From: Fuerstiella sp.
GTDB lineage: Bacteria; Planctomycetota; Planctomycetia; Planctomycetales; Planctomycetaceae
Assembly: GCA_022447225.1 (NCBI GenBank)
Contig: JAKVAZ010000014.1
Coordinates: 1 to 64,000, forward strand
Direction of reading: 5' to 3'
Length of the DNA stretch: 64,000 nucleotides
The position numbers and the translations under genes were made by a program. Positions 1 through 64,000 of the stretch are shown here, piece by piece. Every line of letters starts with the position of its first letter. Positions within the stretch are counted from its first letter, which is position 1. The notes below the pieces were generated by a model, which was given only the letters and a program-made list of their open reading frames with translations, had not been told where the DNA came from and searched no databases.

Positions 1-1
1 G

Positions 2-967
2 AAGAGAATGTTCCGCGAGTTGTGGCTCAATAGAGAAATCAAATCTGATCCCGAACAGCTATTCGCCAAAATCACCATTCCCAATCCACCAGCAACCAGC
101 AGGTGGGATCTTCTTTATAATGATGGTGAAGATGGCTGGGATACGTTCTCAGGTAGACTGACACGTCTAAAGGCTGAGGGATTGCCAGTAGATGATGCTA
201 TGGGCTGGAAGGAAATCTTCTTTTCAGCGGAAGAATTGGCGGAATTCATCAGCTTAGTGCGTGAGCTACTGGAAGATTCAAAAGACCTGAAAGACGTTCG
301 TGTATTTGGTGCCGTGATGTTTTCAGCATTTACTGGTGCCAGAAGATCAGAACTTCTTAGGGTGCGACGTACAGACATCCAACTGGATGGTCGCAAAGTA
401 CGCCTGATGCTCCGAAAGGGCGAAACTGAGAAGAAATACCGCATCCATTGGATGCCGTTACACGATACGTTGGCGACGTTCCTTGAAACGTATCTCCAGC
501 AAATTCCTGCTGAGCAGGAATGCATATTTGCTGAGAACGATCAGCACCTGTTGGGGTCGGGAGATTTCACTGATACAGGCGTGCGTGATAAAGCGAATCG
601 CCTTGGCAAGCTTCTGCGGAACGCACTCACTGGCACAAAATTCCAGTATGTTGCAGGCTTCCACATCTATCGCCATACATTGAATTCAATGCTGGTCAAT
701 GCGAGTGGTGATACTGATCAAGTGATGGGTATCATCGGCCACAAGACTCGGCGGATAAACGAACTTTATCAGCACGCCGATAGAGACCAGAAGATGATCC
801 GAAAGAGCAAAATCATCAGCAGTATTGAGATCGGAAAGGGTACCACGGAGGTACAGGATACCGTCATGCCTGCACCAAAAATCGCAGACCCAATGAAAAC
901 AAAGTCGGGACGACAAGATTTGAACTTGCGACCTCTGCACCCCCAGTGCAGCGCTCTACCAGGCTGA
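2..967 (+). CDS. Tyrosine recombinase/integrase, 5'-partial
   Basis: Site-specific tyrosine recombinase that would integrate or excise the mobile element to its left. Counting from the first ATG at 8, the catalytic set is visible: Arg about 112 in TGARRSE, a Lys near 137, H219-x-x-R222 in HIYR, His 245 in GHKT and the nucleophile Tyr 254 in ELYQHAD, nine residues after the His as is usual. The frame is open to the left edge and the N-terminal core-binding domain looks incomplete, so the true start is probably outside the window. The last 21 codons are antisense to the 3' two thirds of the tRNA-Pro gene, the classic arrangement for an integrase beside its tRNA attachment site. The C-terminal tail is therefore partly an artefact of the junction. 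Confidence 0.9.
   Translation, partial: KRMFRELWLNREIKSDPEQLFAKITIPNPPATSRWDLLYNDGEDGWDTFSGRLTRLKAEGLPVDDAMGWKEIFFSAEELAEFISLVRELLEDSKDLKDVRVFGAVMFSAFTGARRSELLRVRRTDIQLDGRKVRLMLRKGETEKKYRIHWMPLHDTLATFLETYLQQIPAEQECIFAENDQHLLGSGDFTDTGVRDKANRLGKLLRNALTGTKFQYVAGFHIYRHTLNSMLVNASGDTDQVMGIIGHKTRRINELYQHADRDQKMIRKSKIISSIEIGKGTTEVQDTVMPAPKIADPMKTKSGRQDLNLRPLHPQCSALPG
905..967. other. Probable attachment site (tRNA-Pro 3' half)
   Basis: The integrase coding sequence and the tRNA-Pro gene share this interval. Integrases that target tRNA genes normally recombine within the 3' half of the gene, and the element replaces that half with an identical copy. The intact tRNA here, with int pointing into it, marks one end of an element extending left. 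The partner repeat is outside the window, so the exact core is inferred. Confidence 0.6.
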
Positions 968-978
968 GCCACGTCCCG
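905..978 (-). tRNA. tRNA-Pro (anticodon GGG)
   Basis: A complete 74-nt cloverleaf reads on the minus strand. The acceptor stem CGGGACG pairs with CGTCCCG (912-906), with discriminator A at 905. The D-arm contains AGCCTGGTAGA. The anticodon stem CTGCA/TGCAG closes the loop CTGGGGG, which puts anticodon GGG at 944-942. The T-loop is TTCAAAT on a GCAAG/CTTGT stem. CCA is not encoded. The integrase stop codon lies inside the gene (965-967), so the 3' half of this tRNA is the likely attB/attL core. Confidence 0.95.
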
Positions 979-1261
979 TAAGCGATCACTATATCAGGTT
1001 GGATCCCAGTCGCAATTCGATATTCATCCCTGATGGCGCCTTCACCGCCCACGACCAGGCTGGCTGGTGACCGGGTTGTGAGCATGGATGAATCCGCATG
1101 CGTTCGGTTACTGAATCGATCTGGCTGTAATCTTTGAGATTTCCTACAACACGGGCGGCTTGCACTGTCAGGGGGTGTTGTGACAGTGATTTCCGGGCTA
1201 ACTAAGAATGATCCTGCAATGGATTGCGGGGGGGGAGCCGGAGATGCCTTGCTGATGTGTC
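979..1261. other. Intergenic region, tRNA-Pro to P450
   Basis: No credible reading frame and no second tRNA were found. The region must hold the tRNA promoter (minus strand) and the promoter of the P450 gene (plus strand), but no convincing -35/-10 pair was recognised. A run of seven G at about 1229-1235 precedes the P450 start. Confidence 0.5.
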
Positions 1262-2722
1262 ATGGATGATATTATGGGCGAACACAGACAGGATCCTGTA
1301 TTTTCGGCTGCTGGCGGCGATTCGCTGCCCATTTCATATGATTCGCTGCTCGACTTTCCCAGGGATCCGATCGCCTGTATGAAACGGTTGCAGGCTGAAT
1401 TTGGTGACTTGGCCGTTCTGGAGGAAGACGGGAAACGGCTTGTTTTTGTATTTTCCCCGGACCTGAATCGTCAGGTACTGACGGACACGGATGCATTTCA
1501 TTCGCGGTTCTTTGCCGTTCGAGGTGGTCGTCGTTCCGCACAACGTCGTGTGACGTCAGGGTTGCTCAGCCAAAACGGTACAGATCATCGTGAATCACGA
1601 CGCGCGATGATGGACGTATTCACGAAACGGATGTTGCCGCAGTTTCATGAAACAATCACCAAACTGACCTGTGATATGATGGAATCCTGGCGGAATGGTG
1701 ACGTCCAGGATCTGAATGGTGAGATGGTCCGGTTGATGCTGCGGCTGACCAGTGCTCTGTTGTTTGGAATCGATGATGTTGCCTACTCCGTCGAGCTCGG
1801 AGAAAAAATTGATCGATGGGTGCGCTGGAATCATGAAGTCGGAATGGGAGCAATGGTTTCATCCAGTCGATTCTCCGACGGCTACGATTCGCTGCTGGGG
1901 ATGGCTGAGGAACTCGAAGTCAGTGTTCGCGAAATGTTCCGGCGACATCGTCACGGAAACGATCAGCGTGTGAATATTCTGAGTCTGTTGTTACAGGCTC
2001 AGGCGGCGGATTCCGGAATGACGGACGAGCAACTGGTGGGGCATGTGACGTTGTTGTTTGCGGCCGCTCATCTGACCACGGCACATACGCTCAGCTGGAC
2101 CCTGTTGCTGCTGGCCCAGCATCCTCAGGTTATGGAGCAAATTCGTGCGGAGATGGACAGAGATGACAAATCTTTGACACCCGATCATTCCACTATCGAA
2201 TCGATGACCTGTCTGGATCAGGTGATTCGGGAGAGTATGCGCGTCCTGCCCGCATCGTCGTATTCGCAGCGAGTGTGTGTCAGGGCCACACAACTGGGGC
2301 CGCTGAATCTGCCGCCCATGACACCCGTAATTTTCAGTCAGTATATCACTCACCACAGACCGGACCTGTACCCGGATCCTGATCGATTTCAGCCCGAGCG
2401 ATGGGATTCAATCACACCGACATCATATGAATATCTGCCGTTCGGGGCCGGGGCAAGACGCTGTATCGGAGCTCCTCTTGCTATGGTGGAACTGCGTACC
2501 GTGTTGACGGTGATGCTTAAGAAGTTCCATTTTGAATTGTTGCCGGGATCGATTGTTGATGGTCAGGTGGTGTCCACCATGCTGGGGCCGACCACCACAG
2601 TCCCGACACGACTGCTGTCGACAACAGAAATTCCGTCGGCGGTGCCTGTTGCCGGCACCATTCGGGATTTGGTTAAACTGCCGTCAGCACCATTTTCCGG
2701 CAGTCAGCGGAAGGCCGCCTGA
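1262..2722 (+). CDS. Cytochrome P450
   Basis: Haem-thiolate monooxygenase of 486 residues, within the usual range for soluble bacterial P450s. The haem-binding loop FGAGARRCIG has the axial Cys at about 401. The ExxR pair of the K-helix is at E324-R327. An I-helix segment with FAAAHLTTAHT stands in for the oxygen-activating A-G-x-x-T motif. The PERW-type motif (FQPERW) precedes the haem loop. No N-terminal membrane anchor is seen, so a cytoplasmic enzyme is expected. No ferredoxin or reductase gene lies beside it, and the substrate cannot be read from the sequence. ATG 1262 was taken as start; an in-frame ATG at 1274 is possible. The Ala/Pro-rich C-terminal 40 residues extend past the P450 fold. 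Confidence 0.93.
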   Translation: MDDIMGEHRQDPVFSAAGGDSLPISYDSLLDFPRDPIACMKRLQAEFGDLAVLEEDGKRLVFVFSPDLNRQVLTDTDAFHSRFFAVRGGRRSAQRRVTSGLLSQNGTDHRESRRAMMDVFTKRMLPQFHETITKLTCDMMESWRNGDVQDLNGEMVRLMLRLTSALLFGIDDVAYSVELGEKIDRWVRWNHEVGMGAMVSSSRFSDGYDSLLGMAEELEVSVREMFRRHRHGNDQRVNILSLLLQAQAADSGMTDEQLVGHVTLLFAAAHLTTAHTLSWTLLLLAQHPQVMEQIRAEMDRDDKSLTPDHSTIESMTCLDQVIRESMRVLPASSYSQRVCVRATQLGPLNLPPMTPVIFSQYITHHRPDLYPDPDRFQPERWDSITPTSYEYLPFGAGARRCIGAPLAMVELRTVLTVMLKKFHFELLPGSIVDGQVVSTMLGPTTTVPTRLLSTTEIPSAVPVAGTIRDLVKLPSAPFSGSQRKAA

Positions 2723-3272
2723 GACACGAGTTCCTGCGGGCAGTGTTCGAACCGGAGCCGTGCAGCCCTTCAGAGTGTTATGACGGATACGGTGGTTTTA
2801 TGCCTGCTGTTGGAACTCCGGTTTGCGGCGTAGCAGGTCAAATGCCTCGAAATACGCATGACCTTATTTCAGACTGACTGCGGTTGAGCCGAGGTGCATC
2901 CGCAATCTGTGACTTGGTTTCGACTTGCGATTGCGACAGGGTCTGTGGTGGCGTAGTATCAAATTCTTCCTGAGAGTCCTTGCGGACGGTACGGCCATGC
3001 GACGACTGTTGAGCGATGAGAACAGTGTATTGTTTGAACCCGTTCGGTTGCTGACGGGAATTCTGATTGCCTGTGCAGGCTATATTGTCAGCGTTCTTTG
3101 AATCCGTTGCCGGAATGCCGTCAAACAGTTGGAATTGTTTTGGACACCGGCGGAATGGTCCTGATCCCAACGGAGGGATCAGGTCTCCGGACAACCTGCT
3201 GCGGCGTTTGATATCACTCGTCGCGGCACATCCGTGTCGTGCGTACCTCCAGCCGTTGATAGAACGATCTCA
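2723..3272. other. Intergenic region upstream of nadE
   Basis: Roughly 550 bases without an assured gene. It contains a perfect 9-bp hairpin at 3160-3183, listed separately. It also has a short plus-strand frame at 2997-3101 encoding 34 residues with a hydrophobic C-terminal segment (LLTGILIACAGYIVSVL). That frame has no Shine-Dalgarno sequence and no recognisable homologue, so it is not called as a gene. A 118-codon minus-strand frame in the same place has low-complexity composition and no domain. Confidence 0.5.
3160..3183 (+). promoter_or_regulatory. Strong hairpin upstream of nadE
   Basis: CCTGATCCC (3160-3168) pairs perfectly with GGGATCAGG (3175-3183) around the loop AACGGA. It ends 89 bases before the proposed nadE ATG and has no following T-run, so it is not a standard intrinsic terminator. 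It could be a leader structure or an operator. Its function is unknown. Confidence 0.4.
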
Positions 3273-5243
3273 ATGAGAAAGCTGCGCCTGGGAGCCGGAA
3301 TCCTCAATCAGACACCTCTGGACTGGGATGGCAATACCGAACGCATTGAACGTGCGATTGCTGATGCCCGGGCGCAGCAGGTTGGCGTGTTGTGTCTGCC
3401 GGAGTTGTGTATCACAGGCTATGGCTGTGAGGACATGTTCTTGTCGCCGGGTGTGTGGTCAGCGGCGTGGGAAATGCTGCAGCGTATTGTGCCGCAAACA
3501 CGCGGGATGATCGTGGCCGTGGGATTGCCGATCTATGTGATCAACGGAGTTTACAATTCAGCCTGTGTGATTGCAGATGGTCGTATTGCCGGTTTCGTGC
3601 CCAAACAGCACCTGGCTGGTGACGGGCTTCATTACGAACCTCGCTGGTTCCGCGCCTGGCCGGAAGAGGTCGTCAGTGAATACACGGCAGGTGATGAATC
3701 GTGGCAAATTGGTGATTTGATCTTTGAATTCAGTGGTGTCCGCTTTGGATTCGAAATTTGTGAAGACGCATGGGTTGCCGGACGACCCGGAAATCGGATG
3801 GTCGAACGCGGTGTCGATATCATCCTCAATCCCAGCGCCAGTCACTTTGCTTTTGGTAAGCACGAAGTTCGACAACGATTTGTGATGGAAGGTTCAAGAT
3901 CATTCGGTGTCAGCTACGTGTACGCCAACCTGGTGGGCAATGAAGCCGGTCGAGCTGTCTATGACGGAGGTGCCCTGATTGCAACGGCCGGTGATCTTGT
4001 CGCGGCGGGACGACGATTTGAGTTTACTGACGTGGATGTCGTGGTTGCTGATGTTGATGTCGATCTGACACGCACCCGTCGTTCCAGTGTGCATTCGATG
4101 CGTGCAGATGTCCGTGAATCGGCGGACGACCGGATCGCCCGTATTCCGGGGAAGATCTGTGTTCCGGAAACTCCGGTGGAGTCCTGTCTGGCGGACGTCA
4201 CCACCGTCAGAATCGATGAGTTTACGCAGGCGATTGCACTGGCGCTGTTTGACTACCTTCGTAAGAGTCGATCAGGGGGATTTGTTGTCAGTATGAGTGG
4301 TGGCGCTGATTCATCGGCAACTGCGTGCCTGGTGCGATGTATGGTTGAACGTGGTCTGCAGAGTCTGGGTGCCGACGGGTTCGCAGCGGCGCTGGGCTAC
4401 ATTGGTGGAACTTGTACGAAGACGCGGCCCGAGCAATGGATGGCTGATTTGTTTACCGGGATCTATCAGGCAACCAGGAACAGCTCGGATGTTACGCTGC
4501 ACGCCGCCAGCGCCGTTACGCGTGCAATCGGTGGAGTCTGGCATGAGCTGGATGTCGACCCGATTGTTGAAAGCTATAAATCTGTGGTGCAGGAAGCGAT
4601 CGGACGGGAGCTGTCATGGGAGAATGATGACGTGACACTGCAGAACATTCAGGCACGAACGCGTTCGCCGTCGGTCTGGATGTTTGCCAATCTCAACAAT
4701 GCCCTGTTACTGTCGACCAGTAATCGATCTGAAGCTGCGGTGGGATATGCCACGATGGACGGAGATACTTCCGGAGGTCTCAGTCCGATTGCCGGAATCG
4801 ACAAGGCGTTCCTGCGCCAATGGCTCCGTACCATGGAAGTGCATGGTGCCGGCGGCTGTTCGCCCGTTCCTGCACTGTCCCTGGTGAATGAGCAGAAACC
4901 GACAGCCGAACTGAGGCCATCTGCCAGTCATCAGACGGATGAATCGGATTTGATGCCGTATCCGCTGCTGGACGAGATCGAGTGCCTTGCCATTCGTGAT
5001 AAGTTCAGCCCGTCTGAAATCCTGACGAAACTCCTGGAAAGACCTCGGCAGGAAAATCGTTCTGAACTGATTGACTGCATACAGAAGTTTTTTCAGCTGT
5101 GGTGTCGAAATCAATGGAAGCGGGAACGTTACGCTCCTTCCTTTCATGTGGATGACAAGAACCTTGATCCCCGCACCTGGTGCCGTTTTCCGATCCTGTC
5201 CGGCGGGTACCGGCGTGAACTTGCACAGTTACGTTCAGAGTAG
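3273..5243 (+). CDS. nadE: Glutamine-dependent NAD(+) synthetase
   Basis: Converts nicotinic acid adenine dinucleotide to NAD+ using ATP and ammonia released from glutamine, the last step of NAD biosynthesis. The N-terminal half is a nitrilase-type glutaminase with triad E44 (LPELC), K111 (PKQHL) and C163 (FEICEDAW). The C-terminal half is the NAD synthase domain with the PP-loop SGGADS at about 342-347. From ATG 3273 the protein has 656 residues, normal for the two-domain type, and begins with the typical pattern MRKLRLG...LNQTPLDW. An in-frame ATG at 3234 would add 13 residues that do not look like the family. Neither start has a strong Shine-Dalgarno sequence. It appears monocistronic. Confidence 0.95.
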   Translation: MRKLRLGAGILNQTPLDWDGNTERIERAIADARAQQVGVLCLPELCITGYGCEDMFLSPGVWSAAWEMLQRIVPQTRGMIVAVGLPIYVINGVYNSACVIADGRIAGFVPKQHLAGDGLHYEPRWFRAWPEEVVSEYTAGDESWQIGDLIFEFSGVRFGFEICEDAWVAGRPGNRMVERGVDIILNPSASHFAFGKHEVRQRFVMEGSRSFGVSYVYANLVGNEAGRAVYDGGALIATAGDLVAAGRRFEFTDVDVVVADVDVDLTRTRRSSVHSMRADVRESADDRIARIPGKICVPETPVESCLADVTTVRIDEFTQAIALALFDYLRKSRSGGFVVSMSGGADSSATACLVRCMVERGLQSLGADGFAAALGYIGGTCTKTRPEQWMADLFTGIYQATRNSSDVTLHAASAVTRAIGGVWHELDVDPIVESYKSVVQEAIGRELSWENDDVTLQNIQARTRSPSVWMFANLNNALLLSTSNRSEAAVGYATMDGDTSGGLSPIAGIDKAFLRQWLRTMEVHGAGGCSPVPALSLVNEQKPTAELRPSASHQTDESDLMPYPLLDEIECLAIRDKFSPSEILTKLLERPRQENRSELIDCIQKFFQLWCRNQWKRERYAPSFHVDDKNLDPRTWCRFPILSGGYRRELAQLRSE

Positions 5244-5453
5244 CCCGATCGCTTTGTCTGTGCCTGCGCGTTTTAACGTTCCTGTGTGGCCGACTCACTG
5301 GTCCCAAACAGCAGTCATTGAGCACAGGGGCTGAGCGGGGACAATCAGAACCATGGAGCTGGCCAACGTCGGGTGAGGTGTATGGGCGGTGAATCTGTCG
5401 CTTTCATGTGAAAAATTGACTTTCAGTGAATCGGATGAAGGGGGAGAACCAGA

Positions 5454-6470
5454 TTGCGTCGGCTGCTGATTTTTGAGGTTCTTCATGCCTGCGCGGAGGA
5501 GTTTGTACGAGCGTCGACTGCCATGCGCTGTGAAGGACGGGCGATGCTGGAGGCCTTGCTTATGGACGCCGTTGCACTGGACGACACTGCGGTTTCTGTG
5601 CTGTTGTGTGAACCGGGGCTAAGGACATTCGATACCACCCCGGATACCGTACGTTTGCACCGCTGTGCTGATCAGGCCGACTGGGCTGACGAACTGGTCG
5701 GAGCTGCCCGGGATTGTGACTTCGTACTTCCGGTTGCGCCGGAATGCGACGGACTGCTGCTCCGGGCCGCACAAACACTGCATCCCTTGTCCTGCACGAC
5801 GCTGCTGCCGTCGATTTCGACGGTAGAGATCTGCAGTGACAAGTGGAAAACATGGGAGGTATTCGGTTGTTCAGAGATTCCAATGGTGGAATGTTCACCA
5901 GTGGGCAGCGAATCGGCTGAGACTGATGTTGGTGACCCGCAATGGGTCTATAAACCTCGCCTGGGTGCCGGATGTGACGGAATCTGCCGCGGTCGACTTC
6001 CGTTGACAGCTGAGCCGCAGGATTACATTCGACAGGCAACAATTTCCGGTCACTCGCTTTCGGTTGCTGTGCTTGGCGGCCCCGGGGAGGAGAAGATTCT
6101 GCCGGTAGCCCAACAGCGGATTGTGTGGAATGATGACAAACCCCGGTACAGTGGAGGATCGATTCCTGCTGAGATTTCGCAGGAGACTGCAGCGAGAGTC
6201 TTAACGATTGTCCGAAACGTCATCGAACGCATTGGGCATTTTCAAGGTTACATCGGGATGGACTTTTTAGTGTCGCGGAATGATGGCACCGTCTATTTGA
6301 ACGAAATCAATCCTCGAGTCTGTACAAGCTATCTGGGGTACCGACAGTTGTTTTCGGTTAATCCTCTGAAGTTGCTGCTGAATGAAGACCAGAGTCCTGC
6401 TTTGGTGTCCTCCGTCGTTCCGATTACTTTCGAAATCGATGAAACAGGAACCGTGATGTTTCCCTCCTGA
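5454..6470 (+). CDS. ATP-grasp ligase, MfnD-like
   Basis: ATP-grasp family protein of 338 residues. The opening pattern LLIFEVLHA...EGRAMLEALLMD and the ATP-grasp C-terminal motif YIGMDFLV...YLNEINPRV resemble archaeal tyramine-glutamate ligase (MfnD) and its bacterial relatives. Those relatives belong to the methanofuran/tetrahydromethanopterin C1-transfer pathway, which many planctomycetes carry. An ATP-dependent amino-acid ligase role in that pathway is an inference; no other pathway gene is in the window. The start is TTG at 5454, supported by AAGGGGGA at 5438-5445. The next ATG in frame lies 23 codons in and would remove the first beta strand. The conserved Glu and Asn of the metal site (NEINPR) are intact. 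Confidence 0.75.
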   Translation: MRRLLIFEVLHACAEEFVRASTAMRCEGRAMLEALLMDAVALDDTAVSVLLCEPGLRTFDTTPDTVRLHRCADQADWADELVGAARDCDFVLPVAPECDGLLLRAAQTLHPLSCTTLLPSISTVEICSDKWKTWEVFGCSEIPMVECSPVGSESAETDVGDPQWVYKPRLGAGCDGICRGRLPLTAEPQDYIRQATISGHSLSVAVLGGPGEEKILPVAQQRIVWNDDKPRYSGGSIPAEISQETAARVLTIVRNVIERIGHFQGYIGMDFLVSRNDGTVYLNEINPRVCTSYLGYRQLFSVNPLKLLLNEDQSPALVSSVVPITFEIDETGTVMFPS

Positions 6471-6831
6471 ATTCATTTGCGGCCTGGGGGCGTTTGACCT
6501 CGAGGTTTCCGTTGCCGTCATTTTTTGACGCTGTTGAGCCTGTTGTCTTGCCCGGCGATTTCTGCTGAACAGGACCTCCCGCGAACCGCTACGGTCCGGC
6601 AGCATGACGTAACGTCCGAGTTTCCACCGTCAGCGTTGGTTTACGGTATCTCATTATGTAGTCTAAGTTGAGCGGCAGTTTGTGATCGACGAGCGGACGG
6701 CGTTCGAGACAGAGTGAGTTGTCCGGTATGTGCAGGCCCGTAAATCGTGCTTGTTGTCTCGTCCGGATTTGATCGGTCTGTCTGCTGCCCCGGAGGACGG
6801 CATCGTTTCATCTGTAAACAGTAAAGGCCGG
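6471..6831. other. Intergenic region, ATP-grasp to PQQ operon
   Basis: No gene was recognised. The upstream extension of the PQQ frame (6730-6831) is open but has no signal-peptide character. The region should hold the promoter of the PQQ/glycosidase operon, but no clear promoter elements can be pointed to. Confidence 0.45.
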
Positions 6832-8289
6832 ATGATGACCTCGATACTGCAACGGGCTGCACAGACCTGTGTTGTGATGTTCATAGGAGTTCTGTTTGTC
6901 GCTACAGCGGGACTTCATGCTGAGGACTGGTCGCAGTTTCGAGGACCGAATGCCACCGGAATTGCTGCCGAGAGTACGAATCCTCCGGTTGAATTTTCGA
7001 CAGAGAAAAATGTTCGGTGGTCTGCCTCACCGGGAAAGGGAGTTGCGGGTCCGATCATCGCAGACGGTCGCTGTTTCGTGACAGCAATGACAGACAGCGG
7101 CAAATTTTCTGTGCTGGGTTTAAACGCAGTCACAGGTGAACAGCTGTGGAATACGAGGTTTGAGGTCGGTGAGCTTCCGGAAATTACATCTCCCAATGAA
7201 CATGCGTCCTCGACTCCGGCATCGGATGGAGAACGTGTGTTTGTGCATTTCAGCACAATCGGTTTGATTGCACTGGATGCTGCATCCGGGGACGAATTGT
7301 GGAGATATCCACTGCCAGTGCCGTTCTACCTGATGGGCTGGGGTGCCGCTAATTCGCCAATCGTTTATGACGGGATGGTGATCTTCAATCTGGACGACGA
7401 CCTCAATTCATATCTCATTGCCGTGGATGTCGAATCGGGCAGGGTGCGATGGAAGGCTGATCGTCCTGAGATGCTGGGAGGCTATGCTGTTCCGGTACTT
7501 TGTACGGCTAATGGCAGGACCGACATTGTGGTTGCCGGAAGCGGGAAGCTGAAAGGTTACGATCCTGCCGGCGGACAGGAATTATGGACGTGCAATTCAC
7601 TGCTGCGCACAATCATGACCACGCCAGTAGTGCAGAATGATCGGATTTATCTCACGGTACAAAGTTATGGTGACACCGACCGGGTTCTCAAATATGCGCT
7701 GCTGCAGTGGCGTGATACCAATCAGGACGGAAAGCTGGGAAAGGATGAAGTGGAACCCGCCTTTCATAAAAAATTTGACAGCGGCGACCATGACGGGGAC
7801 GGTTTTCTCGTCGACGACGAGATCGACGATGCGTTTCAGGCAAAGACAAATCGTGTTGGTGGCGGAAATATCATTCAGGCGATTCGTGGTGGCGGAGAGG
7901 GTGACGTCACCGACACACACCTGATTTACAACCTGCATTATCAAACCCCGTCGAACATTGCTTCCCCGCTGGCGTATGCGGGGCGTTTACTGATGGTTAA
8001 GAAAGGCGGGATTTCGGCGGCCTTCAATCTGGAGGACGGCAGTACGGTCTGGATGAAAAAACGGATCCGCAATTTTGGCAATTATTACGCTTCACCGATC
8101 GCCGCCGGAGGTCGTATTTATATACCAGGTGAGAACGGAAAAATTGTCGTGCTGCACAGCGGGTCTGAACCCGAAGTTCTGGCAAGAAACGACGTCGGTG
8201 ACAGTCTGGTCGCTACACCGGCCATTGCCGATGACTGCATTTATGTACGAACACTGAACAAAATCTATTGTTTCTCTGAGGAAAACTGA
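6832..8289 (+). CDS. Secreted PQQ-like beta-propeller protein with EF-hands
   Basis: Exported propeller protein of the PQQ-binding-like/BamB type, common in planctomycetes. A signal peptide follows the tandem ATG at 6832/6835 and ends near LHAED. The mature part opens with DWSQFRGPNATG and carries repeated blades with WNTRFE, LWRYPL, VRWKAD and ELWTC strands. An insert at about residues 295-330 holds two EF-hand-like loops, DTNQDGKLGKDE and DHDGDGFLVDDE, suggesting Ca2+ binding between blades. The longer frame starting at 6730 would bury the signal peptide, so it was rejected. AAAGG at 6823-6827 is a weak ribosome site. The stop TGA overlaps the ATG of the next gene by one base, so the two are co-translated. 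Enzymatic activity is not shown; many relatives are non-catalytic. Confidence 0.85.
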   Translation: MMTSILQRAAQTCVVMFIGVLFVATAGLHAEDWSQFRGPNATGIAAESTNPPVEFSTEKNVRWSASPGKGVAGPIIADGRCFVTAMTDSGKFSVLGLNAVTGEQLWNTRFEVGELPEITSPNEHASSTPASDGERVFVHFSTIGLIALDAASGDELWRYPLPVPFYLMGWGAANSPIVYDGMVIFNLDDDLNSYLIAVDVESGRVRWKADRPEMLGGYAVPVLCTANGRTDIVVAGSGKLKGYDPAGGQELWTCNSLLRTIMTTPVVQNDRIYLTVQSYGDTDRVLKYALLQWRDTNQDGKLGKDEVEPAFHKKFDSGDHDGDGFLVDDEIDDAFQAKTNRVGGGNIIQAIRGGGEGDVTDTHLIYNLHYQTPSNIASPLAYAGRLLMVKKGGISAAFNLEDGSTVWMKKRIRNFGNYYASPIAAGGRIYIPGENGKIVVLHSGSEPEVLARNDVGDSLVATPAIADDCIYVRTLNKIYCFSEEN

Positions 8290-10484
8290 TGCGTCGTCCG
8301 GGAATTCCTGCCGCGGTTGCTGTCGTTCTGCTGTGGGCCGGTGTCCCCCTGCACGCTGCAGATGTAGTGCAGATTGTGTACGGACTCCATGCACCGGATC
8401 TGCAGCAGTACGCCGCCAGTGAGCTTGGCGGCCAGTTCCAGCGGCTGTTTGACGGGATTCACGTTTCCGTTGTGGAGAGTCCGACGAATGTTGCCGGGAC
8501 GACGGTCTTTGTCGGAAGTCCGCAGACCAATCCGCACGTGGCCCGATTGTGTTCGGACTGGCCGGACATGTCCGACCAGGGAATCGTAATTCGGTCCGTT
8601 CCTGATCATCGCAGTTATGTTGTCGGCGGTGGCAGTCCGGTGGCGACGATGTGGGCGGCTTACGAACTGGGGTATCGGCTGGGGATTCGTTACCTGCCGC
8701 GAGGTGACCTGTTCCCGCCAAAGAAGAAACCGTTTGATCTTCTCGGGATTGAGGTGGTGATGGAGCCGCAGTTGCGTTCCCGCACCTGGCGAACAATCAA
8801 TAATTTTGCCGTCGGACCGGAATCCTGGGGGATCGACGAACATAAACCGTTCCTGCGTCAGCTTGCTAAGATGAAATTCAACCGGGTCATGCTGGCCGTG
8901 TATCCGTGGCAACCTTTCGTGCGCTACAGCTTTGGTGGCGTTGAAAAATCAACAGCGACGCACTGGTTCGATGAGAAGTATCCGCTGGATGGTGATACCG
9001 TCGGAAGCAAAGCATTTGCCGGGAAAAATATTTTTGAGAATCCTGACTTCTCCGGACTGACGACCGTAGACGAACTTCACGAGGCCGGTCGACAGCATAT
9101 GCAGGCGCTGATTGACACGGCTCACCAGCTGGGAATGACCGTCGGCGTAAGCATTGTTCCGGGGGAGTTCCCGCTGGAGTTTCAGCAGGCGCTGCCGGGA
9201 TCCGTCATTGCTCATCAATTGAAGAACTTGACAATCACTGCCGGAAGTGAGCTGGGACCGACCGACAGAACCTTCAGGGATCTGGTGACTGCAAAAATCC
9301 GTGCGTACATTGAAACTTATCCTCAGCTGGACAGACTCTATGTGTCGATGCCGGAGTTTCCAACGTGGGGAGCTCATGCAGAGCAGGCCCTGAAGATGCT
9401 GCAGCAGCGGGGGCTGTCTGCCGAACTGACTCTGGAAAAAGTGCTGCAGCTGGCACGCGATCGCAACGTAATTGTTTCAGGTGATCGGGGTGTACAGGCC
9501 ATTCGCGGAAATCTCGTGGGACTGGCTTTCTTACAGACTCTGTTCGAAGACGACAGTCTGCTGAAGCGGTCAGACGGCAAATCCGTCGAACTGGTGATCG
9601 AGAGTGTTGACCCGGCGTTGTATTCCGCACTGGATCAGGTGATCCCGGAGAATGCCGGAACGCTGAATTTTTTGGACTATACGTCTCGACGATCTGCTGA
9701 AAACCGTCATTTAATTTCGCAGGTGCCGGCAACGAAGGTTTCCAGCGAACTGATCATGACACTGGCCGATGACAACGTTGGTATTCTGCCGCAGTCATCC
9801 GTTAAGAGCCTGAGTACACTTGTGGATGTCATTCAACAGCACAGCTGGGCGGGGTATTCAACCCGCTACTGGATACCGGGAGAGCTCGACCCTGCAATTT
9901 ATTTTCTGGCCCGGGCGGCCTGGGACAAACAACTCAGCGGTGAACAGGCGGTTCGTGAACTGTGGACAACAGCCACCGGGAACAAGGCCGCTGCCGACCG
10001 TCTCTGGAAGGCATGGGAGCATCTGGAAACAGCGACCGATCTGATCGACAGGCATGCGATCGGATTCGCGTTTCCGGTCCCGGGGATGATGATGAAGCAC
10101 TACCGTGCGGAGCCGATCCCGGAATGGTGGTCGGAGGCGACCGAAGAGTATACACAGTACATGATTGAGCTGTACCGTGCTCAGGGAGCGATTGACGGTG
10201 ATGCCAGGCCGATTCTGTTTTACTATGCAAAGCGGGGCGAATATGTCCTGGAGTATTTTGCAGCCGTTAAAGCAGTGAGAGAGGCTGCTATTGCGCGTGA
10301 GGCCGGTGACACGGACCGTGCCATGGAATACCTGGAAACCGCGCTTGAGCAAACCTACAACTGCATCAACACCTTGGCGGATGTGGCTCGCGATCAAAGT
10401 GACCGCGGGGTGATTGCTGTGCTGAATGCCTATGCGTATCGACCACTGCTGGCCGAGTACGAAAAACTGGCGGAGGCCGAATAG
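8289..10484 (+). CDS. Secreted glycosidase-like protein (alpha-glucuronidase N-terminal type)
   Basis: A 731-residue exported protein with a signal peptide ending near PLHAAD. Residues about 25-130 resemble the small domain found before the barrel in GH67/GH115-like enzymes, including the segment GTTVFVGSP and the stretch YVVGGGSP...AAYELGYRLGIRYL. A barrel-like region follows (LRQLAKMKFNRVML, MQALIDTAHQLGMTVGVSIVP, LDRLYVSMPEF), then a helical C-terminus. A polysaccharide-degrading role fits planctomycete biology but the catalytic residues and substrate cannot be fixed from the sequence. The ATG overlaps the stop of the PQQ gene by one base and has GAGGA at 8278-8282, so it is the second gene of that operon. 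Confidence 0.65.
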   Translation: MRRPGIPAAVAVVLLWAGVPLHAADVVQIVYGLHAPDLQQYAASELGGQFQRLFDGIHVSVVESPTNVAGTTVFVGSPQTNPHVARLCSDWPDMSDQGIVIRSVPDHRSYVVGGGSPVATMWAAYELGYRLGIRYLPRGDLFPPKKKPFDLLGIEVVMEPQLRSRTWRTINNFAVGPESWGIDEHKPFLRQLAKMKFNRVMLAVYPWQPFVRYSFGGVEKSTATHWFDEKYPLDGDTVGSKAFAGKNIFENPDFSGLTTVDELHEAGRQHMQALIDTAHQLGMTVGVSIVPGEFPLEFQQALPGSVIAHQLKNLTITAGSELGPTDRTFRDLVTAKIRAYIETYPQLDRLYVSMPEFPTWGAHAEQALKMLQQRGLSAELTLEKVLQLARDRNVIVSGDRGVQAIRGNLVGLAFLQTLFEDDSLLKRSDGKSVELVIESVDPALYSALDQVIPENAGTLNFLDYTSRRSAENRHLISQVPATKVSSELIMTLADDNVGILPQSSVKSLSTLVDVIQQHSWAGYSTRYWIPGELDPAIYFLARAAWDKQLSGEQAVRELWTTATGNKAAADRLWKAWEHLETATDLIDRHAIGFAFPVPGMMMKHYRAEPIPEWWSEATEEYTQYMIELYRAQGAIDGDARPILFYYAKRGEYVLEYFAAVKAVREAAIAREAGDTDRAMEYLETALEQTYNCINTLADVARDQSDRGVIAVLNAYAYRPLLAEYEKLAEAE

Positions 10485-10587
10485 GCAGTTTTAAATTTCC
10501 GGATTTTCAGTGGATGTACACCAGTCGCATGTCTGGTCGGATCAGGAAACACAGGCAGGACATTTCAGCCTGTCGCGTCCGGAGCAT

Positions 10588-11742
10588 TCACACGTTGCGA
10601 AGAATTCGGTGCCGGGCAATCATCCAGCGATCAGTTTCAGCTCCGTTCTGAATGACAATCGCTGATTCGTGGAGAGCGACCGTTGGGCAGATGTGGACCG
10701 GAAACGCAAACAGCAGGTCACCGGACGCATATTGATCCGCATGTTCCGTCGTGACGGTGAGATGTTCCTCGTTATGGATGATGGCCTGTGCATCCGGCAG
10801 GTCAGACAGTATGGCCCGAAAGTCGGCCGGTGGATCTGCGGCAATGGCTTTATGGCCGACATCCAGAGTCAACTGGCCGGGCACAGCACTGCTGACCACC
10901 CGGGTTGCCACCGCCGCGGCAACCTCAAATGACAGATCAGGACATTTGCGGCCGTAGCCCACGTCATGCAGGGTGCAGGTACCCGGACTCAGGCGGATTT
11001 GCGGATTTTCGAATTGAGCATAAACCGGAAAGGACGGGGTACCACCACACAGCAATTCAGGGACCGGCAGACCTGCCGACTCCAGCCGCTTGACCAGACT
11101 CTCCACTGGTTGCCATGCCTTTTGCACGGCCGCTGTTCGTTCATCGGGATCAGTCTGGTGGTGATGGCCGTCGTAGATGTGTAGTCCTGCCGGATGAACT
11201 CCGTTCAGACTTTGTACGAGTGCATACAGAGATTCTGCGTTTGGGGAATCCGGAGCGATTCCGGTTCGGTGCAGTCCCACATCAAGGTCAATCATAACTC
11301 CCAGTGAGATACCGGCAGCCGATGACTCGTCGGATAGCTGACGGATCGGCCCTTCTGCATCAGCCGTAATACTGATTTTTACCTGCGGATGCGCCGTGAC
11401 AACCCGCTGCAGCTGTGTCAGGGACGGACCAACCGGATTACCTGCGAGAACAACGTCTTCGGCCCCGGAGCGACAGAGCATGTCGACTTCAACAACAGTA
11501 GAAGCCTTGTGCTGAGTCACTCCCGCTGCCACAAGCCGCTGAGCAACTTGGATCATCTTGTGTGTCTTGCAGTGCGGCCTGAGTCGTTTCGCATCTCCGG
11601 CGATCTGCACGATACGTGCAATGTTGGCATCGATGCGTTCCGGCCACACCAGCAATGAGGGAGTGATCAAGTCACGGGCCGTGTCGGCATTCAGTTTGGG
11701 GGTCTGGACTAACACGGCCGGGAGTCTCCCAAAAACAGTCAC
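10588..11742 (-). CDS. PLP-dependent D-threonine aldolase / D-serine dehydratase family
   Basis: Fold-type III PLP enzyme of the DTA/DSD family, which cleaves D-3-hydroxy amino acids or dehydrates D-serine. It begins with the alanine-racemase-like barrel segment TPSLLVWPERIDANI and has the PLP lysine motif RPHCKTHK. Barrel strands such as GVMIDLDVGLHRTG follow. A C-terminal beta domain contains DVGHKA, EEHLTV and HICPT, the His/Cys pair that binds the divalent metal. GTG 11742 is preferred because GAGGTG (11754-11749) sits six bases upstream and the resulting 384 residues match the family. A GTG at 11814 would overlap infC by 14 bases but lacks a ribosome site. It lies directly downstream of infC and probably shares its transcript. 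Substrate preference is undetermined. Confidence 0.85.
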   Translation of the reverse strand: MTVFGRLPAVLVQTPKLNADTARDLITPSLLVWPERIDANIARIVQIAGDAKRLRPHCKTHKMIQVAQRLVAAGVTQHKASTVVEVDMLCRSGAEDVVLAGNPVGPSLTQLQRVVTAHPQVKISITADAEGPIRQLSDESSAAGISLGVMIDLDVGLHRTGIAPDSPNAESLYALVQSLNGVHPAGLHIYDGHHHQTDPDERTAAVQKAWQPVESLVKRLESAGLPVPELLCGGTPSFPVYAQFENPQIRLSPGTCTLHDVGYGRKCPDLSFEVAAAVATRVVSSAVPGQLTLDVGHKAIAADPPADFRAILSDLPDAQAIIHNEEHLTVTTEHADQYASGDLLFAFPVHICPTVALHESAIVIQNGAETDRWMIARHRILRNV

Positions 11743-11800
11743 ACGACCCACCTCGGGTAACCGGGATGGTGTGTGTTCAACGTTGGCAAAAACGATGCGG

Positions 11801-12346
11801 TTACTTTGCGGCACCCAGAGGTGACAGCATGACGGACATCATGCGACCGCTTTCCATCCGGGGCGACTGTTCCACGCTGGCAACATCTTCAAGTGACTTA
11901 ATGATTTCTTCAAGCATTTCACGGCCACGATCATGATGGGCATTTTCGCGACCACGGAACATGACGTTGATTTTCACTTTGTCACGACGTCCCAGGAATT
12001 CCCGAGCTTTGTTGACCTTTACGTCAATGTCGTGCTGACCTGTCTTGGCCCGCAGACGCAGCTGCTTGAGTTGTGTTTTGTGCTGTTTACCGCCACCAGT
12101 TTTCTTTTGCCGTTCGTACAGCACTTTACCGTAGTTCATGATACGGCATACCGGTGGTCGCGCATCGGGACTCACTTCAACCAGGTCGAGACCTTGTTCC
12201 TGTGAGATTTGCAGAGCCTGTTCTGTCTCCATTTCTCCCAGCATTTCCCCATCAGAATTGACGACCCGAATGGGCGAAATGCGAATTCGATCATTCATCC
12301 TGGGCACATCACGTTGTGGAACCGGGGTTGGACGAAAACGTTTAAT
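11801..12346 (-). CDS. infC: Translation initiation factor IF-3, ATT start
   Basis: IF-3 binds the 30S subunit, prevents premature 50S joining and proofreads start codons. The N-domain begins [12 protein letters not shown], then comes the linker helix with [14 protein letters not shown], and the C-domain has [25 protein letters not shown] and the typical ending. A start at ATT 12346 is best supported: AGGAGGT at 12357-12351 is five bases upstream, whereas the first GTG (12307) has no ribosome site. This gives 181 residues. A rare AUU start allows IF-3 to repress its own translation in other bacteria, so the same feedback is likely here. Unusually, the gene is not followed by rpmI-rplT but by a PLP-enzyme gene. 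Confidence 0.95.
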
Positions 12347-12357
12347 GGTTACCTCCT
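12344..12357 (-). promoter_or_regulatory. infC ribosome-binding site with ATT start codon
   Basis: On the minus strand AGGAGGT (12357-12351) is followed by AACC and the codon ATT (12346-12344). The ATT is in frame with the IF-3 domain through 13 stop-free codons. No ATG, GTG or TTG lies at proper spacing from this strong site. The pairing of a near-perfect Shine-Dalgarno sequence with a weak start codon is the signature of infC autoregulation. Confidence 0.85.
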
Positions 12358-12801
12358 CAAAACAACTTGGAAAAATCTACCTGTCAGCCGTGGATTTTCT
12401 TCAACAGTTCCTGGCCCGGGCTGAAGACGCACTCTACTGACCCAACATCACCGGATGAACCGTACAACCGGATCCGAAAACATATCCCGCTGAGCACAGC
12501 CGGCTGCTGATGGCTCAATGGTAACAACCGCAGATACTAAGAAAAAACTGAACCGTGATCCAAGTCTCTCATCGTCAGATTCGTCTTTGTTCTCTGGAAT
12601 TCTCCTAAGGTGGCGGCTGCAGTCCGGTCATTATGGATGTGGTTGTCACTTCTGTCTCCGGATGATACTCCGCTGACGGTTCAACTGTCTGGTGCCGGTC
12701 CTGACCGTAATGTGTGACTGATGTCCGCGTATCTGTGGCGAAACACCGGTTCAGGTGCCAAAATGAAGTACCACTGTACTGAAGGATACGGGTATACGGT
12801 T
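12347..12801. other. Divergent region between infC and acyl-CoA dehydrogenase
   Basis: Apart from the infC ribosome site there is no recognised gene or RNA. The region should contain the infC promoter and leader on the minus strand and the dehydrogenase promoter on the plus strand. The open frame 12721-12801, upstream of the proposed dehydrogenase start, has no family-like sequence. Confidence 0.45.
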
Positions 12802-13887
12802 ATGAGCACCCTCACAGAATCCGAAGCGGTGCAGTCGCTGTTGTCACAACTTGCTGCTGCTCCGTGTTCGGAAGCGATTGATCACTGGCCTGCCGATCGG
12901 CTGCAGGCACTGAATGCTGCCGGCGTCATGAAATGGAACCTGCCCCGGGAGTATGGCGGACTGGGACTGGACGATGTGGCAATGCTTGACGGATATCGCG
13001 TGCTTTCGTCTGCCTGTCTGGTCACCACATTCATTTTGACGCAGCGTAACGCGGCCTGCCGGAGAATTGCGACTTCACGCAACTCGGTTGCTCGTGAATC
13101 TTTGCTGCCCAAGCTTGCCGAAGGTCGTCTGTTCGCGACGGTGGGGATCTCGCATCTGACCACCTCCGGACAGCATCTGACTACTCCTGCAGTGCGGGCT
13201 GAACCTGATGAAGATGGATTTCGTCTGTCCGGGGTTGTGCCCTGGGCAACCGGGGCAGCCCGTGCCGATGTGCTGGTCACAGGCGGACAACTGACTGATG
13301 GGCGGCAGTTGCTGGCCGCCATTTCCACGGAGCGTGAAGGTATCCACGTCAACGAACCTGTGAAACTGATGGCACTCAGTTCATCGCAGACCGGGTCGGT
13401 TCAACTGACCAATGTCCGGGTGAGCCCCCAGGAACTCCTGCATGGTCCGGTACAGGGTGTCATGCGGCAGGCCACAGGTGGTGGTGCCGGGGCTTTGGGG
13501 ACATCGATCCTGGCTCTGGGTGCCACCGAGGGCATGCTGCGACATCTTCGTACAGAAGTGAACCGTCGTCCGGATCTGAGCGAATTTGTGGAACCGTTGA
13601 GCTCCTCTGCTGCCGAGCTGGTCGAGCAGATTTATCGTGCGGCGGTCAGTGATCATTCCGATGGCTCATCCGCACCGGAAGCAGTACGGCGTCAGGCGAA
13701 TTCGCTCGTGCTGCGCACCGCCCAGGCATGGCTGGCGGCAACCAAAGGCGCTGGCTATGTCGCCGGACATGCTGCCGAGCGGGCTGTGCGGGAAAGCATG
13801 TTTTTTCTGGTCTGGAGTTGTCCGCAACCAGTGCTGTCTGCCAATCTTCGCGAGCTTGCCTGTGTTAGTCACTCGCCAGGCTGCTAA
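12802..13887 (+). CDS. Acyl-CoA dehydrogenase family protein
   Basis: FAD-dependent acyl-CoA dehydrogenase-like enzyme of about 361 residues. The N-terminal helical domain includes MKWNLPREYGGLGL. The middle domain has the flavin/substrate segment SGVVPWATGAARAD and the beta strand VQLTNVRVSPQELL. A shortened C-terminal helical bundle follows. ATG 12802 gives a normal N-terminus; in-frame ATGs at 12721 and 12763 would add unrelated residues, and none has a clear Shine-Dalgarno sequence. It is somewhat short, with a reduced C-terminal domain, and the catalytic base cannot be placed with certainty. No electron-transfer flavoprotein or CoA ligase gene is nearby, so its pathway is unknown. Confidence 0.82.
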   Translation: MSTLTESEAVQSLLSQLAAAPCSEAIDHWPADRLQALNAAGVMKWNLPREYGGLGLDDVAMLDGYRVLSSACLVTTFILTQRNAACRRIATSRNSVARESLLPKLAEGRLFATVGISHLTTSGQHLTTPAVRAEPDEDGFRLSGVVPWATGAARADVLVTGGQLTDGRQLLAAISTEREGIHVNEPVKLMALSSSQTGSVQLTNVRVSPQELLHGPVQGVMRQATGGGAGALGTSILALGATEGMLRHLRTEVNRRPDLSEFVEPLSSSAAELVEQIYRAAVSDHSDGSSAPEAVRRQANSLVLRTAQAWLAATKGAGYVAGHAAERAVRESMFFLVWSCPQPVLSANLRELACVSHSPGC

Positions 13888-14175
13888 GGGCTAATGATAG
13901 AAATTTCAGGCCGATTTCTTGTCGGTCGGTTACCCAAACGGTTTTCAGCTGAGTACGTTGGTGTAATTGCTCCGGACACCAGAGGGGAGTGTCAGGAACC
14001 CTGGGAACGGGTGAGGCGTGTGTAGTAAGACGTCAACCGCGTCCGCCGTCTTTGGACAGGGACTGTTGGCGTCCTGGTTTTGCGTTCCCGTGAAGTTCTG
14101 TGATTGGTTCGTTTGTGTCAGGATGACGATCGCCTGATTTCCGTGTTCGGATCAGGAGTTCAGGAGTACTGCACG

Positions 14176-15321
14176 ATGAAGCCGATGTTGCGCACCGGGC
14201 CTCAACGTCAGCGACCAGCGTTCACTTTGATTGAATTGTTGGTTGTCCTGTCCATCATTGCCACCCTGATGATGCTGTTGCTGCCGGCAATCCAGACTGC
14301 ACGTGCCTCGGCTCGTCGGGTCCAGTGTCTGAATCGCATGCGTCAGGTTGGTACCGCGCTGCATGCCTACGCAGCAAAAGACACGAATCAGCAGTTCCCG
14401 CCATACGGGACATGGGGTGATTACAAAGACAGTTCCGGGACCTGGCAACCGGGCGGCTTCTTCGGCCGTCAGCTTAGAAACTGGGTCGTGGAGATCCTGG
14501 CAGAGCTCGACCGCCAGGATCTTTACGATCGCTGGGATCACACTCGGGAGCACGATTCCACATTTAACGGTGCAAATGGACTCTCCAACCGCGATTTGAT
14601 TCGGCAATACGTCTTACCGATTCTGATATGTCCTGCTGACCACACGGCTCAGGACATGCCTGGTGCACTGAGTTACGTGGTGAACGTGGGTTATGCAAAT
14701 ATCGATGGTTCACTGAGTTCTTCCAGTGGCTGGGGGGCGACTAATTATCATAACTTCAACGATCCGGACCTTGATTTGAATGTCAATGGAATAGTGAATG
14801 ATGCTGAGGACCAAAATGTGTTTCGTCGCACTGGAGTCATGTGGCGTGCAGTGCTGGATCGCAGTGGTGACGGAAATCCGACCAAGGCCCTCCCCAGCGC
14901 AAGTCACGGTCCGCACAACATCTACGATGGTCTCAGCAACACAATTTTGGTCACAGAGAACGTGAATGCCGGCGAAAAGCAATTCTGGGGAGATCCTGAT
15001 CCTCGTAATTGCGCCACCGTCTTTCCGATTGATCCGGATACCTCCGGATTCGATTCGTCCAGCTATTTTCTGTCCGCGCCACTTGATCCGGCTCATTCGT
15101 ACGGCGTGATCAACGGAGCACGAGACGGTCCGGAAGGTCAGCGTCCGTTTCCCAATTCGAATCATTCCGGCAGTGTGAATATGGTTTTTTGTGATGGTGC
15201 AGCACGTACGGTCTCTGAGGACCTTGATCTGAACGTTTATGCTCGACTGATGACTCCTGAAGGAGATAAACCTTCGGCGTTTGTGGCGTCTCAGATTCCG
15301 GTAAATGGCGAAAGCTTCTGA
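14176..15321 (+). CDS. DUF1559 protein with prepilin-type N-terminus
   Basis: A planctomycete-type pseudopilin-like protein of 381 residues. The prepilin peptidase/methylation motif is [15 protein letters not shown], followed by a hydrophobic helix, then the DUF1559 body ([16 protein letters not shown]). The C-terminal H-x9-DG motif is [12 protein letters not shown]. The start ATG 14176 is chosen because AGGAG (14162-14166) lies nine bases upstream; an upstream frame from 14104 has no ribosome site. These proteins are exported and processed like type II secretion pseudopilins and occur in many copies per planctomycete genome. Their function is not established. It is a single gene here, with no secretion genes adjacent. 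Confidence 0.92.
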
Positions 15322-15606
15322 AAAGTATGCAGTTGGTGTGATTTTGGCCCCGGTATGAACTCATAAGTTTCCGGCAGGATAATCCTGATCGGTCGCTGTG
15401 TTGATATAAATCGGGAGTGCTTTTCGAATTCACACTGTGGTAAGACTTTGACCGTTCGGGTTTCGATCTACGATAGAACAAACCGGGGGTGGTTGGTCTG
15501 CCATAAACAGGCAGTGTCCATGGACCCTCCCGAAAGATCCGGGCTGTCAGGATCACCGGGGGAAAGACTCCGGCGTTTCCGGACCTGCTGAATCACGGGC
15601 ATCACC

Positions 15607-18600
15607 ATGGTCTCTCCTGTCCTTCGCAGTACGTTGTACTACCGTCGAGTCAACATCGTCGTGGCACTGGCTGTGGCCATTTCCACAGCAGCTATTGGCG
15701 GAGCAATGATCGTCGGGGATTCAGTCCGTCACAGTTTGCGAGAGATGACCCGACAGCGTCTTGGAAAAGTGACTCACGTTATTCACGGTCGATTTGTTCG
15801 GGAACAACTGGCTTCTGACATCGCAAAGCATTCCGGTGCGCAGGTTGCTCCGGCAGTGATGGTGTCTGCCGGACTGGAACTGCATCAGGGAACCGAGACC
15901 CGTCGAGCAGGTTCTGTGACTGTCACCGGAGTCGGTGAACGGGCCTGGAATCTGCTGGAGGCAGCCGGGATATCCGTTCCTGCGGACAATGAGATCGTCC
16001 TGGGGTTTCGGACCGCCCGTGAGCTGCATGCCCGGTCCGGTGATAGTGTTTCGGTCTGGGTTGAGTTGCCGTCGGCGATTCCCCGCGACAGTCTGCTCGG
16101 TGAACGTGAAGAAATCTCTGCCGAGCTTCAGTTTGTTGTACGAGACATCCTGCCTGAAACAGCCGGAGCTTCGCGGTTTACACTGAACCCTGCACAACAG
16201 CTGGCAAAGAATGCATTTGTGTCTCTGCAAACTCTGCAGGAACGGCTGGAAATTCAGAGGACGGAACGTAGTCGGCGCAATCCAACGGCAAAACCTGCTT
16301 TGGTCAACACGTTGCTGATTCATGATGAAGCCGCCAAGCGAACAGAAGGCACACTGAACGAGGCTGTGAGTGAAAGTGTGACGATGGCCGACTTCGGATT
16401 ACGTGTGCGTGTCGACACGGGCCGCGGTTATCTTTCCGCCGAAACCGACCGAATGATTCTGGAACCGGCCGTTGCCGACAGTATCGTGACCACGGCGCGG
16501 CAGTTGGGCTTGAATACAGCTCCAACACTGGTTTATCTGATCAATGAGTTCGCTGCCGAAGATCGTGACCATCCTGATGAACGATATTCAATGTATACGA
16601 TTGTCGCGGGGCTGCCGCATGATGCTGCTCCGCCTCTGGGGCCGATTGGCAACCGGCAACCGGCCGAAGATGAAATAATTTTGTCCGAATGGCTCAGCGA
16701 TGACCTGAAGGTTGAAACAGGAGACAGAATTACGGCCCGCTGGCACGAAGTCGGCAGTCATGGAGAACTTCCTGAAGTCAAAAAAATATTCAGGGTTGCC
16801 GGGGTCATTCCTGCAGATGATTCGGTGAGTATCGACCGGGGACTGACTCCCACTATCCGCGGCGTCACGGATGTGGAATCATTCAGTGACTGGGATCAGC
16901 CGTTTGAAATGGAAACGAACCGGATCACAGGACGCGATGATGCATGGTGGGATGAACACCGGGCGACACCCAAGGCCTTTGTTTCACTGCAAACCGCACA
17001 GAATCTGTGGAGCAGTCGGTTTGGGTGGGTAACATCGATTCGAATTGCCGCCAGCATTCATCCGCTGCCGGAAGGTCGACTGCGGGTGATTGCTGATAAG
17101 CTTTCTGAGTTGGTTCCTTCTCAATGTGACCTGGCAGCAGTCGGCCTGGCTCCACTGGCCGTACTGGAGTCGGGCCTTCAGGCGGCGAACGGGGCCAATG
17201 ACTTCACACAACTGTTTGGCGGGTTCAGTTTTTTCCTGATCCTGTCCGCCGTTATCCTCACCTCACTGATGTTTCGTCTGGGCATTCAGCAGCGCATCAG
17301 CCAGGCGGGTTTGCTGCATTCCGCCGGATGGACGCCTGGTGCTGTCCGCCGGTTTTTTCTGGGTGAAGGTCTGCTGGTTGCTCTGGCTGGTGCCGTGCTG
17401 GGATCCATGCTGGCCGTTGGCTTTGCAAAACTAATGGTTTACGGACTCACCACCTGGTGGATCGGAGCGATTGGTACACACGATCTGCTGCTTGAGATCC
17501 GATGGTTACGACTTTTGATTGCGGCAATAATCTCACTGGGCCTGGCCGCCGGCGTCATTCGAATGGCCGTGGCAGGGCTGCGCCGTTCATCTGTTCGGCA
17601 GCTATTGAGTGGAATGACTTCAGAAAGGCCAGGCCTCAGACGATCGGGTGGAATGAAACTGATCATGGTGGTGTCGTTACTCAGTGGAATCCTGTTGCCG
17701 GCCGTGTCTGCGGGGGGCCTGCTTCCCGGCGGTGAGGCTTTCGGTGGACTGACCTGGAACATGGTGGCGTTCTTTCTGGGGGGAAGTTCGTGTCTGACCG
17801 GGGGACTGATGCTGTTGCGTCACAGGTTGCAGGCCGTGGCGATGCCGGGTGACGAACGCACGATTAGAAGTCTGTCTGGTTTTGCAGTAGCCAACGCAGC
17901 ACGCAGTCCTGGGCGAAGTTTGATGACGACCGCACTCATTGCCAGCGCGACATTTTTGATAGTGGCGGTGGCGGCCGGCCGGCGGAATCCTCAGTCGGAA
18001 ACTCCGGACATCAAATCCGGAAACGGTGGTTTCCGACTTATTGCCGAATCATCCCAGCCTCTTTTGAAGGATATCAATTCACCGGAGGGTCGCGCTGCAT
18101 TGAACCTTGAAGACTCGTATGTGCAAGCAGGGCTCGATGAAGTCTGTTCGATTTATTCTTTTGCTGTTCGTCCCGGTGAAGATGCCAGCTGTGTCAACCT
18201 GTATCAAACACACCTGCCAACGCTGCTCGGCGCATCCGGGCGATTTATCGATCGGGGGGGATTTCGATTTGCTGACACACCGGGAAAAAATCCATGGAGT
18301 CTGCTTCAGGACTCGCCGGATTCTTCCGGTGGACTGCCGCTGTATCCGGTGATTGGTGACATGAACACCCTGCGATACAGCCTGAAGAAGAACATCGGTG
18401 ATGTGATTGCATTTCCCGACGATCAAAATCCGACTGCAAAGTTACAGGTTGTGGGAATGCTGGACGGCAGCCTGTTTCAGGGAGTGCTGCTGCTGACTCG
18501 TGAAAATCTGCAGAAACTGGATCCCGGGGTGACGGGATACCGATACTTTCTGGCAGAGACTCACTCCGCCGCACAGGCAGATGCGCTGGCCGGGCTGCTT

Positions 18601-19062
18601 GAGAGTCGATTGAATTCATCCGGAATGGATACCGAGTCTGTCGGAGACCGACTGACCGGATTCCTTGCGGTGCAGAATACCTACCTGGCCACATTTCAGT
18701 TGCTGGGTGGTTTGGGTCTGTTGGTGGGGATTTTCGGACTGGCTGTGGTGATGGTCCGAAATGTGGTGGAACGCCGCGGTGAGATTGCCATGTTGCGAGC
18801 GACCGGGTTTACCGGATTTCGCATCTGCCGACTGGTTCTGATTGAAAATTCATTGCTGCTGCTTTGGGGGATTCTGCTGGGGACTTCGTCCGCTTTGCTG
18901 GCGATGCTGCCACATCTGCGCAGCACAGGAGGTGATTTACCGTGGCAGTCACTCGGCATCACTCTTGCTGCGGTGGCAGTGACCGGCCTGCTGGCATCGA
19001 TTGCGGCAGTGCGCAGTGCTCAGCAGGTGTCCATACGGGACAACCTGACTATTGAAACGTAA
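15607..19062 (+). CDS. Large FtsX-type ABC transporter permease
   Basis: A 1,151-residue membrane protein built from two FtsX/MacB-like modules. An N-terminal membrane helix (NIVVALAVAISTAAIGGAM) is followed by about 500 residues that should be periplasmic. The first FtsX block is at about residues 540-690 (FFLILSAVILTSLMFRLGIQQR). Further helices lie near 690-790, then a second periplasmic domain and the final FtsX block (LLGGLGLLVGIFGLAVVMVRNV...RRGEIAMLRATGF). The RxGExAxLRAxG-type element near the C-terminus is typical of these permeases. No ATPase gene is adjacent, so its partner is encoded elsewhere. Lipoprotein or lipid handling across the envelope is known for relatives, but the substrate here is unknown. 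Confidence 0.88.
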   Translation: MVSPVLRSTLYYRRVNIVVALAVAISTAAIGGAMIVGDSVRHSLREMTRQRLGKVTHVIHGRFVREQLASDIAKHSGAQVAPAVMVSAGLELHQGTETRRAGSVTVTGVGERAWNLLEAAGISVPADNEIVLGFRTARELHARSGDSVSVWVELPSAIPRDSLLGEREEISAELQFVVRDILPETAGASRFTLNPAQQLAKNAFVSLQTLQERLEIQRTERSRRNPTAKPALVNTLLIHDEAAKRTEGTLNEAVSESVTMADFGLRVRVDTGRGYLSAETDRMILEPAVADSIVTTARQLGLNTAPTLVYLINEFAAEDRDHPDERYSMYTIVAGLPHDAAPPLGPIGNRQPAEDEIILSEWLSDDLKVETGDRITARWHEVGSHGELPEVKKIFRVAGVIPADDSVSIDRGLTPTIRGVTDVESFSDWDQPFEMETNRITGRDDAWWDEHRATPKAFVSLQTAQNLWSSRFGWVTSIRIAASIHPLPEGRLRVIADKLSELVPSQCDLAAVGLAPLAVLESGLQAANGANDFTQLFGGFSFFLILSAVILTSLMFRLGIQQRISQAGLLHSAGWTPGAVRRFFLGEGLLVALAGAVLGSMLAVGFAKLMVYGLTTWWIGAIGTHDLLLEIRWLRLLIAAIISLGLAAGVIRMAVAGLRRSSVRQLLSGMTSERPGLRRSGGMKLIMVVSLLSGILLPAVSAGGLLPGGEAFGGLTWNMVAFFLGGSSCLTGGLMLLRHRLQAVAMPGDERTIRSLSGFAVANAARSPGRSLMTTALIASATFLIVAVAAGRRNPQSETPDIKSGNGGFRLIAESSQPLLKDINSPEGRAALNLEDSYVQAGLDEVCSIYSFAVRPGEDASCVNLYQTHLPTLLGASGRFIDRGGFRFADTPGKNPWSLLQDSPDSSGGLPLYPVIGDMNTLRYSLKKNIGDVIAFPDDQNPTAKLQVVGMLDGSLFQGVLLLTRENLQKLDPGVTGYRYFLAETHSAAQADALAGLLESRLNSSGMDTESVGDRLTGFLAVQNTYLATFQLLGGLGLLVGIFGLAVVMVRNVVERRGEIAMLRATGFTGFRICRLVLIENSLLLLWGILLGTSSALLAMLPHLRSTGGDLPWQSLGITLAAVAVTGLLASIAAVRSAQQVSIRDNLTIET

Positions 19063-19234
19063 CTGATCCGGAGACCGGAATCATTCGTCGTTTGCAGGGC
19101 CGTGGCGGGTGAGGAGTGATCGGGCCGGCGGAGAGATTCGTTTCCTGTTCCTGGGTGATTTATGAAACCGGAAATTGATCCTTCCGGCCGGTCTGCTTCT
19201 GTACGCCGGTTTCCCTGCGAACAGTGCAATGTTA

Positions 19235-19984
19235 TCAGCCACGACCGACCAGTGGCATTTTTGTGGCCATCACTGTCATGAACTGTACGTTGGCGTTCAG
19301 CGGCAGGCCTGCCATATAGACTACAGCCTGGGCAACGTGTTCCACGTCCATCCGGGGTTCGACCATCATCGTTCCGTTCGGCTGAATCACACCGGAATCC
19401 ATGCGTGCGGTCATTTCTGTTGCGGCGTTTCCGATATCAATCTGCCCGCAGGCAATATTGTACGCGCGACCGTCGAGCGACGTGGACTTTGTGAGACCCG
19501 TGATGGCGTGCTTGGTGGCCGTATAGGGAGACGAGAACGGCCTTGGTGCTGTCGCGGAAATTGACCCGTTATTGATGATACGTCCTCCCTGCGGATCCTG
19601 AGTCTTCATCACCCGGAACGCCTCGCGCGTACATAAAAAGGAACCTGTCAGATTCACCTCGACAACCTGTTGCCACTGTTCTGCGGTGAGGTCTTCCAGG
19701 GGAATGGCTGGCGCACCCATTCCTGCATTATTGAACACCACGTCCACACGGCCGAACATATCTGTGGTGCGTCCAAACAGTTGCTGTACTGAATTTTCGA
19801 GGGTTACATCTGTGGGGACTACCAGCACCGGAGCCGTTCCCGACAGTTCCCCGGTCTCCCGCAGCCGGTCCTCTTTTCTTCCTGCCAGAACAACGGCATA
19901 GCCCTCCCGGCACAAAGCCAGCGCTGCACTCCGACCAATGCCGCTTCCGGCGCCCGTTACGATGGCCACTTTTTTTTCAGTCAT
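19235..19984 (-). CDS. Short-chain dehydrogenase/reductase
   Basis: Classical SDR oxidoreductase of 249 residues from ATG 19984. The dinucleotide motif TGAGSGIG is at about 10-17, NNAG at about 85-88, and the catalytic set is Ser about 141, Tyr 154 (SPYTATK) and Lys 158. The family covers NAD(P)H-dependent reactions on many alcohols and ketones; the substrate cannot be deduced. The ATG begins one base after the stop of the acyltransferase gene upstream, so the two are translationally coupled. A TTG at 19993 would overlap that stop and is less likely. Confidence 0.92.
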
Positions 19985-19985
19985 T

Positions 19986-20717
19986 TCAGGCAACTCTCTT
20001 TTCCATATGCTGATGCCGAGGAACGATCAAATCAGCCACGGACTCATCACCCATGACCAGCCGGTCACTCAACGCGTCCAGCCGATCCATTTCATCCTGA
20101 ACCCGCGCAGTCGTGTCGGCAATCTGTTCCCGGCTCAGGTCAGAGCTTACCATGATTGGTACACCGGTAATGGCTACCAGCTTAGAGAATGGTTTGGGAA
20201 TCATGATGTCGGACCAGCGGCCCGGAATTTTCCAGCATCGTGTGGCCTTCACCGTCACCGCGACAATCGGACGTCCCGTTCGCGCTGCGATGAATGTAAT
20301 TCCATCCTTCATCTTATGACGTGGACCACGTGGTCCGTCGGGTGTAATGCAGATGTGCTGATCGGGGATTTCCAGCAGCTGTTTTGTCGCCTGAGCGCCT
20401 CCTCGACTTGTCGATCCGCGAATCGGACGAATGCCCAGAATTCCGATCAGATCGCTCAGGTAGGTTCCGTCCTCGTGGCGACTGATCAGGGTTGAGAGCG
20501 AATGGGCTTTGTGGCAGAACAGAGCGGCAAGAATGATGTCATGCCACAGGCAGAAACAGTAACGCACTGACCCCACCGGAGGGGCGTTGGTCATGGCACC
20601 TTTTTGGGCCACGCGAATATCAGTTCGTACCGTCAGGAACAGAATTCGCAGCAGCAGCACTGCGCTCCAGGCGATGATTTTGTGGACAGTTCGATTACGG
20701 ATCTTCACGAGCGTCAT
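19986..20717 (-). CDS. DUF374 lysophospholipid acyltransferase-like protein
   Basis: A membrane-associated acyltransferase of the DUF374/LPLAT class, about 243 residues. An N-terminal hydrophobic helix ([15 protein letters not shown]) is followed by the motifs [27 protein letters not shown] and TPDGPRGP, which form the acyl-acceptor and acyl-donor site of this class. A role in acylating a lipid or lipid A precursor at the inner membrane is the family expectation. The frame is open to 20810, but the extra 31 residues are not family-like, so ATG 20717 is favoured. No strong ribosome site was seen for either start. First gene of a two-gene operon with the SDR. Confidence 0.82.
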
Positions 20718-20965
20718 CCATGCCGGAGGGAAGGATCTGAATCTAAATTTAGTAAATTGTATGTATGACGGCGATTCGGCGAAATCCCGGTTCCGGCCCT
20801 TTGTATGCAACCGACCTGTTCAACGTCAGATTCTCCGGGCTGTCCGGTCATTGTCTGTCGGTGATCGTCTGTTAACGGGATTTGAACGTTGGACCGCGAG
20901 ATTTGCAGATTTCCCGGCTTATGAAGGGACTCAAACGTCCCACAACGTTGTTATATCGCAGGTCT

Positions 20966-21018
20966 CACGGTCCGGCAGAGACCGTGGCGTTCATCTGCTG
21001 ACCGGGTTTCACCCGGTC
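20966..21018 (-). terminator. Tandem hairpins at the DUF3467 stop codon
   Basis: Hairpin one pairs GACCGGGT (21000-21007) with ACCCGGTC (21011-21018) around TTC and overlaps the DUF3467 stop codon (21019-21017). Hairpin two pairs CACGGTC (20966-20972) with GACCGTG (20980-20986) around a seven-base loop. They lie in tandem just past the gene end. Neither is followed by a T-run, so factor-dependent termination or 3'-end protection is more likely than intrinsic termination. Confidence 0.4.
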
Positions 21019-21370
21019 AGGACGGGTTCTGTGTTTCCTCGGCTTCGGCACCGCGAACACGTTTGCGAACGTCGGTCTCAAGGGGGCCGAACGTTTGTTC
21101 GTGGCGGTTCAGCGCTGTGGCCACAGCGCTCAGAAGACGTTTTGCGCTAAAATGATTCATAATAATCCGCTGGTTGACCTTAACATTCACCTTACCTGCT
21201 GCATACGGATTAGGGTTGAGACCCAAATCCAGTATTAGCTCTTCGGGGGTACTGGCAACACGACAAAAATTGGCGTATCCGGCATGGACGTTGGAGTCAT
21301 CAACCACAATTTCCTGAGTCGCCTGGGCAGGCTGGTCTGCCGATCGTTTTTCCTGACTTACTTCACTCAC
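21017..21370 (-). CDS. DUF3467 domain protein
   Basis: A small protein of 117 residues whose core matches DUF3467: [39 protein letters not shown] and [12 protein letters not shown]. The family is short, soluble and uncharacterised, and common in planctomycetes. GTG 21370 is the best start because GGGAG (21383-21379) lies eight bases upstream. The longer frame to 21487 would add a hydrophobic, unrelated N-terminus. The protein has a charged, Gln/Glu-rich N-terminal tail before the domain. It is divergent from the DUF1549 gene. Confidence 0.85.
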
Positions 21371-21571
21371 AGATGACACTCCCGCGTTTGAGCCCGTGGA
21401 TTGAGATGTTCGTATGAAAAAAATGACACAGAATTCTGATGTTGAGGCGAATCTAACCGCAGACATCACACGAATCAACTTGTACATTTCAGATGTATTT
21501 CCATCGCCCGTGTGTTAGCCTTGTGCAGTTTTCCGGCAAGCGTTTTCCATCCTTTTGTATGCGCGCTGCCA

Positions 21572-23764
21572 ATGCCTGTTCGATTTCTTCAAACTCTGCC
21601 CGTTTTTGTACTGCTGACCGCTGTCGCGTACGCTCAGGCTACGGAACAGGCCGGAGTTGATTTCGATAACGACCTGCAGCCGATTTTGACTCGGCGCGGG
21701 TGCAATCAGGGCGCCTGTCACGGGAAGGCACGCGGTCAGGGGGGCTTTCAGCTTTCTTTGCTTGGTTTTGATTCTGACTTTGACCACGAAGCGATTACCA
21801 GGGACGTTCGTGGTCGACGTGTTTTTCCAGGTGCACCCGATCGAAGCCTTCTGCTGATGAAACCAACCGGCCAGGTGCCGCACGGTGGCGGAGTTCGGCT
21901 GAAAGTCAACAGCCCGGAATACGAGCTGATACTGCAGTGGATTCGCCAGGGAGTGCCTCGCCGTGTGGATGCAGCACCTGGACTGACGTCATTCAGTCTC
22001 ACACCGGATTCTGTCGTTTTGCGATACGGTCAACAGCAGTCACTGCAGACGATGGCACACTATGACGACGGCAGCACCCGTGATGTCACGTCACTTACTG
22101 TTTTTCAGTCCAACGAAGCTCCGATTGCGTCCGTCACAGAACACGGTCAGGTGACGGCCGGTTCCATCACCGGAAGCACCGCTGTCATGGCACGCTATCA
22201 GGGCAGAATTGCAACTTGCAGTGTTATTATTCCTAGACCGGAAGAAGTTCCGGCGGACGAATACGCGCGGCTCCCGGTCAATAACTTTATTGATGAACTG
22301 GTGTGGCGGCGTCTGCAGCTGCTGAACATCACGCCTTCGCGGATTTGTGAGGACCATGTCTTTCTGAGGCGGGCAACCACAGACATCTGCGGTCGGATTC
22401 CCAAACCACAGGAAGTCCAGGCCTTTCTGGAAGATCCTTCCGCGGACAAGCGTCGCAAACTGGTGGGTCGTTTGCTGCGTGAGCCGGATTTTGCCGATCA
22501 CTGGGCCAACAAATGGATGGATCTGCTGAGACCCAATCCCTACCACGTTGGGATCAAGACGGTCATGAGCTATGACCGGTGGATACGAGAACGCTTTCAT
22601 CAGAGGATGCCGTGGGATGAGTTCGTTCGGGAACTGATCACGGCTCGGGGTGGAACGTGGCGGAATGGGGCGGTCACGCTTTTTCGCGATCGTCGGACGC
22701 CGGATGAAATCACCACACTCGTCAGTCAGCTGTTTGTGGGAGTTCGGCTTGAATGCTGCAAGTGTCATCATCACCCGTTTGAAAAATGGGGGCAGGATGA
22801 TTTTTTTGGCTTTGCGGCCTACTTTGGAAGGCTGGGACGTAAAGGGTCAGGGATCTCCGCGCCAATCTCCGGATCAGAAGAATTTATCTTTGCAGGTAAA
22901 ACCGGGAGTGTGTCGCATCCCGTCACCGGAAAGATCATGGCACCGAAGCCCCTGTTTGGCGAAGCAGCAGTCACAGCGAATACCGTTGATCCCCGTGAGG
23001 TTCTGGTGGAATGGATGACGTCACCGGAAAATCATCTGTTTCCTCAGGTGATGGCCAATCGTGTCTGGGCTGACCTGATGGGGCGAGGCCTTGTCGAACC
23101 GGTGGATGATTTCCGGGCGACAAACCCGGCTACGAATCAGCCGCTGCTGGATGCTCTCGGTGAAAGCTTTCGTGATAGCGGATTTTCAATGACGGAGCTC
23201 ATCAGGGCCATTGTTTGCTCACATGTGTATCAGCTGGATTCTCTGCCAAACGAACGTAATGTGGCTGATACACGCAATTATTCGCGTCACTATCGGCATC
23301 GGCTGCGCGCCGAAGTTCTGCTGGATGCGTTTGTTGATATTTCGGGGGTCGCCCGGTCATTTGACGCAATGCCGCCTGGAACGAAGGCAAAGCAGATCTG
23401 GACCCACCGTACGACATCACTGTTTCTGGATACATTCGGACGTCCGGATCCCAATCAGGATCCACCGTGTGAAAGGACAAAAGAATCGGCAGTTGTCCAG
23501 ACTTTGCATCTGATGAACTCTGAACAGATGTTTCAGGACATCCGGAATGATGAAGGTCATGCGGCTCGTCTGGCGGCTTCGGGAGTGAGTGCATCAGAAC
23601 TGGCCGAAACGCTGTACCGAATGATCTATGCACGCGGGCCAACATACGAAGAGACGCAGCTGGTGATCGATGTCCTCAGTGAGGAAAACGTCGATCGACG
23701 CCGGTCCGTTGAAGATCTGATGTGGGCCATGATCAATACGCCCGAATTTGTATTTCAAAACTAA
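21572..23764 (+). CDS. DUF1549/DUF1553 protein with haem-c-like motif and Ig-like domain
   Basis: A secreted planctomycete protein of 730 residues. A signal peptide (FLQTLPVFVLLTAVAYA) is followed by the planctomycete cytochrome-like domain with GCNQGACHG, a C-x4-C-H arrangement at about residue 43. Next come a bacterial Ig-like (BIG2-type) segment around residues 145-225 (SVVLRYGQQQSL, VTAGSITGSTAVM), DUF1549 (FIDELVWRRLQ, LRRATTDICGRIP, and the Cys/His cluster LECCKCHHHPFEKW) and DUF1553 (PQVMANRVWADLMGRGLVEP). ATG 21572 was preferred over a GTG at 21512 because it starts the signal peptide. Function is unproven; it is normally encoded with DUF1501 proteins, as here. Confidence 0.92.
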   Translation: MPVRFLQTLPVFVLLTAVAYAQATEQAGVDFDNDLQPILTRRGCNQGACHGKARGQGGFQLSLLGFDSDFDHEAITRDVRGRRVFPGAPDRSLLLMKPTGQVPHGGGVRLKVNSPEYELILQWIRQGVPRRVDAAPGLTSFSLTPDSVVLRYGQQQSLQTMAHYDDGSTRDVTSLTVFQSNEAPIASVTEHGQVTAGSITGSTAVMARYQGRIATCSVIIPRPEEVPADEYARLPVNNFIDELVWRRLQLLNITPSRICEDHVFLRRATTDICGRIPKPQEVQAFLEDPSADKRRKLVGRLLREPDFADHWANKWMDLLRPNPYHVGIKTVMSYDRWIRERFHQRMPWDEFVRELITARGGTWRNGAVTLFRDRRTPDEITTLVSQLFVGVRLECCKCHHHPFEKWGQDDFFGFAAYFGRLGRKGSGISAPISGSEEFIFAGKTGSVSHPVTGKIMAPKPLFGEAAVTANTVDPREVLVEWMTSPENHLFPQVMANRVWADLMGRGLVEPVDDFRATNPATNQPLLDALGESFRDSGFSMTELIRAIVCSHVYQLDSLPNERNVADTRNYSRHYRHRLRAEVLLDAFVDISGVARSFDAMPPGTKAKQIWTHRTTSLFLDTFGRPDPNQDPPCERTKESAVVQTLHLMNSEQMFQDIRNDEGHAARLAASGVSASELAETLYRMIYARGPTYEETQLVIDVLSEENVDRRRSVEDLMWAMINTPEFVFQN

Positions 23765-24074
23765 CGGCTATCAGGCTTCGGACGGCGCCGGTGTCATGTT
23801 TCAGAGGGATTATACGGACAAGAGAAGGTGACAAACAGGAACTGCCTCTGTGACGGCGCTGTGACGATCCTGAAAATCGTTGATACAGCTGCCCCTTCGC
23901 AGCTTGTTTTCCATCCTGCTGACGGGACAGATGTGGCGTTTTGCGGTACAGGGCAATACACTAAGAGGCGTTCAGTGTACTCAAGGTCGTCACCTGATTG
24001 TTCTGACCTTGTTGCAGGATACACGGCAGACACACTGAACGGTGCTGCACCGTCGCTGACGGAAGGATTTCAAC
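23765..24074. other. Structured intergenic region before DUF1501
   Basis: No assured gene. A plus-strand frame at 23828-24184 has a WD40-like phrase (LVFHPADGTDVAF) but runs into DUF1501 in another frame, so it is treated as chance or a relic. The second half contains a mutually exclusive stem arrangement at 23957-24024, listed separately. Confidence 0.45.
23957..24024 (+). promoter_or_regulatory. Alternative-pairing leader structure before DUF1501
   Basis: TACACT (23957-23962) can pair with AGTGTA (23974-23979). The same GTGTA (23975-23979) can instead pair with TACAC (24020-24024), enclosing an inner perfect stem CAAGGTC/GACCTTG (23982-23988 with 24005-24011). The two folds exclude each other, and the element ends 50 bases before the DUF1501 start. 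This geometry suits an attenuator or RNA switch, but the stems are short and the idea is untested. Confidence 0.3.
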
Positions 24075-25418
24075 ATGGCACTCCGGAAAAACTGCGAAGG
24101 TACCACTCGTCGAGACTGTCTTCAGTTTGGCATTGGTGGACTGCTGGGCGGCAGCCTGATCAATACGCTGCGCGTTCGGGGTGAGTCGGCCGGTGTGTCC
24201 GGGGGACCTAAACCGACCGCGGACCACGTGATTTTAATCTGGATGGATGGTGGGCCAACTCACTTTGAAACATTTGATCCCAAGCCGGATGCTCCGGCCG
24301 AGTTTCGCGGGGAGTTCGGATACGTTAAGACATCGGTTCCGGGCGTTTTGTATTCAGAACACATGGTCAGACTGGCTGCAGGTCTGGACGACTGCGCCAT
24401 GATCCGATCGATTCGACACAGTCATGGAAATCACGGTGCCGGTAACCACTATATGATGACCGGGGCACCAACACGAATCCCGGTTGGTTGTGGAGCGTTC
24501 GTCAGTTTTCATCCGAGTATGGGTTCGGTCATTGCCAAAGAGCGAGGCAAAGACAACGGATTGCCTCCGTATTTCACCACGCCGCGCATGTCACGATCCG
24601 GCGGCCCCAGTTTTCTTGGCGCAAAACACGCTCCGTTCGTTGTTCCGGATAATCCGAACACCGAAAAATTCAAAGTACGGGACGTCGCCCTGCCACGTGA
24701 CCTGGCGGTCAATCGGTTTGATCGACGAACGGATCTGAGGTCCAAAATTGATAAACTGGTCCGACTCAACTCTGAAGTGGCCGGAGATCCTGTGGCAGCG
24801 TTTGATGAGTATCAGGAACAGGGATACAGCCTGGTCACATCTCCGCGTGCTCAACAGGCCTTTGATATTTCAAAGGAATCCGGTTCGATGCGCGAACGTT
24901 ACGGTCGTAATGAATTCGGCCAGCGCTGCCTGCTGGCTCGTCGGCTGGTGGAGGCCGGTGTTCCCTTCATTACCGTATATGATGGTGGCTGGGACAGTCA
25001 CCGAAACCTGTTTGGCTCTTTGGGCAAACGTTTGCCGAACTGGGATAATTCTGTTGCCACTCTGATTCAGGACCTGAAAGAACGGGGACTTCTCGACACA
25101 ACGCTGGTCATAGCGATGGGTGAGTTCGGTCGCACTCCAAGAATCTCGACGTTATCCGGTACCAGTTCTCCGGGGCGCGATCACTGGGCGAATGCGATGT
25201 CGGTTCTCATGGCCGGTGGGGGAACACCCGGTGGAACCGTTGTTGGTTCAACCGACCGCAAGGGGTATGCGGCGCTTGATCGCGTCCTGTCACCAGAGAA
25301 TCTGATGTCGACGATCTATCACAAAATGGGGATCGATCCAGGGCAGATTCTGTACACACCGGATGGTCGGCCAGTGCATCTCGTCAGCGATCCTGCGCCG
25401 ATCAGTGAGCTGATTTGA
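24075..25418 (+). CDS. DUF1501 protein with twin-arginine signal
   Basis: DUF1501 proteins belong to the alkaline phosphatase/sulfatase-like superfamily and are exported in large numbers by planctomycetes. The N-terminus has a Tat-type signal (TRRDCLQFGIGGLLGG). The core has VILIWMDGGPTHFETFDPK, MIRSIRHSHGNHGAGNHYMMTG, FITVYDGGWDSHRN and VIAMGEFGRTPRI, then GRDHWANAMSVLMAGGG. These Asp/His clusters are where superfamily members bind metal. It is paired with the upstream DUF1549/DUF1553 gene, the standard arrangement. The downstream PPC-domain gene starts on the stop codon, so all three may act together at or beyond the cytoplasmic membrane. The substrate is unknown. Confidence 0.93.
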   Translation: MALRKNCEGTTRRDCLQFGIGGLLGGSLINTLRVRGESAGVSGGPKPTADHVILIWMDGGPTHFETFDPKPDAPAEFRGEFGYVKTSVPGVLYSEHMVRLAAGLDDCAMIRSIRHSHGNHGAGNHYMMTGAPTRIPVGCGAFVSFHPSMGSVIAKERGKDNGLPPYFTTPRMSRSGGPSFLGAKHAPFVVPDNPNTEKFKVRDVALPRDLAVNRFDRRTDLRSKIDKLVRLNSEVAGDPVAAFDEYQEQGYSLVTSPRAQQAFDISKESGSMRERYGRNEFGQRCLLARRLVEAGVPFITVYDGGWDSHRNLFGSLGKRLPNWDNSVATLIQDLKERGLLDTTLVIAMGEFGRTPRISTLSGTSSPGRDHWANAMSVLMAGGGTPGGTVVGSTDRKGYAALDRVLSPENLMSTIYHKMGIDPGQILYTPDGRPVHLVSDPAPISELI

Positions 25419-27076
25419 TGACGCACCGTATTCGGTCGCGTCAGTGGTCACGCCGACTGCTGATCGGAACCGCAATTCTGGGGATTGCGGCAACTGGAGC
25501 GTCCGCTGCAGACGCTCCGAATATTGATCGGCTGTATCCTGCCGGCGGTCAGCTTGGAACGAGTGTCAATATTCAGCTTGGGGGCAAGCCCGGTGATGAG
25601 AGTCTGCGAAGCTGGTCCGATTCGGGACAGCTACAGATCACCATCGCAGAAGACAAAAAATTTGCCACGATTGTGATCCCGGAAGATGCGCAGCCCGGAG
25701 TGCACTGGCTGCGGTTTTTTAATGCTTCCGGTGCGTCGGTTCTCAGGCCGTTCATCGTCGGCCATATCGCCGAAACGGTTGAGGAAGAATCCAACGATCT
25801 CCTGGATCAGGCCGATAAAATCAGCGATGACGCGGTAACCATCAACGGAGTGCTCAGTCAGGCAGGTGATGTGGACATCTGCCGAATTCGGGTGCCTGCC
25901 GGCCGAACACTCGTTGCATCGATGCAGGCCAACGGAGAACTGGGTTCTCCCATGGATGCGAGTCTGCAGCTGCTGAACGAAGCCGGAACCGTGATTGCTC
26001 AGAACGATGACGATCACGGAATGGATCCTCAAATCGCCTTCACCGTCCAAAAGGAAGGTTTTTTTTATATTCGGACATTTGCATTTCCATCGACACCGAA
26101 CAGTACTGTCAAACTGGCCGGTGCAGAGAATTACGTCTATCGACTCACTTTGACCCATGGTCCGTTTATCGACCACATTCTGCCGGCCGTGGTCGATCAT
26201 CGATCGGGGTCGGCCGTCACCGTGTGCGGATGGAATCTGACTGAACAGCTGCAGACTGCCGGTCTCACTGCGTTCGGCGGACAACAAACGTATTTTGGAC
26301 GTGAATTCGCCCTGCCGCACAATGTGTATGGCGTCAAACATTCGAGTTACGTGGAGTCAGCAGAGTCGCGGGCGATGGCTGTGAATTCTTCCATCACCGG
26401 CCGGATTGCCGTTCCGGATGAAAAAGATGTGTACACACTGCCGGGAGTCAAAGATCAGAAGCTCGTTGTGAGTGTTCAGGCACGAGCGTTTCATTCATTG
26501 CTGGATCCCGTGTTAATGATCACTGCGGCGGACGGCCGTGTTTTGGCGGAAGCTGATGATGGTGGTGCCGCGACCTACGATTCAGAAACCAACATCACTG
26601 TACCGACGGACGGTCTGCTGAAATTTTCCGTGGAGGATCGATTTGGAGACGGTGGATTTCGGTATTTCTATACGCTGACCTGTGCGATTCCGCAGCCGGC
26701 GTTCTCTGCAACGCTCAGTGCGAATCAGTACCTGATCAACAATAGCGAAGCGGTTGAGGTTCCGGTGACGATCACCCGAACGAATGGTTATGCGGAACGT
26801 CTGACCGTTTCAGTCGAACGGCTGCCTGAGGGAGTGACGGCAGAACCGGCGTTTTCAGAAAAGGACGGTGACAGTTCCAAAGCCGTTACACTCAAGCTGA
26901 TTCGTGATGAGAACGCACCGCCATTTTGCGGTCCGATTCAGGTGTTGTGTCAGGCTGCAGGCAGCAACCATCCCCGGTCGGCAACGGCGGCCATTGAGAA
27001 TTCAACAGCAACAACGTCGGATATCTGGCTGACGGTCATGCCGGGGGAAGAAACGCTTTCGGAAGACGGTGGATAA
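25418..27076 (+). CDS. Secreted protein with pre-peptidase C-terminal (PPC) domains
   Basis: An exported protein of 552 residues. The signal peptide (RRLLIGTAILGIAATGASAAD) is followed by PNIDRLYPAGGQLG and PPC-like beta-sandwich repeats: ITINGVLSQAGDVDICRIRVPAG with DPQIAFTVQKEGFFYIR, and later ITGRIAVPDEKDVYTLPG with TNITVPTDGLLKFSVEDR. A final Ig-like part (VTITRTNGYAERLTVSVERLPEGV) follows. PPC domains usually sit on secreted enzymes or adhesion proteins, but no catalytic domain is present here. ATG 25418 overlaps the DUF1501 stop by one base; a TTG at 25415 is an alternative. Third gene of the DUF1549-DUF1501 operon. Confidence 0.85.
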   Translation: MTHRIRSRQWSRRLLIGTAILGIAATGASAADAPNIDRLYPAGGQLGTSVNIQLGGKPGDESLRSWSDSGQLQITIAEDKKFATIVIPEDAQPGVHWLRFFNASGASVLRPFIVGHIAETVEEESNDLLDQADKISDDAVTINGVLSQAGDVDICRIRVPAGRTLVASMQANGELGSPMDASLQLLNEAGTVIAQNDDDHGMDPQIAFTVQKEGFFYIRTFAFPSTPNSTVKLAGAENYVYRLTLTHGPFIDHILPAVVDHRSGSAVTVCGWNLTEQLQTAGLTAFGGQQTYFGREFALPHNVYGVKHSSYVESAESRAMAVNSSITGRIAVPDEKDVYTLPGVKDQKLVVSVQARAFHSLLDPVLMITAADGRVLAEADDGGAATYDSETNITVPTDGLLKFSVEDRFGDGGFRYFYTLTCAIPQPAFSATLSANQYLINNSEAVEVPVTITRTNGYAERLTVSVERLPEGVTAEPAFSEKDGDSSKAVTLKLIRDENAPPFCGPIQVLCQAAGSNHPRSATAAIENSTATTSDIWLTVMPGEETLSEDGG

Positions 27077-27330
27077 CTCCGGGGGGAGATTTCCTGCGGT
27101 CATCTTTCAGGCACTGATCGCCTGGAACTGCCCGTCGTCCGAGAATTTCGGTCTTCCTCTGTATTCGAATCCGCAGAAAACACCCGACATTGTTGTTCGC
27201 TTTCGATTACAGTCGTCATATTCTTGAGTCGGAAACACGTGACGGACGAATCATGATCCGGATCGATGTTGCAGGATGTGCACGGGATCTCTGTTTATTT
27301 CGGTCTGATCGAGCTTGGAAATTTGTAGAC

Positions 27331-30177
27331 ATGCGAATCAAACGAACCGGTGTTTTTGTGTCCCTGTCCCTGCTGATGTCGATGGCTGCGACGTGTTCTG
27401 TCAGGGCTGAAGAGAAGGCGTGGGTGCTGAATTCGTTTGTGGACTTTGGTGACGGCACGCTGGTTGATGGTGGTGCAAACACGTACGTTGCCGCCGACGG
27501 GACCGTCCGCCTGATCAATCTTTGGGACTTTAATAACGACGGCAATTTTGATCTGCCGATTGCCTGTGGCCAGGATCACGACGAACGGGTGGATCTGTCC
27601 ATCTACTGGTCCGACAAAAGTGGATTTGCTTCGGATCGTCGAACCCGCCTCCCGACGGAGGGAGCGCTGGCAGCGGCAGCCGAGGACCTCAACGGCGATG
27701 GTTATATTGATCTGGTCGTTGCCAATCGATTCGATGGAGAAAAAACGAATCTTGACTCATATATCTACTGGGGTAGTGACGACGGATTCGATGCTTCAAA
27801 TCGCAGTGCGCTTCCGACCAAAGCCGCCCAGGCCGTTGCGATTGCTGACCTGAACGGTGACGGACATCATGACATCGTTTTTGCTAACCGAGGTGTTGAC
27901 TATCACGTTGTCATCGACCAATTTCAAAAGTCATTTATATATTGGGGTTCTGATCACGGTTATTCCGCCGGGAAGAGGACCGAGCTGCCAACGATTAACT
28001 GTGGGGACGTGACCATTGCAGACGTTAATCATGATGGTCATCCGGACATTCTGTTCGTGAATGAAGGCAACAATGAAGCTCAAAGTGGCGTCGTGGTCTA
28101 TCTCGGCGATGCCGCCGGAAATTATTCTGACGATCGCCGCATTGAACTTCCGGGGGTCTACAGCTCAGCCGTGACAGTTGCGGATCTGAACCAGGATGGT
28201 CATGAAGAGATTATTCTTGCCAACATGTATCATTTGAATGAGAAGCCAGATCCGCCAACCGGAAACAGTGTCGGGACATATCGTGCTAACTCGTACATCT
28301 ATTGGGGATCTGCTGCCGGATATTCGGCTGAATTGAGGACCGAGCTGCCAACGATCGGTGCCCGGGCAGCGGCGGTCGGAGACCTGAATGGTGACGGACT
28401 GAGTGACATTGTGTTTGCAAACAGTGCAGAGGGTGTCTCGTACATCTACTGGAACAGTCCCCGGGGATTCCTGGCCCACAGGCGTTCCCAGATTTTAGCA
28501 CCGTCTGCCAATGATGTGGTCATCGAAGATATGAATGCGGACGGCGAAGCAGATCTGATTCTGGCCAACTATGCCAGTGACGGTTTCTTTGATACGGACT
28601 CATACGTGTATTGGGGGGGACCGCAAGGCTTTTCGCCGGACCGAAGACTGGAATTGCCAACATCCGGTGCGTCCGGAATCACGATTGCTGATTTTGACAA
28701 CAACGGGCAAAAGGACATCGTCTTTATCAACAAGATTGAAGGTGTATCGTATCCGGGCGGGACGACCGCTGCCTTTGCCGAACTCGGACCGACCACGTCC
28801 TGGATTTACCTGGGCGATGACCAGGGCCGATTCAGTCCACAGCGGCGGGTGGGTCTGCCGACCGTTCGTGATACCGACGGATATATCAATTGTGACTTCA
28901 ACTTCGACGGTTTTGCCGATCTGTTGCTCGCCCAGTACAGCACTCCCACTCACATTTTCTGGGGCGGACCGACTGGCCTTTCAGAGGACAACACCACGAT
29001 TGTTCCTGACGGTCAGGCAGGGACCGGTCGTGCGGCTGACTTTAACCGGGACGGCTATCTTGACCTGCTGCTGGATTCGAACGTGATATACGGCCAGGAG
29101 TCCGGTTTTTCCAGGATCAATCGTTTCCGACTGACGCCCCGGGGCAAGTCGGAGTGTCTGGCAGACCTGAACGGTGACGGCTGGCTCGATGTTGTGTCGG
29201 CCGCCCGTCATAAGGTCACTCTGTTCTGGAACGGGCCCGGCGGCTTCGACAATGCCCGCACAACATCACTACTCATGCAGGGTAAAGACGCTTCGATGCC
29301 TGAGATCGCTGACCTGAATGGCGACGGCTACCTGGACCTTGTCGTTGTAAATCAGGTCGATGAGAACAAACCGCTTGGTCCCGGACAAGCACTCGTGCAT
29401 CTGGCTAATCCGAACGCAGACGCGTGGATCTACTGGGGAAGTGATGCGGGTTTTTCTGAATCCCGTCGTTCAGCGCTTCCAACTATTGGTGCGAACGATG
29501 TCGTGGCGGCGGATCTCAATCGAAACGGGTACATCGATCTGTTTTTTCCCAGCTATCTTGGCGGAACCCACCGGCATTTCCCCGGCACGATTTACTGGAA
29601 CAGTGCGGACGGATTCGACGTGGGACGTCAAACCAGGATCCCTGGCTACTCGGGATGCGGTACGTTTGCTGCTGACTGCAATCTGGACGGCTATCCGGAA
29701 CTTGTTATTGCGAATCATACGCGAGTCGGAAACCACCGCAGTGACGTGTGGGTGTACCAGGGAAGTCCGGACGGTTATTCCCCGGACAAACGAACCTCTT
29801 TGCCGGCGACAGGTCCGCACTTCTTTTCACTTGTTGACATCGGCAATATTTATGATCGTTCGGAACGCTATGATTATCTCTCCCCGCCATTTGATGCCGG
29901 TTCCGGTGCAGACTACGAACGGATTTCTTGGAAGGCAGACACTCCGTTTCACACGCGCCTGGAGTTCCAGATTCGTACGGCAGAGTCTGAACAACAGCTC
30001 ACATCAGCCGGCTGGCGGGGACCGGCGGGCGCTGACAGTTTCTATCGTACCAGCGGAACTCAAATTGCGGCGGCGAAGAACGATCGCTGGATCCAGTTTA
30101 AGGCCAGCCTGATCAGCCCGAATATGGCCAACACGCCCGTGCTGCGTTCGGCCACAATCAGTTATTCGAAGGATTAG
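27331..30177 (+). CDS. Secreted FG-GAP/VCBS repeat protein, 14 Ca2+-loop motifs
   Basis: An exported repeat protein of 948 residues with a signal peptide starting at ATG 27331 (MRIKRTGVFVSLSLLMSM). I count 14 copies of the Ca2+-binding loop D-x-[ND]-x-[DN]-G-x-x-[DE]-[LIV], from DFNNDGNFDL to DCNLDGYPEL. Most alternate with a phrase of the type YIYWGSDDGF and a following R-x-x-LPT. Fourteen blades would make two seven-bladed propellers, as in integrin alpha heads. A short C-terminal beta domain follows (TRLEFQIRTAES). A cell-surface binding or adhesion role is the family expectation; no enzyme motif is seen. The frame is open from 27190, but the extra N-terminus lacks a signal. Its stop overlaps that of the convergent kelch gene. 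Confidence 0.9.
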   Translation: MRIKRTGVFVSLSLLMSMAATCSVRAEEKAWVLNSFVDFGDGTLVDGGANTYVAADGTVRLINLWDFNNDGNFDLPIACGQDHDERVDLSIYWSDKSGFASDRRTRLPTEGALAAAAEDLNGDGYIDLVVANRFDGEKTNLDSYIYWGSDDGFDASNRSALPTKAAQAVAIADLNGDGHHDIVFANRGVDYHVVIDQFQKSFIYWGSDHGYSAGKRTELPTINCGDVTIADVNHDGHPDILFVNEGNNEAQSGVVVYLGDAAGNYSDDRRIELPGVYSSAVTVADLNQDGHEEIILANMYHLNEKPDPPTGNSVGTYRANSYIYWGSAAGYSAELRTELPTIGARAAAVGDLNGDGLSDIVFANSAEGVSYIYWNSPRGFLAHRRSQILAPSANDVVIEDMNADGEADLILANYASDGFFDTDSYVYWGGPQGFSPDRRLELPTSGASGITIADFDNNGQKDIVFINKIEGVSYPGGTTAAFAELGPTTSWIYLGDDQGRFSPQRRVGLPTVRDTDGYINCDFNFDGFADLLLAQYSTPTHIFWGGPTGLSEDNTTIVPDGQAGTGRAADFNRDGYLDLLLDSNVIYGQESGFSRINRFRLTPRGKSECLADLNGDGWLDVVSAARHKVTLFWNGPGGFDNARTTSLLMQGKDASMPEIADLNGDGYLDLVVVNQVDENKPLGPGQALVHLANPNADAWIYWGSDAGFSESRRSALPTIGANDVVAADLNRNGYIDLFFPSYLGGTHRHFPGTIYWNSADGFDVGRQTRIPGYSGCGTFAADCNLDGYPELVIANHTRVGNHRSDVWVYQGSPDGYSPDKRTSLPATGPHFFSLVDIGNIYDRSERYDYLSPPFDAGSGADYERISWKADTPFHTRLEFQIRTAESEQQLTSAGWRGPAGADSFYRTSGTQIAAAKNDRWIQFKASLISPNMANTPVLRSATISYSKD

Positions 30178-31184
30178 TCATCTTCGAACCAGTTTTCCGG
30201 AACTTCCAGTGACCAGACTTCACTGTTCAGCGGTATGGCGTGTCCGCCGGCAATCCAGATTTTGTCCTGAAATACGAATGCGGAGTGTTCGTGGCGCTGT
30301 TTCCACACGACCTCTGATTTGAGCTGTTTCCAGTTCCGTCCGTCACTGGAATACCACGTGTCGTTCCAGTTGGCGAACGGTTTGTCGGACCAGCCTCCGA
30401 TCACCCACATCCGGTCTCGATAAACGACGGACGAAAACCAGATCCGGGGATGCCATGCGGCAGCCGCGGTTTCCTGTTGCCAGTGAATTCCGTCTGCAGA
30501 GCTCCAGACGTCGTTGAGTGCGTGATACTCCGGTCGATAGTCTCCTCCACCGAAGACATAAATGCGGTCATTCAGCACGGCTGCCTGATGATATGCCCGT
30601 GGCGACCAGCCGGCGTTGTCCGTCACCAGCGTCCACTGGTTCCCGTCCGATGACATCCACACATCATTTTGGGTACTGTTTTCGTCGCCGAAATAGTAAT
30701 CTTCGGTTCCGCCCAGCAGCCACATCTTTCCCCTGAATTCAACAAGTGCAGCTGCGATCCGCGGAGTCCAGCCTGCGTCGTCGGTGATCTGCTCCCATGA
30801 GACGCCGTCCGTGGAGGACCAGACCTGATTGCTGGCAGAATGGCTGGGCAGACGACCGTCATGCCAGCCGCCCATGAACCACATGCGATCTTTGAACACA
30901 ATGCTCATCGACAGATCGCTGTGTTTCCACGGTGCCTTGTTTTCGATCAGTGTCCATGTCTTTCCGTTCGCAGAACTCCACACGTCACGGGGCGGTGCTG
31001 CTGTCGTATTGAACCATCCGCCGAAGATCCACAGACGATCTTTGTAGACAACTTCGCCCTGTGAGTCCCGAGGCTGCCAGCCCGCATGATCAGTGACCTG
31101 AACCCAGTTGAGTAGGTTCTCATCTGCCCAGGCAGGGATTGATGACAGTACGACCATTGACAGAACGCAAGCAGCATATTTCAT
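30174..31184 (-). CDS. Secreted kelch-like beta-propeller protein
   Basis: An exported propeller of 336 residues from ATG 31184, with signal peptide MKYAACVLSMVVLSSIPAWA. Six repeats show the kelch pattern: a hydrophobic strand with RLWIFGGW, RMWFMGGW, KMWLLGGT, RIYVFGGG, RMWVIGGW and KIWIAGGH, alternating with DVWSSxDGxxW strands. The phrase W-x-SxDGxxW resembles sialidase/BNR-type Asp-box loops as well. No catalytic residues can be assigned. Extracellular carbohydrate or protein binding is plausible. Its stop codon overlaps that of the convergent FG-GAP gene by four bases. Confidence 0.85.
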   Translation of the reverse strand: MKYAACVLSMVVLSSIPAWADENLLNWVQVTDHAGWQPRDSQGEVVYKDRLWIFGGWFNTTAAPPRDVWSSANGKTWTLIENKAPWKHSDLSMSIVFKDRMWFMGGWHDGRLPSHSASNQVWSSTDGVSWEQITDDAGWTPRIAAALVEFRGKMWLLGGTEDYYFGDENSTQNDVWMSSDGNQWTLVTDNAGWSPRAYHQAAVLNDRIYVFGGGDYRPEYHALNDVWSSADGIHWQQETAAAAWHPRIWFSSVVYRDRMWVIGGWSDKPFANWNDTWYSSDGRNWKQLKSEVVWKQRHEHSAFVFQDKIWIAGGHAIPLNSEVWSLEVPENWFEDD

Positions 31185-31294
31185 GGCAGAAGGCGTTTCC
31201 GGCAAAACGCATAGAGGATTGGACGGTGTTACTGACCGTCAGATCATACACACTGCATAAAGCCTGGCGACCGATCGGAGTAGGCCACAGCAGT

Positions 31295-32476
31295 TCAGCT
31301 TTCATGAGCGGATAAAAACCGAAACAGAATCTCAGCGGCCTGGTCCAGCTGAGCGGCATCGATCCATTCGTCTTTTGTATGTGCCTGTTCGATCGATCCC
31401 GGACCAAACACAACCGTGGGGATTCCTGTCGGCCCGGTGACGGCTGCATTGGTTCCGTACGCGACTCCAAGTTTCTGACACGGTCCGGATACGGCTTCCA
31501 CATGAGTCAGCAGGCTGTCGGCCAGAGTTCCGTTTCTGTCATCCGACAGGGATCCGGCCATGCACCACGCCGGAAGCATTTCGTATTCGAACGTGAGGGA
31601 TTTACGGAGCCAGGCATCCACCTGTGCGATGACCGTTGATTGATCCTCGCCAGGGATCACCCGACGATCGATTTCAATCGTACACTCATCCGGTACGACA
31701 TTGACACTGATCCCTCCGTCGATTCGGCCGACGCTGAGTGTCGGCGAACCACACAGGACGTGCGGAGTCGATTCCCGTTCGAGCTGAACAGCGTATTCCT
31801 CAAGCCGGGAAACAACTTCAGCCATGCGATAGATGGCATTAATGCCGTCCGACGGCTTCGAGCTATGCGCCGCTTTTCCGGTCGTCCGCAGTTTCCAGCG
31901 TGTGACGCCTCGATGAGCCACCACGATATCCAGCGATGTCGGTTCGGCGATGATGATCGAATCCGGCCTGCGTGCCAGCCAGTCGGCGGGATGATGATCG
32001 GTTTGAGTCCATCGAGCAGTCAGATCCCGTACACCCGTCATTCCCTGTTCTTCGTCACATGTGCAGGACATAATGATGTCACCGGCTCCGGAGGGGCGTT
32101 CACGTACCACCCGGGCAAACGCTGTAAGCATCGATGCCATACCCCCCTTAACATCGCAGGATCCCCGCCCGTAAATCCGGCCGTCCCGTTCTTCCGGTTC
32201 GAATGCCGGAATTGTCATGCCGTCAACAGGAACGGTGTCCTGATGGGCGTCCAGCATCACTGTCGGACGATCCGGGTTTCCTTGGTACCGGGCAACGATG
32301 TTACTGCGTTTTGGCATGATTTCGATGCGTTGATAGTCAGCACCAAGATCGGTGAACCACTGTTCCAGATAGTCGGTCATTCCGGCTTCGAGGAACTCCG
32401 GTCCGGACATATCGCGTCCCATCGGATTGACGCTTGGAATAGCGATGAGTTCTTTAAGCAGTTCAGCAGGGCGCAT
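31295..32476 (-). CDS. M20 family peptidase (ArgE/DapE-like)
   Basis: Zinc-dependent M20 amidohydrolase of 393 residues. Metal and catalytic residues are visible: H78 and D80 in DAHQDTVP, D108 in GRGSCDVKGG, the Glu pair E142-E143 in CDEEQG, and a later Asp/Glu-Pro (IIAEPTS). The dimerisation domain contains VAHRGVTRWKL and HSSKPSDGINAI, and the C-terminal His is in QAHTKDEW. Family members deacylate acetylornithine, succinyl-diaminopimelate or dipeptides; sequence alone does not choose. The gene starts four bases after the amidohydrolase stop, so the two form an operon and may act on one amide-containing compound. Confidence 0.9.
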   Translation of the reverse strand: MRPAELLKELIAIPSVNPMGRDMSGPEFLEAGMTDYLEQWFTDLGADYQRIEIMPKRSNIVARYQGNPDRPTVMLDAHQDTVPVDGMTIPAFEPEERDGRIYGRGSCDVKGGMASMLTAFARVVRERPSGAGDIIMSCTCDEEQGMTGVRDLTARWTQTDHHPADWLARRPDSIIIAEPTSLDIVVAHRGVTRWKLRTTGKAAHSSKPSDGINAIYRMAEVVSRLEEYAVQLERESTPHVLCGSPTLSVGRIDGGISVNVVPDECTIEIDRRVIPGEDQSTVIAQVDAWLRKSLTFEYEMLPAWCMAGSLSDDRNGTLADSLLTHVEAVSGPCQKLGVAYGTNAAVTGPTGIPTVVFGPGSIEQAHTKDEWIDAAQLDQAAEILFRFLSAHES

Positions 32477-32480
32477 CAGA

Positions 32481-33452
32481 TTATCCCAGTCGATAGACCT
32501 TCACCGCGTTATCGTGAAACATCTTCTTTCGAAATGTCGCTGACCGGCTGCTGACGACCTGTTTGAGTGCTTCCACCCACTGCCGATAGCTGGCACCCAG
32601 CAGACACACGGGCCAGTCGCCCCCGTACACGCATCGATCTTCGCCGAAGGCATCGAGACAAAAGTTGATATTGGGAGCCAGATCGTCCGGTGACCAGTTG
32701 TGTTTATTGACTGACGCTACAATGCCGGAAATCTTAATGAACATGTTGTCCTGGTCGGCTGATGCACGGATGCCATCCTGCCATTTTGCTCTTAGTGCCT
32801 GATCCGTCGACTGGACACTGAGATTTCCGCAATGATCCACCACAAATCGCGTATTGGGACACTTCTTTGCCAGTGTTGCCCCGTGAATGACCTCATCCGG
32901 CCGCAGACACAGGTCGAAGTTGATACCCAGATCTGCCAGTCGACGTATGTTATCCACAAATTTTGGCTGCAGACAAAGCCCTGTCGGGCGGTCCGGATCG
33001 TTGAGCACGGTGCGGACACCCTTGACGGCATCTTTCCTGGACAGCGGGGTAATGTAATCGGCGAAGCCCTCATCGTGCGGATAGCCGCCAATCACGGCCC
33101 CCACCATGGAATTGTCTTTTCGTTCGCAAAGGTCGATAACGTACTCAGCTTCGGCCTGCTGTTGAGACGGGTGGACATTGATTTCCATATAGACCGTTTT
33201 AACGATATTCAGTCCTTGAGTGTGTTCAACGTAATCCGGCATCAGGAAGGTATGTCGAATCGGCTCCAGTTCTGCGTTGTTCGGGTCCATCCATGGCAGA
33301 TTAAACCGACGGAGATCCCAGAGGTGCTGGTGTGTATCGATGATTGGTACGGATTCAGCGGTTGTCACAGCTCCATCAGTGCGTGACAGCCCGGCTGTAC
33401 CGATGACCGCTGCGGTTGATTGCGAAATAAAATCGCGGCGAGTGGTTGTCAT
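32481..33452 (-). CDS. Amidohydrolase (Amidohydro_2), Tat-type N-terminus
   Basis: TIM-barrel metal-dependent hydrolase of 323 residues, similar to the lactonase-like Amidohydro_2 group. It begins with TTRRDFISQSTAAVIG, a twin-arginine-type export signal. The metal motif is IDTHQHLWDL, followed by VVDHCGNL and YGGDWPVC (final Asp). GAAAGG (33466-33461) is well placed before ATG 33452: on the minus strand the order is GAAAGG, six bases, ATG. It is the first gene of the two-gene operon with the M20 peptidase. L-fuconolactone or a related sugar lactone is a common substrate in the group, but this is only a family-level guess. Confidence 0.87.
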   Translation of the reverse strand: MTTTRRDFISQSTAAVIGTAGLSRTDGAVTTAESVPIIDTHQHLWDLRRFNLPWMDPNNAELEPIRHTFLMPDYVEHTQGLNIVKTVYMEINVHPSQQQAEAEYVIDLCERKDNSMVGAVIGGYPHDEGFADYITPLSRKDAVKGVRTVLNDPDRPTGLCLQPKFVDNIRRLADLGINFDLCLRPDEVIHGATLAKKCPNTRFVVDHCGNLSVQSTDQALRAKWQDGIRASADQDNMFIKISGIVASVNKHNWSPDDLAPNINFCLDAFGEDRCVYGGDWPVCLLGASYRQWVEALKQVVSSRSATFRKKMFHDNAVKVYRLG

Positions 33453-33555
33453 GTCGGACCTTTCGTGACATTGAGACTCAGGGAGGCAGGATCGTAACGC
33501 AGCAACAGGTTTGTTAGAAATGAATTTATTGACTACTGTCGCTCTGTCCCGCTGA

Positions 33556-34917
<1,362 letters not shown>

Positions 34918-34978
34918 CGGTCTGCCACAGTCACATCGGACTTGTTCCGTCAGCTGTGTGGCCTGCCGCTCAGCATCC

Positions 34979-35662
34979 ATGTCCGAAACCATATTACAAC
35001 CAGCCGATCATCTACCGTCCGGAACAACAGCCTCCGGGGCGTGGACGGTCTCGCTGGCGTTTTGGATGATATTGCTGAGTGCAGCTTTGATCTATGGTTC
35101 TGTTGCAGTTGCTCCGCGGCTTTATACGTGGATTAACATTCGTCATGACTTCATTCAGAACGCTCATCAGCTCAACACGCTGGAAACGGAAGTCGACTAT
35201 CTGGAGCGGGTGCGGGACGCACTGGAGTCAGATCCGGAGTTTGTGCGCAGAATGGCGGACGCGTCGATTGCAGAAGGCGCGGGAGACGGTGAGTTGATTC
35301 CGGTCAGTGGCGAACTTCTTTTCGGCAGCGAAGACCGGCTGCAGGAACGGATGCCGGAACTTGAGGTGACTCCGGGGACCTCGGTGGCACAGCGTCTTGC
35401 CGTTGATCGAACGTTGCGTGGTGTTCTGCTGGGCAGTGCCGGTCTGCTGGTTGTTTTCGCATTCACGGTGCTCAACGGGACCGGCGGGCGTTTTGTGGCT
35501 CTGGTCAGACGATTGGCCGCGGCAGCCGTTCGACTGCCGCTGGCCCGTTATTTCCGAATCGCTCCACCACCGTTGAAGAACGCCGGCGAAGTTCAGGCGG
35601 CAGCCAATCAGAGTTCTCCTGATCGTAGCATACCTAGGGCGTCAGCAACTTATCGAACATGA
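34979..35662 (+). CDS. FtsB/DivIC-like membrane protein
   Basis: A membrane protein of 227 residues that is probably a septum-formation initiator. A transmembrane helix at about residues 22-44 (SLAFWMILLSAALIYGSVAV) is followed by a heptad-like coiled coil (HDFIQNAHQLNTLETEVDYL), as in FtsB/DivIC. It differs from the ordinary family by a long linker and a second membrane helix near residues 145-170 (VLLGSAGLLVVFAFTVL). The position directly after eno supports the call, since divIC-type genes often follow eno. ATG 34979 starts the family-like part; an upstream frame from 34880 overlaps eno. The 3' end overlaps the convergent esterase gene by 29 bases. Confidence 0.62.
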   Translation: MSETILQPADHLPSGTTASGAWTVSLAFWMILLSAALIYGSVAVAPRLYTWINIRHDFIQNAHQLNTLETEVDYLERVRDALESDPEFVRRMADASIAEGAGDGELIPVSGELLFGSEDRLQERMPELEVTPGTSVAQRLAVDRTLRGVLLGSAGLLVVFAFTVLNGTGGRFVALVRRLAAAAVRLPLARYFRIAPPPLKNAGEVQAAANQSSPDRSIPRASATYRT

Positions 35663-36542
35663 AGGCTTCTGCTGACGAATATGTTTCCGAGTCTGATGTT
35701 CCGGGTATAAGCAGATGGCACTCGGTGCCGACAGCCTCCGCCTTTTCCCGAACTTTCACTCCGTACACCCCGTGATGGATTCCATGTCCTGCGTTTTTCG
35801 AGGGAAGAGTCATGTCTTCGGGGTATGTCATCAGAAGTGGTGGATCGTCAGACGTCAGATGATTGATTGGTGAGAATTCAGCATAGGTTTCCTGGTGCTG
35901 AGCATAGTTTTTCAGGGCATCCTGCATGTTTTTTTCACCGACGCAGCACCAGATCATTCGATGTTTGAGCACGTTGGCTCCTAACCAGGATTCAATCATC
36001 TTCGGATCAATCGAGGTTTGTCCGGACAGAACCGCGGCACCGCTGACACGTGTTGATTCCCTCAGCACCGGATCTGCTGAATCGGGACGGGCCATGTCGT
36101 CGTGAAACAGCAGCCACATGGAAGTACAGGCTCCGGCACTTCCGCCGGTCAGTACAATCCGGTCGCTGCGGATATTCCATTCTGTGGCTCGCTGTCGAAG
36201 GTACTGAATGGCTCGAGCTGCATCGTGGACCGGAGCCGGCAGGGGATGTTCCGGTGTGTGGCGATAGTTCACTGCTGCACAGGAAATCCCTTTCTCCAGA
36301 AACGGACGTACCTGGTGAGGCATGCGTTTCTTGTCGCCACCCGTCCAGCCGCCCCCGTGGATATATACCAGCAGCGGACGCGGGCCTGTCCCGTCGGCAA
36401 TCCAGATGTCCAGTTGACATACCGGATGTTCGGAGTAGGCCACATTCGCATGAGTCGGTGGCAGACCGTTGTCGTCAGCAGAAGTGACTGCGGCGAACAA
36501 ACCTGCAATCACTGCGGATAGAACCGGAAAATTGAAATGTTT
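35634..36542 (-). CDS. Secreted alpha/beta-hydrolase esterase
   Basis: Carboxylesterase-type alpha/beta-hydrolase of 302 residues. Signal peptide MKHFNFPVLSAVIAGLFAAVTSA from ATG 36542. The oxyanion motif is YIHGGGWTGG and the nucleophile elbow GGSAGA; the catalytic His is probably within NAGHGIHHGVYG, after the Asp-containing YPEDMT. This matches the hormone-sensitive-lipase/BD-FAE-like group, which removes acyl or feruloyl groups from polysaccharides in relatives. A role in seaweed or plant polymer breakdown would suit a planctomycete but is inferred. A longer frame to 36587 has no signal-peptide character. Confidence 0.85.
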   Translation of the reverse strand, partial: KHFNFPVLSAVIAGLFAAVTSADDNGLPPTHANVAYSEHPVCQLDIWIADGTGPRPLLVYIHGGGWTGGDKKRMPHQVRPFLEKGISCAAVNYRHTPEHPLPAPVHDAARAIQYLRQRATEWNIRSDRIVLTGGSAGACTSMWLLFHDDMARPDSADPVLRESTRVSGAAVLSGQTSIDPKMIESWLGANVLKHRMIWCCVGEKNMQDALKNYAQHQETYAEFSPINHLTSDDPPLLMTYPEDMTLPSKNAGHGIHHGVYGVKVREKAEAVGTECHLLIPGTSDSETYSSAEAFMFDKLLTP

Positions 36543-36913
36543 CATTATTAAGGAATCTCTGCAAGTCTGGTACGGTGCGAAAAACAATGAGTTCCTGCAT
36601 CAAAACCCAGCTTTTGGGAAACGACGGGCTTCCTGGAGACCAGGTCCGATTGTTGAGTGTACTGAAGTATGCGGTGGTGAATCCGGCAGGGAGACTGATT
36701 CCGGAGCGAACGGGGTAAACAAAACCCTGTTCGCCAGGCCAGCAGGCAGTACCACCGGTTTTTAAAGATATCGGGACGGTGGCGAAATGCCTTACAGAAA
36801 CCTCGATCCGGTTGTTGTAAAGACAGACCCTGTTTACGATGTCGTGCATTGGCAGTCGACAGCACGTCAGCCGCGTCAGCATCAGGGCATTCGGGTCCAG
36901 CCAGGGGGAAGTT
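36543..36913. other. Divergent region with strong hairpin
   Basis: No gene was recognised in these 371 bases. A small hairpin CCTGG-AGA-CCAGG lies at 36632-36644, and a strong one is listed at 36706-36734. The region should hold promoters for the esterase (minus) and the DUF3127 gene (plus). Confidence 0.45.
36706..36734 (+). promoter_or_regulatory. 11-bp hairpin upstream of DUF3127 gene
   Basis: GCGAACGGGGT (36706-36716) pairs with ACCCTGTTCGC (36724-36734) through 11 bp with one G-T wobble, around loop AAACAAA. It lies 180 bases before the DUF3127 start. No T-run follows directly on the plus strand. It may be a leader structure or a boundary between transcripts. Confidence 0.4.
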
Positions 36914-37288
36914 ATGAGTCATGCAACGGTCACCGGTATCGTTCATGTGATCGAAGAAACAAAAACCTACGGGCAGAATGGATTCCGCAAGCGACTGCTT
37001 GTGCTGGAGCAGGATAACGGTCGTTTTACCAGTCACATTCCGGTCGAATTCATACAGGATAGCTGTGATACTGTGGATCAGCTTAAGATCGGCGATGAGG
37101 TTGAAGTGACCTATCGGCTGAATGGCCGCAAGTGGCAGCGTGACGCAAACAGCGAAGTTAAATATTTCCTTAGCGCGGAGGCCATGGGCTTTAACGTGAT
37201 CAATTCGGGTTCGAATGACGCTCCTGCGGATGACGCTGATGCACCGTACGGAGAGACATTCGTATCCGATGAAGAACCTCCGTTTTAG
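36914..37288 (+). CDS. DUF3127 domain protein
   Basis: A small protein of 124 residues matching DUF3127: GIVHVIEETKTYGQNGFRKRLLVLEQ, HIPVEFIQDSCDTV, LKIGDEVEVTYRLNGRKW, and the acidic tail DAPADDADAPYGETF. The domain is predicted to have an OB-like fold, and the acidic C-terminal tail recalls single-stranded-DNA-binding proteins, but no function has been shown. ATG 36914 is supported by AGGGGGAAG (36903-36911) immediately upstream. The frame to 36839 is not family-like. It is a single gene, close to the replication/translation operon but on the opposite strand. Confidence 0.83.
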   Translation: MSHATVTGIVHVIEETKTYGQNGFRKRLLVLEQDNGRFTSHIPVEFIQDSCDTVDQLKIGDEVEVTYRLNGRKWQRDANSEVKYFLSAEAMGFNVINSGSNDAPADDADAPYGETFVSDEEPPF

Positions 37289-37592
37289 ACCAAATATTGG
37301 TCATCCTGTTTCCTGCGGACTGGTCACTGTCACAGACGCAGTAGTAACGGGCGATCTGCAGGGCCACCGTAGTGTCTTTGTTTCCCGGATCTAATTGATT
37401 TGACCTGGCAAAGCAGGGACGTCAGTCGTCTGTTCTTTCTTCAGTTGTCAAGCCCGGAGGTTCTGTGGACTGTTGTTATTCGTCCCTCGCCTTCACAAAT
37501 GTCCGGCACCGTAACCTGCAGAATTTGACAGTGACGTCACTTATCGGTGGTGACTTGCCCTGGTCGAAATCGGTGCTGCAGAATCCGGTCAA
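37289..37592. other. Convergent intergenic region, DUF3127/dnaB
   Basis: No gene. The short inverted repeat GACCAA-ATA-TTGGTC (37288-37302) overlaps the DUF3127 stop codon and may help to end that transcript, but it is AT-rich and lacks a T-run. Confidence 0.45.
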
Positions 37593-38945
37593 TCAGATTG
37601 TAGCAAAGTCTGTGTCGGGAACCGGGGAGTAGTTTTCGAACCTCATGAACTCCGCACGCCAGGTGAGTTTCACGATCCCGGTGGGACCACTCCTGTGTTT
37701 TGCGATAATGATTTCGGCTTCACCCGGTCGGTCGTTGGGATCATAGGCATCCGGCCGATGCAGAAACATAACTTTGTCGGCATCCTGTTCGATGGAACCA
37801 CTTTCACGCAGGTCGGCCAGACGAGGTCGTTTGTCCTCTCGCAGTTCCACACCCCGATTGAGCTGCGACAATGCAATAACCGCCACATTGAGTTCTTTGG
37901 CCAGGAATTTCAGGCGACGCGAGATACCTGCGATCTGTTGTTCACGAGGAAGTTGTTTCTCTTCAGGTTCGATAAGCTGCAGATAGTCGACAATCACAGC
38001 CCCCAGTGGTTCTTTGCGGTGCTGACGTCGGGAGATTGCGGCAATCTGTGACATCGTTCGTGCTGGTTTGTCATCGATAAACAGTGGCAGGTTGTGCAGA
38101 TCGCCGGAGGCAGCCGCCAGTTGATCCCGCTGTTCGTCGGACAGATTTCCGGTGCGCAGGTCATGTCCGCTGACCCGGGCTGTGATACACAAAAAGCGTT
38201 CGGCAAGTTCCAGGTTGGATTGTTCCAGGCTGAACAGCATCACTCCCTTTTTTGCGTCTCTGGCAATCGCTTCGGCTATATTGCAGACCAAGGCTGTTTT
38301 GCCCATACTCGGACGGGCTGCCAGAATGATAAGCTCCGTCGGCTGCAGACCGGTTGTCTGATGGTCAAGATCACCGAAACCGGTGGTAACACCCGCCACA
38401 CTGCCTTCTTTGTTCATCCGTTCGTCAATACGGGTGAACGCTTCCAGCAGAATATCTCCGATAGCAATACTGGAGGTGTCCTCCTGTTCCTCCACGATGG
38501 CAAACACACGCCGTTCAGCAGTCTGAAGCAGGTCGTCGACGGTCCCCTGAGGCTCGTAGCAATCGGTCAGGATTTCGGTGCAGGCCGCAATGAGTGTCCG
38601 CTGCATCCATTTTTCACGGACGATATTGGCGTAGTAACGAACGTGAGCGGCATGAGGGACGGAATCGACGATTTCCACGACATAGGCAGCACCACCGGAC
38701 TCTTCCAGTTCCCCACGCCGTTCGAGCTCTTCTGCCAGTGTCAGGGGGTCAATGCCACGAATATTATTTTCGTACAGATCATGGATCGCGGCAAAAATTT
38801 TGTGATGAGCATCGTGATAGAAATGCTCAGCCCGAAGTGACTCACCGACTTCGTCGATGGCTTCGTTGACCAGCAGAATACTCCCCAGGACACCTTTTTC
38901 GGCATCAAGGTTCTGAGGAGGAAGTCGAACAGATTTGTCGGCCAT
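37593..38945 (-). CDS. dnaB: Replicative DNA helicase
   Basis: Hexameric helicase that unwinds the replication fork. The N-terminal DnaB domain starts PPQNLDAEKGVLGSIL. The RecA-like core has Walker A ARPSMGKT at 210-217, Walker B-type VIVDYLQL, and the ending VMFLHRP...AEIIIAKHRSGPTG. Length is 450, normal. No intein is visible, although dnaB genes often carry one. It starts five bases after rplI and is the last gene of the operon rplY-pth-rpsF-ssb-rplI-dnaB. Confidence 0.97.
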   Translation of the reverse strand: MADKSVRLPPQNLDAEKGVLGSILLVNEAIDEVGESLRAEHFYHDAHHKIFAAIHDLYENNIRGIDPLTLAEELERRGELEESGGAAYVVEIVDSVPHAAHVRYYANIVREKWMQRTLIAACTEILTDCYEPQGTVDDLLQTAERRVFAIVEEQEDTSSIAIGDILLEAFTRIDERMNKEGSVAGVTTGFGDLDHQTTGLQPTELIILAARPSMGKTALVCNIAEAIARDAKKGVMLFSLEQSNLELAERFLCITARVSGHDLRTGNLSDEQRDQLAAASGDLHNLPLFIDDKPARTMSQIAAISRRQHRKEPLGAVIVDYLQLIEPEEKQLPREQQIAGISRRLKFLAKELNVAVIALSQLNRGVELREDKRPRLADLRESGSIEQDADKVMFLHRPDAYDPNDRPGEAEIIIAKHRSGPTGIVKLTWRAEFMRFENYSPVPDTDFATI

Positions 38946-38950
38946 CAGTG

Positions 38951-39466
38951 TCAGACACCAGCGGCGGAGGGCACCACCCAGACTTTGACTTCGGTGTTGA
39001 CCTTCTCGTGAAAGACGAGTTTTACAGTGTACATACCCAATTCTCTGATCGGACCGTCCAGCTTGACCTGTTGAGGTTTCACGTTAAATCCACCGGCAAT
39101 AAGTGCATCGCTGATGTCGCGGTCAACCACGGAGCCGTACAGAGTGTTGTCGGATGTTGCATTGGCTTCTATTGTGGCACTATAGCTGCTCACGGCGTCA
39201 GCCAGTTTTTGCAGGTCCCGAACCCGGCCGGCTTCGAGGTGTTCCAGTTTCTGACGGTGCCGCGCCACCATTCGCTTGTTTTGTTCAGTCGCAACCGTTG
39301 CCATTCCATGAGGAAGCAGATAATTTCTTGCATAACCGGGCTTAACTCTCACGATGTCACCACGTTTTCCAAGGCTTGTCACATCGTGGACCAGCAGAAC
39401 CTCCGTTGATTGACGGGTTGACCCGCTGACTGCTCCGGGATTCGTTGATTTTGACTTTAGTGGCAT
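38951..39466 (-). CDS. rplI: 50S ribosomal protein L9
   Basis: L9 binds 23S rRNA domain V. The N-terminal domain VLLVHDVTSLGKRGDIVRVKPGYARNYLLP is clear, followed by the long connecting helix and the C-terminal domain (NTLYGSVVDRDISDAL, ELGMYTVKLVFHEKV). An unusual 22-residue N-terminal extension rich in Ser/Lys/Thr precedes the domain from ATG 39466; no ATG, GTG or TTG is well placed closer to the domain except within it. AAGGC lies upstream. The gene normally between ssb and rplI, rpsR, is absent here. Confidence 0.95.
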   Translation of the reverse strand: MPLKSKSTNPGAVSGSTRQSTEVLLVHDVTSLGKRGDIVRVKPGYARNYLLPHGMATVATEQNKRMVARHRQKLEHLEAGRVRDLQKLADAVSSYSATIEANATSDNTLYGSVVDRDISDALIAGGFNVKPQQVKLDGPIRELGMYTVKLVFHEKVNTEVKVWVVPSAAGV

Positions 39467-39599
39467 GGCTTTGTTGCCTTGATTGTCCTGGTCACGGGCA
39501 GCGAACTGCCTCAGAGATTTGATTGCCGCGTAGCTGATACGTCAGAGATCGGAGTCTGGCGTACCCAGTTACCCGATTCAGAATTGTGGGGTGAGGCCC

Positions 39600-40070
39600 T
39601 CAGAACGGGACATCACCGCCGTCGCCGGCCGGTGTGTCGTAGAACGACTGTTCAGGAGACGACTGAGCCGGACTCGAATAGGCAGGCGCTGTCTGTGTTG
39701 ATGATTTTGGCTGTGACGTGCCGCCTCCTTCGTTACGACTGCCCAGCAGCTGCATGTTTTCACCGACGACTTTCAGCTTTGTTCGCTTTTGTCCGGTCTC
39801 TTTGTCTTCCCATTGATCCTGCTGCAGACGACCTTCGATCAGAACCGGTCGTCCCTTTCCAAGATACTCGCCGGCAATTTCGGCCGTCCGTCCCCACAAC
39901 GTGACTTCCACGAAAGTGGTTTCTTCGATTCTTTGATTGGTTGTTTTGTCCGTTCGATATCGATTGATCGCCAGAGACACGTCGGTGACAGCTGTACCGC
40001 CTGTGGTGTAGCGGACTTCGGGGTCACGTGTCAGATTACCGATGAGCACGACTCGATTGAACGACGCCAT
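39600..40070 (-). CDS. ssb: Single-stranded DNA-binding protein
   Basis: An OB-fold SSB of 156 residues: MASFNRVVLIGNLTRDPEVRY, AINRYR, VEVTLWGRTAEIAGEYLGKG and the DNA-binding strand KLKVVGENMQLL. A Gly/Ser/Gln-rich linker ends in the acidic tip GDVPF, which binds partner proteins. The strong ribosome site AGGGAGG is seven bases upstream. It lies 33 bases after rpsF in the same operon. Confidence 0.97.
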   Translation of the reverse strand: MASFNRVVLIGNLTRDPEVRYTTGGTAVTDVSLAINRYRTDKTTNQRIEETTFVEVTLWGRTAEIAGEYLGKGRPVLIEGRLQQDQWEDKETGQKRTKLKVVGENMQLLGSRNEGGGTSQPKSSTQTAPAYSSPAQSSPEQSFYDTPAGDGGDVPF

Positions 40071-40103
40071 TACAATGCCTCCCTATTTCGCCCAACAGCC
40101 TGG

Positions 40104-40523
40104 TTACTGATTGTCTTTGGCCACTGGACTTGCTGTGGCGGGTTCTTTTGCCGGTGTTTCTTCTGTCGTTGTTTCGGAAATCGCATCAACAACTGCGTTG
40201 AAGAGTTCTTCCGGGTGGCTGATCACCATAAAACGCAGAACAGTGTCACTGAGTTGGCACTGTCGCGTCAGAATGTCCATGCCGGACGTCACCATTTTGA
40301 AGCAGACGATGTAGTGCAGTCCCTTGCGGCGACCTTCGATCTCGTAAGCCAGTTTGCCGTCCTGCCACGGGCGATGTGCAATTACGTTTGCACCTGCCCG
40401 GTCGAGCAGTTTCATCAGCTCATCACAGACAGCATCGGGATTGTTAGCATAGGCATTGCTGTCGACGAGAAACATTCCTTCGTACAGATGTTCCCGGACT
40501 TCTGAGGCTTCAGCAACTGACAC
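40104..40523 (-). CDS. rpsF: 30S ribosomal protein S6
   Basis: S6 of the 30S platform, 139 residues from GTG 40523. The conserved parts are REHLYEGMFLVDSNAY, ELMKLLDRAGANVIAHRPWQDGKLAYEIEGRRKGLHYIVCF and LSDTVLRFMVI. GTG 40523 is preferred because AGGGGA (40537-40532) is eight bases upstream, whereas the longer frame to 40556 has no ribosome site. The C-terminal tail is Thr/Glu/Pro/Ala-rich. S6 usually pairs with S18, but rpsR is not in this operon. Confidence 0.94.
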   Translation of the reverse strand: MSVAEASEVREHLYEGMFLVDSNAYANNPDAVCDELMKLLDRAGANVIAHRPWQDGKLAYEIEGRRKGLHYIVCFKMVTSGMDILTRQCQLSDTVLRFMVISHPEELFNAVVDAISETTTEETPAKEPATASPVAKDNQ

Positions 40524-40813
40524 GAAACAAATCCCCTGGACTTTAACTGTGAACACGAACGAGCGAGGTGTGGATAATCGAAGCCATACACTGTGACGAC
40601 TTTAGATTGGAAATTCAATGCCCAGTACCGAATTCCCGTTGATAGAGTCACCCATCAGAACACCTGAATCCGGGGTATTGACGTCTGATTCTGTCAGACC
40701 GATATCGACACAACCCGGAACACGCAGATACTCCGCCGGCCGTTTGAGTCTGTTCCGGGGAACACCAGAGAGGACTCTGTCTCGCAGGCGAACCGAAATG
40801 TCCGGCGGGTCAG
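40524..40813. other. Intergenic gap within the ribosomal/replication operon
   Basis: About 290 bases separate pth from rpsF. No gene, tRNA or clear hairpin was recognised. An internal promoter for rpsF-ssb-rplI-dnaB or an S6-binding leader RNA could lie here, but neither can be shown. Confidence 0.4.
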
Positions 40814-41389
40814 TTACTGAATGTCCGGATCCCGGTTGAATTCGTTCATCACCGGATCCAGGCCTTCATACACCCATTTCTCAAGGGAATCGGCCGCACG
40901 CGCAGTTGCCAGCTCGTGATCGCACCGTTCTTCCTGGCAAAATCGGCCCAAAACCCAGGACGTAGCGTCCATACGGCCAGGTGGTCGCCCAATTCCAATC
41001 CTCAATCTGGGAAACTCGTTACTTCCCAGCCTCGAAATAATATCTTTGAGGCCATTTTGACCGCCGGCGGATCCTTTTGCACGCCAGCGAATTCGCCCAT
41101 TTGGTAAATTGAGATCGTCACAGACAACGACCAGGTCAGCAAGATCGGGCTGGTAGAAATTCACGAACCGGATAACGGATTCACCGCTGCAGTTCATAAA
41201 CGTCAAAGGAGCGATCAGCAGCACTTTTTCAGTGCCGATTTGTATCTCCACTGATTCGGATTTGTACCGGTTCCTGACCGGTCCGGCCTGGAAACGACGT
41301 CGCAGTTCGCCGACGATCTCGAAACCGACATTATGGCGGGTACCGACGTATTGACTGCCTGGATTACCCAGACCAATGATCAGCTTCAT
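40814..41389 (-). CDS. pth: Peptidyl-tRNA hydrolase
   Basis: Releases tRNA from prematurely dropped peptidyl-tRNA. From ATG 41389 it has 191 residues, starting MKLIIGLGNPG (N9) with catalytic His 19 in TRHNVGF. FMNCSGESV, VVCDDLNLPNGRIRW and GSAGGQNGLKDI are also intact. The frame extends upstream to 41485 over the end of rplY, but those residues are not family-like. It lies 61 bases downstream of rplY, the usual neighbour. Confidence 0.96.
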   Translation of the reverse strand: MKLIIGLGNPGSQYVGTRHNVGFEIVGELRRRFQAGPVRNRYKSESVEIQIGTEKVLLIAPLTFMNCSGESVIRFVNFYQPDLADLVVVCDDLNLPNGRIRWRAKGSAGGQNGLKDIISRLGSNEFPRLRIGIGRPPGRMDATSWVLGRFCQEERCDHELATARAADSLEKWVYEGLDPVMNEFNRDPDIQ

Positions 41390-41450
41390 GGACCCGGTAT
41401 TACCGAATCTGGAGAAGACAAACTGACGAGTGCTCCCGAAACCTGATTCG

Positions 41451-42005
41451 CTATTCAGCGACTCTGGTGTCATGCAGTTCGGCAATAACCGTGTCTGCCG
41501 AATCTTCTACCTTCATTCCTTCGGGAATCGGCAGGTCGGCAACCGTCAGAGAATCACCCATTTGCATGGATCCAATTCGGACTTCAATTTGTCGCGGGAC
41601 GCGGAAGTCGGAGCACGTGACCGTGACACGTTTGAGTTGAATTTGAAGTCGTCCGCCCGTCTTCAACGCCGGGGGTTCACCCACAAACGCCAATGGCACC
41701 TCCGTTGTGGCCATCCCTTCCGGATCGACACGAAGCATATCGATGTGCTGAATGTATGTACTGAATGTATCCCACTGCAGCTCCTGAATCACGGCTTTGT
41801 CAACACTTCCGTCGATGTCAACATCTACCACTTTTGAGCCGAGAGCAACCACCTTGTTCAGATCGTCAGCCGATACGGACAGCGACAGACCGTCTTTGCT
41901 GTATCCGTACAGATTCGCCGGGACCCGGCCTTGACTGCGTAACAGTCTGGTCGCCTTTTTCCCCGTTGCCGTCCGCCGCTCAGCGACAAGTCGATAATCT
42001 TCCAT
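41451..42005 (-). CDS. rplY: 50S ribosomal protein L25 (CTC-type)
   Basis: L25/general stress protein CTC family, which binds 5S rRNA. From ATG 42005 it has 184 residues with an N-terminal L25 domain (RRTATGKKATRLLRSQGRVPANLYG) and the C-terminal TL5-like beta domain (VPLAFVGEPPALKTGGRLQIQL, MGDSLTVADLPIPEGM). AGGATCGG precedes the start. It is the first gene of the minus-strand operon. The frame continues to 42092 with non-family sequence. Confidence 0.94.
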   Translation of the reverse strand: MEDYRLVAERRTATGKKATRLLRSQGRVPANLYGYSKDGLSLSVSADDLNKVVALGSKVVDVDIDGSVDKAVIQELQWDTFSTYIQHIDMLRVDPEGMATTEVPLAFVGEPPALKTGGRLQIQLKRVTVTCSDFRVPRQIEVRIGSMQMGDSLTVADLPIPEGMKVEDSADTVIAELHDTRVAE

Positions 42006-42316
42006 CCAGCCGATCCTGCAGTTTGAGCTTACCCAAAACCGGCGAGCATACAGACCGGACTTCGCCGGTTCAACACTAATGAGCCGATTCATTAGCAGTA
42101 AATCGGCGTGACAGTGGCCATGATGACTCCCTGTTTCAGTTTACGGTCATCATGGTGCTGAATCCTCTCACGGGGCCCGCATTCACAATTCTGCGGCAAT
42201 TGGCAATCGCTGTCTCAAAGGTTAAAACTGGTGTCAGTTCCCGGCTGTTGCGGGATCTGCAGACAGTGTTTCCCGATTCGGGACGACGAGAGATCGTTTG
42301 AGTCCTTAGCAGTCAT
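42006..42316. other. Divergent region, rplY operon / PQQ gene
   Basis: No gene was recognised. The region must hold the operon promoter on the minus strand and the promoter of the large propeller gene on the plus strand. A short hairpin TCCCG-ATT-CGGGA lies at 42271-42283. No convincing promoter boxes were seen. Confidence 0.4.
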
Positions 42317-45300
42317 GTGATCCGCCTGCGATGCAATCAGCGTGATTTTCCTGATGTGTATGCCACAGGACGCGATATTTTGAATTTGAACTACGGTCAG
42401 ATCTTCCCGCGGCGGCGATTTCGTTTGACTGAATCCGGCAGCAGAAGTTTCCGGTTGCGACTGATTTCACGGCGAATTCTCCGACGGGCTTTCAGACCTG
42501 TCAGATGCCTTGGCTGTCGAGTTCTGTGTTTGGCGTCTTGCGTTACGGCACGGGAAAACAGCGGCAGCGGGAGGCCGGCACCAAGGTTTATTGTACTTGT
42601 CTGGTTGTTTCTGTGTCCGTTGGCATGGTCCGGGAGCCCTCAGCAGAATGACTCTGTTGAGCAATCTACAGACGGAGATGCACAGCAGCTTTGGACCGAC
42701 GGACGAGTCAATCTTGATCTGCAGGCTCTGCGCGAAGCCATCGGCAGCGGGCGCGATGCAGAGGCACTGGCTCGTTTTCGGCGTCTCACGACTGCGGATC
42801 CCCGGGTGTTGGCTGCGCGATCTGACAATCGCCACTTTGTTCCTTTGTATCGAATCCTGGCGGAAGAATTCGAAAGGCTGCCGGCAGCCATTCAGACCAT
42901 TCTTCGCACAACCAACGCACAGGCAGCACGTCTGGCGCTGGAGAATGTTGTACCGACCGGCCGATGGAATGAGCTGATTCAGGTGAGTCAGCGGTTTCCC
43001 GGGACGGACAGCGCTCACCTTGCACATCTGATCGTTGCACAGCTGCATTTCGACCGGGGACATCTGACCGCTGCGTCCCACTGGCTGCATGCATTGCAGT
43101 CCTGTTCGCTTTCTGCCCAGGTGAAACCACTCGTGCAGCAATTGAAGTCGCGGTTGTTACGAGATTCATCGGCAGTTGCCGCACCGTTGTCGAATCACAG
43201 CTCGCAGCTCACAGAAGCATCCTCGCCTGGTCCGTGGCAGGTCCGGTGGCGTCAACGAACACAACTCGGTACAGCACGGCTGCGTGATATCGATGCGGCA
43301 CAACTGCAGGCAAATGCGACGACTGATGCCGGCTGGAATGCGCAGATTCGTAATTCTGTGATCTATCGGAGAACGTTGCGGGGCCTCACAGCAATCGATC
43401 TTCAAAGTGGACATATTAACTGGTCGTTGCGTCTTCGTCCCAACCATCTGGATTACCTTAGTCGAAACAACGAACGCTCACTGTCACACCGTGGCCCAAA
43501 TCACGTTCTTCCGGAACGATTACGCCAGTTGCTGATCCATGACGGTGTGCTGAGTCGTGTCTGTGCGGGGTCACATGCTGTCTATTTTGTCAATACATCA
43601 TCGTTTCCGGCGGGAACCGTGATGAATCGTCTGCGTTCGGTGGCAGCAAAACCGGACGCACGACTGGTGGCAGTGTCGAGAGATGCCGGACGCCGAATCT
43701 GGTCTGTGGGAGGTCCGCCGGTGGAATCGGACGTCAGTGACCGAATGGCCGACGTCTGGTTTGCCGGTGTTCCGCTTGTTGACGGGGAAATGCTTCACTG
43801 TATCGTACAAATCGGAAACGAAATTCGACTGTGCACACTGCGAGCGGCCACCGGCGAACGACTGGATTCAACACTGCTGGCGTTTTCTGACGTGTCGATT
43901 GAACTTGATCCCGCACGACAGCTCGTGTCCGCCACTCCCGTGGCAGCTGACGGTCTTCTGCTTTGCTGTACTTCAACCGGCTGGCTGACTGCAGTCGATC
44001 AACTGACTCGAACCGTTGTCTGGGCGACCCGAACGGGGGCCGGTTCTTCTTCGGAAGTTCGTGCTGTGCGTATGAACAGACGGGCCGGAGGAAGTCAGGT
44101 TTCCGCAGAACAGTCTCCGGATTCGATTATCCGGGTGCTGGGCCGAACGGTTGCGGTGATGCCGTGGAATTCAGCTGAGATCCGATTCCTGGATGTTGTT
44201 TCGGGTTCACTACGTAACGTTGCACTGCGACAGAGCAGACCCGGGCTGCTGGCCACGGACGGCGATGCCGTCATTATTATAAGCCGCAGTGATCGAATCG
44301 AACGTGTGTCCGCATCAACAGCCGAGTCGGTCTGGGTGCGTGAACTCACCTCTGATGATGGTCGACCCTGTGGTCCCGGTACCATTGTGAACGGCCGGCT
44401 GCTGCTGGCAATGACTACAGGAGCCATCGTTTCCATCGATGTGCAGACGGGTGACATCCAGGAATCAGCTGCCGACGTTCTTCGTCCCTCAAGACATGGC
44501 CTGCTCCTGTCTGCAACGACGGGTACGCCCGAGACACATTCCGGTCATCAGGGAGATCTGGTGTTCGTTGGACCTGACGAGACTGTTTGTCTTACGAGAG
44601 ATTCCGTTTCGGCGACACCTGAGCAAATCACAGATTTGGTTGAACTCCTGCTGGCGTCCGGACGGGTTCAGGCGGCACAGGATGCATTGAGGCAATTGTC
44701 TGTGGAAACGATCGCAGCAGACGAACGGGCGTCCTCGCTGCAGTTTGAAGTTGCCTTTGCACTGGCCGTTGCCGCAAAGCTGTCCCCCGAAACATCTCTT
44801 GAGTCACTGGCCCGTACCCGCCAGCACCAGGTCCGGGCTGCCGTACTGGGAATTTCCCGACAGGGACAAAATGATCCGGTTGCTGCTGCTAATGCAGCAA
44901 TCGATTTGTTTCAAAGGGAAGAACGCTCTGAGTCGGCATTCACGGCTGATTCGATCAAAATTCCGGTCGGTCTGTTACCGACAGCCATAATGACTGAACG
45001 AAGTTCGGTCACTGATTTTCAATATTCGAAGGTGTCGCTGCAGACATGGACTGCGCGGACGATCGAACATGCTCTGAACTACGCTCCTTCTGCTGCAGGG
45101 GTATTACTGGTTCGGCGATGCAGAGTCCTGTCTCCGGACACACTGCTGCAGATAAATCACCTGTCTGTTGCTGAAACAATCAGTACTCTTCTGTCGGATG
45201 CCGGACCGTCAGAACAGACCAGTCTTCTGCGTCTGCACCGGAACGCGATCCTGAGGGCCAACGGAGAATCACCGATTCTCCTATCCTCAGAATGGCCGCC

Positions 45301-46882
45301 GAACGGTAACCATTCATTAATATCTTCGGGCGACACCGCCCGCAGGCAGTATTCCCGGCTGCTGCAGGAAATTGCGGAATCCGGAGAAGCTTTGGGAATC
45401 AGTGGTGCTGAACAGAACACTTCTGCTGCGTTCCACAAAAACGGGTTTAGAGACTGGGCGGACAGCTGGAACCGGGATGACTATCAGGTCATTCCGTTTG
45501 CTCGTCCGAATCCGGTTCGTCGGCGTCCGTATCGGCTGAAGTTCACCGATCCGAACGATCCCTTTCTAGGCCGCTTCGATCTGCTGATTCACCGCGCTCC
45601 GTCTCGTCTGATTGTTCGGGAGATCGCGCCCCCCGGTCGATTGATCTGGTCAATTCCCGGCGAGTTTCCGGAACGGCCCGGATCGACGTCTGTTCCGTTA
45701 GTCGAACGTTCGGGAACTTTGTTGTACATCCTCTCACCCAACGCTGTGACAGCTGTCTCGCTGCTTGAACAGCGCGTGCTCTGGCAGGCTCGCGCGGATT
45801 TGCATCGGATCACAGGCGGTCGAGATTCGGTCGGGCAAAAGGGCCCGCGTTTGATTTCGAGTGGATCCGGGTGGGTTTGTCTGCAGACTGGTCAGTCGGT
45901 TGAACTGCGGAGTTCGTTAACAGGACAAGTCAGGTGGTCTCGTCCCTGTACTCCTTCCAGTACGGTATTTGCCGGCGATGCATGTGTCATTATGGGTGAC
46001 ACTGACAGCAGTATTGACCCGGTCGCCGCACTGGACCGGCGATCCGGTCAGCGACTGAACTGTCAGCTGAGTGTGAAGGATTTGGGAAATATTACAGGAA
46101 CCGACGGAAACGAATTTATCATTCGGGAAAGCAGTCCTGAAAACCACAGCTCTGTTCAGTTGGTCTGGCGCGATGCCCTCACCGGTGAAACATCTCGTAC
46201 GGTGAATGTCGTCGACGTCGTCCGTGTCCGGCACGACCGTTCATCTCAACTGGATGTATTTCACAACGACGGCCGATTGACAGTGATCGATCTTCCGTCG
46301 GGAAGCATGCGTGAGTATCTGTGGTCAAACAATACGGTGTCAGCCGAAAATCGGCCGACAGGTGACGACGGGGCCGACCGGTCGCATGAGTGGCATCCTG
46401 ACCGGATTCGTGTTTTTGAAGATTCAGTCTACCTGTACCTCATCCTGCAGCCGAAAAATTCTCCACCCGGCGGGCAGGTTCCTGAACGTGAGTTAACGCC
46501 ATTCCTTGCCATGCGAGTGCTCGATCGTGATTCCGGAGAATTCCTGTGGGAAAATACTCAGGCGAAATCCTGTCACGGTCGTGTGGTTACTGATCAGCTG
46601 AGTCTGCCGTTCCTGGTGTTACTTGATCATTCCGCTCCCAACAAAAGGGGGGGGCGGGCTGTTCAGGTGAGATTACGCTGTCTTCGCAAACGTGACGGTC
46701 GCCGTCTGATTGATCAGCAGTTGCCGGCACGTTATGCCTATGACCAGCTGCGTATTTCACCCTCACAGGATTACTCAGTCACTGTCCGGGTTCACGGAAC
46801 TCTGGTCCGATTTGAGTTGCCGGACAGTCCGTCTGTACGTTCACCGACGGGTAAAACGCATGAGCTGGATGGAACTCGCTGA
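42317..46882 (+). CDS. Giant PQQ-like beta-propeller protein
   Basis: A protein of up to 1,521 residues whose repeats match PQQ-like/quinoprotein propellers: INWSLRLRP, RIWSVGGPP, VVWATRTGA, SVWVRELTS, WSIPGEFP, VRWSRPC and FLWENTQ. Between two propeller regions there is a helical stretch around residues 780-1050 (ITDLVELLLASGRVQAAQDALRQL) that looks like a scaffold of repeats. A hydrophobic signal-like helix (FIVLVWLFLCPLAWSG) starts near residue 90, so translation may begin later than GTG 42317. No ATG occurs before about residue 430, so a GTG or TTG start is required. Export is likely; catalysis is not evident. It ends two bases from the convergent MBL gene. Confidence 0.78.
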   Translation: MIRLRCNQRDFPDVYATGRDILNLNYGQIFPRRRFRLTESGSRSFRLRLISRRILRRAFRPVRCLGCRVLCLASCVTARENSGSGRPAPRFIVLVWLFLCPLAWSGSPQQNDSVEQSTDGDAQQLWTDGRVNLDLQALREAIGSGRDAEALARFRRLTTADPRVLAARSDNRHFVPLYRILAEEFERLPAAIQTILRTTNAQAARLALENVVPTGRWNELIQVSQRFPGTDSAHLAHLIVAQLHFDRGHLTAASHWLHALQSCSLSAQVKPLVQQLKSRLLRDSSAVAAPLSNHSSQLTEASSPGPWQVRWRQRTQLGTARLRDIDAAQLQANATTDAGWNAQIRNSVIYRRTLRGLTAIDLQSGHINWSLRLRPNHLDYLSRNNERSLSHRGPNHVLPERLRQLLIHDGVLSRVCAGSHAVYFVNTSSFPAGTVMNRLRSVAAKPDARLVAVSRDAGRRIWSVGGPPVESDVSDRMADVWFAGVPLVDGEMLHCIVQIGNEIRLCTLRAATGERLDSTLLAFSDVSIELDPARQLVSATPVAADGLLLCCTSTGWLTAVDQLTRTVVWATRTGAGSSSEVRAVRMNRRAGGSQVSAEQSPDSIIRVLGRTVAVMPWNSAEIRFLDVVSGSLRNVALRQSRPGLLATDGDAVIIISRSDRIERVSASTAESVWVRELTSDDGRPCGPGTIVNGRLLLAMTTGAIVSIDVQTGDIQESAADVLRPSRHGLLLSATTGTPETHSGHQGDLVFVGPDETVCLTRDSVSATPEQITDLVELLLASGRVQAAQDALRQLSVETIAADERASSLQFEVAFALAVAAKLSPETSLESLARTRQHQVRAAVLGISRQGQNDPVAAANAAIDLFQREERSESAFTADSIKIPVGLLPTAIMTERSSVTDFQYSKVSLQTWTARTIEHALNYAPSAAGVLLVRRCRVLSPDTLLQINHLSVAETISTLLSDAGPSEQTSLLRLHRNAILRANGESPILLSSEWPPNGNHSLISSGDTARRQYSRLLQEIAESGEALGISGAEQNTSAAFHKNGFRDWADSWNRDDYQVIPFARPNPVRRRPYRLKFTDPNDPFLGRFDLLIHRAPSRLIVREIAPPGRLIWSIPGEFPERPGSTSVPLVERSGTLLYILSPNAVTAVSLLEQRVLWQARADLHRITGGRDSVGQKGPRLISSGSGWVCLQTGQSVELRSSLTGQVRWSRPCTPSSTVFAGDACVIMGDTDSSIDPVAALDRRSGQRLNCQLSVKDLGNITGTDGNEFIIRESSPENHSSVQLVWRDALTGETSRTVNVVDVVRVRHDRSSQLDVFHNDGRLTVIDLPSGSMREYLWSNNTVSAENRPTGDDGADRSHEWHPDRIRVFEDSVYLYLILQPKNSPPGGQVPERELTPFLAMRVLDRDSGEFLWENTQAKSCHGRVVTDQLSLPFLVLLDHSAPNKRGGRAVQVRLRCLRKRDGRRLIDQQLPARYAYDQLRISPSQDYSVTVRVHGTLVRFELPDSPSVRSPTGKTHELDGTR

Positions 46883-46884
46883 AT

Positions 46885-47724
46885 TTAGGTCCACAGATGC
46901 ACGCGTTCGTATAGTTCGGCCGGCAGACGTTTTTTTAACGCCCGGGCTGCCGCCTCAACGGCGGTACGTGTACTCAAATGGCTTAGAATAATCAGCTCAT
47001 TCCTGAACCTGTCAGCGCGGTCCATGATGTCGTCCAGATGCATGTGACCGTATTTATGGATCTTTTCTTTACGGTGATCCGGGCGAAAGAATGTCATTTC
47101 TGTAATCAGTACACCTGATTTGTAGACATCCGCGTGACTGTCGAGACCTGCAGGTGACGTATCGCCGGTAAAGCAGACCAGTGGTGTGAGTGACTCGGAT
47201 GTTACTTCGGTTCCTTCCAGTCGGATGTCGCGGATTTCAATACCGCTGAGTCCCTGATATTTCTGTTTCAGTTTCCTGCGGACGTCGTAGACGATGTATC
47301 CGACCGACGGAACGGTGTGTTTTGTTGAGATTACCCGGACCCGGTGCTCACGCGACATTTGGATGACATCTCCCGGGCTGACTCCCACCAGTTCACAGTT
47401 CATACGACCCCGGTCCAGCTTCTGCCATGAAGTCAGCATACGCTGCACGGGTTCAATGACCTGTACCGGCAGGTAGATCGTTGGTGGCTCCATCTTCATC
47501 ATACGTCGTCGGGCGACATATACCGGCAGAGCCGCCAGATGATCCAGATGCGCGTGGGTTACGAAGAATGTGCCGGTTCCCATGAATGCCCACGGACTGG
47601 CTCCCAGTTCGAACCCCAGTTTGAGTTCAGGGATTCGCCAGTAACTTTGCACCGCGGCGCGGGAATAGCCCTCAATCGTCAGTGCCTTGTGGTTCAGTTT
47701 GGAAATCGGAAGGTTATGCAGCAT
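46885..47724 (-). CDS. MBL-fold metallo-hydrolase, RNase Z-like
   Basis: Metallo-beta-lactamase-fold protein of 279 residues. The zinc motif [11 protein letters not shown] is at residues 56-66; [10 protein letters not shown] supplies the bridging Asp and LSHLSTR a later His. An internal segment ([16 protein letters not shown]) recalls the exosite-type insertion of tRNase Z-like proteins, but the overall size and order suggest a related hydrolase rather than canonical RNase Z. The substrate is unknown. The frame is continuous from the ATG at 47724. It is a single gene convergent with the large propeller gene. Confidence 0.85.
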
Positions 47725-47862
47725 TGATCAGGTAACAATGAAGACAGATCGACTGGCCGGCATTCAGGGACCCCGATTTCCCGCCGCCGGTTCGCTGTTT
47801 ACCGAGCACCAGTGCGGACAGACATCAGCAACGCGATGCAGTATGTTCGATAAAGCAGCTGC

Positions 47863-48642
47863 TCAGCGGGAATCTCTTAATTCGGTTTTGCGCAGATCCC
47901 AGTTCGGGGATTCGGATTCACTGACAAAGTGTCGCAGAAACTGATGAGGGCGAAACCGATTTTTGTAACTCATCGATTCACAATCACGAATGTAATAGCC
48001 CATGTACAGATAATCGCGGTCGGCCGCCCGGCCGATGTCAATTTCGCTCAAAACGGAAAAGGTTCCAGGTCCCTTGCTACGCCAAAGCGGATCGTGGATG
48101 AAATAGACACTGGACTGTACGCGGGCTGTCATGTCCACCAGACCGACGCCGATCAGCTGATCGTCACGCACGTACAAAAATTCACGGGAGAAATCAAAAT
48201 GGCCCTCGACGAATGACTGATAGTAATCGTCAGCACTGGTCTCCTGATAGGGCCAGCCGCGTCGTTTGTGCATGTCGCGATGATAGTTGTTGTACAGACG
48301 AACGTGTTCGTCTGTAACAGACGGAGGCTGTACAATGAGTCGTACGTCAGAGTTTCGGTTTCGACAACGGCGCTGACTTTTGGTCAATTGCACTTCGGAA
48401 AGAATAATTCTGAGACTGCGACATTCCTGACACTTTTGGCAGATCGGGCGAAACAACGAACGTCCGAAACGACGCCATCCTCGCTCCAGCAGTGCTTCAA
48501 GTTGTTCTCCGGAAAGATCTGTGGTCCATCGGTACTCAAACCGGGACAATCTGTCGGGCAGATAGGGGCAGGGTGACTCTGCGCCCTGCATCTGCAGTTC
48601 AGCAGTCAGGTTTCCGTCATGATCATTCATCGTGTGTGTCAT
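47863..48642 (-). CDS. Leucyl/arginyl-tRNA-protein transferase (Bpt-type)
   Basis: Transfers an amino acid from aminoacyl-tRNA to the N-terminus of proteins, creating N-degrons for ClpS/ClpAP degradation. The N-terminal domain has CPYLPDRLSRFEYRW and the cysteine cluster RPICQKCQECRSLRI. The C-terminal domain has YNNYHRDMHKRRGW, the GNAT-like core GVGLVDMTARVQSSVYFIHDP, and the ending MGYYIRDCESMSYKNRFRPHQFL. This matches Bpt/ATE, which typically adds Leu to acidic N-termini. Length (259) is typical. Start ATG 48642 or ATG 48630; neither has a strong ribosome site. No clpS or clpA is in the window. Confidence 0.93.
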   Translation of the reverse strand: MTHTMNDHDGNLTAELQMQGAESPCPYLPDRLSRFEYRWTTDLSGEQLEALLERGWRRFGRSLFRPICQKCQECRSLRIILSEVQLTKSQRRCRNRNSDVRLIVQPPSVTDEHVRLYNNYHRDMHKRRGWPYQETSADDYYQSFVEGHFDFSREFLYVRDDQLIGVGLVDMTARVQSSVYFIHDPLWRSKGPGTFSVLSEIDIGRAADRDYLYMGYYIRDCESMSYKNRFRPHQFLRHFVSESESPNWDLRKTELRDSR

Positions 48643-48957
48643 CAGGTCTGCAGAAGTTGACGCAGCTGACTACCGTAGCGAAGCAGACACGTTGCGGCGA
48701 GCAGAATCTACTCCGAAGATCGCCGGTCGGCAGCTGTATTGTCAGTGTTTGTTCCCGTTACCCTGCTGTGTCTGCTGAAAATGGCTGGTCATTTTTGTGT
48801 CCATTGTCCTGACCATCCGGATTCAAACGAGATATCTTCAGATTGCAGACGTAGACCGAAATGAAGCGGAAACCGCGTTAGTTTGTCTGTTGAAGTGGTG
48901 ATGCACTGATTATTGAGACAACCAGTGATTCACAGTCCGTGCAGCAAGCGGTGCCGG
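48643..48957. other. Intergenic region, bpt to secreted protein
   Basis: No gene or structured RNA was recognised in these 315 bases. The frame 48492-48812 on the plus strand is a shadow of the transferase gene and has no domain. Confidence 0.45.
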
Positions 48958-49962
48958 TCAGTTGCGGACTCTGGGAGACTCATTTTTCTGTGGGGCATCC
49001 TGACTGGTTCTGCTTCCGGGGTCATCCGGAATAGTCACGGTACGACGGACGTCAATCAGAGAGGCGCGAAAGATACGCAGGGCTGAGGCATTTCGCGGCG
49101 TGCGTCCGGAGACCGCCGCGGTGCGGTCGCGGTCGGTCTCATCCCAACGTACAAATGCTGCAAGTTCCTTCCGCCGCTGTGGCAGGACACTGTCCAGTTG
49201 TGAGGCGATCTGTTCGATCCATTCGGGATCGTTCTCGGCGGCCTGAGACATCATGCGGGAATAAAGCGAAATTTCAAAAGCGTTACGGTCCATCATCATG
49301 TTGGTAACCGGTGATATCAAAAGTGCCATTGCTCGTGCCGTGATCGAAGGGAATGACACGAAAACATCCAGCTTTTGTCGAACCTGTGTCTTTCCGTCTG
49401 CGGCAGGTCGGTAGTCATATCTCAGCCACACCAGTCCCGCAGCTGTGATGGGCCGGGGCAGCAGCGGGCTGTTGTACGTTCCGTCGAACAGCAGCAGGCA
49501 CTGCGATTGATCCCGATAAAGGACATCAGCCACTCCGAATGATCCGTCCGGTGCCGTGGCTTCAAACTGCAGGGCCGCTGTCTGCCACATTTGTACTTTG
49601 GAAATTCCCATGACCCGCCAGGTACTCACAGACACGTCCGGATGCTCTACAAGGTAACGATAGATGTCCGGGCGGACTTCGTAGTGTAGTTCGGGCAGTT
49701 GACGATACTGAGCACACTTGTCCAGAACCTCTCGGATACGTATTTGACTGGCCGGAGATATTTGTTTCCAGGGAAGTTGTTTGAGTTTGCTGTCCCTGAG
49801 TCGAGCACTCGATCGCCCTGGTGCAGCAATCTTGATTCCGGCACGGGCCGCCATTTCGGTCATTGGTATCTGCCCGGAGGCGGGAACGCCCCACAGCGCG
49901 CACACAATGACGCTCAACAGACCCGAGAGTCTGTGCGCAGACCGAGTGACCGGCTTCCGCAT
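48958..49962 (-). CDS. Secreted protein of unknown function
   Basis: An exported protein of 334 residues that I do not recognise. Signal peptide from ATG 49962 (RLSGLLSVIVCALWGVPASG), with a GGGGG tract four bases upstream. The mature part has WKQISPASQIRIREVL, a Tyr-rich segment (YEVRPDIYRYLVEHPDVS), a predicted beta region (LQFEATAPDGSFGVADVLYRD) and a helical region (ISLYSRMMSQAAENDPEWIEQI), then a charged, disordered C-terminus. The order strand-strand-helix suggests a small mixed domain. It is probably planctomycete-specific. It stands alone between bpt and the MFS gene. Confidence 0.72.
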   Translation of the reverse strand: MRKPVTRSAHRLSGLLSVIVCALWGVPASGQIPMTEMAARAGIKIAAPGRSSARLRDSKLKQLPWKQISPASQIRIREVLDKCAQYRQLPELHYEVRPDIYRYLVEHPDVSVSTWRVMGISKVQMWQTAALQFEATAPDGSFGVADVLYRDQSQCLLLFDGTYNSPLLPRPITAAGLVWLRYDYRPAADGKTQVRQKLDVFVSFPSITARAMALLISPVTNMMMDRNAFEISLYSRMMSQAAENDPEWIEQIASQLDSVLPQRRKELAAFVRWDETDRDRTAAVSGRTPRNASALRIFRASLIDVRRTVTIPDDPGSRTSQDAPQKNESPRVRN

Positions 49963-50409
49963 GGCGCCCCCAAAACAATGATATCAGCACCGGACTCATC
50001 AGCCGCCCCCGACGATGGTTCGATGCGAAAAATCAGCCTGCAGAATCGAAGCCCCCCTCCGATTCCCGTGTCCTTTCAATGCTCCGAATGCAGGAAAAAT
50101 GGATGCGGAACATCTCCTTGCATTAGTTCGGCGATTCGCTGTCGAATCCCTCAGACGAATGTCCGGATTACGAAGAGTTTTCGGTGACCAGTCTCCGGCA
50201 ATTTCTGCCGAATGTTTCAATAGTCGCTGTAATCAGACCGCCTCAGTACTTCTGACCTGCACTTGCCTGCTTCGGCCTCACAAATGAAGCCCGGTGCCTG
50301 CCCGGTTCTGTCAACCGGGTGCAGATATTGAGGTTGATGTCGCCACACATCTTTTCGTGTGGATACGTCCCGAAACTCCGGACCGAGACTGCCCTGTAGC
50401 TGTGTGTGA
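49963..50409. other. Intergenic region with hairpin
   Basis: No assured gene. A 7-bp hairpin CCCGGTT-CTGTC-AACCGGG at 50301-50319 lies about 90 bases past the MFS stop on the minus strand. It has no T-run, so termination is not certain. Short frames on both strands show no domain. Confidence 0.45.
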
Positions 50410-51735
50410 TTACTGGCGGCGACGTGGCGGGGTCGCTGTCCATACAACGAGTGCAGCCACGAGCGGCAGGACCAGCAGTCCGTAAAGTGCAGGTGTGTAG
50501 GTGCTTAAGGTGTCGATCGAATAGGCCAGTGGCAGAGGACCAATCGCTGATCCCAGAATCATGACCGCCCACGCAACACCACGAACCTCTCCCTGGTGAG
50601 CCCGACCATAGTAGTTGACCCAGACGACATTTCCCGCGCTGCGAATAATACTGCTGTGAAATCCCATTAACAGAGCATAGACGAGTGCCATCCACATCAC
50701 TGGCAGGTTGATGGCCAGCAGCGTGGCAGCAGCCAGTGTAAGCATTGATGTGGCCAGCAAATACCGGCTGGCGACCCGGTCGGTCACATATCCGGCCGGG
50801 AACGTCATCACTGTGGCGAACAGGGCCTGCACGCTGATTAATCCCAGCGCTTCACGTGATGACAGACCATGTTCTCCAAACAATGCCACCTGATGAAAAA
50901 TCAGGCCGGTGCCCACGATACCGGATGTTACTGGTACGCTCAGCAGCTTCCAGAAAGTCGGATTTCGAACAGCTTCAACTGCTGTCCAGGATTGTTCCAG
51001 CGGAGTGATTTGTGGTTTACCGGTGTTTGAATTGCCGACATCGCGCGTCGCCGGTTCCTCACTGTAGTCCGGCCTGATGCCGTCAGGATGCAGACCCAGG
51101 TCTTCCGGTCGGTCTCGAATGAACAGAATTCCCGGCAGTACGAGTGATATGGTCACGATAACTGCCAGAACAACCCACGTGGATTCCCATCCATATGACT
51201 GTATCAGGAAGTCGTTGACTATCGGAATGGTCATGACCGAAAGGCCGCCACCCAGTCCTGCAATCGCAGTGGCCATCCCGCGTTTGCGTTCAAACCATTC
51301 ACCAACCAGCCACACCGACACCAGGACCAGAGCCCCCTGTCCCAGTGTTCGCACAAAACTAAACCCCAGGAACAGGCCACTCAGTGACTGTATTCGCGAC
51401 ATCTGAAAGCAGGCAACTCCCAGTCCGGCAGCGACCAGCGGCAACATCACGCGTGCGCCAAATCGATCGATCAACCTGCCGAAAATCGGCAGCAGAGCAG
51501 CACCAACCAGGGTGGCGAATCCATAGGCCAGAGAAAAATCCGTTTCCGTAATTTTCAGGGTGGCACGCATGGGATCTTTGAGCGCTGCCACAGAATGCGA
51601 CTGACCAGGAGCGGACATGAACTGTCCGGCGGCCGCAAAGCCAAGCATCGTCCAGCCGGGAAAATATCGACGCCCTAATCCTGCTTCGCCGGTGACAGTA
51701 CAGGGATCAGCCGAAGACGACATTTGGACAGGCAT
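50410..51735 (-). CDS. MFS transporter
   Basis: Major facilitator superfamily permease of 441 residues with about 12 hydrophobic helices, starting FPGWTMLGFAAAGQFMSAPG. The loop 2-3 motif is GRLIDRFGARVMLP, and helix 5 has AIAGLGGGLSV. A central hydrophilic loop (RPEDLGLHPDGIRPDY) separates the halves; such an RPEDLGL element is common in the oxalate/monocarboxylate-type subfamily. The solute is unknown. ATG 51735 overlaps a short hairpin (CAGGA-TATTT-TCCTG, 51751-51737) that contains the AGGA ribosome site. ATG 51723 is an alternative start. Confidence 0.9.
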   Translation of the reverse strand: MPVQMSSSADPCTVTGEAGLGRRYFPGWTMLGFAAAGQFMSAPGQSHSVAALKDPMRATLKITETDFSLAYGFATLVGAALLPIFGRLIDRFGARVMLPLVAAGLGVACFQMSRIQSLSGLFLGFSFVRTLGQGALVLVSVWLVGEWFERKRGMATAIAGLGGGLSVMTIPIVNDFLIQSYGWESTWVVLAVIVTISLVLPGILFIRDRPEDLGLHPDGIRPDYSEEPATRDVGNSNTGKPQITPLEQSWTAVEAVRNPTFWKLLSVPVTSGIVGTGLIFHQVALFGEHGLSSREALGLISVQALFATVMTFPAGYVTDRVASRYLLATSMLTLAAATLLAINLPVMWMALVYALLMGFHSSIIRSAGNVVWVNYYGRAHQGEVRGVAWAVMILGSAIGPLPLAYSIDTLSTYTPALYGLLVLPLVAALVVWTATPPRRRQ

Positions 51736-52213
51736 TCAGGAAAATATCCTGGTTTGGCGATACGTTGATGATGCGTAACACAGAAAGGAAGAGGTGAGAA
51801 ACAATGGAATACACCAAATAAGCGGCCAGATACCAGGCCTGTCTGAGCGGAGGGCCATAATTCCTCCAGCTGGAAGGAATTCCTGGCACTGAGGTTGTTT
51901 GGATCCGTTCACTGGGATTGCCATTGACGTGATGGTGACGCTCAAACGCTTCCTGTGATATTCCGACGAACCATTGGAATCCGGTCCGGCTGCAGGCAGA
52001 GAAATCCGACACACTACTCTGGTCACTCTACGACTCTATAATCCGTCCGTCTTTGGCTGACGGTTGGTCTGACCATCCCGGCTGGCATGGAGTGTGAGAT
52101 CCTGATTTCACTGGTAACGCAGGAACAGGGCCCCGTCTCTGAGCCCCGGGAAAAATTTCATCGACCGCTCGTTCCTTTTTCAAAATCATTCACAGATAGT
52201 TTCCCCGCCTGCC
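51736..52213. other. Divergent region, MFS / uvrA
   Basis: 478 bases with no assured gene. The minus-strand frames 51707-52012 and 51736-52026 have no domain. It must hold the uvrA promoter; a LexA-type operator was looked for but nothing convincing was seen. Confidence 0.45.
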
Positions 52214-55200
52214 ATGTCAGATACTGAAATCGTCATTCGCGGGGCTCGTGAACATAATCTGCGAAATGTTAGTCTGTCTCTGCCCCGCAATCAGCTGATA
52301 GTGATGAGTGGTGTCAGCGGATCGGGTAAGAGTTCCCTGGCCTTCGACACGCTTTATGCCGAAGGTCAGCGCCGTTATGTCGAAAGTCTCTCCACATACG
52401 CGAGGCAGTTTCTGGGCCAGCTTCCTAAGCCAAACGTTGATTCAATTAGTGGTCTGGCCCCGTCAATTTCAATTCAGCAAAAGTCAACCAGTCGCAATCC
52501 CCGCAGCACCGTTGGCACCATTACGGAGATTTTCGACTATTTGAGAGTGCTGTTTGCCAGAGTCGGTCAGGGTTACTGCTACGTTTCCGGAAAACCCATC
52601 CAGGCGCAGTCAACCGATCAAATCATTGACAGCATCAACGGTCAGCCTGAAGGAACTCGCTATTCCATCCTTGCACCGATCGTGCAGAATCAAAAGGGCG
52701 AATTCAAGGACCTGTTTGAGGATCTGCTCAAGCGAGGTTTCCTGCGTGCACGTGTTAACGGTGATGTTGTTTCGCTCAGTGATAATCTGCGACTCAAACG
52801 ACATCACAAACATACCATCGAAGTTGTCGTCGATCGTCTGGTTGCCGGGCCGGGGCGTCGGGCTCGTCTGGCTGAGGCTGTGGAACAGGCTCTCAGACTG
52901 GCTGATGGACGGCTTATCTGTTCAACCTCAACGGTTCCCGCTACTTCCCCCGCCGGAGGTGAAGGGGCCAGGCCGCAGGATGTGGCGCCCGCAGACGTAG
53001 CCTTATCCGTCGCTCCCTCAACGCAGCGGACTCTGAAGACTTCGCCGCACAGAAATAAAGACAGCAGCCTCGACAAACTCTACAGCGCTCAATACTCCTG
53101 CCCTGAAAGCGGCATGAGTTATGAGCCTCCGTCACCGCAACTGTTCAGCTTCAACAGTCCTGTCGGGATGTGTTCCGACTGCAACGGTCTGGGAATGCGT
53201 CATGGATTTGCTGCCGACACCATAGTTGTTGACGAAAACAAGTCGATTCGCAACGGAGCTTTGCTGCTGTTGCCCTCGCTGCGCAAAATGGGCCGCTGGC
53301 CTCGGCACATTCTCAAAGGAGCTGCTGAGGCGATCGAGAAGATCGTTGGTATGGAGGCAGAATCGCTGCTTAAAGCCAGATGGTGTGACATTCCCCGTGA
53401 AGCGCAGCGCCTGTGGCTGGATGGAACCGGCGATCGACAGATCACGTTCAGGTTCGGACATCGAGGCGGCTCGTACAGGCACGGAGGTATATGGGAGGGC
53501 TGGACGAATCGACTGCTCAGCGACTACCGCTCCTCACGGAATCCGATGCGCCGTCGGCAGATCGAAAAACATCTGGAAATTGTTCTGTGTCCCGCCTGCG
53601 AAGGCGAACGCCTCAATCGTCAGGCCCGCAATGTTCGTATAAAAACGAAGAGCCGACGATTTGGAAAAAATGGAGCCGCCGTAAAAGAGCTAAGTCTTCC
53701 GCAGGTTTGTGCGCTGACGATTGCTGAGGCGGCTGAGTTTTTTGGTTCACTTGATCTGGACAGGACTCAGCAATTCATCGCTGAAGAAGCACTTAAGGAA
53801 ATTCGCGGTCGACTTGGATTTCTGCTGCAGTGCGGTCTGCATTATCTGACGCTTCACCGATCGGCTCCCACACTTTCGGGGGGGGAATCACAACGGATTC
53901 GTCTGGCGGGTCAGATCGGCTGCGGACTGGTTGGTGTCGTGTACATCCTTGACGAACCGTCGATTGGGTTGCATCCCCGTGACAACAGCATGCTGCTGAA
54001 AAGTCTGCAACACCTGCGCGATCAGGGTAATACGGTGATTGTGGTGGAGCACGATGAAGACACCATGCGTGCGGCCGACCATATTGTTGACTTTGGACCG
54101 GGACCTGGCATCCGGGGAGGTGAGGTTGTTACCAGCGGGGCGTTCGCCGATCTGCTCAACAGCAAAAACAGCGTCACCGGACAGTATCTGAGCGGAAAAT
54201 TGTCAATTGCTGTGCCCGACCCGCGTCGGAACGGCACGGATGCAGCCATCGTGGTGAAGAACGCCCGACACAACAATCTCAGGGGCGTCGATGTTAAAAT
54301 TCCTCTGCAGCGGTTCGTTTGCGTCACTGGTGTCAGTGGCAGCGGAAAGAGTTCTCTGATTAGTGATGTACTGTGGCAGGTTCTGAATCGGGACGTGAAT
54401 AACGGCAGTGGCGATCCCGGTTGCCATGACACCGTGACCGGTCTTGAACACATCGATAAGGCCATCGATATCGATCAATCACCCATCGGTCGCACACCCC
54501 GGTCGAATCCCGCCACTTACGTCAAGGTCTTTGACGAGATTCGCAAACTATTTACTCAGCTGCCGCAGTCGAAAATGCGGGGCTACAAACCCGGACGATT
54601 CAGTTTTAACGTGGCCGGAGGTCGCTGTGAGGCGTGTGAAGGGCATGGAGCTACCAAACTGGAAATGGACTTCCTTGCGGATATCTGGGTTCCCTGTGAC
54701 GTTTGTGAAGGACGCCGATTCAGTCACGAAACACTTGATGTAAGCTACAAAGGCCACAGTATTGCTGATGTGCTGAAGATGGAGATCCGGGATGCGGCCG
54801 GGGTCTTTGAAAATGTCCCGAAAATAAAACGTCTGCTGCAGACACTGGCAGACGTTGGTCTTGACTACATGCAGCTGGGGCAGCCCTCACCCACGCTCAG
54901 CGGCGGAGAGGCTCAGCGGATCAAACTGGCTCGCGAGCTTGGCAAACGTTCGACGGGCAGGACGCTTTACGTTCTGGATGAACCCACAACCGGACTGCAT
55001 TTCGCTGATGTCCATAAGCTGCTGGAAGTGCTGCACGGCTTCGTCGAAGCCGGCAACACTGTGATTGTGATCGAACATAACCTGGATGTGGTCAAGACAG
55101 CCGACTGGGTGATTGACATGGGGCCGGAAGGTGGAGCCGGCGGCGGAACGGTTGTTTGCGAAGGCCCGCCGGAAACAATTGCACGGTGCCGAACGTCTCA

Positions 55201-58200
55201 TACGGGAAACGCTTTGCGATCGGTCCTGCCAGGCATGAAGCCACGAACCTCAGACGGTAAAAAGTCGTCCGGTGCCCGGCCGACTGATCCGTTTGTATTG
55301 TCCCGGCGTATCGAAATTCGAGGAGCCGCCCAGCATAATCTGCAGCAGATCAGCCTGGAGGTCCCGCGTGGTGAAATGAGTGTGTTTTGCGGTCCAAGTG
55401 GAAGTGGCAAAACATCGCTGGCGATGGACACGCTCTATGCCGAAGGCCAGCGGAGATACGTGGAGAGTCTGTCGGCGTATGCACGTCAGTTTCTGGGTCA
55501 GATGCCAAGACCCCGGGTTGACAGTATCCAGGGGCTCAGTCCGGCCATTGCTATTGAACAAAAAACGGTTGGTTCAACTCCGCGTTCGACCGTGGGGACG
55601 GTCACTGAAGTTTATGACTACCTGAGAGTGTTGTTTGCGCGTCTCGGGAATGTGCATTGTCCGTCCTGTGGCAGACAGGCGGAACAACAAACGACTGACG
55701 AAATCGTTGACGCGATCCTGAAATTTCCTGCCAGGACACGGATGCTGATACTGGCTCCGTATGAAGTCGATCGTCAGATTCCTTATGAATCGGCCTTCGA
55801 ACGCCTGCGTTCCATCGGTTTTGCGCGGGTCCGAATTGACGGGACAACGTACTCACTGGACGACACACCAGAGCTCAGTCATCGTCGATCCCACGAAGTT
55901 GAAGTGGTGGTGGATCGTATTTCCGTCGAGAAAAAATCACGAGGGCGGATTACCGATTCCGTTGAAGCGGCGCTGGACCTGGGTAAAGGAGTGATCTCCG
56001 TTGCCGTGGCTGAGCCTGATGTGGACGAAGTCGACTGGGACACGCATCTTTACAGTCTTCATCTTTCCTGCTTCGACTGTGGTTACTCTTACGATCGTCC
56101 ATCACCTCAGCAGTTTTCGTTCAACAGTCCGCTGGGCTGGTGCTGGTCCTGCGAAGGGATGGGCACTGAATACGGAGCCAATCAGTCTCTGCTGATCACC
56201 AGTCCCGAAAGCAGCCTGCTGCACGGAGCGATCGGTGCGTGGCCGGATCCGCAGCAGAATCCGACCTTCCTGGCGCTGCTGAACGGGATTGCCGAAGAAT
56301 TCAGCATCCCGACTGATCAGCCCTGGTATCTGCTCACACCGGAACAGCAGCGAATCATTCTTAATGGTCAGGAGAATCGCTGGATCAGTGTGAAATCGGG
56401 GAACACGTCCTTTTCGGTGCGTTATCGCGGCATCTATCCCACGATAGAACTGGCCGGCCGCCTTTCTCATTCTTATCGCCGGTCTCTCATGGAAATGGCA
56501 GGAGAAAAGGACTGCAGCGTTTGCAATGGAACTCGACTGAATGAAACGGCAGCCGCTGTAAGACTCAGGAAGATCACGTTGCCGCAGTTGACGCGTATGC
56601 CGCTGACTAAGTCACTGGAGTTTCTCAGGAAGCTGCGACTGAACCGGGCTCAAAAACAGATTGCCGGTGACCTGTTGTCTGAAGCCGTGCATCGACTGAC
56701 GTTCCTCGTTGATATCGGTCTGGATTATCTGACGCTGGACCGGTCCATGCCGACCCTGTCCGGTGGAGAATCGCAGCGTATTCGTCTGGCAGGCCAGGTC
56801 GGTCGATCACTTACGGGGGTGTTGTATGTGCTGGATGAACCAACCATTGGACTGCATCCCCGGGACAACGGCCGGCTGCTGGATGCGCTCAGACGTCTGC
56901 GGGATCTCGGTAACACTGTGCTGTTGGTAGAGCACGACCGTGAGGTACTCAAGTCGGCAGACCGTTTATTCGATTTCGGTCCTGGTGCCGGCCGACTGGG
57001 CGGTCGCGTTGTCGCAGACGGTACGCCCAAACAACTTAGTCGTCAGTTCAGAAGGTCACTGACCGGTGGCTATCTCAGCGGCAAACAAGGCATTCCGGTC
57101 CCTGAAAATCGTCGCATCTCTTCAACAGCTGCCAGGCACCTGCTGAGTTGCGTAAACAGTCCGAGTCCTGAAAAATTATCCGACGATTCCGATATGACCG
57201 GTCGCCGGACAAAAAGAAATGCACGGGAACACGCCCAGGAGGTATCAGGTTCTGATCCTCACCCGGCCCTGATCCTTCAGGGGGCCTCCCAGCACAACCT
57301 GCACAACGTTGACCTTTGTCTCCCGCTGGGAACACTCACCTGTATCACCGGAGTCAGCGGGAGTGGCAAAAGTTCACTGGTGATGAACACACTGTCCAGA
57401 GCTGTTGCCAGAAAACTCAACCTGACCAGCGACGCTCCGGGACCCTACCGGGACCTGCTGGGCATCGAACATCTGTCCAAGATCTCAATCGTTGATCAAA
57501 ACCCGATCGGTACGACACCCGCATCCAATCCGGCTACGTACACGGGTGTGTTTGATCATATCCGCGAGCTGTTTTGTCGGATGCCGGAAGCCAGAGTTCG
57601 AGGCTATCGGCCCGGTCGTTTCAGTTTCAATCGGTCCGGGGGGCGCTGTGACGACTGTGAAGGCATGGGGCAGCAAAAAATTGAAATGCATTTTTTGCCG
57701 GATGTGTGGGTTGAATGCACAACCTGTCGCGGCAAACGGTACAACGGCGAAACGCTGACCGTGAAATTCAACGGGTATTCCATCGCCGATGTCCTGGAGA
57801 TGCCTGTTCAGACGGCACTGGACGTGTTTTCCAGTGTGCCGAAGATCCGGGCTCCACTGGCGACATTGAACGCAATCGGTTTGGGATATGTCACACTCGG
57901 GCAGTCAGCCCCGACTTTGAGCGGAGGTGAAGCTCAACGTATCAAACTGGCGTCTGAGTTGTCACGACCGAACGCGGGTCGCACGCTGTATGTACTGGAC
58001 GAACCGACGACCGGTCTGCATTTCGATGATATTGCGAAGCTTTTGAGTGTGCTCAACAGTCTCGTCGAACAGGGCAACACGGTGGTTGTGATTGAACATA
58101 ATCTGGACGTTATCAAGACGGCCGACTGGATTGTGGATATTGGACCGGAAGCAGGAGCCGGTGGCGGTCGCATCGTGACGGCAGGTACGCCCGAAGACGT

Positions 58201-59287
58201 CGTCGCCTATGCAAAATCTGTTACCCGTCCTTCCGGACATCCTCGGTCGTGGACGGGAGAGTTACTGGCTGATGTTCTTGAGGAATCCAGCGTCGGAACC
58301 ATTGAGGTTTTTGATGTGGCCCGTGTTGCCAGGAAGCGATCAACAGATTTAAGCGTTCGTGAGCTGGGCAAAGAAGCGAAACTGCCGTGGGAGACGGACG
58401 GCCAAAAGTGGCATACACGGGAGTGCCTGAGTCACGACGGGAAACGTTGCAGGTGGGAAGGTGCATCGCTGCAGTATGTGACCGACCTGCTGGGAAAAAT
58501 TTCCGCACTCAGTCCCGCCAACTGGAATCAGCGCAGCACGGTAGAGGTTAAAGCTGAAAAAGGTCTCGGCTGGCTGCTGCACGCCCGGACAGGACACGAA
58601 TGGCTGCTGACGCTGTGTTTCCGTGTGAAGAACAAGACGTTTGAAAGTAAAGCTCTGATCGACCGGTTGAAGCTGATACCAATCGACGAAGTGGATGAGA
58701 TCCATTACTACAGCGAAACTCCTCGCGTGAAAGTACGAAATGTAAAAGCCGGCTGGCAGGAGATCACGATCAAAGTCTGGAAGAAAGAAGAAATCGACAC
58801 ACCACAGTTCCGAAAGTTCCTCCAGTCAGCCGTACAGGCCTATCTGGCTCAGGCCACCAAAGAAAAACTGAATCCGCAGGATTTGACACCATGGAAACAG
58901 CTCGGTCGCAAGTGGCATTTGCTGAAGAAAGGCCTGCCCAATAACGGTCGCATTGGCTGGAAGTTCAGTACCATCGAAAAGCTGTTGCCGGTTGTGGAAT
59001 CCGCTATGAATGGCTGCAAGGTCGACTACGGTATCCGAACTAAGATCAACTGGAAGAACGTAGACGGTTCACCCGCGGCGGAGTTACACACGAAACGTAA
59101 AGACGGTCTGAATCTGGTGCTGTACGTTCCATCGGGATCTGTCACCATCGGCGCCATCGCCGAACTTGGTTTCGAACAGAGTATCTCTGCGCATCGCAGT
59201 GGTACTGATGCTGTCAAAATTCGCTTTGCAGGAGTCAGTCAGGTGTCGGCAGATTTTAAACGCTGGTTGTCCGCAACCAGGGGTTAA
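52214..59287 (+). CDS. uvrA: Tandem-fused UvrA (double UvrA) with duplicated C-terminal module
   Basis: Damage-recognition ATPase of nucleotide excision repair, present as two complete UvrA units in one 2,357-residue chain. Unit 1 spans about 1-1010 and unit 2 about 1027-2010. Four Walker A motifs are at 33-40, 706-713, 1060-1067 and 1713-1720. Four LSGGE signatures are at 554-558, 895-899, 1515-1519 and 1902-1906; all are intact. The second-half zinc modules (GRCEAC.../CDVC and GRCDDC.../CTTC) are complete. The first zinc module is degenerate in unit 1 (C296, S299, C320, C323) but complete in unit 2 (C1286, C1289, C1310, C1313). Unit 1 also has a Pro/Ala-rich insert at about 238-288. The C-terminal 330 residues hold an uncharacterised module twice (from about 2055 and 2223). 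An ordinary UvrA acts as a dimer of about 950-residue chains, so this chain could act as a covalent pseudo-dimer. Single gene. Confidence 0.95.
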
Positions 59288-59703
59288 ACTGCACGCATCA
59301 CAGAGGTGTCCGGTCTCCCTCTTTTCGTTTGAACACTTATTAAGATAATGTGTTCGATAAAAAATGTTACCTGTGATCGGGGTGACTGAAAGGAAGCCCT
59401 CACGCGGATTCGCATCCTTCCGGCAGACAAGTATGGGTTGAGCATTTGTACGCGGACGTCGCCACGATAGTCAGCCGGTAGTCACTGCCACGGAGACAGA
59501 ACACTTACAATTGCCGATCATTAATCGTTAAGGAAGTAAGTCACCTGTCGACCTGCGAATGATGACATCATTGCTCTGCCGCTGCAGAGTCGTAAAATTG
59601 CACTGGCCTGTTATCAAAGCCTTACAACAGTTTGCCTCCCGCGGCGTTTTCTGCGGATTTGTCATCTGCTCTGTGAGTCAATCAATATCTCTGTCCCGGA
59701 CTG
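59288..59703. other. Intergenic region, uvrA to DUF1501
   Basis: 416 bases with no assured gene. A frame at 59559-59744 has no domain. The DUF1549/DUF1553 gene usually found upstream of a DUF1501 gene is absent. No promoter or hairpin of note was seen. Confidence 0.45.
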
Positions 59704-61143
59704 ATGCCAATGTCGATGTCGTGCAGACGACAATTCTTTGCTGATGGCCTCCATGGGCTTGCGGGAATTGCCCTGGCTTCGATGCTTGCCGATGAAGGGG
59801 TGGCGGCAGAGTCACCGGCGATTGATCCGACGCGTCCGTATGCACCACGTGCCACACACTTTGAGCCTCGCGCGAAGAACGTGATTGTGGTGTTCTGTTC
59901 GGGGGCACTGAGTCACCTGGATACCTTCGATTACAAGCCGCAATTGATCCGGTATCACGGACAACCATTGCCGGGCAACGAGAACCTGGTATCGTTCCAG
60001 GGACCCAACGGTAATCTGACGCAGCCACTGTGGAAATTCCGACCGCGAGGAAACAGTGGCAAGATGACTTCTGATCTCCTGCCGAGCATTGGTGACAAAG
60101 CTGACGAACTTTGCTTCATCCATTCACTCACGACCAAATCCAACACCCACGGTCCGGCTGAAAATGTGATGAACACCGGATTCACGTTCGATGGGTTTCC
60201 CAGCATGGGGGCGTGGATCAATTTTGCTCTGGGAAGTGAGAATCAAAACCTGCCGGCATTCGTGGCCATCGAAGATCCACGCGGAATGCCTCAGTCGGGT
60301 CCTAACAACTGGGCCAGCGGGTTCCTTCCGGCCGCCTTTCAGGGAACGCAGTTCAGCAGCACGAAGCCGATTCGATTTCTGGAACGGCCAAAATCCGTTT
60401 CCCAGGAGGCAGATCAGGCGGCACTCAACGCACTGCGACTGCTTGAAGAGATCAATCAATATAAGTTTCCCGGTGATCAGCAGTTAGCGGCCCGGATGGC
60501 CGGTTATGAACTGGCGGCGAAGATGCAGCTGACAATTCCGGATGTTGTGAAACTTGATGACGAACCACAGCACATCAGGACATTGTACGGAGCGGACAGC
60601 GGAAACCCACACAAAGCTGCCTTTGCCGGTAACTGCCTCCTGGCACGGCGGTTGGTCGAACGAGGTGTCAGGTTTGTTCAGCTGTTTAATGGAGCCTACG
60701 CATCGGGTGGGCGGATTAACTGGGACGGGCACAGTCAGCTTAAGACCCAGTACGACGTGCACGGAGAAATTCTTGACCAGCCGGTTGCCGGTTTACTGAC
60801 GGATTTGCGTCAGCGAGGTTTGCTGGATTCCACTTTAGTGGTGTTTGCCACGGAATTCGGACGTATGCCCATGTTTCAGGCAGGCACCTTCGGCCGTGAC
60901 CACAATCCGATGGGATTCACCTGCTGGCTGGCAGGAGCCGGAGTCAAATCGGGCTTCAGCTACGGGAGCACTGATGAGTTTGGGTATCGGGCCCGGGAGG
61001 ACGTGGCAACACCACATGATTTGCATGCCACTATCCTGCATCTTCTGGGGCTGGACCATCGACGGTTGAATTTCTACCACAACGGGATCGAGCGACGGTT
61101 GACCGATGTTCACGGCAACGTGATTCATGATGTGATCGCATAA
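59704..61143 (+). CDS. DUF1501 protein (orphan)
   Basis: A second DUF1501 family member, 479 residues, divergent from the one at 24 kb. The N-terminus has [22 protein letters not shown], a twin-arginine-like export signal. The core shows [72 protein letters not shown] and [16 protein letters not shown], then [16 protein letters not shown]. These are the metal-ligand regions of the alkaline-phosphatase-like fold. Tandem ATGs at 59704, 59710 and 59716 leave the start open. Unlike most members it has no DUF1549/DUF1553 partner next to it. Confidence 0.92.
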
Positions 61144-61273
61144 CAGTCCACTTGCCGTGTTTTGCCGGCGTGTCGCCAGACAGAACAGACGCAGCGGGCA
61201 GGGTGATTCATTGTTTCACTGATTAAGCCCCATTGAAGTGTCACTGGCGTCAGCGGTATGCCGATGCGACCGG

Positions 61274-61996
61274 TTACCAAAGCCACAGCAGCCGTACTGT
61301 GTAACCGCCCATCACTGTCCAGAACAGAACGGCGTAGGCCCGCTCACCGAGTTCCCGGTTGATTCGACGACCCAGTAACGACGCCAGTGGGATTAATGGA
61401 AGTGCTGTCAGTACGATCTTCCAGGTGGTTGCGTTTATCAGCGACGACTGCACATAGACCAGTGACTTGGTCACATCGCCACCCAGTGACACCAGTGAGG
61501 CGGCTCCAACAAAGTGCATCCGGTCCAGACGCAGGCTGCGAATCGCAATTCCTTTCAGAGGGCCTGAAGTTCCGGTCAACCCGGAAGTCGCGCCTGCGAA
61601 GAATGCGAGAACCGTTGAAAACATCCGACCGACGGTCACGGGGCTGCGATCGATCATCGTTGATTTCTTCTCCAGAATCAGACTACCTGCCACACTGATC
61701 ATGACTCCGACATAGATCAGATGTGCTGAAGCCCAGCGCAGGAGAGTTGCTCCGGCGCCTGCACCGATCATCGTCAGCAGCAGGATCCACAACGATTTTT
61801 CAATTGGAATTGTCTTCCGGTACACGGTGACCTTGGCAATGTTATTGCAGGCCAGAAGCAGCGAAGAGAGTACCACGCCGTGGTGTGTACCAAACAGCAG
61901 GACCATGGTAGGCACGATAATGAGGGATCCGCCCATCCCGGCGGCAGCGGAGACGATGAATGAAACTGCAGCGATCAGGAGCGCAAAAACGATCAT
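61274..61996 (-). CDS. TauE/SafE family permease
   Basis: A membrane protein of 240 residues with seven or eight hydrophobic helices: MIVFALLIAAVSFIVSAAAG, LIIVPTMVLLFG, SLWILLLTMIGAGAGATLL, LIYVGVMISVAGSLIL and the final KIVLTALPLIPLASLLGRR. The AAGMGGSLIIVP and GATSGLTGTSGP segments are the paired signature loops of sulfite/sulfoacetate exporters. The substrate may be sulfite, sulfonates or another anion. Convergent with the DUF1501 gene. It overlaps no neighbour. Confidence 0.9.
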   Translation of the reverse strand: MIVFALLIAAVSFIVSAAAGMGGSLIIVPTMVLLFGTHHGVVLSSLLLACNNIAKVTVYRKTIPIEKSLWILLLTMIGAGAGATLLRWASAHLIYVGVMISVAGSLILEKKSTMIDRSPVTVGRMFSTVLAFFAGATSGLTGTSGPLKGIAIRSLRLDRMHFVGAASLVSLGGDVTKSLVYVQSSLINATTWKIVLTALPLIPLASLLGRRINRELGERAYAVLFWTVMGGYTVRLLWLW

Positions 61997-62284
61997 GATA
62001 GCTCCTGCCCGATGTCCCGCGCATGACCCTTTGATCGATGGTCAGTGTGATCCCGGACCATCATAAAACTGTACTGAAATTCCGTCCCATTCTTCCTGGA
62101 AATCTGAATTTCAGGGTGTTTGACCGGCATCAGCCTGTCTCAGAATGTTAGGGGCAAATTATGACTCCTGCAGGACGCAGTCTGCATGGTACTGTACAAT
62201 TCGGGTCAGGAATGCAGCAACCAAATCTTCAGTGATCACACTGTCCATCGGCTGATTTCAATTTCCCAGGTCTGGAAACATTTT

Positions 62285-64000
62285 GTGAATCTGATCGACG
62301 TATTTGAGCGTCTCGCTCCAGGTAACATCGTGACAACTGCCGGTGTTGGCTATCGTGACGGAGTTCCGGCTCAGGAAACAGACGCAGGCTGGCCGTTGGG
62401 AGTGGTTCGCCGCGCCGACGGAGATCTGATTGTCTGTGACTACCACGCCCATCGGCTGTGGCGCATCGACCGAAACGGGATTCTTCATTCGTTTGCCGGT
62501 GACGGTGTTCCGGGAAAGGATGGTGATGGCGGACCGGCGAGCGAAGCGAGGTTCCGTAATCCACACGATCTGACCCAGGATCAAAGCGGCAACCTCTATC
62601 TGTCGGATCTGGGAAACCGAACGATCCGACGGATCGATGCTGTTACGGGAATCATTACACTGGTGGCCGGAAACGGCCGGTCAGCCCGAGGAGGCGACGG
62701 TGGACCGGCCGTGCAAGCGGAACTCGACTGCACCTCCGGTGTGGCGGTCGATCAGCAGGGAAATGTCTATCTTTCAGACGAATGGGCCTGCAACGTTCGT
62801 CGGATTGACGTACACACGGGGATCATCGAGACCTGGGCTGGTCTCAATGCCCGCCACTATCCTTCAGAACAACCCGGCAGTCGGCCGGCAGCGGGACCCG
62901 GACACAGCCTGATGGGTTACCACGGTGACGGTGGACCAGCCAGCGAAGCCGCATTTTATCATCCCGAACATCTGGCGTTCGACTCAAAGGGCAATCTGTA
63001 TGTCTGCGACAATTCGAACGATCGAATCCGCAGGATCGACGGTGATACGGGCATTGTCACCACGGTTCTTGGTAACGGTCAGCGTGCCTCCAACGGAGAT
63101 GGCGGACCAGCCGACCAGGCCAGTGTGTTGATGCCTGACGCGATCTGCCTGGACGTGCACGATAATCTTTACGTTGGCGAAAAGTATGGATTTCGGGTGC
63201 GCAAGGTGGAAGCTTCGACAGGCATCGTCCGAACGCTGGTTGGCAATGGTGTGCCCGGATTTGGCGAAGAAGGGCTCCACGGATCGCGGACGACGTGTAA
63301 CTCATGCGAAGCAGGTATCTGGGCCGATCCGGATGGTAGTGTTTACTGGGGCGACTGCAGCGGAAGGCTACGCCGCTACGATGGTACGACGGGGATTGTG
63401 ACCACCGTCTTTGGCGGCACCAGTGTTCATGACGGCGAGCAGGCTGCGAGTGCTTTTCTGTGCGGTCCCGGTGGATTGTCACTGGGACCGGATGGTCACC
63501 TGTACGTTGCAGATGTGTGGAATCAGCGTATTCGTTCCATTGATCTCAGCACGGGCATCATCCGAACTGTGGCGGGAAACGGGGCCCGAGCTTATGGAGG
63601 CGACGGCGGGTCGGCGAAGGACGCTTTTCTTGGCAACCCGCACGATGTGTCGGTCGATTCCACGGGTTGTGTTGTCATCGCTGACACACGCCACGGCCAT
63701 GTGCGTCGTGTGGACCGTGCAGGAATGATTCACGGTGTGGCGGGTGCCGCTTTTCAGTGGGACAGAGGTGACGGCGGACCTGCCAACAGTGCCTGCCTGG
63801 TTCAGGTCCTGTGCGTGGCACATGACAAGCATGACAATATCTACATCGGGGATGCGGGGGTCGGCCGTATTCGTCGGGTTGACCGGCAGTCGGGAACGAT
63901 TAGCACCGTTGCCGGTTGTGGCCTGCCTGGATACACCGGTGATCATGGACCGGCTACAGAAGCCAGGATCGGTCGACCGACGGCCATTCGATTCGACGGA
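62285..64000 (+). CDS. NHL-repeat beta-propeller protein, 3'-partial
   Basis: An open frame with no stop runs to the last base (572 codons from GTG 62285). It holds about nine repeats, each with a hydrophobic strand (LIVCDYHAHRLWRID, LYVCDNSNDRIRRID, LYVADVWNQRIRSID) and a linker of the type AGxGxxG..GDGGPAxxA. This is the NHL propeller fold of the planctomycete type. The start is taken as GTG 62285, giving VNLIDVFERLAPGNIVTTAG; the frame is also open to an ATG at 62186 with AGGA ten bases upstream. No signal peptide is visible with either start. The protein continues beyond the window. Ligand binding rather than catalysis is expected. Confidence 0.85.
   Translation, partial: MNLIDVFERLAPGNIVTTAGVGYRDGVPAQETDAGWPLGVVRRADGDLIVCDYHAHRLWRIDRNGILHSFAGDGVPGKDGDGGPASEARFRNPHDLTQDQSGNLYLSDLGNRTIRRIDAVTGIITLVAGNGRSARGGDGGPAVQAELDCTSGVAVDQQGNVYLSDEWACNVRRIDVHTGIIETWAGLNARHYPSEQPGSRPAAGPGHSLMGYHGDGGPASEAAFYHPEHLAFDSKGNLYVCDNSNDRIRRIDGDTGIVTTVLGNGQRASNGDGGPADQASVLMPDAICLDVHDNLYVGEKYGFRVRKVEASTGIVRTLVGNGVPGFGEEGLHGSRTTCNSCEAGIWADPDGSVYWGDCSGRLRRYDGTTGIVTTVFGGTSVHDGEQAASAFLCGPGGLSLGPDGHLYVADVWNQRIRSIDLSTGIIRTVAGNGARAYGGDGGSAKDAFLGNPHDVSVDSTGCVVIADTRHGHVRRVDRAGMIHGVAGAAFQWDRGDGGPANSACLVQVLCVAHDKHDNIYIGDAGVGRIRRVDRQSGTISTVAGCGLPGYTGDHGPATEARIGRPTAIRFDG

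Follow-up and report, generated by a model that had tools for sequence, protein, structure and literature searches.

ATT as the probable start codon of infC in a planctomycete, and a survey of weak infC start codons that points to a candidate ACG class

In the planctomycete studied here, the infC gene very probably begins with ATT (position 12346), a poor start codon that its E. coli counterpart also has. We regard it as highly likely that the gene starts at this ATT and that the combination of a strong Shine-Dalgarno (SD) sequence with a poor codon lets its product, IF3, limit its own synthesis. Close relatives keep this arrangement, and the control gene rplT, by contrast, starts with ATG. 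All positions refer to the window, which is the whole 64-kb stretch of DNA that was analysed.

Results

The start region of infC

The gene product was identified as IF3 by its match to TIGR00168 (180.1 bits against a cut-off of 60). The features of the start region are the following.

12351..12357, minus strand: SD sequence AGGAGGT, complementary to CCTCC of the 16S 3'-end motif of the genome
12344..12346, minus strand: ATT, putative infC start codon; SD pairing of -13.6 kcal/mol; conserved in L029, L025, L023 and L027
12308..12346, minus strand: 13 codons, the first being ATT and the last directly preceding the first GTG; they encode the basic N-terminal tail of IF3, with ATT read as Met
11801..12346, minus strand: infC coding sequence, 181 codons plus TAA (11803-11801); TIGR00168, Pfam IF3_C and IF3_N
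12377..12379, minus strand: upstream in-frame stop TAG, which bounds the possible starts (from the sequence)
12305..12307, minus strand: GTG, rejected alternative start, without SD (-2.9 kcal/mol)
12296..12298, minus strand: ATG, rejected alternative start, Met of the conserved R-x-N motif, without SD (-3.8 kcal/mol)

On the minus strand, AGGAGGT (12357-12351) is followed by aacc and then by ATT (12346-12344), from which a single frame stays open to the TAA. Four bases therefore intervene between the SD and the start codon; the original prediction gave five, which is correct only if the first base of ATT itself is counted. The in-frame extension of 13 codons that it placed ahead of the first GTG is confirmed, with ATT counted among the 13; counted in the same way, 16 codons lead up to ATG 12298, which lies in the same open frame. 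No ATG, GTG or TTG is found in frame between the TAG (12379-12377) and ATT 12346, and another ATT, located 5' of the SD, directly follows the TAG. The calculated pairing with the anti-SD is -13.6 kcal/mol for ATT 12346, versus -2.9 for GTG 12307 and -3.8 for ATG 12298. Hence, the region appears to contain a start codon outside the set of ATG, GTG and TTG at a productive distance from its SD (AGGAGGT-4-ATT). The exact sequence AGGAGGTNNNNATT occurs once in the window, compared with 0.07 copies expected from shuffles, and AGGAGGT alone is not enriched in the window (three found versus 5.35 expected). The genome of the window has a single copy of the typical 16S 3'-end motif that includes CCTCC. 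This motif was found in five of the six genomes searched; the exception was G062, a genome of the ACG class described below.

Conservation in the genus and the family

Both the SD and the ATT are kept in two relatives of the same genus (L029 and L025) and in two of the same family (L023 and L027), and in all four the ATT lies 17 codons ahead of the Asn of R-x-N. When the window is compared with L025, 34/39 bases of the 13-codon tail are identical, and 6/39 in the 39 nucleotides before the SD. The latter region is still identical at 34/39 positions between the window and L029, and this pair is therefore uninformative. In the comparison with L023 (8/39 before the SD), the tail has six non-synonymous and three synonymous changes, which indicates that it can change quickly.

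Under the fixed rule given below, the 28 loci of the window's own family comprise 13 ATC, 6 ATT, 1 TTG and 1 ATG, and 7 received no call; ATH (ATT, ATC or ATA) thus accounts for 19/28 and NTG for 2/28, and two of the loci without a call (L006 and L022) show, by eye, ATC after a poor SD. The original prediction had named loss of the ATT and its extension in relatives as a result that would speak against it. Such loss is absent in the four nearest relatives, but in the family ATT or ATC is found in only these 19 of 28 loci.

Predicted start codons of infC in planctomycetes and other bacteria

The survey comprised 206 unique infC loci: 22 from named planctomycetes, 114 from other planctomycetes outside the ACG class, 13 from the ACG class and 57 from non-planctomycetes. 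A first set consisted of 29 infC loci from 30 genomes. For a wider set, 191 of the 195 genomes searched gave a match, from which 30 loci (one a duplicate) were taken together with 60 that were picked by hand, roughly in order of E-value, among the matches listed; in the latter, some rows were skipped and rows of the window's own family were added. The database set consisted of the best 80 of 583 confirmed stretches and is not a random sample. Three entries were dropped before counting, namely L122 (identical to L063), L001 (identical to the window) and L130, which equals L026 around the infC start (G005, of the same family as the window genome; JABURQ010000117.1). Two records, L143 and L180, have just "bacterium" as their title; L143 was placed among the 22 named planctomycetes because of its similarity. 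A fixed rule was applied to all loci: taking the best SD first, it called an in-frame codon out of a set of eight whose distance to the A of the SD was 6 to 13 bases. Applied to the two remaining frames, this rule gave the off-frame control.

For planctomycetes outside the ACG class (136 loci), the rule called 54 ATC, 28 ATT and 2 ATA, which makes ATH the call in 84/136 loci of the phylum outside that class. The window and the four relatives nearest to it have ATT at this position, and in the family ATH makes up the 19/28 given above. The remaining loci of the 136 gave 10 TTG, 9 GTG and 6 ATG (25 NTG), 1 ACG and 26 without a call, and a weak infC start is therefore not universal. In the 272 off-frame tests of planctomycetes, ATH was called 17 times, ACG 17 times, NTG 15 times and CTG twice, and 221 tests gave no call. 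The 57 non-planctomycete loci, which come from the best 80 of 583 stretches, gave ATH in 44/57, namely 25 ATA, 11 ATC and 8 ATT, along with 4 CTG, 1 TTG and 8 without a call, against ATH in 8/114 off-frame tests; it should be noted that 15 of these 57 loci are Rhodobacteraceae-like by title and that all 15 have ATA, thereby contributing 15 of the 25 ATA. A count around the best SD that is neutral as to codon gave a similar contrast: ATH made up 68/283 in-frame versus 5/573 out-of-frame triplets in the 114 planctomycetes outside the ACG class that are not among the 22 named ones, and 47/139 versus 6/277 in the 57 other loci (again from the best 80 of 583). In this count, some of the results classed as "other" reflect a wrongly picked SD, for example in L011. 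Two calls of the fixed rule are doubtful: ATC in L053, where a GTG shared with relatives lies two codons earlier, and CTG in L151, where an ATT directly precedes it.

On a tree of IF3 (206 rows, quick search), the start states require at least 21 changes, and those between weak codons and NTG at least 14. Family f28 seems to have replaced a weak codon by GTG: nine of its loci (L032, L033, L036, L040, L048, L054, L078, L085 and L107) have a common GTG at a short SD spacing (D = 6), eight codons ahead of the Asn; by eye, L053 and L061 have it as well. Separately, a CTG occupies the SD-spaced position in L149, L179 and L185, titled Myxococcales, Chloroflexi and Roseomonas, respectively. The infC start region of L164 (Comamonas sp. 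KCTC 72670) is nearly the same as that of L169 (Myxococcus sp. CA023), and the title of the former record may be wrong.

A planctomycete class with ACG at the probable start site of infC

The class to which G125 belongs is represented by 14 genomes from three families, in 13 of which infC was located. In 12 of these 13 loci, the SD-spaced codon is ACG (D 9-11), and the SD itself is five to seven bases long; for the remaining locus, L121, the rule called TTG.

L045, L049, L058, L063, L120 and L123-L129: infC start regions with ACG

We consider it likely that this class starts infC with ACG, as may L051, a lone genome of another order in which ACG follows a nine-base SD with an ATT one codon before it. 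The class would then provide a candidate for a conserved natural ACG start in bacteria. The alternative, which applies to this class only and which we judge unlikely, is that the ACG is a conserved internal threonine codon and that translation starts elsewhere. Candidates for such a start are available: an NTG lies within 40 codons downstream in all 12 loci, and in ten of the 12 the frame contains at least one NTG, CTG or ATH upstream of the ACG, over 40 codons or as far as the stop. In eight of these ten, the nearest upstream candidate is at least nine codons away; of the other two, L126 has a GTG right after the stop, and in L128 a TTG precedes the ACG by two codons. In L049 and L129, the stretch from the upstream stop to the ACG contains no ATG, GTG, TTG, CTG or ATH at all. 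The 17 off-frame ACG calls among 272 tests in other planctomycetes mean that single ACG calls are weak. Within the class, on the other hand, ACG was called off-frame in only 1/26 tests, and the codon-neutral count found it in 11/33 in-frame versus 0/71 out-of-frame triplets. Codon usage also speaks against a threonine codon kept for its residue. In the first 32 residues, all 12 columns that are conserved in at least 11/12 sequences use two or more codons; the site itself is ACG in 12/12 of the rows compared, which were chosen for having it, and in 12/13 overall. The sample is small and related, since L058 and L063 are near-copies with 98% identical proteins, and in the tree of IF3 (quick search, 206 rows) it takes three changes, rather than one, to explain the ACG class, which does not come together in one branch; the starred branches are nevertheless compatible with a single origin.

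The control gene rplT and the genomic context of infC

An ATG from eight codons before to four codons after the first residue of the model was accepted as the expected N-terminus of rplT. It was found in 28/28 loci of relatives and in 12/12 of the ACG class (40/40). The gene was not found in 2/30 relatives and 2/14 genomes of the ACG class, and L238, a second match in G006 below the cut-off, was excluded. Of the 27 relatives for which both genes were located, 15 have rplT no more than about 1.5 kb away from infC, as do 12/12 of the ACG class. The window genome has the two genes on different contigs, infC on C14 and rplT on C16 (C16:8244-8561), and they are also on separate contigs in both relatives of the same genus (G001 and G002).

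Downstream of infC, an open reading frame on the minus strand (10588-11814), whose GTG overlaps the end of infC, is aldolase-like, with a weak match to the 3-hydroxy-D-aspartate aldolase BhcC (91.9 bits against a cut-off of 690). Upstream, a structured leader of the infC operon of the L20-binding type was considered and rejected: no Rfam leader was found, the only match in the window at gathering scores being a tRNA (905-978), and the local RNA fold of 12290-12420 is not unusual (z 0.78). A scan for promoters and terminators gave nothing clear, with two promoter-like sites on the minus strand compared with a mean of 0.9 in shuffles.

Discussion

The mechanism that we propose would work as follows. 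The strong SD would bring the 30S subunit to a codon that is paired poorly by fMet-tRNA, and IF3 bound to the 30S would destabilise such complexes. Because of this destabilisation, plentiful IF3 would repress its own mRNA, and scarce IF3 would permit its translation. For planctomycetes, we infer this autorepression by analogy with E. coli; the survey is consistent with an IF3-sensitive infC start, and the mechanism is plausible.

It is also conceivable, although quite unlikely in our opinion, that ATT is indeed the start codon and confers only a fixed lowering of expression, with no regulation by IF3. Such use of a weak AUU start is not without example, as, according to excerpts of two reports, it also limits E. 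coli pcnB (PMC9410913, PMC1780047). However, many groups have a weak codon in infC, whereas none was seen in rplT at the 40 loci examined. This pattern fits the sole gene whose product discriminates against such codons. That the ATT is untranslated, and that infC starts at GTG 12307 or ATG 12298 to give a protein without the basic tail, is very improbable: the frame has no NTG codon earlier than these two, the GTG being what an ORF listing limited to ATG, GTG and TTG yields, and ATG 12298 is retained in all four nearest relatives, but neither has an SD, the position of the GTG holds GTG only in L029 among those four (ATG in L025, GCG in L023 and CTG in L027), the ATG is replaced by Ile, Val or Leu in many other relatives, the tail evolves as coding sequence between the window and L025 (of its 13 codons, four differ synonymously and one non-synonymously), and the enrichment of ATH at SD spacing is confined to the infC frame. 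Because of its SD, its conservation and the lack of alternatives, ATT 12346 is the best start, and in this respect the original prediction of an ATT start after a strong SD is borne out.

For the window, the results correct the start site and restore the tail of IF3, and tools restricted to ATG, GTG and TTG will miss this ATT. More broadly, a survey of infC start codons constitutes an evolutionary test of autocontrol by IF3. If weakness is what is selected, the codon should drift among poor codons, and both the spread of ATT, ATC and ATA and the ACG class fit this. The occurrence of ATT, ATC, ATA and ACG at one site therefore suggests that selection keeps the infC start weak rather than preserving one spelling. 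If the ACG start is real, infC in that class would have moved from AUH to a mismatch at the middle base with weak initiation kept, and its conservation would be evidence that weakness itself is selected. Annotation limited to NTG would not see such a start. What is new in this work, and could surprise a specialist, is the ACG class, whose loci are not part of the window. Among the matches listed in our literature search, judged by titles and the first part of abstracts, we found no report of an ACG start of a bacterial infC, which is no proof of absence.

The AUU start of E. coli infC and the autocontrol by IF3 were reportedly described by Butler et al. in 1986 and 1987 and by Sacerdot et al. 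in 1996. The same profile that found infC in the window located it in E. coli K-12 with its known ATT after GGAGG. The two genes are alike in having ATT after a strong SD, AAA as the second codon and a similar tail before R-x-N, with 15 codons to the Asn in E. coli K-12 (where the motif is R-I-N) and 17 in the window. They differ in their surroundings: in E. coli, infC is flanked by thrS and by rpmI-rplT, whereas in the window genome rplT is on another contig and the aldolase-like reading frame follows infC. Autocontrol, moreover, is known for the E. coli gene and would be an extension by analogy for that of the window.

According to excerpts of the cited papers, E. coli infC starts with ATT, through which IF3 represses its own translation (PMC5472188); the Streptomyces gene starts with ATC, and its start is misannotated in most species of that genus (PMC5472188); and the start is AUU in B. 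subtilis (PMC1805508), AUA in S. aureus (PMC13009471) and ATT in Listeria (PMC13068326). The last four, as far as these excerpts go, represent the same gene and the same class of poor start codons in other phyla; the starts of S. aureus and Listeria are reported there to have been mapped, whereas that of the window is predicted from the sequence. Since poor infC starts are already known in several phyla, the case of the window is not surprising. The original prediction, which took the planctomycete case to show the trait at great distance, was overstated on this point, as the 44/57 non-planctomycete loci with ATH (from the best 80 of 583 stretches) also indicate; its choice of start and its IF3-sensitive reading agree with our survey. 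The infC gene of the window belongs to a widespread kind that is already known, with a poor start codon through which IF3 would limit its own synthesis.

With respect to the ACG class, in vitro work on the kinetics of IF3 has employed ACG, along with AUU, as an alternative initiation codon, as an excerpt of that study indicates (PMC8266586). The closest precedent that we found is sigR of Streptomyces, which, as described in the excerpt of PMC5472188, resembles the ACG class in having a start that is neither NTG nor AUH (GTC) and that is repressed by IF3. It differs from the ACG class in that another gene and another codon are involved and in that its control is not autogenous.
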